Part shown: piece after piece, positions 1-21,264 of the stretch | Layout of the letters: each line of letters starts with the position of its first letter | How positions within the stretch are numbered: position 1 is the stretch's first letter | Virus record (IMG/VR): IMGVR_UViG_3300026078_000096 | Span: 1-21,264 of that record | Length of the DNA: 21,264 nt | Strand: one strand, 5' to 3' | DNA from: a virus | Made by a program: the position numbers and the translations under genes | The notes under the pieces: generated by a model | The model's database searches: none | What the model saw: only the letters and a program-made list of their open reading frames with translations | Told to the model about the DNA's origin: nothing

Positions 1-149
1 CCTTTATTTCTTCGTATCTACACTCTATACAAACTATAATAATATATTCTTTTTTATTTGGAAGTGGTTCCCACACAAATGCCGCATTTTCTTTTGTAAG
101 AACATATGTCCTCCAATCCCCGCATTAGAGCATCTGTTACATATATCAT
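1..149 (-). CDS. Unknown gene at left edge, partial, with an apparent +1 frameshift in a G run
   Basis: An ATG at 149-147 overlaps the stop of the helicase gene as ATGA, which suggests translational coupling. In that frame the reading stops after 31 codons (TAA at 56-54). If one base is dropped from the four-C run at 118-121 (GGGG on the coding strand), the frame continues open to the window edge; the joined protein would begin MIYVTDALMRDWRTYVLTKE and go on with a normal-looking mix of aromatic and charged residues. The alternative frame has no start codon of its own between the upstream stop at 127-125 and a GTG well inside it, so it does not look independent. A sequencing error, a true pseudogene or a slippage site would all give this picture. 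Function is not recognisable from about 48 residues. Confidence 0.35.
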
Positions 150-1372
150 GCATCCTCTATCTCCTTTTTGATTTCATCATAAGATTTATTCTGTTTAATC
201 ATTTCAAATGCTTTTCTATCCACACCGCTAGCAACAATATCATAATAATTAACAACATTCCGTTGGCCGATTCTATGAAATCTATCTTCACTCTGTGCCC
301 TTTCTGTACATGAGAATGTACGTGAATAATATATGACTTCACTACAATTTGTTAATGTGACTCCCACATTCATTGATTGCATTGTAGCGATTAGTATTCT
401 AAATTTGTTTTCTTTGAAATCTGTCAAAACTTTTTCTTTTTGACTAGAAGTTAAATCACCATGAAATTCATGTGGCTTTAAATATAAATTCTTTTCTGTT
501 GAGAAAAACTGTTGAATAAACTCAATAGACTTTCTAAACGCTACATAGATAACAATCTGATTGTTAGAAGGAATTGAGTCTATTAAATCTTGCAAAACAA
601 TATGTTTTTCTGAAGTAGGGTCTATCATTTCTACAACTTCACCAGTCGATTTATCTTCAATAAAAAAACCAAATCCTTCCTGAGCTTGCATTTTATGAGC
701 TACATGAAGACCCTGGTGAACTCGAGTCCCCTTACAACCGAACTCGTGATAGATTTTTTCTGGGAGGTCTAAGCAGTCGACTTTAAGCCTTCGCTCAGAC
801 ATTGGTGCAAGCATCTTTAAGAATTCATCTTCATTTCGTGATTCGTCTTTTTGAAATTTATGGGTCTTTACTCGCATGTACCGCTGTCTGAAGTTTCGGT
901 AATCTGAGTAAGCGTTGGTTGGATCGAGGCAAACGAGATGAGTGTAGAGATCGATAATGTTACGATTGCCGATTGGTGTCCCAGTCAAAAGAATGACACG
1001 CTCTGCTCCGATGCATGTGTTTACGACGGCTTCAGTGCGCTTTGCTCGACGATTTTTAATATAGTGAGCTTCGTCGACGATAATCATTTTTGTTTTGCGA
1101 GCTGGAACAGGCAGTCTCCAAAAAGTTTCGTAACTGTAAATTTTGTAGAAACTTTCAAATTTTGACCATTTTGCAACCTCTTTTGCCCAATTTGGTTGCA
1201 AAAAAGAGGGGCAAACAACAATTACACTTTTTCCAAATTGCATTTTTGATAAAATATAATCCGCGGCTAAAATTGCTGAAATCGTCTTTCCCAAGCCTTG
1301 TTCGTGATATAACGCGTATCTCTTATTCTCGATACATTTTCGTATAGCTGTTTTTTGATGTTCGTAAAGCAC
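146..1372 (-). CDS. SNF2/superfamily 2 DNA helicase
   Basis: ATP-dependent DNA translocase of the SNF2-like superfamily 2, 408 residues, as found in many phage replication or recombination modules. Visible motifs in order: Walker A EQGLGKT (24-30), VDEAH motif II (99-103), LTGTP motif III (129-133), and the C-terminal lobe ending in a motif VI with R-AQSEDRFHRIGQ, where HRIGQ lies at 366-370. The length is that of the bare two-lobed core, without the extra domains of chromatin remodellers. The start is GTG at 1372-1370, preceded by a GAGG ribosome site about 6 nt upstream; no better upstream start is apparent. It is read opposite to the late genes, so it likely belongs to the early or middle region that continues to the left. 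A TTGACA at 1428-1423 could be its -35 box, but the matching -10 (TAGCTT) is poor. Family assignment is secure; the exact role in replication is inferred. Confidence 0.92.
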   Translation of the reverse strand: MLYEHQKTAIRKCIENKRYALYHEQGLGKTISAILAADYILSKMQFGKSVIVVCPSFLQPNWAKEVAKWSKFESFYKIYSYETFWRLPVPARKTKMIIVDEAHYIKNRRAKRTEAVVNTCIGAERVILLTGTPIGNRNIIDLYTHLVCLDPTNAYSDYRNFRQRYMRVKTHKFQKDESRNEDEFLKMLAPMSERRLKVDCLDLPEKIYHEFGCKGTRVHQGLHVAHKMQAQEGFGFFIEDKSTGEVVEMIDPTSEKHIVLQDLIDSIPSNNQIVIYVAFRKSIEFIQQFFSTEKNLYLKPHEFHGDLTSSQKEKVLTDFKENKFRILIATMQSMNVGVTLTNCSEVIYYSRTFSCTERAQSEDRFHRIGQRNVVNYYDIVASGVDRKAFEMIKQNKSYDEIKKEIEDA

Positions 1373-1582
1373 AAAGACCTCGTTTGAATTGTTGTTAGCA
1401 AGCTAGCGTATTTATGAGTATTTGTCAACTTTTCAAAATGATTATATTTTTTAGAGAAATTTTCCGAAAGTGTATGTGAAAACCAAAAATAGATAAAATA
1501 TCAAATATATCAATTGGTAGTGATTCTGAAAGGTGTGATATTTTGTCCCAGTGTCCCAGTACCGTTTGAACTGGGACAGGAG

Positions 1583-1689
1583 CAACTGGGGCACTGGTAC
1601 AGCATTGGGAGAGTAAGATAAGTTTAGTGCACTTCTCTATTTCCTGGAAAACAACTGGGGCACCTATTTGTGCATGGGAGAGAAGGATA
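1583..1689. repeat. Imperfect direct repeat, copies 1583-1620 and 1652-1689
   Basis: Both 38-nt copies begin CAACTGGGGCAC and end TGGGAGAG followed by an AAGATA or AGGATA element, with a diverged middle. The copies are 69 nt apart. They make up the left-hand part of the repeat region that is not explained by the inverted pairs. Confidence 0.55.
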
Positions 1690-1700
1690 TCTAAGCGTTT

Positions 1701-1833
1701 GTCCCAGTGTACCAGTTAGTTGGACCCTTTTTATCTAATAAGAGTTAAAAAAATAAAAAAGAAATAGGAAAGAAGAAAAATAAAAAATAAAATATTATAT
1801 AAAAAAGAGTCCAACTAACTGGTACACTGGGAC
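1701..1833. repeat. Inner inverted repeat, arms 1701-1732 and 1802-1833
   Basis: Bases 1701-1725 and 1809-1833 are perfect reverse complements over 25 bp. After one mismatch the pairing goes on for six more base pairs into T-rich and A-rich flanks. The loop of about 69 nt is the A-rich tract without C. A stem this long with no mismatch in 25 bp will not arise by chance in AT-rich DNA. Confidence 0.85.
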
Positions 1834-1872
1834 ACGAATTAAAGTTATACTATCAGAATATGAATAAGTAAG

Positions 1873-1943
1873 TGCCCCAGTTGCCTGTCCCAGTTCAAAA
1901 CGGTACTGGGACAGCTGGTACACTGGGACAGGCAACTGGGGCA
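1873..1943. repeat. Perfect 22-bp hairpin, arms 1873-1894 and 1922-1943
   Basis: The arm beginning TGCCCCAGTTGCC is repeated as its exact reverse complement 27 nt further on. It lies 10 nt beyond the stop codon of the lipoprotein gene, so on the minus strand it would form a strong hairpin in that transcript's 3' end. There is no run of U after it in either direction, so it is not a standard intrinsic terminator. Its left arm is also part of the outer inverted repeat, so the two structures exclude each other. Confidence 0.8.
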
Positions 1944-1953
1944 GATGAGATGA

Positions 1954-2472
1954 TTAAGGGAGATTCCAATTTGGCTCGTTTGCCTTGGCTTGTGCAAAAA
2001 AGACTTGTTTTGCGGCTTCAAAAAACTGTGGGGAAGGAACATAAACAGAAAAGTGCATGATGTTGTTTATATCAGTTTCTATAGCGTCAGGAAGATGATA
2101 AGCACATCGTCCCATTTCATGAAGAAAGATTTTGTTTTTAAAATCTTCGGAAGAGATTTTTTCAAAAATAGGGTCGACTGTAATTTCTCGAGTGAAAGAC
2201 GTCACTCCAGTTTTATTTTCAGTGATGTTACATTGAGTCACTCCGATCGCTGCTTCTCGTGTCACAACGAATGCAGGACTGTGAGCAATGCGAATTGAAA
2301 CAAGATGCACATCCCCGTATCCCACATTGTATTTGTCAGCTTCTTGTTTAAAATTTTGGTAATAAGGTTGAAGTTCAGCGTCTACCATAGGAATTGTTGG
2401 ATTTGGTGAGCTTCCATCCTTTCCACAACTGATAAAAAATGGGAGTGATAAGACCCATAATAGTTTTTTCAT
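1954..2472 (-). CDS. Small lipoprotein with degenerate metalloprotease-like motif
   Basis: A 172-residue predicted lipoprotein. Residues 1-15 form a signal peptide (MKKLLWVLSLPFFIS) before Cys16, a lipobox with an unusual Phe at -3, then a polar linker. Residues 117-123 read LHEMGRC, followed by His126 and NIM at 137-139. This is the layout of the small matrixin-like proteins whose consensus is HELGHC...H...SIM, but the second zinc ligand of HExxH is Arg122 here, so peptidase activity is doubtful. The start at 2472 is chosen because CAAAGGAG (2488-2481) lies 8 nt upstream; an in-frame ATG nine codons earlier overlaps that ribosome site. It is the second gene of a two-gene unit with its own promoter, opposite to the virion genes, which fits an accessory cargo gene acting in the host envelope. 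That role is inferred. Confidence 0.75.
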   Translation of the reverse strand: MKKLLWVLSLPFFISCGKDGSSPNPTIPMVDAELQPYYQNFKQEADKYNVGYGDVHLVSIRIAHSPAFVVTREAAIGVTQCNITENKTGVTSFTREITVDPIFEKISSEDFKNKIFLHEMGRCAYHLPDAIETDINNIMHFSVYVPSPQFFEAAKQVFFAQAKANEPNWNLP

Positions 2473-2509
2473 AAGTTCATCTCCTTTGTATTTATTCATC
2501 CTTGAAAGT
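2468..2509 (-). repeat. Duplicated translation leader, copy next to the lipoprotein gene
   Basis: These 42 nt match 2685-2726 at 38 positions, with the first 21 nt (2468-2488) identical. The repeat covers the start codon, the CAAAGGAG ribosome site and the sequence just upstream, so both genes of the unit are initiated by nearly the same leader. Confidence 0.85.
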
Positions 2510-2515
2510 TCATTG

Positions 2516-2689
2516 TTATAATTTAAAATTAATTAAGGGAGTAACATCTGCTTCTTCATTTTCTTTTCGTGCTGCTGCGATTTTACGTAAAGTTTTTTCA
2601 TTTTCTTCTTTATTAAGATTTTTATCTTGAGTATACTGTAAAATTGCTAAGCTATCATTATCATCTTTATTAATTGGTTGGTTGTTCAT
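2516..2689 (-). CDS. Small hypothetical protein, 57 residues
   Basis: A 57-residue, highly charged protein beginning MNNQPINKDDNDSLAILQY, predicted to be mostly helical, with a Lys/Glu-rich middle (residues 22-47) and no signal peptide or membrane segment. I do not recognise the family. The start at 2689 has CAAAGGAG (2705-2698) 8 nt upstream. A longer in-frame start at 2740 is rejected because it sits about where transcription from the promoter at 2775-2747 should begin. It is the first gene of a unit with the lipoprotein gene 43 nt downstream and shares its leader sequence. Whether the two proteins work together cannot be told from the sequence. Confidence 0.65.
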   Translation of the reverse strand: MNNQPINKDDNDSLAILQYTQDKNLNKEENEKTLRKIAAARKENEEADVTPLINFKL

Positions 2690-2726
2690 AAGTTCATCTC
2701 CTTTGCGTTTGTTCATCCTAGAAAGT
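2685..2726 (-). repeat. Duplicated translation leader, copy next to the 57-residue gene
   Basis: Second copy of the 42-nt leader described at 2468-2509, 217 nt away. The identical 21 nt are at 2685-2705. Divergence between the two copies is limited to four substitutions. Confidence 0.85.
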
Positions 2727-2746
2727 GACCTCACTCTCATAAAATA

Positions 2747-2775
2747 AATATAGTTTAAAAATTTTATTAAGTCAA
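2747..2775 (-). promoter_or_regulatory. Sigma70-type promoter for the two minus-strand accessory genes
   Basis: On the minus strand TTGACT (2775-2770) and TATATT (2752-2747) are separated by exactly 17 nt, each with one mismatch to consensus. Transcription would begin near 2740, about 50 nt before the start codon at 2689. This is the best promoter in the window. Confidence 0.75.
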
Positions 2776-2975
2776 GTTTATTTAAAAATTATTTTGAAAT
2801 TATTTTTTGTCAGTTTTTTGACCCTGTCGAAATCTTGACAATGAGTTATTGATTACTGCTCAAAACCTAGTTACTATAGAAGCAACCTACCTCGATTCTA
2901 TCTGCTATTTACACACATCTTTAAATCTGCCTGCTCTTCCTACCTCATTAGCCTACCTTTATGTAAAAATCACGC

Positions 2976-3147
2976 TCGCATTTTTGTCGCATTTTTATAT
3001 ATTTTTGTAAGTATAAGTAAGATAACAATCTTGTCGCATTTTCTCATTTTTAATGGTATAGGTACTTTATTTTTGAGAAGAAAATGCGACTAAAATAGTT
3101 ATGGTTCTTATGTAGATGGGAAAAACCTTGCTTTTGTCGCATTTTTT
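2976..3147. promoter_or_regulatory. Array of five TCGCATTTT sites, probable regulator binding sites
   Basis: TCGCATTTT occurs on the plus strand at 2976, 2987, 3034 and 3137 and inverted at 3081-3089. The first two are 11 bp apart, about one helical turn. The copies at 3034 and 3081 face each other within an imperfect inverted repeat (GTCGCATTTTCT against AGAAAATGCGAC). Four of five are followed by extra T or preceded by TTG, giving TTGTCGCATTTT as the fuller form. Position just upstream of the late operon suggests binding of an activator or repressor. Confidence 0.55.
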
Positions 3148-3162
3148 ATGTTTAAATAAAAG
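3134..3162 (+). promoter_or_regulatory. Candidate late promoter
   Basis: TTGTCG (3134-3139) and TAAAAG (3157-3162) are 17 nt apart, each matching four of six consensus bases. The -35 element overlaps the last TCGCATTTT site. A weak core promoter overlapping a binding site is typical of an activator-dependent late promoter, but the match alone is poor. Confidence 0.3.
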
Positions 3163-3199
3163 GGTTATCATTTTATTTATTTTTATGAAAAGGATAAAA

Positions 3200-3793
3200 A
3201 TGAGTCTTTCTACGCGAACATGGACTAAAATAAGAAAATTATATGAGGATGGAGCACCTCCATCTTACATATCTTCTATTCATGATGTGAGTGTGTCACA
3301 GATATGGCGACGAATAAAAAAAGAAAATTGGGAGAAACCGATTGAAATGAAGCCGTCTTCTATTACAGATGCTGCATTTCAAAAAGCGGCTGAAGTGCTT
3401 GAGCGTGCTGAAGTGCTTGAAATTGAGAACACAGAGAAAGAATCAGAAACAGTTTTCGAATTACGTAAAAAAGCGCGAGCAGTACAATCTGAGTTACTTG
3501 ATTTAATATTAGAAGCAAAAATCGCGATGAGTGCGTTTATTAAAGCGCACCCAGATGGCAGGTATATTAAAAAAGATGATGAAAAAGGCACAACATACGG
3601 TCTTATTTCGGAGATATTTAGCCCCATGGCAGCGTTATTGAATGCCAGTGATGTTATCACTCAGATTCAAAGACCAATTAATTTAACAACCAACACTCAG
3701 ATTAATCAAAATAATTCTCAATTAGGAGACCAAGTATCTTCTACTACCCCTCCCATTACAATTGAATTTTTGCCTGTCGAAGCGTCTCAATGA
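3200..3793 (+). CDS. Terminase small subunit
   Basis: DNA-recognition subunit of the packaging motor, 197 residues. Residues 1-45 (MSLSTRTWTKIRKLYEDGAP...) form a helix-turn-helix of the type found in phage small terminases, in which the GAPPSYISSIHDVSVSQIWRR segment would hold the two DNA-contacting helices. Residues about 60-115 are a long Glu/Lys/Ala-rich helix suited to oligomer formation, and the tail ends in a TIEFLPV strand that could contact the large subunit. The start at 3200 is preferred to upstream ATGs at 3116 and 3185 because AAAAGGA lies 5-6 nt before it and the extra residues do not look conserved. The stop overlaps the large subunit start by 4 nt. Function follows from the fold and the position directly before the large terminase. 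Confidence 0.75.
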   Translation: MSLSTRTWTKIRKLYEDGAPPSYISSIHDVSVSQIWRRIKKENWEKPIEMKPSSITDAAFQKAAEVLERAEVLEIENTEKESETVFELRKKARAVQSELLDLILEAKIAMSAFIKAHPDGRYIKKDDEKGTTYGLISEIFSPMAALLNASDVITQIQRPINLTTNTQINQNNSQLGDQVSSTTPPITIEFLPVEASQ

Positions 3794-5082
3794 AAATTAA
3801 GTGGAGGATTCCCGCAAAAGGAATAGAATTTTTTAAAACAAAAAAAATGTATCAAGTTTTACATGGTGGACGCTCATCAGCTAAGACTAATATGGTGTTA
3901 AAAAAATTACTTAATATCGCCCTAGAACAGACACTACCAGGACATATTGTATGCGCACGTGAATTTCAATCATCGCTTGCAACTTCTACATATGCGGAAT
4001 TAAAGCATATGATTTATGAAGATAATCTATTGCATTTATTTGATGTTAAATATGACCATGTTCTATGTAAGAAAAATGGATTGAAATTTATATTTAAAGG
4101 TTTAGCTCGCGACATAATGCAAATAAAATCTATTCCTAATATTGTTGCTTGTTTTGTAGAAGAAGCAGAAACAATTAGTCGTGATTTATGGGATATTTTA
4201 GACCCTACTCTTCGGCAAGCTGGGTGTCAGTTAATCATTGCGTTTAATCCTCGCGAAGAACAGAGTGCTACTTATCAAATGTGGTTAATAGATCCAAAAC
4301 CCGAAGAAGATATTTTCAGACTTGAGATGAATTATTATGATAATCCGTTTAATTCTGATGTAGTTTTAAAGAAAATCGCATGGCTAAAGCAATATGACTA
4401 TGCCAAATATGAGCATATTTATCTTGGTAAAGTTATTAGTATGTCTGAAGATGTGATTTTTAAAAATAAATTTAAGATTCTCGATTTAGGTTTTGTAGAA
4501 GAAAACGGGTTTTATTACAGAACTAAGGCTGCTATTCCTCGAAATGAACGGATTTATTTTCTATATGGAATGGATTTTGGATTTAGCACTGACCCAGCTG
4601 CTATGATCGAAGTTTGTTTTCCAGATGACGACACTATCTATATACATAGAGAGCATTATGAGCATCAGCTTTTGCCCACACAGTATATGAATGTTATTCA
4701 AACAAGTTTCGGTGAGAGAGAAAAACTACACGGCAAGTGGCGGGGTGATGAATCGCGTCCCGACACGATTGCTCAACTCGCTTATGACGGTTTGCACATT
4801 GAAGCAGCACCCAAGGGAAAAGGTTCAGTTGAAGCAGGAATTCAATACCTTCTTGGAAAAAACATAATAGTACATCCCCGTTGCAAGAATTTCATTTTTG
4901 AATGTTTTAATTATAAATACAAAAAAGATAAAAACACTGGTATCATCACAACTGACATCGTAGACGCTCACAATCACGGTTGGGATGCTTTACGTTATGC
5001 TTTATGTGAACAAATCGCTGCAAATGGTAGAAAACCTATAAAAGTTAATCCTGCTGTGTGGCAACAATTAGGAATTTATTAA
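3790..5082 (+). CDS. Terminase large subunit, PBSX-like
   Basis: Packaging ATPase and nuclease, 430 residues, the normal length of PBSX/Terminase_3-type large subunits. Walker A is GGRSSAKT (26-33), Walker B is CFVEEAE (121-127), and the coupling segment IIAFNPREE follows. The C-terminal RNase H-like nuclease shows its acidic residues at MDFG (Asp262), a RGDESRPD segment (318-325) and DAHNHGWDALRYAL (Asp392, His396, Asp399). The ATG is overlapped by the small-subunit stop (ATGA), so the two are translationally coupled. It cuts concatemeric DNA and drives it through the portal encoded next. The PBSX-like class often goes with headful packaging, but the mode is not readable from this sequence. 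Confidence 0.93.
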   Translation: MKIKWRIPAKGIEFFKTKKMYQVLHGGRSSAKTNMVLKKLLNIALEQTLPGHIVCAREFQSSLATSTYAELKHMIYEDNLLHLFDVKYDHVLCKKNGLKFIFKGLARDIMQIKSIPNIVACFVEEAETISRDLWDILDPTLRQAGCQLIIAFNPREEQSATYQMWLIDPKPEEDIFRLEMNYYDNPFNSDVVLKKIAWLKQYDYAKYEHIYLGKVISMSEDVIFKNKFKILDLGFVEENGFYYRTKAAIPRNERIYFLYGMDFGFSTDPAAMIEVCFPDDDTIYIHREHYEHQLLPTQYMNVIQTSFGEREKLHGKWRGDESRPDTIAQLAYDGLHIEAAPKGKGSVEAGIQYLLGKNIIVHPRCKNFIFECFNYKYKKDKNTGIITTDIVDAHNHGWDALRYALCEQIAANGRKPIKVNPAVWQQLGIY

Positions 5083-5083
5083 A

Positions 5084-6601
5084 ATGAGTAAAAATAAGAG
5101 AGAATCGCAACAACTGTACAAAGACTTCTTTTTATCCGATACTGCTAAGGAGATTATCAGGGATTATGAGCGTAAACAATACCCTCCCAATTTTGTTAGT
5201 GGGTTTAAGACTCCTGATAATCCCCCTTCCATTTTAGCTAAAGATGGCGACAAATTAACAACAGATTCCTTACCAATTAATCAGTGTAACTTTGGACCAT
5301 TTGGTAAAATTAATAACACTCTATTAAACAGCCGATTCCTTGGCTATCCTGAATATTCGTTACTTTCTCAAAATGGGATTGTTCAGCGCATCATTCAAAC
5401 ACTTTCGCGTGACTGTGTAAGAGAAGGTATTAAAATATTTTCTAAAAAAACAGGTAGTTCATCTGGCAATGAAAAAATTACTGCTATTGAAAATGAGATG
5501 AAACGCCTAAATGTGCAGGGTAAAATTCGCGAATGTGTTGAAATGATGTTGATGTTCGGCGGATGCAAACTCTATCCAAAAATTCTTGGAGATGACAGCA
5601 GAGAAGGAGGAGAAGAATATCTCACCCCTTTGACTCTTGAAAAAGTACCAAAAAACGGGCTTCTTTACTTAAAACCGATTGAGCCGCTCTATGCAACCCC
5701 CGGCAATTTTAATGCTGTGAATCCGCTTGCTGAAGATTATTACGTGCCCAGTGATTGGCTCATTTTAAATACTCGCATGCATCATTCAAGACTTGGGCAT
5801 TTTCGTTATAATGACGTCCCTACTCTACTTAAGCCAATTTATTGGTTTAATGGCATGCCACTTGTTCAACTCTGCCTTGATTATCTATGGGGATTTGAAA
5901 CTGTTAGACAGAATATTATTGGGATTTCTGGGCGATATAATATCAATATTTTCAAAACCAACATGGCTGCACTGCTGAATTATAAAGAAGGATCTTCATT
6001 TCAGGGAGGTGAAGATGTTCTTTCTAGAATGAAATTGGCTCAAGCCCTCCAAAACAATTATTCGATATTTGCGTTAGATAACAACCCAACTGCTCCTGAA
6101 GAATGGCAACAATTCAATATGACGATGGCGGGGTTGGTTGAGATTTTGAATGAGAATGCCGGATACCTCTGTGCGCTTACTGGTATGCCTGAGATTGTTC
6201 TATTTATGAAAAAATCAAAAGGGGGGTTGCATAGCGGTGATAATAATGAAGTTAGACTTTACTATGATAATGTTGGCTCGTTCCAAGATGTAAATATTAA
6301 ACCAACTTATGAATGGATTTTTCAATTAACTCAAATGAGTTTATTTGGTAGTGTAGATGAAGATTTAGATTTTAAGTTTAATCCGCTTTGGAAACAGACT
6401 CCGAAAGAAATTTGGGAGGTTCAAAAGATTAAAGCTGAAATTAATACTGCTTATTTTGCTGATAATATACTTGAAGGAAATGAGATTAGAGAAGCTATAG
6501 CAAAAGACCCTGATTCTGGATATGCAGGTTTACAAGACCTGCCGGAAGAAGATTTTGAAGATGCAGAACCTGAAAAGGATAGCTTGAATGAAGCGGCGTA
6601 A
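5084..6601 (+). CDS. Portal protein, DUF1073 family
   Basis: Forms the dodecameric ring at the unique head vertex through which DNA is packaged and to which the neck binds; 505 residues. The match is to the DUF1073 portal family: an N-terminal segment with PEYSLLSQNGIVQRIIQTLS followed by DCVREGIKIF, the middle GHFRYNDVPTLLKPIYWFNG block leading to a long helix, and the C-terminal GYLCALTGMPEIVLFMKKS then GDNNEVRLYYDNV region, where the family usually reads TGIP...G...NYYD. Acidic C-terminal tail (about 480-500). The start lies 1 nt after the terminase stop, with AGGA some 11 nt upstream. The end overlaps the next gene by 14 nt. Confidence 0.88.
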   Translation: MSKNKRESQQLYKDFFLSDTAKEIIRDYERKQYPPNFVSGFKTPDNPPSILAKDGDKLTTDSLPINQCNFGPFGKINNTLLNSRFLGYPEYSLLSQNGIVQRIIQTLSRDCVREGIKIFSKKTGSSSGNEKITAIENEMKRLNVQGKIRECVEMMLMFGGCKLYPKILGDDSREGGEEYLTPLTLEKVPKNGLLYLKPIEPLYATPGNFNAVNPLAEDYYVPSDWLILNTRMHHSRLGHFRYNDVPTLLKPIYWFNGMPLVQLCLDYLWGFETVRQNIIGISGRYNINIFKTNMAALLNYKEGSSFQGGEDVLSRMKLAQALQNNYSIFALDNNPTAPEEWQQFNMTMAGLVEILNENAGYLCALTGMPEIVLFMKKSKGGLHSGDNNEVRLYYDNVGSFQDVNIKPTYEWIFQLTQMSLFGSVDEDLDFKFNPLWKQTPKEIWEVQKIKAEINTAYFADNILEGNEIREAIAKDPDSGYAGLQDLPEEDFEDAEPEKDSLNEAA

Positions 6602-7565
6602 ACCGATTGAGATTCCGATAAAACAAGAAAGCGCTGCATCTGTTGCATGGTATACATCTAAATTGATGTTATTAAAGAATGCTATGTCTCGAGATTATTT
6701 ATTAAGTATAAAAAGCTTCTATAAAGAAAATAGTTCATATTTAGTAAAAGATGATGATCCAATTATTAGATTGAATCAGATGATTGATGAATTGGGTGAG
6801 AAATGGTCACGAGCTTTTAACAGTAGAAGTCTCAAATTAGCAAGAAAAGTTATATTAGATGCTAATAGAGCATCTCAAAAGAAATTTGAAAATATATACA
6901 AAAGATATCCAGATAAGTTAATTGAACCCCAAAAATTACAAGAGAATATTACCTTAGTTGATACTTTAGAACGTCAAATTAAAGAAGAGAATGAACAATT
7001 TAAGAAACAACAATTAACACCAGTTCAAAAGATATTAAAGCAGCCGTTACCTGAACCAGGATTTTTTGAAGTTGTAGAATTCAACGAGCATCAGTTTAAG
7101 AATCCATTTATCATTAAACCAAACATGGTTGAGAGAAATGCAAAAGTTAATATCATTGAATCAGGAATTGCCGAGAATGTAGCTTTGATTAAATCAATAC
7201 CAAAACAATATCATGAGCAAGTTCAAGGCGCTGTAATGCGAAATGTAGCAGTGGGTGGAAATGCTCAGAAACTTGTTGCTGAGTTATCAAAAATTAGTGA
7301 TAGGTCCTCTAAAAGAATTAAGCTTATTGCAAATGACCAAATTGCTAAAGCGACTGCTTTGTTAGACCAGCAAGAAGCTATTGAAATGGGCTTTACTAAA
7401 GCGATTTGGAAGAAGTCTATAGCTGGTAAGACTCATCGAAAAACTCATGCCGAAGCTAACAATAAAGAGTTTGATATAAAAAAAGGTTGTCTAATTGAAG
7501 GTGAGTACATTATGCCTCGATGGAAAATAAATTGTAAATGCTCTTATAAATTGATTTTAAAATAG
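6588..7565 (+). CDS. MuF-like minor head (head morphogenesis) protein
   Basis: A 325-residue protein related to SPP1 gp7 and Mu gpF. The first 170 residues are helical and charged and would contact the portal. The C-terminal third shows the MuF signature: a helix rich in DQIAKATALLDQQEA, then AIWKKS with GKTHRKTHAEANNKEFDI, and the closing PRWKINCKCSY, equivalent to the usual W...D.R.R..H...G..F...P....NCRC pattern. Members are carried in a few copies inside the prohead near the portal and sometimes leave with the DNA. It overlaps the portal gene by 14 nt, the usual order portal then MuF. No extra toxin or effector domain follows the MuF domain. Confidence 0.82.
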   Translation: MKRRKPIEIPIKQESAASVAWYTSKLMLLKNAMSRDYLLSIKSFYKENSSYLVKDDDPIIRLNQMIDELGEKWSRAFNSRSLKLARKVILDANRASQKKFENIYKRYPDKLIEPQKLQENITLVDTLERQIKEENEQFKKQQLTPVQKILKQPLPEPGFFEVVEFNEHQFKNPFIIKPNMVERNAKVNIIESGIAENVALIKSIPKQYHEQVQGAVMRNVAVGGNAQKLVAELSKISDRSSKRIKLIANDQIAKATALLDQQEAIEMGFTKAIWKKSIAGKTHRKTHAEANNKEFDIKKGCLIEGEYIMPRWKINCKCSYKLILK

Positions 7566-7574
7566 GAGATTAAT

Positions 7575-7868
7575 ATGCCAGTCGCTGTTTTTGGAGATAC
7601 TATAAGCACCCATAAGTTTGAAGGGGAGGAAAATCCTGATTTTAAGTGGAGTTGGAATCCTGAAAAGATAAATCATCCAGTTCATTATGTTAGACACCCA
7701 TCAGGAATTGAATGTATTGAAATTACCCGCCACATGAACTTTAATTTAGGAAATGCAATAAAATATATTTGGAGAGCTGATTTAAAGAACGATGCTCTTG
7801 AAGACCTTAAAAAAGCTATTTGGTATATTCAAGATGAAATTCAAAGAAGAGAAAAGGAGAGAGGATGA
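7575..7868 (+). CDS. DUF3310 domain protein
   Basis: A 97-residue protein whose residues about 34-91 form a DUF3310 domain: NHPVHYVRHPSGIECIEITR, then GNAIKYIWRADLKND, then LEDLKKAIWYIQDEI. The same domain occurs in many phages and within T7 gp1.7, a nucleotide kinase, so a link to nucleotide metabolism is suggested, though the small proteins have no proven activity. The start has TAGGAGA about 6 nt upstream. Placed between head genes, it is the first of three small non-structural genes with 4-nt overlaps, looking like cargo inserted into the virion operon. Confidence 0.8.
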   Translation: MPVAVFGDTISTHKFEGEENPDFKWSWNPEKINHPVHYVRHPSGIECIEITRHMNFNLGNAIKYIWRADLKNDALEDLKKAIWYIQDEIQRREKERG

Positions 7869-8143
7869 TATGTAATAATTCTAAAAAATTAAAAGATAAA
7901 TACTGGGAATTTCTAAAACAATGGTCTTTAGAAAAATCAGGATGCGACAATATTTTTTGTTTTAATAATCAATGTATTCCTCCTCTTACTCTCGATTTTG
8001 TTAACCAATTATTAGAAGAATATGTAAACGAGGTTTGTTTAGGAGAGCAAGATTACAAAGGAGCTACACTAACAATGGATTTGAAATTTAACCTTGATTT
8101 ACATCCATTAGATGAGATTCAACGTAGAGAGAAATTAACATGA
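7865..8143 (+). CDS. Hypothetical protein, 92 residues
   Basis: Not recognised. It starts at an ATG that overlaps the DUF3310 stop (ATGA), and its own stop overlaps the next start the same way. Residues 7-60 contain many aromatics and Cys at 3, 27, 32 and 37 (GCDNIFCFNNQC), a spacing that could bind metal or form nothing at all. The last residues read DEIQRREKLT, matching the DEIQRREK near the end of the DUF3310 protein in both protein and DNA, so this tail may stem from a local duplication. Confidence 0.6.
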   Translation: MICNNSKKLKDKYWEFLKQWSLEKSGCDNIFCFNNQCIPPLTLDFVNQLLEEYVNEVCLGEQDYKGATLTMDLKFNLDLHPLDEIQRREKLT

Positions 8144-8382
8144 AAGAAGGAATAGAATTTTGTTTAAAACAATTAAGATACTTAGAAACAAAATGTGAAA
8201 TATTTGATATGAAAGAAGTCTATAAAGCAGCTGTTGATGAGATGAAAATAGCATTATTAGCAGCTTTAGAAAGAATAAATAGAGGAGAGGACCCTCATTG
8301 CACTACTTCTATCGATGACACTTGGAAACATCTAAAAGAAGAACCGCGTACATTTACCACAACTGATATTAAACTCTCATAG
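8140..8382 (+). CDS. Hypothetical protein, 80 residues
   Basis: Not recognised. It begins MKEGIEFCLKQLRYLE and is predicted to be helical up to about residue 50, then has a polar tail with CTTSIDDTW. It is coupled to the gene before by an ATGA overlap and ends the cluster of three small genes; a non-coding gap of about 100 nt follows. Size and context suggest an accessory or regulatory phage protein rather than a virion part. Confidence 0.6.
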   Translation: MKEGIEFCLKQLRYLETKCEIFDMKEVYKAAVDEMKIALLAALERINRGEDPHCTTSIDDTWKHLKEEPRTFTTTDIKLS

Positions 8383-8399
8383 ATTCGTAATTTACCAAT

Positions 8400-8474
8400 T
8401 TTTCACAAAATAAATAATACTTATGACAAAAATTTGACTTTTGTTAATTTTTGTGAATAACTACAAAAGGAGGT
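8400..8474 (+). promoter_or_regulatory. Internal control region before the protease gene: inverted repeat, weak promoter, strong ribosome site
   Basis: TTCACAAAA (8402-8410 approximately) and TTTTGTGAA (8449-8457 approximately) form an inverted repeat. Between them lies TTGACT (8434-8439), 16 nt before AATAAC (8456-8461), a poor promoter. AAAAGGAGGT follows at about 8465-8474, close to a perfect ribosome site, but 13 nt from the ATG at 8487, longer than usual. An in-frame TAA directly before that ATG excludes an earlier start. Confidence 0.35.
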
Positions 8475-8486
8475 CTTTTAGCATAA

Positions 8487-9653
8487 ATGCAATTCGATAG
8501 CAACAGAACAAAAGACGAATTCGGATATTTGACTGTTACTAACTGTGTTTTGACTGGTGAAGATGTTGCTTTGTATTATGGGTATGAAGTCCCTAATTAT
8601 CAAAAACACAAGCTTGACCCGAAAAAAGTTTATCGCGTTTATAGACCCCGAGAAGAGATTGAAGACTCTGATTTTTCTAATAAGCCGCTTCTTTCTCAGC
8701 ATATGGATTTCTCTGCAACTGACTACAAAGAAAAATTTGTAGTTGGGACAACTGGAGAAAGTCGAGATGAAGGTAGTGAAAAACTAGCTACTGTTGTTTT
8801 TTGGAAACAGTCAGCAATTGATGAACTAGAAAAAGGTACGAAAAAGCATCTGTCATGTGGGTATCTCTATGAACCTGTGATTGAAAAAGGCTCCCATAAT
8901 GGAATGCCCTATGATATCAGAATGACAAAAATTAGAGCAAACCATGTCGCGATGGTGAATGACCCAAGATACAAACCGGCCACGGTGGCCGATGAAAACT
9001 CCGTAGAAAAGGGAACAAAAATGAAGTTTTTTTGGCAAAAAGACAAAGAGGTCGATGGCCTTTTAACTTTAGATGAGGCTTTTGATGCCCACAAAGCTAT
9101 TTTAGACAATGACAAAATGTCAGAAGATGAAAAAGCTGAAGCAATTGAAAAAGTCAAATCTAAAGCTAAGCGTGTAAAAGGCGAAGTTGAAGACGAGAAG
9201 AAAGTTAAAGATAAGAAAAAAGTCAAAGACTCAGACATGGAAGATGATGAGCCGACTATGGATAAAAAAGCAATGGATAAGAAAGATTGCATGTCTAAAG
9301 ACGCTGCTTCTGTTGTAGATGTTGCTGCTCTTGCTGAAAAAATTGCTGAAGAAAAGATTCGTAAATTCAAACAAGAATCGATGGCTCTTGATTCTGCTTT
9401 TGCTGAATACGAAAGAGTTTGTGGAAGAGTAAACAAAATGGCCTTTGATAGTGCTGAATCTGTTTTGGATACTATCATTAAGAATCAAAAAAGAAATCCT
9501 GAAGGCAAAACTTTTGAGCAAAAACAAGCGATGGTTGAAGCCTTCTCTAGTGTAAAAAGTTACGTTTCGCCAAAAGTGACTTTGGATAGCAACTCTATAC
9601 CTAAAGTTACTATGAATGCTGATTTTCGTTCATTTTTAGAAAGAAGGAATTAA
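8487..9653 (+). CDS. DUF2213 prohead protease with scaffold-like C-terminal part
   Basis: A 388-residue protein. Residues 1-165 match DUF2213, seen as a capsid maturation protease in phages with a DUF2184 capsid: an opening FGYLTVTNCVLTGEDV, then YRVYRPREEI, NKPLLSQHM (His72), KKHLSCGYLYEP (Ser123 in the LSCGY motif, the likely nucleophile) and IRANHVAMV (His153). From about 175 to 285 the chain is extremely rich in Lys, Asp and Glu with repeated KKVKD and MDKK units, and the end is helical, as expected of an internal scaffold that is digested when the head matures. A nested start at codon 179 may give the scaffold alone. The decoration and capsid genes follow at once. Confidence 0.82.
   Translation: MQFDSNRTKDEFGYLTVTNCVLTGEDVALYYGYEVPNYQKHKLDPKKVYRVYRPREEIEDSDFSNKPLLSQHMDFSATDYKEKFVVGTTGESRDEGSEKLATVVFWKQSAIDELEKGTKKHLSCGYLYEPVIEKGSHNGMPYDIRMTKIRANHVAMVNDPRYKPATVADENSVEKGTKMKFFWQKDKEVDGLLTLDEAFDAHKAILDNDKMSEDEKAEAIEKVKSKAKRVKGEVEDEKKVKDKKKVKDSDMEDDEPTMDKKAMDKKDCMSKDAASVVDVAALAEKIAEEKIRKFKQESMALDSAFAEYERVCGRVNKMAFDSAESVLDTIIKNQKRNPEGKTFEQKQAMVEAFSSVKSYVSPKVTLDSNSIPKVTMNADFRSFLERRN
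9021..9653 (+). CDS. Probable nested scaffold protein from an internal start
   Basis: Met179 of the protease gene (MKFFWQKDKEVDGLLTL) is preceded by AAAAGGGA, with about 6 nt to the ATG, a usable ribosome site inside a coding region. It lies precisely at the boundary between the protease domain and the charged scaffold part, and would yield a 210-residue scaffold. Nested scaffold genes of this sort are known for lambda C/Nu3 and related phages. Use of this start here is inferred. Confidence 0.42.
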   Translation: MKFFWQKDKEVDGLLTLDEAFDAHKAILDNDKMSEDEKAEAIEKVKSKAKRVKGEVEDEKKVKDKKKVKDSDMEDDEPTMDKKAMDKKDCMSKDAASVVDVAALAEKIAEEKIRKFKQESMALDSAFAEYERVCGRVNKMAFDSAESVLDTIIKNQKRNPEGKTFEQKQAMVEAFSSVKSYVSPKVTLDSNSIPKVTMNADFRSFLERRN

Positions 9654-9657
9654 TAAC

Positions 9658-10203
9658 ATGGCAGTTTATGCAGCTGGGCAGCAGATTGCTCAAAATCCTA
9701 ATCCATACCAAGTCGGTGTACCCACTCAAGCTTTGCTTGACGGCTACACTTTCGGAAGCATCGCTCTAAATGATTTAACCGTTGGTAATCCTTGTTTTTA
9801 TACAGGCATTGCAGACCAAACTGTACAAGCACTTGGTAACTACTCTGCAGGGATTGGTGGTGTATTAGCGGGTGTCGTTATGCGTTCTAACGCAAGTGCG
9901 ATGGCATTCGGCGATTCTGTACTTGGTTTTTCAACAACTATTAGTGCGGGTAGCAATGTTCAAGTTCAAACTCGCGGCAGTGTTCCTGTTCCAATTACCA
10001 CTTGTTCTAGTACTTTCGGCTCTCCTGTTCGCGGCGATGACGTTTATGTGAATTACGCAACGGGAACTTGGGTAGTTGTCGGCTTGGGTGGAACACCTCC
10101 ATCTAACACAGCTAAAACCAATTTCAAAGTTGGAAAAGTTTACTCGAGTTGGTCATCTGGTGTGCCAGTTGAAATTACAAATACTCAAAATGCGGGAGCT
10201 TAA
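9658..10203 (+). CDS. Head decoration / structural cement protein
   Basis: A 181-residue Gly, Ala, Ser and Val-rich beta protein of the phage cement type: it begins with PNPYQVGVPTQALLDGYTFG, has short repeated strands, and a GDDVYVNYATGTWVVVG segment typical of these trimeric spikes that clamp the capsid surface. AAGGAATT lies 6 nt before the start. Its place between the protease and major capsid genes is the usual one for decoration proteins. Assigned on composition, pattern and position. Confidence 0.68.
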   Translation: MAVYAAGQQIAQNPNPYQVGVPTQALLDGYTFGSIALNDLTVGNPCFYTGIADQTVQALGNYSAGIGGVLAGVVMRSNASAMAFGDSVLGFSTTISAGSNVQVQTRGSVPVPITTCSSTFGSPVRGDDVYVNYATGTWVVVGLGGTPPSNTAKTNFKVGKVYSSWSSGVPVEITNTQNAGA

Positions 10204-10205
10204 AG

Positions 10206-11303
10206 ATGAATCTAGATAACATGAGCGAGCACGATTTTTTACAGATGCTCGACAAAGATTTTGGTATTAAATTTGAAAGTGGCTATACTCCGGTTGTTGC
10301 TGACTCTAACCATAGTTTTAGAGAAAAAGCAAATCAACTTGTTGGTGACGTAGACACATATACCTATAACCCAAATTCTAATGGCGTGCCTGGTTGGTAC
10401 ACTTTGGTCAACATCAATAAAATTATTGACCAGCTATTGCCTGTTCGGCGATATGAACAAATTGGTGGACCGCTTCAATATGGTGGCTTCACTACAAATA
10501 AAGCTCAATACGCGATGATTGGCCTTGAGGGTCAAATTGAGCCTTACACTGATTACGGTAGCACTTTAATCTCTGACATTAATGAAACATTCCCAACCCG
10601 CGATGTTTATCGTGGTCAAACTGTAATTCAATACGGTGATCTAGAAGTTGCAACCCTTGCAGAAGCTAAAGTTGATGCAGTTTCTCGTAAACAATATTCT
10701 GCAGCGATGCAAATTGCTATCGCACAAAATAGATTATTTTTCTACGGAAATATCAATGGCGCAGGCGCATTTGTTTCACAAATTTTTGGTCTTTTGAATG
10801 ACCCTCAATTAAACGCTGCAACTCCTGCAACCAACGGCTCCTCAGGTTCTCCCTTGTGGTCTGTTAAAGCTGCGAATACTGCAACGGGTGCAAATGATAT
10901 TGCGAATGATGTTATTGTTACTGCAATGACTGTTATGCAAAATCAAATGGGTGGAAATGTTGAACTCGGTGCAAAATATAAATTATGCGTGCCAACTGCA
11001 GCTGTTTCTTATATGAATTCAACCAACTCCTTTGGTTTGAATGCTACTGCAATTATTAAAGCAACTCTTCCAGGTCTAGAAATTGTTTCTACTCCTGAAT
11101 ATAACACCCTTAAATCTTTTCAATTAATTGGCCCAAGCCCACAAGGTGGCGACATGGTGGCTGATTTATTTACTTACAAATTACGTGGACATACCCTTGT
11201 GCCCCAAATGTCTTCTAAGAGACAAAAATGGTCATTTGGTAGTTCAGGCTGCGCAATATTTCAATATGCGCCAATCGTAACAGTATCGGGGATTTTAGCA
11301 TGA
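10206..11303 (+). CDS. Major capsid protein, DUF2184 family
   Basis: Forms the head shell with the HK97 fold; 365 residues. Recognised by the DUF2184 pattern: an N-terminal arm, then GWYTLVNINKIIDQLLPVRR, GLEGQIEPYTDYG, a region with QTVIQYGDLEVATLAEAKVDAVSRKQYSAAMQIAIAQ split into the long spine helix, FFYGNINGAGAF, and a C-terminal beta domain ending in SGCAIFQYAPIV. The first residues (about 1-40) could be trimmed by the protease. It starts 2 nt after the decoration gene stop, with GGGAG about 6 nt upstream. The most abundant virion protein, so strong translation is expected. Confidence 0.88.
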   Translation: MNLDNMSEHDFLQMLDKDFGIKFESGYTPVVADSNHSFREKANQLVGDVDTYTYNPNSNGVPGWYTLVNINKIIDQLLPVRRYEQIGGPLQYGGFTTNKAQYAMIGLEGQIEPYTDYGSTLISDINETFPTRDVYRGQTVIQYGDLEVATLAEAKVDAVSRKQYSAAMQIAIAQNRLFFYGNINGAGAFVSQIFGLLNDPQLNAATPATNGSSGSPLWSVKAANTATGANDIANDVIVTAMTVMQNQMGGNVELGAKYKLCVPTAAVSYMNSTNSFGLNATAIIKATLPGLEIVSTPEYNTLKSFQLIGPSPQGGDMVADLFTYKLRGHTLVPQMSSKRQKWSFGSSGCAIFQYAPIVTVSGILA

Positions 11304-11668
11304 GTTTTGTTTTTAGTCGTTCACCAATTGGCCATCAGTTTTCAATTATCCAAAACGGTATTGAGAATGTTTATGTAATTAAAGGAACAAATTCACATCA
11401 AGTTCTTACTGGTGGTGCAGAAGTTCCTTTTAAAACTGAAATGGAAGAGTCTGTATTTAATGCAATTAAAGCAAAATATGTTGACCATATTGGTTTATTC
11501 GGTGGAAAAGACCCAATCAGCGGAAGAACATTAGACGCTCAAATCTATTTAGCGAAAAATGAATCTGAAGCTAAAAAGAAAATGGATGATAGTAAGCCAG
11601 TTATTACACAAAACGAAATGGTTTCTAAAGTCACAGGTATTTCGAAATTTAAAGATGAAAGAGAGTAA
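11300..11668 (+). CDS. Hypothetical protein following the capsid gene
   Basis: A 122-residue protein I do not recognise. The first 95 residues look like beta strands (FSIIQNGIENVYVIKG); the rest is helical and charged with a Lys-rich end. It is coupled to the capsid gene by an ATGA overlap and precedes the connector gene, so a structural or head-completion role is likely by position only. Confidence 0.65.
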   Translation: MSFVFSRSPIGHQFSIIQNGIENVYVIKGTNSHQVLTGGAEVPFKTEMEESVFNAIKAKYVDHIGLFGGKDPISGRTLDAQIYLAKNESEAKKKMDDSKPVITQNEMVSKVTGISKFKDERE

Positions 11669-11671
11669 AAA

Positions 11672-12091
11672 TTGGCGATTCCAGCTTTTGATATAAATTT
11701 ATTTAGAGCTCAGTACCCGATGTATGCAAATATACCGGATGCTGTGCTTATTAATTTATGGATAGAAGTTGATGAAGTTGGTACTCCAATTGTTTCTTTA
11801 CTTCCCATTGATAAACAAGAGCATTATTACTATGTGGTTGAAGCTCATCTTGCTGAATTATGGAATCGCGGACCTGGTGCTGGTGGAATTGTTACAGAAG
11901 CTAAACAAGGCACTGTTGACGGCAAATTCTTTGTTGATGAATCAAATGCTTTAATTTGGTGGAATCAAACCGCTTGGGGCGCGAAGATTGCATATTTAAT
12001 GAAGATGCATGGTGGGTTTCAATCCGTCAATACTTGTCAAAATTTCGGTTCAGTTTTTGGAGGGTGCTACTATGGCTCTCTCTACTATTAG
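11672..12091 (+). CDS. Head-tail connector protein, DUF4054 family
   Basis: A 139-residue adaptor ring protein that binds under the portal. The DUF4054 pattern is visible: FRAQYPMYANIPDAVLINLW, a helix with HYYYVVEAHLAELW, then AGGIVTEAKQGTVDGKF and a closing helix ending in Tyr and Gly-rich residues. The start is TTG at 11672, with GAGAG about 7 nt upstream, as no ATG fits the conserved N-terminus. It overlaps the next gene by 20 nt. Confidence 0.75.
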   Translation: MAIPAFDINLFRAQYPMYANIPDAVLINLWIEVDEVGTPIVSLLPIDKQEHYYYVVEAHLAELWNRGPGAGGIVTEAKQGTVDGKFFVDESNALIWWNQTAWGAKIAYLMKMHGGFQSVNTCQNFGSVFGGCYYGSLYY

Positions 12092-12557
12092 CGGCGGTGA
12101 GAATTTAAAAAAATTTTTAGGCAAAGTTAAAAACCAAACTGGACAAATTGACGCAGGATTCTTTCCAGAGTCTATTTATGATGATGGAACTCAAGTGGCC
12201 CAAGTGGCTTTTGATATGGAATATGGAAAAATAAATTTTGGTTTAGATGCAGAAAAATATGGAGAGATAATCCCTGCTCGTCCATTTATGCAAAAAACTT
12301 TTGATGAAAATAATAAAAAATGGCGACAAGAACTCATTAATATTATTTATGCTCAAAAAGAAAACATAGATGTTTTACAAGCTTTACGTGTAGTTGGTTT
12401 TGTAGTTAAAAGAGATATTCAAGAAACAATTAGCTGGTTCGCAAGAGAAGGAACTCCTAGAAACGGTCCTAAAGTTATTAAATTAAAAGGATATGATTCG
12501 CCTTTAATTTGGACTGGTAAAATGCAAGAGTCCGTTAACTATGTGGTGAAAAAATGA
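12072..12557 (+). CDS. Neck / head-tail completion protein, HK97 gp10-like
   Basis: A 161-residue protein resembling HK97 gp10 and Mu gpG-type morphogenesis proteins. Key segments: VAQVAFDMEYGK, then IIPARPFMQKTFDENNKKW with the RPFM motif, and the closing SPLIWTGKMQESVNYVV, corresponding to the usual L..TG.L..S. The start at 12072 is chosen because GGAGG lies 7 nt upstream; a longer frame to 12009 has no ribosome site and lies fully inside the connector gene. It lies in the neck block between connector and terminator. Confidence 0.75.
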   Translation: MALSTISGGENLKKFLGKVKNQTGQIDAGFFPESIYDDGTQVAQVAFDMEYGKINFGLDAEKYGEIIPARPFMQKTFDENNKKWRQELINIIYAQKENIDVLQALRVVGFVVKRDIQETISWFAREGTPRNGPKVIKLKGYDSPLIWTGKMQESVNYVVKK

Positions 12558-12958
12558 ATATTAATTTCATCGCTAGTCGCGCTTTAACTCCAGTCTATCC
12601 GATTGTTCAAGTAGAAGTTCATACTTTTTCTGGGCAAACAAATTTTTTAGGGGCTGTTACACCTGCATATAATGACCCTTTTATTGTAGATGCAAACATA
12701 CAATTTTCTTCAAGAGGAAGCGGAGCGTTTAAATCATCTGAAACTCTTATTTATAAAAATGGGTACAACGTTACTGAAATATTTAGAGATTTCTGGATAA
12801 ATAAAGAACAACTAACTGGGTTAAATAGAAATATATCAACAGGTGGTGATTTTTTAGTTCTTGATAATCTAAAATATAAAGTTGTTGGAGTAGATGAAAA
12901 ATTTAGGACAGGCTGGGTTTTATTAACTTGTGTACAGAGTGATTTAAGTAATGAATGA
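12554..12958 (+). CDS. Neck protein, probable head-tail connector
   Basis: A 134-residue protein with predominantly beta character and no strong family signature. The second half (NKEQLTGLNRNISTGGDFLV followed by KYKVVGVDEKF) resembles stopper or adaptor proteins in which a beta barrel is followed by a conserved VDEK-like loop. It overlaps both neighbours (4 and 8 nt) and sits between the gp10-like protein and the terminator, so head closure is the likely role. Confidence 0.55.
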   Translation: MNINFIASRALTPVYPIVQVEVHTFSGQTNFLGAVTPAYNDPFIVDANIQFSSRGSGAFKSSETLIYKNGYNVTEIFRDFWINKEQLTGLNRNISTGGDFLVLDNLKYKVVGVDEKFRTGWVLLTCVQSDLSNE

Positions 12959-13454
12959 CCTTCAAATTATTTGGACAATGATAAGCACTTTATTAACTGG
13001 GTATTACTTTCCAGATAATATTTTTGATGCATATCAAAATAATATTACTTTCCCTGTCTCTAATAATTTCATTGTCATTACACAAAAAGATATTGGAAAG
13101 GCACCCGCCTATCCTTTAAGAGATTTCGATGTTTTAGCTCAAGAAAAAGTTCTAACTCCATTTGGTGATTATGAATTTCAAGTTGATTTGTATGGAGATA
13201 ATGCGGATATCTGTGCGCATATTCTCCACACTTATGTTGATTCATCAGCGGGAAGTAATTACTTGCTGGATTATAAAAGAGGAATTGGAAAAGTAAAAAT
13301 GATACCGCCAAACGCAAGTCCTGTTAATGACAGAGACCGATACATGAAAAGGTACATAGTAACCTTCACTGTTTTAAATACAAATATCGTAAGAATTCCG
13401 ATGCCAGGTTTTGGCCTCGCAGATGTTGAACTTAATTTTACGGAGTACACATAA
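12951..13454 (+). CDS. Tail terminator, gp12-like neck protein
   Basis: A 167-residue protein of the phage gp12-like neck-terminator type. It opens with LQIIWTMISTLLTG, then FIVITQKDIGKAPAYP, and has the core FGDYEFQVDLYGDNADICAHILH seen in terminators that cap the tail tube and stop polymerisation. The sheath gene follows with a 1-nt overlap, as expected of a terminator. Confidence 0.68.
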   Translation: MNDLQIIWTMISTLLTGYYFPDNIFDAYQNNITFPVSNNFIVITQKDIGKAPAYPLRDFDVLAQEKVLTPFGDYEFQVDLYGDNADICAHILHTYVDSSAGSNYLLDYKRGIGKVKMIPPNASPVNDRDRYMKRYIVTFTVLNTNIVRIPMPGFGLADVELNFTEYT

Positions 13455-14998
13455 TGGCTGCCATAGACATTGGTTTATATATTCCTGTCACGAACACGGT
13501 TGAAAACCCACTTAATAATGCAAAATCTTTTGCAGGGTTAGCTTTAACAACTAACACTGCAATTCCACCTACAACCCCTATTCTTCAGTTTACAAATTTA
13601 CCTGACGTAGGAACTTTTTTCGGGACAGGTTCTGCTGAGTATGCAAGTGCAAGAAAATATTTTGCAAGTTGTAACACTGCGATAACTTTCCCTCCATATA
13701 TCTATTTTGGGTTACTTACTCTTACAGCAACAGATTCTAATTTAAGAGGCGGTACTATTACAGACCCAACAGGGACTTTAACAGCTCTTCAAGCTCTTTC
13801 AGCTGGAGTGATTAACGTTGTTGTAAATGGAACTTCATATAATACAACCGCAATTGATTTAACTGGGGCTACGAGTCTATCTGATGCAGCTTCTTTAATT
13901 GAGAGTGCAATTATCTCTGCTCACCCTATCGCATCTATTTTCTCTTTTGCTTATGACGGGGTAAATAGTCAATTTTATGCGATAAATACTACAACCGGAG
14001 CAGCTTCAACCCTTGGATTCTTTAGTTCTGCTACAACAAACTTAGCGACTATTTTAAAGACTACAGCGGCAACTGGAGCCATTATTTCTAATGGGTCTGA
14101 TGCCAAAACAGTTACAGAATGCTTAGAATCTTTAAAAGAAAGTTTTACTGATCAATTTAGCTTGTATTTTGTCGATGATTTAGGTGGTTCTTTAGACAAT
14201 TCTAAGAATTTAGAACTTGCACAATGGGTAAGTGATCAAGGTGATAGATTTTGGTCTTTAGTTTGGAGTAATGAAGTTGCTCTTGAGTCTCTTACTGACA
14301 CAACAAGCATTTGGTATCAAATTACTCAAGCAGGGATTAACAACTGCTCTGTTTTTGATGAAGTAATTTACAATAATTCTGACAGAGTTTCTGCAGCTTC
14401 AGGTATTTTTGCTTCTGTTGATTTAACTCAGCCGAATTCTGCGATTACGCTTGCATGGAAACAACAAAATGGTCTTTTACCTTCTGTAACAAGTACAAGT
14501 ATTGCAAGAATTTTAGGTCAAAAAGGTATTAATTATTATGGTAAAGTTGTCACTACAGGTTCAGCTCTTACTCAAAATTTCTTTTATCCTGGAGCTATCA
14601 CTGGTAAGTGGACATTTGTTGATAATTTAGTAGCCGCTGTTTGGATTGCTTATCAATGTCAATTTGAAACAGAAGATCTCTTTTTAAGCGTAGGTCAAGT
14701 GCCAATTGACCCGGATGGGCAAGGCCAAGTTAGATCGGCATTGCATACTGCATTAGAGGGTTCAAAAGCAAATGGCATCATAGCTACCGGTTTGACTTTT
14801 GATACAGATACCTCAATTGAAATTAAAACAACTTTTGGTATAGATTCAATTGAACTAACCAACAATGGATATGCTATCCTTAATACACTACCGCCAGCGG
14901 GTTTAAGAAAATTAAGGGAAAGCTCTCCATGGTACATCCTTTATACTAAAGGGTCTGCATACCAATTCCTCCCAATCAATACACGAACATACTTCTAA
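13454..14998 (+). CDS. Tail sheath protein, DUF3383 family
   Basis: Contractile sheath subunit, 514 residues. The opening IDIGLYIPVTNTVENPLNN, the LQFTNLPDVGTFFGTGSAEY domain, the insertion domain with repeated Thr/Ala/Ser strands (about 90-210), and the C-terminal GQGQVRSALHTALEGSKANG and ESSPWYILYTKGSA parts agree with DUF3383 sheaths. The ribosome site GGAG is 8-9 nt upstream. Sheath subunits wind around the tube and shorten on contraction; the tube gene follows directly. Confidence 0.88.
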   Translation: MAAIDIGLYIPVTNTVENPLNNAKSFAGLALTTNTAIPPTTPILQFTNLPDVGTFFGTGSAEYASARKYFASCNTAITFPPYIYFGLLTLTATDSNLRGGTITDPTGTLTALQALSAGVINVVVNGTSYNTTAIDLTGATSLSDAASLIESAIISAHPIASIFSFAYDGVNSQFYAINTTTGAASTLGFFSSATTNLATILKTTAATGAIISNGSDAKTVTECLESLKESFTDQFSLYFVDDLGGSLDNSKNLELAQWVSDQGDRFWSLVWSNEVALESLTDTTSIWYQITQAGINNCSVFDEVIYNNSDRVSAASGIFASVDLTQPNSAITLAWKQQNGLLPSVTSTSIARILGQKGINYYGKVVTTGSALTQNFFYPGAITGKWTFVDNLVAAVWIAYQCQFETEDLFLSVGQVPIDPDGQGQVRSALHTALEGSKANGIIATGLTFDTDTSIEIKTTFGIDSIELTNNGYAILNTLPPAGLRKLRESSPWYILYTKGSAYQFLPINTRTYF

Positions 14999-15011
14999 AG
15001 GGGAAATAGAA

Positions 15012-15482
15012 ATGCCAGCATATATAGCTACAAGTAAGAATGCGATTATTACTTTTACATCTGTTTTAACAGGCCCCCCAAAACTTCTAACAGGTTTTGC
15101 GAACGATAATATTTTAGAAATACCCGATGTTGATATTGTTAAATCAACAATGGGTTGTGACGGATTTCTTCAAAAATCAGTTATGGCTAAAAAAGTTGAG
15201 GGAAGTTTTATTTTTTGGTCAGGTTCTCCTGCGATGACTTTCATCTATCGTCTTCAACAAGCAGTCTATAATACTGGTTTTGTTGTCAATGGAAATTTAA
15301 ACGTCATCATTCCATCACTAGCAGTTTCGTTTACATACCCTGATTTTAGTTTTGATAGCGGTCCTAAGGGCTTTGAACTTGCCGATGAAGTTAAGCCGAT
15401 AAAAATCAAGTGGTCTGCTCAATTACCGAATTATGCAAGCCTAGGGGCTGCAGCTGCAACAATAATAGGAAACTTTGGCTAA
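15012..15482 (+). CDS. Tail tube protein
   Basis: A 156-residue inner tube subunit, DUF3277-like. The first 30 residues and the segment with GFLQKSVMAKKVEGSFIFWSGSPAM fit a tube fold; the end includes a Pro-Asn-Tyr-rich loop. AAAGGGGAAAT gives a strong ribosome site. Its place after the sheath supports the call, and its stop overlaps the next start by one base (TAATG). Confidence 0.85.
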   Translation: MPAYIATSKNAIITFTSVLTGPPKLLTGFANDNILEIPDVDIVKSTMGCDGFLQKSVMAKKVEGSFIFWSGSPAMTFIYRLQQAVYNTGFVVNGNLNVIIPSLAVSFTYPDFSFDSGPKGFELADEVKPIKIKWSAQLPNYASLGAAAATIIGNFG

Positions 15483-15961
15483 TGAAAATAGTTAATTTTA
15501 GTATTGAAGATAAAAATGAAGACGGTGAGAAAGTTGTCATTAATTTTGTAACTAAGAAAATGTCATCTGTAGAAGCTGGTTTTTTAGTTATAAAAATTAT
15601 TGGAATTGTAGCAAGGGGAGCTGGAGATAGAGTTGATGCTTATCTCGAGCAAATTTTACATAATCTTTTTCAAACTGGATACACTGTCGAGGGTGTAAAA
15701 AATACGACTGATGCAGGAAGTGTTGGGGGTGTAGTTCTTAGCGCAGTTAAAGGTGCGATTGCTACACTTTCAAATAAAGATCGTGATGAGCTTATTTCTA
15801 CTTTAATTACCGGAGTAGAAATTATAGAAAGTGCTGTTTTTAAAACACCAGTAACTCTTCAGGAATTAAACACTAGATTGTGTAGTTTCCAAGCATTTTT
15901 TAAACTAATATTTGAATTAATTAAGATAAATTTAGGTTTTTTTTCTCAAAAACCAGGATGA
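15482..15961 (+). CDS. Tail assembly chaperone, upstream frame
   Basis: A 159-residue protein between tube and tape measure, the position of the G-type chaperone (lambda gpG, P2 gpE) which binds the tape measure during tail assembly. The N-terminal 35 residues (MKIVNFSIEDKNEDGEKVVI) are beta-like, the rest helical. The start at 15482 overlaps the tube stop as TAATG; longer frames to 15410 are inside the tube gene. Near the end the coding strand has T8 at 15937-15944, giving the slippery heptamer T TTT TTT in the reading frame, 16 nt before the stop. Ribosomes slipping by -1 would continue into the next gene. Confidence 0.75.
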   Translation: MKIVNFSIEDKNEDGEKVVINFVTKKMSSVEAGFLVIKIIGIVARGAGDRVDAYLEQILHNLFQTGYTVEGVKNTTDAGSVGGVVLSAVKGAIATLSNKDRDELISTLITGVEIIESAVFKTPVTLQELNTRLCSFQAFFKLIFELIKINLGFFSQKPG

Positions 15962-16185
15962 ATATTCCATATAAATATGTGGAATCATACCCACATATTT
16001 ATTGTAAAGGATTACTGCCGATTTTTGTAGCTATCATAAACCAAAAATTGGCAACACTACACGAACTTAAAAGTGTGTATTGCTATGAAGACGCCTTGGA
16101 TCTGTATGAAATAATTCTTGTAAATAATTACAATGAATTAACTTATCAAGAAATCCAACAGATGAGGAATGAAAACGCAAAATGA
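15922..16185 (+). CDS. Tail assembly chaperone, downstream frame made by -1 frameshift
   Basis: This reading frame is open from 15925 to the stop at 16183-16185, so it is continuous with the -1 frame after the T8 run. Slippage at 15937-15943 would give a fusion of about 234 residues: 154 from the upstream frame plus 80 from this one. Its own ATG at 15958 lies in the overlap (ATGA) with AGG touching the start codon, a poor ribosome site, so the 75-residue free product is less likely than the fusion. The sequence (HELKSVYCYEDALDLYEII) is helical, as in the T part of lambda gpGT. It overlaps the tape measure start by 4 nt. Confidence 0.7.
15937..15943 (+). other. Slippery heptamer T TTT TTT for programmed -1 frameshifting
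   Basis: The T run 15937-15944 sits in frame as G GT|TTT|TTT so both decoding tRNAs can re-pair after a -1 shift. The -1 frame lacks stops until 16183. A perfect 12-bp stem (15971-15982 with 15991-16002, loop of 8 nt) lies 27 nt downstream; this is further than most stimulator stems, so its role is uncertain. Confidence 0.65.
15971..16002 (+). other. Perfect 12-bp stem-loop in the chaperone overlap
   Basis: ATAAATATGTGG (15971-15982) and CCACATATTTAT (15991-16002) pair fully with an 8-nt loop. A smaller competing stem, ATTCCA (15964-15969) with TGGAAT (15980-15985), is mutually exclusive. Both lie after the slippery site and within the coding sequence. Confidence 0.55.
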
Positions 16186-17972
16186 ATTTAGATACGTTTT
16201 TTTTATCCCTTGTCTTTGATAATGCTAAGACAAAAGACTCATCTGATAAAGTTGAGCAAACAATCAATAGTCTTACCGATAAGATACTTCGTTCCTTTGC
16301 AAGAATAGAAGCGTTTGATTTTCTTAAAAAAGCTATTGAGCAAACTGTTGCACTTACTACAAAATTAGATAACCTTGCTTATGTAACAAATGAAAATATT
16401 CAAAGTTTAAATGCTTGGGGCGAAGCTGTTAAAAGAACTGGTGGAACTACTGAAGGGTTTTATTCTTCTATTTCTAATCTTGCTCAAAAGCTTCGCGATG
16501 TCCAAACAAATTTTGGAAGCGCAGGTCAACTTGTTTTTGCAAGACTTGGATTAAATCTCCAAAAATCTAACGGCGAGATGAAGACTGCAACAGAACTTTT
16601 AGCAAACATTGGAGATAAGTTTAAAAGCTTGCCTAAAGTTTGGCAGTTAAATCTTGGACAGCAGTTAGGTCTAGACGCCGCTACAATTAGATTACTTTCG
16701 AGCGGCAGTAAAAGTGCAATAGAGCTTGTTGATAAAATGCGTCAACTTGGCGCTGTTAGAGACGAGAATACTGAAAAGAATATTCGATTTAGAAATTCTC
16801 TCTACGATATCCAGTTGATTTGGCAAGATATTAAATTAACGATTGCAAATGGTTTGATTCCAGTTTTGACTAAATTTAGTGAGATGCTTGTAAAATCTTT
16901 TCGATTTATGCAAGAACATGCTCAACTCGCTAAAGCAGTTTTATTAGCAATATCTATTCTTTTAGGTGGTGCAATACTCAATTCTATAGTTGCGATTGCT
17001 TCTGCAATTACTACTCGTTTAATTCCTGCACTTATTGCGATTGTTGCGGCTAATCCTGAGCTATATGTTTTAGCAGCTGCACTTATTGCAGTTGGTTTAG
17101 TTATTCAAGATTTTGTAGTTTATCTTCGCGGAGGTAAATCCGCTTTCGAAGATTATTATAAATTCATAGGTGGTTTAGCAAAGAAATTCGACCATTTAGC
17201 GAGTTCCATTCTTAGGGTTACAACAGTTTCAAAATATTTATTTGCGGCATTGAGTCCCTTAGGTTTAATCTATGGATTCTTTTCTAAATTCGGTGGCGGA
17301 GATAAAAAACTTACAGACGAAGAGTTTACTAAACAAGCTGAAAATTATATCCCTTTAAGTCAACAAGGTACAAATAGAAATTTTATCACAGATATGATTG
17401 CAAGCGTCGCAAAGAGTCAAGGTTTCGACCCTTCTGTTGCTGCAACAATTGCAAATATTGAAAGTGGATTAGACCCAAACGCTAAATCTAAAACAAGTAG
17501 TGCTTCAGGGTTATTTCAAGTTATCGACAGTACTTTCCTTGACCAAGCTGGTGATCTTAATGATAAAAATGACCCGATTAAAAACTCTATAGCAGGGATA
17601 GGAAATTTAAAAAGTATATCTCAAGGACTATCTAGTTTTCTAAATAGAAAACCAACCGGTGGAGAAATTTATTTAGGTGAGAGATTTGGTTTAGATGGTG
17701 CAAAAAAATTACTTTCTTCCAATCCTAATTCAATGGCATCTGCAATATTTAGTGCTCAGACTTTGAAATCTAACTCTGACCTTGGCGGTTTATCTGCAAG
17801 TCAGATAATAAATAACGCAAATAAAACATATGCGAGCCATGCTGTTAGTGTGGGAAATGTAAGTATTAATGTAAATGCTCCTAATGCAAATCCAAATCAA
17901 GTTGGTCATGCGGTGATGCAACAATTTAATTCCAAAATTGTAACAAACCGAGATAATGGGGTGCGACAATGA
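16182..17972 (+). CDS. Tape measure protein with lytic transglycosylase-like domain
   Basis: Sets tail length and is ejected with the DNA; 596 residues. Residues 1-230 are helical with Gln/Ser/Leu-rich coiled regions, 240-310 carry hydrophobic helices (AVLLAISILLGGAILNSIV and a second segment with ALIAVGLVIQDFV) that could enter the host inner membrane, and about 405-560 hold a lysozyme-like SLT domain: IANIESGLDPNAKSK with catalytic Glu427, then SASGLFQV. Such domains open the cell wall during injection. If lambda's ratio of about 0.15 nm per residue holds, the tail would be near 90 nm. The start overlaps the chaperone stop by 4 nt. Confidence 0.88.
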   Translation: MNLDTFFLSLVFDNAKTKDSSDKVEQTINSLTDKILRSFARIEAFDFLKKAIEQTVALTTKLDNLAYVTNENIQSLNAWGEAVKRTGGTTEGFYSSISNLAQKLRDVQTNFGSAGQLVFARLGLNLQKSNGEMKTATELLANIGDKFKSLPKVWQLNLGQQLGLDAATIRLLSSGSKSAIELVDKMRQLGAVRDENTEKNIRFRNSLYDIQLIWQDIKLTIANGLIPVLTKFSEMLVKSFRFMQEHAQLAKAVLLAISILLGGAILNSIVAIASAITTRLIPALIAIVAANPELYVLAAALIAVGLVIQDFVVYLRGGKSAFEDYYKFIGGLAKKFDHLASSILRVTTVSKYLFAALSPLGLIYGFFSKFGGGDKKLTDEEFTKQAENYIPLSQQGTNRNFITDMIASVAKSQGFDPSVAATIANIESGLDPNAKSKTSSASGLFQVIDSTFLDQAGDLNDKNDPIKNSIAGIGNLKSISQGLSSFLNRKPTGGEIYLGERFGLDGAKKLLSSNPNSMASAIFSAQTLKSNSDLGGLSASQIINNANKTYASHAVSVGNVSINVNAPNANPNQVGHAVMQQFNSKIVTNRDNGVRQ

Positions 17973-18538
17973 GTTTTACGAATGGTCTCTATAACCCACA
18001 GACTTTAGATTTAATTCTTGGTTTTGACTCGTATATCGAGAATACATATCACAATTCAAATACTGTCGCATATGAACCTTTAGAAAGAAATAGTTTTAGT
18101 AGTGACAGTAAACAAAGTACTCCTTTTATAGTTTCTATTACTGCTAATTTTGTTATTAAAGGCGATTCCTCTTCAGGTGATACTGTTGATGTAATAAAAG
18201 AGAAACTAGAGAAATTAGCTAAAGATGCAACTCTTGTAAAAATATTTTTAATACCATTTGCAGCTAAATATGGAACGAGTAGTCAATATTATCAATATGC
18301 GAATATTTACGAAAGTATGTGTTTAGTAAGCATTGATTTTCAGAACAATCCTGATCAATTAGAGTTCAGACCTAACCTTGTTTTTCAAGAAATAAGAATA
18401 ACTGATAGCGTCTACACTGCTTCTCAAAATACTGCAAATCCTGAAAATAATGCAACATCAAATGCTGGTCAAGTTCAACCACAGGGTGATACCTCTCTTC
18501 TATTTGAAGAATTTGGGAAAGTAGGTTTGCCATTATGA
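17969..18538 (+). CDS. Tail/baseplate adaptor protein, unassigned
   Basis: A 189-residue protein directly after the tape measure, coupled by an ATGA overlap at each end. The middle (FIVSITANFVIKGDSS, then LVKIFLIPFAAKYG and CLVSIDFQNNPDQLEF) has alternating strands reminiscent of Dit-like or hub-adaptor folds; the C-terminal 40 residues are Asn, Gln and Thr-rich and probably flexible. Position in the operon before plug and hub suggests a link between tube and baseplate. I cannot name the family. Confidence 0.55.
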   Translation: MSFTNGLYNPQTLDLILGFDSYIENTYHNSNTVAYEPLERNSFSSDSKQSTPFIVSITANFVIKGDSSSGDTVDVIKEKLEKLAKDATLVKIFLIPFAAKYGTSSQYYQYANIYESMCLVSIDFQNNPDQLEFRPNLVFQEIRITDSVYTASQNTANPENNATSNAGQVQPQGDTSLLFEEFGKVGLPL

Positions 18539-18849
18539 TATTAATTATACCAATAAGACCAATTACAAATCAGAGTTTAAATGTAGTGTTAAATAATCAA
18601 AACTGCACGATTGATTTATTAACTCGAGGAGGCCATACCTTTTTAAATCTCTTTGTAAATAACCAACCTGTGGTTCAAGGAAGAAAATTATCTTTAACTA
18701 AAGTAGTTCCTTATGAATATTTACAAACTAAATTTGTAGGAAATTTAGCGTTACTTAACAATGATTTAAATACTAAAGACAACCCTGACTATACAAAATT
18801 TGGCTTAACTCAATCGCTAATTTATTATCAGGAGTCTGATTTAACATGA
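18535..18849 (+). CDS. Baseplate plug protein, Pam3 gp18-like
   Basis: A 104-residue protein with the pattern of the cyanophage Pam3 plug family: an IPI...NQSLNVVLNNQNCTIDLL opening, a FLNLFVNNQPVVQGRKL hairpin, then YEYLQTKFVGNLALLNND and a closing FGLTQSLIYY. In Pam3 this protein blocks the hub lumen in the mature tail. Overlaps of 4 nt with both neighbours (adaptor before, hub after) match the plug-hub gene order. Confidence 0.72.
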   Translation: MILIIPIRPITNQSLNVVLNNQNCTIDLLTRGGHTFLNLFVNNQPVVQGRKLSLTKVVPYEYLQTKFVGNLALLNNDLNTKDNPDYTKFGLTQSLIYYQESDLT

Positions 18850-19754
18850 GTGTAATTGTTAATCCCACTTCATTAAGAATAAGACAATTAGAATGTAGAT
18901 TAACTCTGCAGTCAGGTCAATTTAATCAAGGTGGAAATGTTAAAATTGTAAATAGTAACTTAATTACAAGTGGAGTGAGCACAATTAATGCGACTGTACA
19001 TACTTCTCTTTCTAATAATTTTACTAACTCGGCTGATATTATTATTTACGGAATGAATGAGTCAGATATTGCAGCATTATCTACATTGGGTTATGCAGCT
19101 CTAAAGTTTGAATTAAATCGAATAGAGCTTTACGCAAATTATAGTGACCAACAAAAGAGCTTATGTTTTAGCGGATATATTGTGCGTGCGTGGTGTGATT
19201 TTTCAGATCCAAGTCGTCCCATGCATTTTGAGTGTCAAACAACATATCAAGAAGCTTTAGCGGATGTGACTCCAACCAGTGTTAAAGGGTCCATTGGAGT
19301 TGTAGATTTATTCTCAAAGTTTGCATCTAGCCTAGGGTACTCTCTTCAAAATAATGGTGTCAGTGGAATTTTAAATAACCCTATTTTTACTGGTAGCCCC
19401 ATCGACCAGTTAAAGAAATTAAGCAAACAAACAAGTACAGCTTGTGTAGTGGATAAAGGCGTTCTCTATATAGCCCCGCTTCGTTTTAGTCTTAGTAATT
19501 TAATTCTTGATATAAATTCTGATAGTGGATTACTTAGCTATCCTACGATTGATTCTTATGGAGTTAAATTAAGAATTCGATATGACCCCACACTCAGAAT
19601 AGGTCAATATATAAAATTACAAACAATTGTTCCGATCCCAAAAGCAACCGGACAGTGGTACGTTTATGATATGCAGTCAACATTAAGTAATTTACATGAA
19701 CCTTGGTATACTGATTTAAAGTGTAGTTATACAAATTTAGCAGGGCCTTTATAA
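18846..19754 (+). CDS. Baseplate hub protein, gp27-like
   Basis: A 302-residue hub subunit which joins the end of the tube and carries the spike. The pattern is that of compact myovirus hubs: an N-terminal tube-like barrel (about 1-105, with INATVHTSLSNNFTNSADII), a second barrel (SLCFSGYIVRAWCDFSDPSR), a middle with SPIDQLKKLSKQTSTACVVD and a closing barrel (GQYIKLQTIVPIPKATGQWY). It sits between plug and spike. Assignment rests on this domain order and on gene order. Confidence 0.75.
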   Translation: MSVIVNPTSLRIRQLECRLTLQSGQFNQGGNVKIVNSNLITSGVSTINATVHTSLSNNFTNSADIIIYGMNESDIAALSTLGYAALKFELNRIELYANYSDQQKSLCFSGYIVRAWCDFSDPSRPMHFECQTTYQEALADVTPTSVKGSIGVVDLFSKFASSLGYSLQNNGVSGILNNPIFTGSPIDQLKKLSKQTSTACVVDKGVLYIAPLRFSLSNLILDINSDSGLLSYPTIDSYGVKLRIRYDPTLRIGQYIKLQTIVPIPKATGQWYVYDMQSTLSNLHEPWYTDLKCSYTNLAGPL

Positions 19755-20492
19755 ATGGTAACGACGTTTAACTCTTCGAAAGAAGTATCCTCCGATTTAT
19801 CTGGCACAGATATGATAGAGTTTTCTAATACAAAACTTCTTCATGATATCAATACAATAATCCTTGCAAAAATAATTGAGGTAGATTTACCCACAAAAAG
19901 ACTTATCGTAAGGTCTTTAATTAATGGTGTAGATACGCACGACCAGCCGATAACTCCACCACAAATCTATGACGTACCCTATTGTGCTCAGCGAGGTGGA
20001 AATGCTGGAATAATAACTGAGTATAAAATCGGGGATACCGTTGTCGTAGGTTTCTGTCAAAGACAAATTGACATAACAAAAAATACGATGGAGCAAAGCA
20101 CACCAACTCTTACACGATTCCATGCATTGAATGATGCAGTCGTTTTATCTCACTGGTCGAATAATGAGCCGACTGTTTTTATAAAAATTACAGACGATGG
20201 GATTGATATACAAACCTTAAATAAGCCTTTAAATATAACGACAACTGGAGATATAAGTCTTACAGCAAACAACGTTACAATGAACGCTACAACTAAGTTT
20301 CAAGTGAACTCTCCTGATATTGAATTGAATGGCAATTCAAAAATTATTGGCACTCTTACAATTGGAAATACTGTAATTAGCACAACAGGAATTACAAATA
20401 GTTCAGGAACTAACATTGATTCTGTACCATTTTTACTACACACTCACAGTGGAGTAACTACAGGATCAGGTATAACAGGACCGGTAACATGA
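19755..20492 (+). CDS. Baseplate spike, Gp138 N-terminal-type (V-like)
   Basis: A 245-residue spike trimer subunit that pierces the outer membrane. Residues about 30-125 form an OB-fold of the Gp138 type (ILAKIIEVDLPTKRLIVRSL, then DVPYCAQRGGNAGIITEYKI and GDTVVVGFCQRQID). Residues 150-215 are a beta-helix with repeated short strands. The tip reads LLHTHSGVTT, where His229 and His231 form an HxH motif that binds iron in related P2 and phi92 spikes. The start directly follows the hub stop with no clear ribosome site, so reinitiation is likely. It overlaps the wedge gene by 4 nt. Confidence 0.82.
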   Translation: MVTTFNSSKEVSSDLSGTDMIEFSNTKLLHDINTIILAKIIEVDLPTKRLIVRSLINGVDTHDQPITPPQIYDVPYCAQRGGNAGIITEYKIGDTVVVGFCQRQIDITKNTMEQSTPTLTRFHALNDAVVLSHWSNNEPTVFIKITDDGIDIQTLNKPLNITTTGDISLTANNVTMNATTKFQVNSPDIELNGNSKIIGTLTIGNTVISTTGITNSSGTNIDSVPFLLHTHSGVTTGSGITGPVT

Positions 20493-20884
20493 CAATTAAT
20501 CAACCGACATATGCCATAGGAAATTTCGTAGATATGGATGGAACGCCATATCAAGATATTTTTTTGGATAGTAATAAGAATATTGCCATAATCTCAGGAG
20601 TTTTATCAGTTTCTCAAACAGTGAAAAACGCAATAAGCCTTTGGCTAGGAGAATACCAATTTGATATCACCTTGGGTGTTCCTTGGTATAATGTTTTAGG
20701 AGTTTCTCCTCTTAATAAAAGTTTATTAAATAATTATTTAAAAAATGCAATTTTAAAAGTTCCTTATGTGACACAAGTTGTCTCAATAGAATATTTTCCT
20801 GATGATGTAAAAAGAACTTTAGGAATTAGAATAACATTTTTAAATACAGACAATATAACGAGTGTGACGAATGTTAATATCTGA
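20489..20884 (+). CDS. Baseplate wedge protein, gp25-like (GPW family)
   Basis: A 131-residue wedge subunit with the gp25/W layout: a short N-terminal strand region, NIAIISGVLSVSQTVKNAISLWLGEYQFD with the Leu-rich helix and the following GVPWYNVLG, and C-terminal VPYVTQVVSIEYFPDDVKR strands. These proteins anchor the first sheath ring to the baseplate. It overlaps the spike gene by 4 nt and the J gene by 14 nt. Confidence 0.8.
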   Translation: MTINQPTYAIGNFVDMDGTPYQDIFLDSNKNIAIISGVLSVSQTVKNAISLWLGEYQFDITLGVPWYNVLGVSPLNKSLLNNYLKNAILKVPYVTQVVSIEYFPDDVKRTLGIRITFLNTDNITSVTNVNI

Positions 20885-21264
20885 TACGGGCGTGGTTATT
20901 GAACCATCAACAACAGCAATTGCAGAAGCTCAGCAAATTTTAATTGACACTTTTGCACCTGAGGTACCAAATTTAGACCCATCAAGTCCTAATGGTTTGC
21001 TGGTTCAGAATATCGCTATTGCAATTACACAGCGTGAAGCAGACCAAGCAAATACTGTAAATTCAATGAACCCGAATATTGCAACAGGTGAACAACTTGA
21101 TGCAATATGTGCGAATTTAGACATTGAGAGGGACCCAGCAACTCAATCAACGGCAACTTGTGTTTTCACGGGGCTCGTCGGGGTTTCTATTCCTGCAAAT
21201 AGTCAAGTCGCTTCAACCAACGGAGATATTTTTCTTGTTGAAGCAACAGTTGTTATCGGAGTTG
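20871..21264 (+). CDS. Baseplate J-like wedge protein, partial (right edge)
   Basis: 131 codons plus one base are seen before the window ends. The start (MLISDTGVVIEPSTTAIAEA) overlaps the wedge gene by 14 nt. The segment with FAPEVPNLDPSSPNGLLVQN, then NPNIATGEQLDAICANLDIERDPATQS and an IPANSQV turn is the family's usual N-terminal pattern (P2 gpJ, T4 gp6, Mu gp47). J forms the wedge ring that changes shape on contact with the host. The rest, and the tail fibre genes, would be to the right. Confidence 0.85.
   Translation, partial: MLISDTGVVIEPSTTAIAEAQQILIDTFAPEVPNLDPSSPNGLLVQNIAIAITQREADQANTVNSMNPNIATGEQLDAICANLDIERDPATQSTATCVFTGLVGVSIPANSQVASTNGDIFLVEATVVIGV

Follow-up and report, generated by a model that had tools for sequence, protein, structure and literature searches.

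A 400-base stretch at positions 1544 to 1943 of the window (the whole 21,264-nucleotide stretch of viral DNA analysed here) very probably serves as a start site for DNA replication, of the type that parasitic phage satellites are known to carry. Where replication begins is not known for most of the tailed phages seen in metagenomes only. It is proposed, with a probability of about 0.8, that the repeat array within this stretch would act as an iteron origin bound by the DUF5906 primase-helicase of the same phage, encoded 10.6 kb away. The initiator, most likely this 917-aa protein, would bind the octamers as iterons on both sides, and two facing dimers would aim two helicase assemblies at the A-rich core. 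The core would then melt, the helicases would load onto the opened strands, and replication would start at the core, probably in both directions. The first-pass annotation had already suggested a phage replication origin; this is the best-supported reading. Unrelated phages likewise carry the iteron beside primase-helicase genes.

Anatomy and genomic setting of the array

Eight exact TGTCCCAG/CTGGGACA octamers are found within 1544-1930, in line with the earlier estimate of about eight, and eight close variants (TGTACCAG, TGCCCCAG) complete the set of 16 (Table 1). Head-to-tail runs of octamers with a period of 8 bp are frequent; a ninth exact copy lies at 977. The number of exact octamers expected by chance in the whole window is about 0.24, and in 300 Markov shuffles there was no 400-bp cluster with more than one of them. 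The element recurs in a separate 39,333-bp contig (G001, composed of L107 and L108; coordinates are given in window orientation) with 99.99% identity over 17.9 kb and is also present in a 13,390-bp contig; since these are two further contigs of the same phage, the array is not an assembly artefact. Within the 39-kb contig it is the densest short-repeat array, with eight exact octamers, followed by one with five (2976-3145) and others with at most four.

The two inner dimers point at each other across the core. They belong to an inverted pair that is perfectly complementary over 26 bp, not 25 bp as first annotated, and 97% complementary over 33 bp when extended. The outer inverted pair (1552-1593 and 1873-1913) is complementary except for one extra T and two extra bases, which accounts for the three unmatched bases described before. 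The absence of C from the plus strand at 1736-1810, within the core, was likewise confirmed; this run of 75 nt is the longest of the window, its length being only mildly unusual when compared to shuffles (mean 48.5, maximum 77). The core also contains the 75 bp with the lowest stability in the window as well as in the 39-kb contig (1728-1802). We infer that this is where the duplex would open.

Table 1. Arrays and neighbouring features. Positions refer to the window unless another record is named.
Feature	Location	Strand	Remarks
SNF2-family helicase gene beside the array	146..1372	-	SNF2-rel_dom, Helicase_C; phrog_62
Whole iteron array	1544..1943	.	16 TG[TC][CA]CCAG octamers, both orientations, A-rich core between; proposed origin
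Outer left iteron set	1544..1601	.	TGTCCCAG x2 tandem, CTGGGACA, CTGGGGCA, CTGGTACA
Single CTGGGGCA octamer	1655-1662		Apart from outer left set
Inner left facing dimer TGTCCCAGTGTACCAG	1700..1715	+	Within perfect inverted arm 1700-1725
Core	1716..1818	.	103 bp, 82% A+T; proposed melting site
Inner right facing dimer CTGGTACACTGGGACA	1819..1834	-	Within perfect inverted arm 1809-1834
Outer right iteron set	1873..1943	.	TGCCCCAG, TGTCCCAG, CTGGGACA, CTGGTACA, CTGGGACA, CTGGGGCA
Gene flanking the array opposite the SNF2 gene	1954..2499	-	No family match; lipoprotein-like signal at start (by eye)
Best promoter-like site of leftward early genes	2747..2775	-	TTGACT-17-TATATT
Second, weaker array	2976..3145	.	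TCGCATTTT x5, both orientations; between early promoter and terS
DUF5906 primase-helicase gene	9644-12397 of 39-kb contig (window orientation)	-	917 aa
TGTTACAGT array	G008/G009: L031 4376-4779, L029
TGTTAGAGT array	G003: L111 9108-9480
Arrays 12-57 bp 3' of primase-helicase gene	L175, L177, L178, L180, L182, L184-L188, L192, L195, L198
Other placements	L176; L189; L183, L196		L176: 239 bp from primase-helicase gene; L189: overlaps gene end; L183 and L196: 5' of gene
TGTTGCAG x9	GaryLarson		Non-coding gap by primase-helicase gene
CGTTTAC x9	Bacteroides F2		Non-coding gap by primase-helicase gene
GATGCAA x7	SA2P		Non-coding gap by primase-helicase gene
TGTAACA x9	LfeSau		Non-coding gap by primase-helicase gene
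CTACCGA x7	IPP38		Non-coding gap by primase-helicase gene
CTGTCCC x6	U5		One small gene between primase-helicase and array
TCTGTCA x7	BcepNY3		5' of primase-helicase gene

No gene spans the array region, which contains stops in all six frames. Read as a single strand, the inverted repeats make 1544-1943 fold as one long hairpin, far better than shuffled sequence (z = -14.8), and one might ask whether the array is a transcribed structured RNA or a bidirectional terminator whose hairpin acts as RNA. This is highly improbable: the fold follows from the inverted repeats, an Rfam search of the region gave no match, the array contains no terminator-like site, and the octamer copies differ between phages in number, order and spacing, which fits binding sites and not one fold. 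The possibility of a mobile repeat scattered through host genomes, raised in the first-pass annotation, was not borne out. A REP- or MITE-like element was rejected, because one copy is present in the window and in the 39-kb contig and the whole element finds no match elsewhere (none in 50,697 phage records and no meaningful plasmid match). A scan of the genome collection for hosts returned distant SNF2 matches only.

The leftward early genes of the 39-kb contig encode the DUF5906 primase-helicase, a family A DNA polymerase, a 282-aa protein without a family match, a DUF2800/RecB-like exonuclease, an endonuclease and the SNF2 helicase; the rightward late genes encode terminase, portal, head, sheath, tape measure and baseplate. 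The array, at 23,013-23,413 of this contig, is located where the early genes give way to the late ones. The cumulative GC skew, suggested earlier as a check, turns at a minimum at 22,215, about 0.8 kb from the array. It does not place the origin elsewhere and is consistent with an origin here, but it counts as weak evidence because the skew also tracks the divergent direction of the genes.

The location of the array just upstream of the SNF2 helicase gene also fits an operator, at which a phage regulator bound to the octamers would control this gene or the early operon, with the core as promoter region. Short sites in both orientations are common in operators, and weak promoter-like sites are found nearby. 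Taken as a set, promoter-like sites do not exceed the shuffled expectation. Such a function is quite unlikely: 16 sites arranged symmetrically over 400 bp are unlike a typical operator, 1544-1943 is devoid of promoter-like sites, and other phages have the iteron mainly 3' of primase-helicase genes. Two successive minus-strand genes each have at their start a copy of a 45-bp direct repeat (89% alike; 2465-2509 and 2682-2726), resembling a shared leader or promoter-proximal signal.

Arrays beside primase-helicase genes in other phages

The recurrence of the iteron emerged when 2.9 million viral contigs were scanned for the exact 17-base dimer TGTCCCAGTGTCCCAGT, a search blind to gene content. 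It yielded 27 loci, 25 of them new, i.e., in other phage contigs; several array contigs are closely related prophages, and the distinct primase lineages, or independent cases, number about 10, not 25. Sixteen of the 25 new contigs have 7 to 24 octamers in a span of 500 bp, in almost all cases in both orientations. In 13 contigs, one edge of the array lies 12-57 bp 3' of a primase-helicase gene, VapE-like (PF05272) or DUF5906 (PF19263). Of the 25 records from the dimer scan, 17 contain a VapE domain, against one among 36 control records that had been retrieved for unrelated purposes (Fisher 3e-8). The records of L186, L182, L183 and L196 contain DUF5906, to which the primase of the window phage belongs, above the cut-off. 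A scan for the TGTTACAG dimer added little: besides known relatives, it gave only a handful of new array loci (L223, L230).

Facing-dimer cores of 87-133 bp are shared by the window, L175, L177, L180, L184, L186, L188, L190, L192 and L198. The closest look-alike of the window is L186, which combines a DUF5906 primase with TGTCCCAG dimers and a core of 83% A+T. In GC-rich phages with the same iteron, the core is not AT-rich (34-57% AT). Cores of such phages alternate purine and pyrimidine (gcgcgtatacgcgtgcgc) and are Z-DNA-prone (L175 3424-3510; L198 2660-2760; L176 4390-4440).

The search for arrays in related phages, also proposed in the first-pass annotation, was productive. Relatives with a 55-57% identical SNF2 helicase (G003, G008/G009) carry a same-frame array with different core letters at the early-late junction, and the GC skew minimum of G003 (9,378) falls inside its array. 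Since G008/G009 keep the early module though their late genes are of another type, the array travels with the early module. Beside the L031 array, a perfect 31-bp inverted repeat (4214-4293) consists of two divergent strong promoter-like sequences (TTGACA, then TATATT); a similar copy is present near 4842. In G003, four consecutive genes that separate the array from the helicase (L111 6338-8050) encode closely similar Gly-Ser-Asp repeat proteins.

Among named phages, arrays with yet other letters were observed (Table 1) in records drawn from a list of VapE relatives. The gene order in GaryLarson and F2 is primase-helicase, array, VRR-NUC, helicase, so that here too the array adjoins the same helicase module. 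No clear array was seen in 1358 (Lactococcus), BV283P3, KPP12, phiWae15 and Javan58 among the sampled VapE-type phages. In L014 (5940-6190), an array with TGCTACAC octamers on either side of an AT core sits immediately 3' of a Prim-Pol/PriCT-2/DUF3987 primase, the same layout with a further primase family. An array of 11 ACTTGACA/TGTCAAGT octamers is present in two more phage contigs (L018 10098-10510; L114 4388-4800), which were picked up through a chance pattern match.

The candidate initiator and the second array

The first-pass annotation placed the origin beside a helicase gene. The SNF2 neighbour is indeed there, but it is probably not the initiator, and the DUF5906 primase-helicase 10.6 kb off is a better candidate. 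This protein matches primase families in PHROGs. Among solved chains, its helicase domain has matches in 6k9c/6k9e ('Primase') at E 1e-9, and a VapE relative has one in 7pds ('Similar to D. nodosus vapE') at E 2.5e-54. Given the distance, the array does not adjoin the gene of its proposed initiator. An origin 3' of the phage's own primase gene was rejected, as the gap there is without iterons.

The DUF5906 protein is predicted to read TGTCCCAG. Profile comparison of its C-terminal DNA-binding domain with the VapE and L186 proteins established no match: L186 and VapE are weakly similar (26% probability), and the window protein and VapE reach 1.5%. The structure model of the 917-aa protein, built from only 3 sequences, is too poor to be useful (pLDDT 40). 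Phages sharing an iteron are more alike in the C-terminal region of the initiator, a comparison that is confounded because their helicase domains are more alike as well.

The weaker array at 2976-3145 might be the real origin, leaving to the TGTCCCAG array an auxiliary role as a second origin, copy-control or partition site for the same or another protein, somewhat like ori and crr of P4. It lies where the relatives G003 and G008 have their arrays, and phage G2 retains at the homologous place an array with different letters (GTCGCATTTT in the window, TTTTGCATTTT in G2), comprising eight ATGCAAA copies; the loci concerned are window 2976-3145 and L109 338-560. We consider this arrangement unlikely, as the window has only five copies and the letters vary between the window and G2 although their primases are 79% identical, with nearly identical C-terminal regions. 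The primase is for this reason not the obvious reader of the second array, which is probably read by another factor. As for a partition site, no ParA/ParB-like gene was present among the proteins scanned. The G2 contig ends before the place where a conserved TGTCCCAG array is predicted. The mechanically assigned start of terS (gene 3116-3793), at 3116, falls inside the second array; an ATG at 3200 is the likelier start.

Comparison with known replication origins

Origins of iteron plasmids contain direct repeats on one side and rely on RepA-type initiators and a host helicase. The window array resembles them in having repeated initiator sites by an AT-rich melting region (PMC4980987), but its iterons occupy both sides in both orientations, and none of the three plasmid traits was seen here. 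No RepA family was found among the proteins scanned. In the P4 origin (ori/crr), octamer sites in both orientations, their letters different from those of the window array, are bound by a primase-helicase initiator, and the origin sites lie apart from each other. P4, unlike the window phage, is a satellite. Its origin depends on the alpha protein and the cognate site of alpha (PMC6092414). At the SCCmec Cch2 origin, the C-terminal domain of a D5-type helicase binds repeats directly downstream of its operon (PMC7581432); however, only three 5-nt direct iterons are present there, with no mirrored sets.

The closest counterparts are the origins of PICI and SaPI. The initiators of SaPI, PICI and SCCmec recognize, via the C-terminal domain of the helicase, a short-iteron origin downstream of their own gene (PMC7581432). 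PICI origins always contain two iteron sets around an AT-rich region that could melt, and pri-rep-ori segments of PICI replicate autonomously (PMC6092414). The letters of PICI/SaPI iterons vary between elements, and a primase-helicase initiator is associated (PMC6092414, PMC7581432). The suspicion that the window array is an undescribed element without a named repeat family holds for the letters TGTCCCAG but not for the layout, which is known from PICI/SaPI origins (PMC6092414).

The layout is found in about ten apparently distinct primase-helicase lineages of viral-classed contigs, and six named phages have arrays by such genes; in the window phage it is unlinked from the initiator gene. These data indicate that the satellite-origin layout is shared by phage contigs, the window phage included, and suggest that start sites of this type are much more widely distributed than stated in the literature consulted. 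No paper on VapE with iterons was found in a literature search with thin coverage of subscription journals, which makes this absence weak. A broader proposal, which we hold tentatively and at somewhat less than even odds, is that mirrored satellite-type iteron origins are a general class of tailed phages and not a satellite hallmark, that VapE and DUF5906 primase-helicases alike read TGTCCCAG, that unrelated phages and satellites may exchange or hijack origin and initiator, and that an origin can lie apart from the gene of its initiator. If this is true, then sequence alone could reveal origins and their initiators, and phage-satellite competition for origins would become testable.

The window array shares with PICI/SaPI origins the iteron sets on both sides of the core (a facing dimer and an outer set on each), and the phage encodes a primase-helicase as its predicted cognate initiator. 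It differs in that it is not immediately 3' of the initiator gene, as the array is in the 13 other phages with the same iteron; its carrier is no satellite but a tailed phage that itself encodes terminase, portal, head, sheath, tape measure, baseplate and tail proteins. The cores of the GC-rich phages depart from the PICI/SaPI pattern as well. Because of its position and its carrier, the array was not filed as a PICI origin; by analogy, it would work like one.
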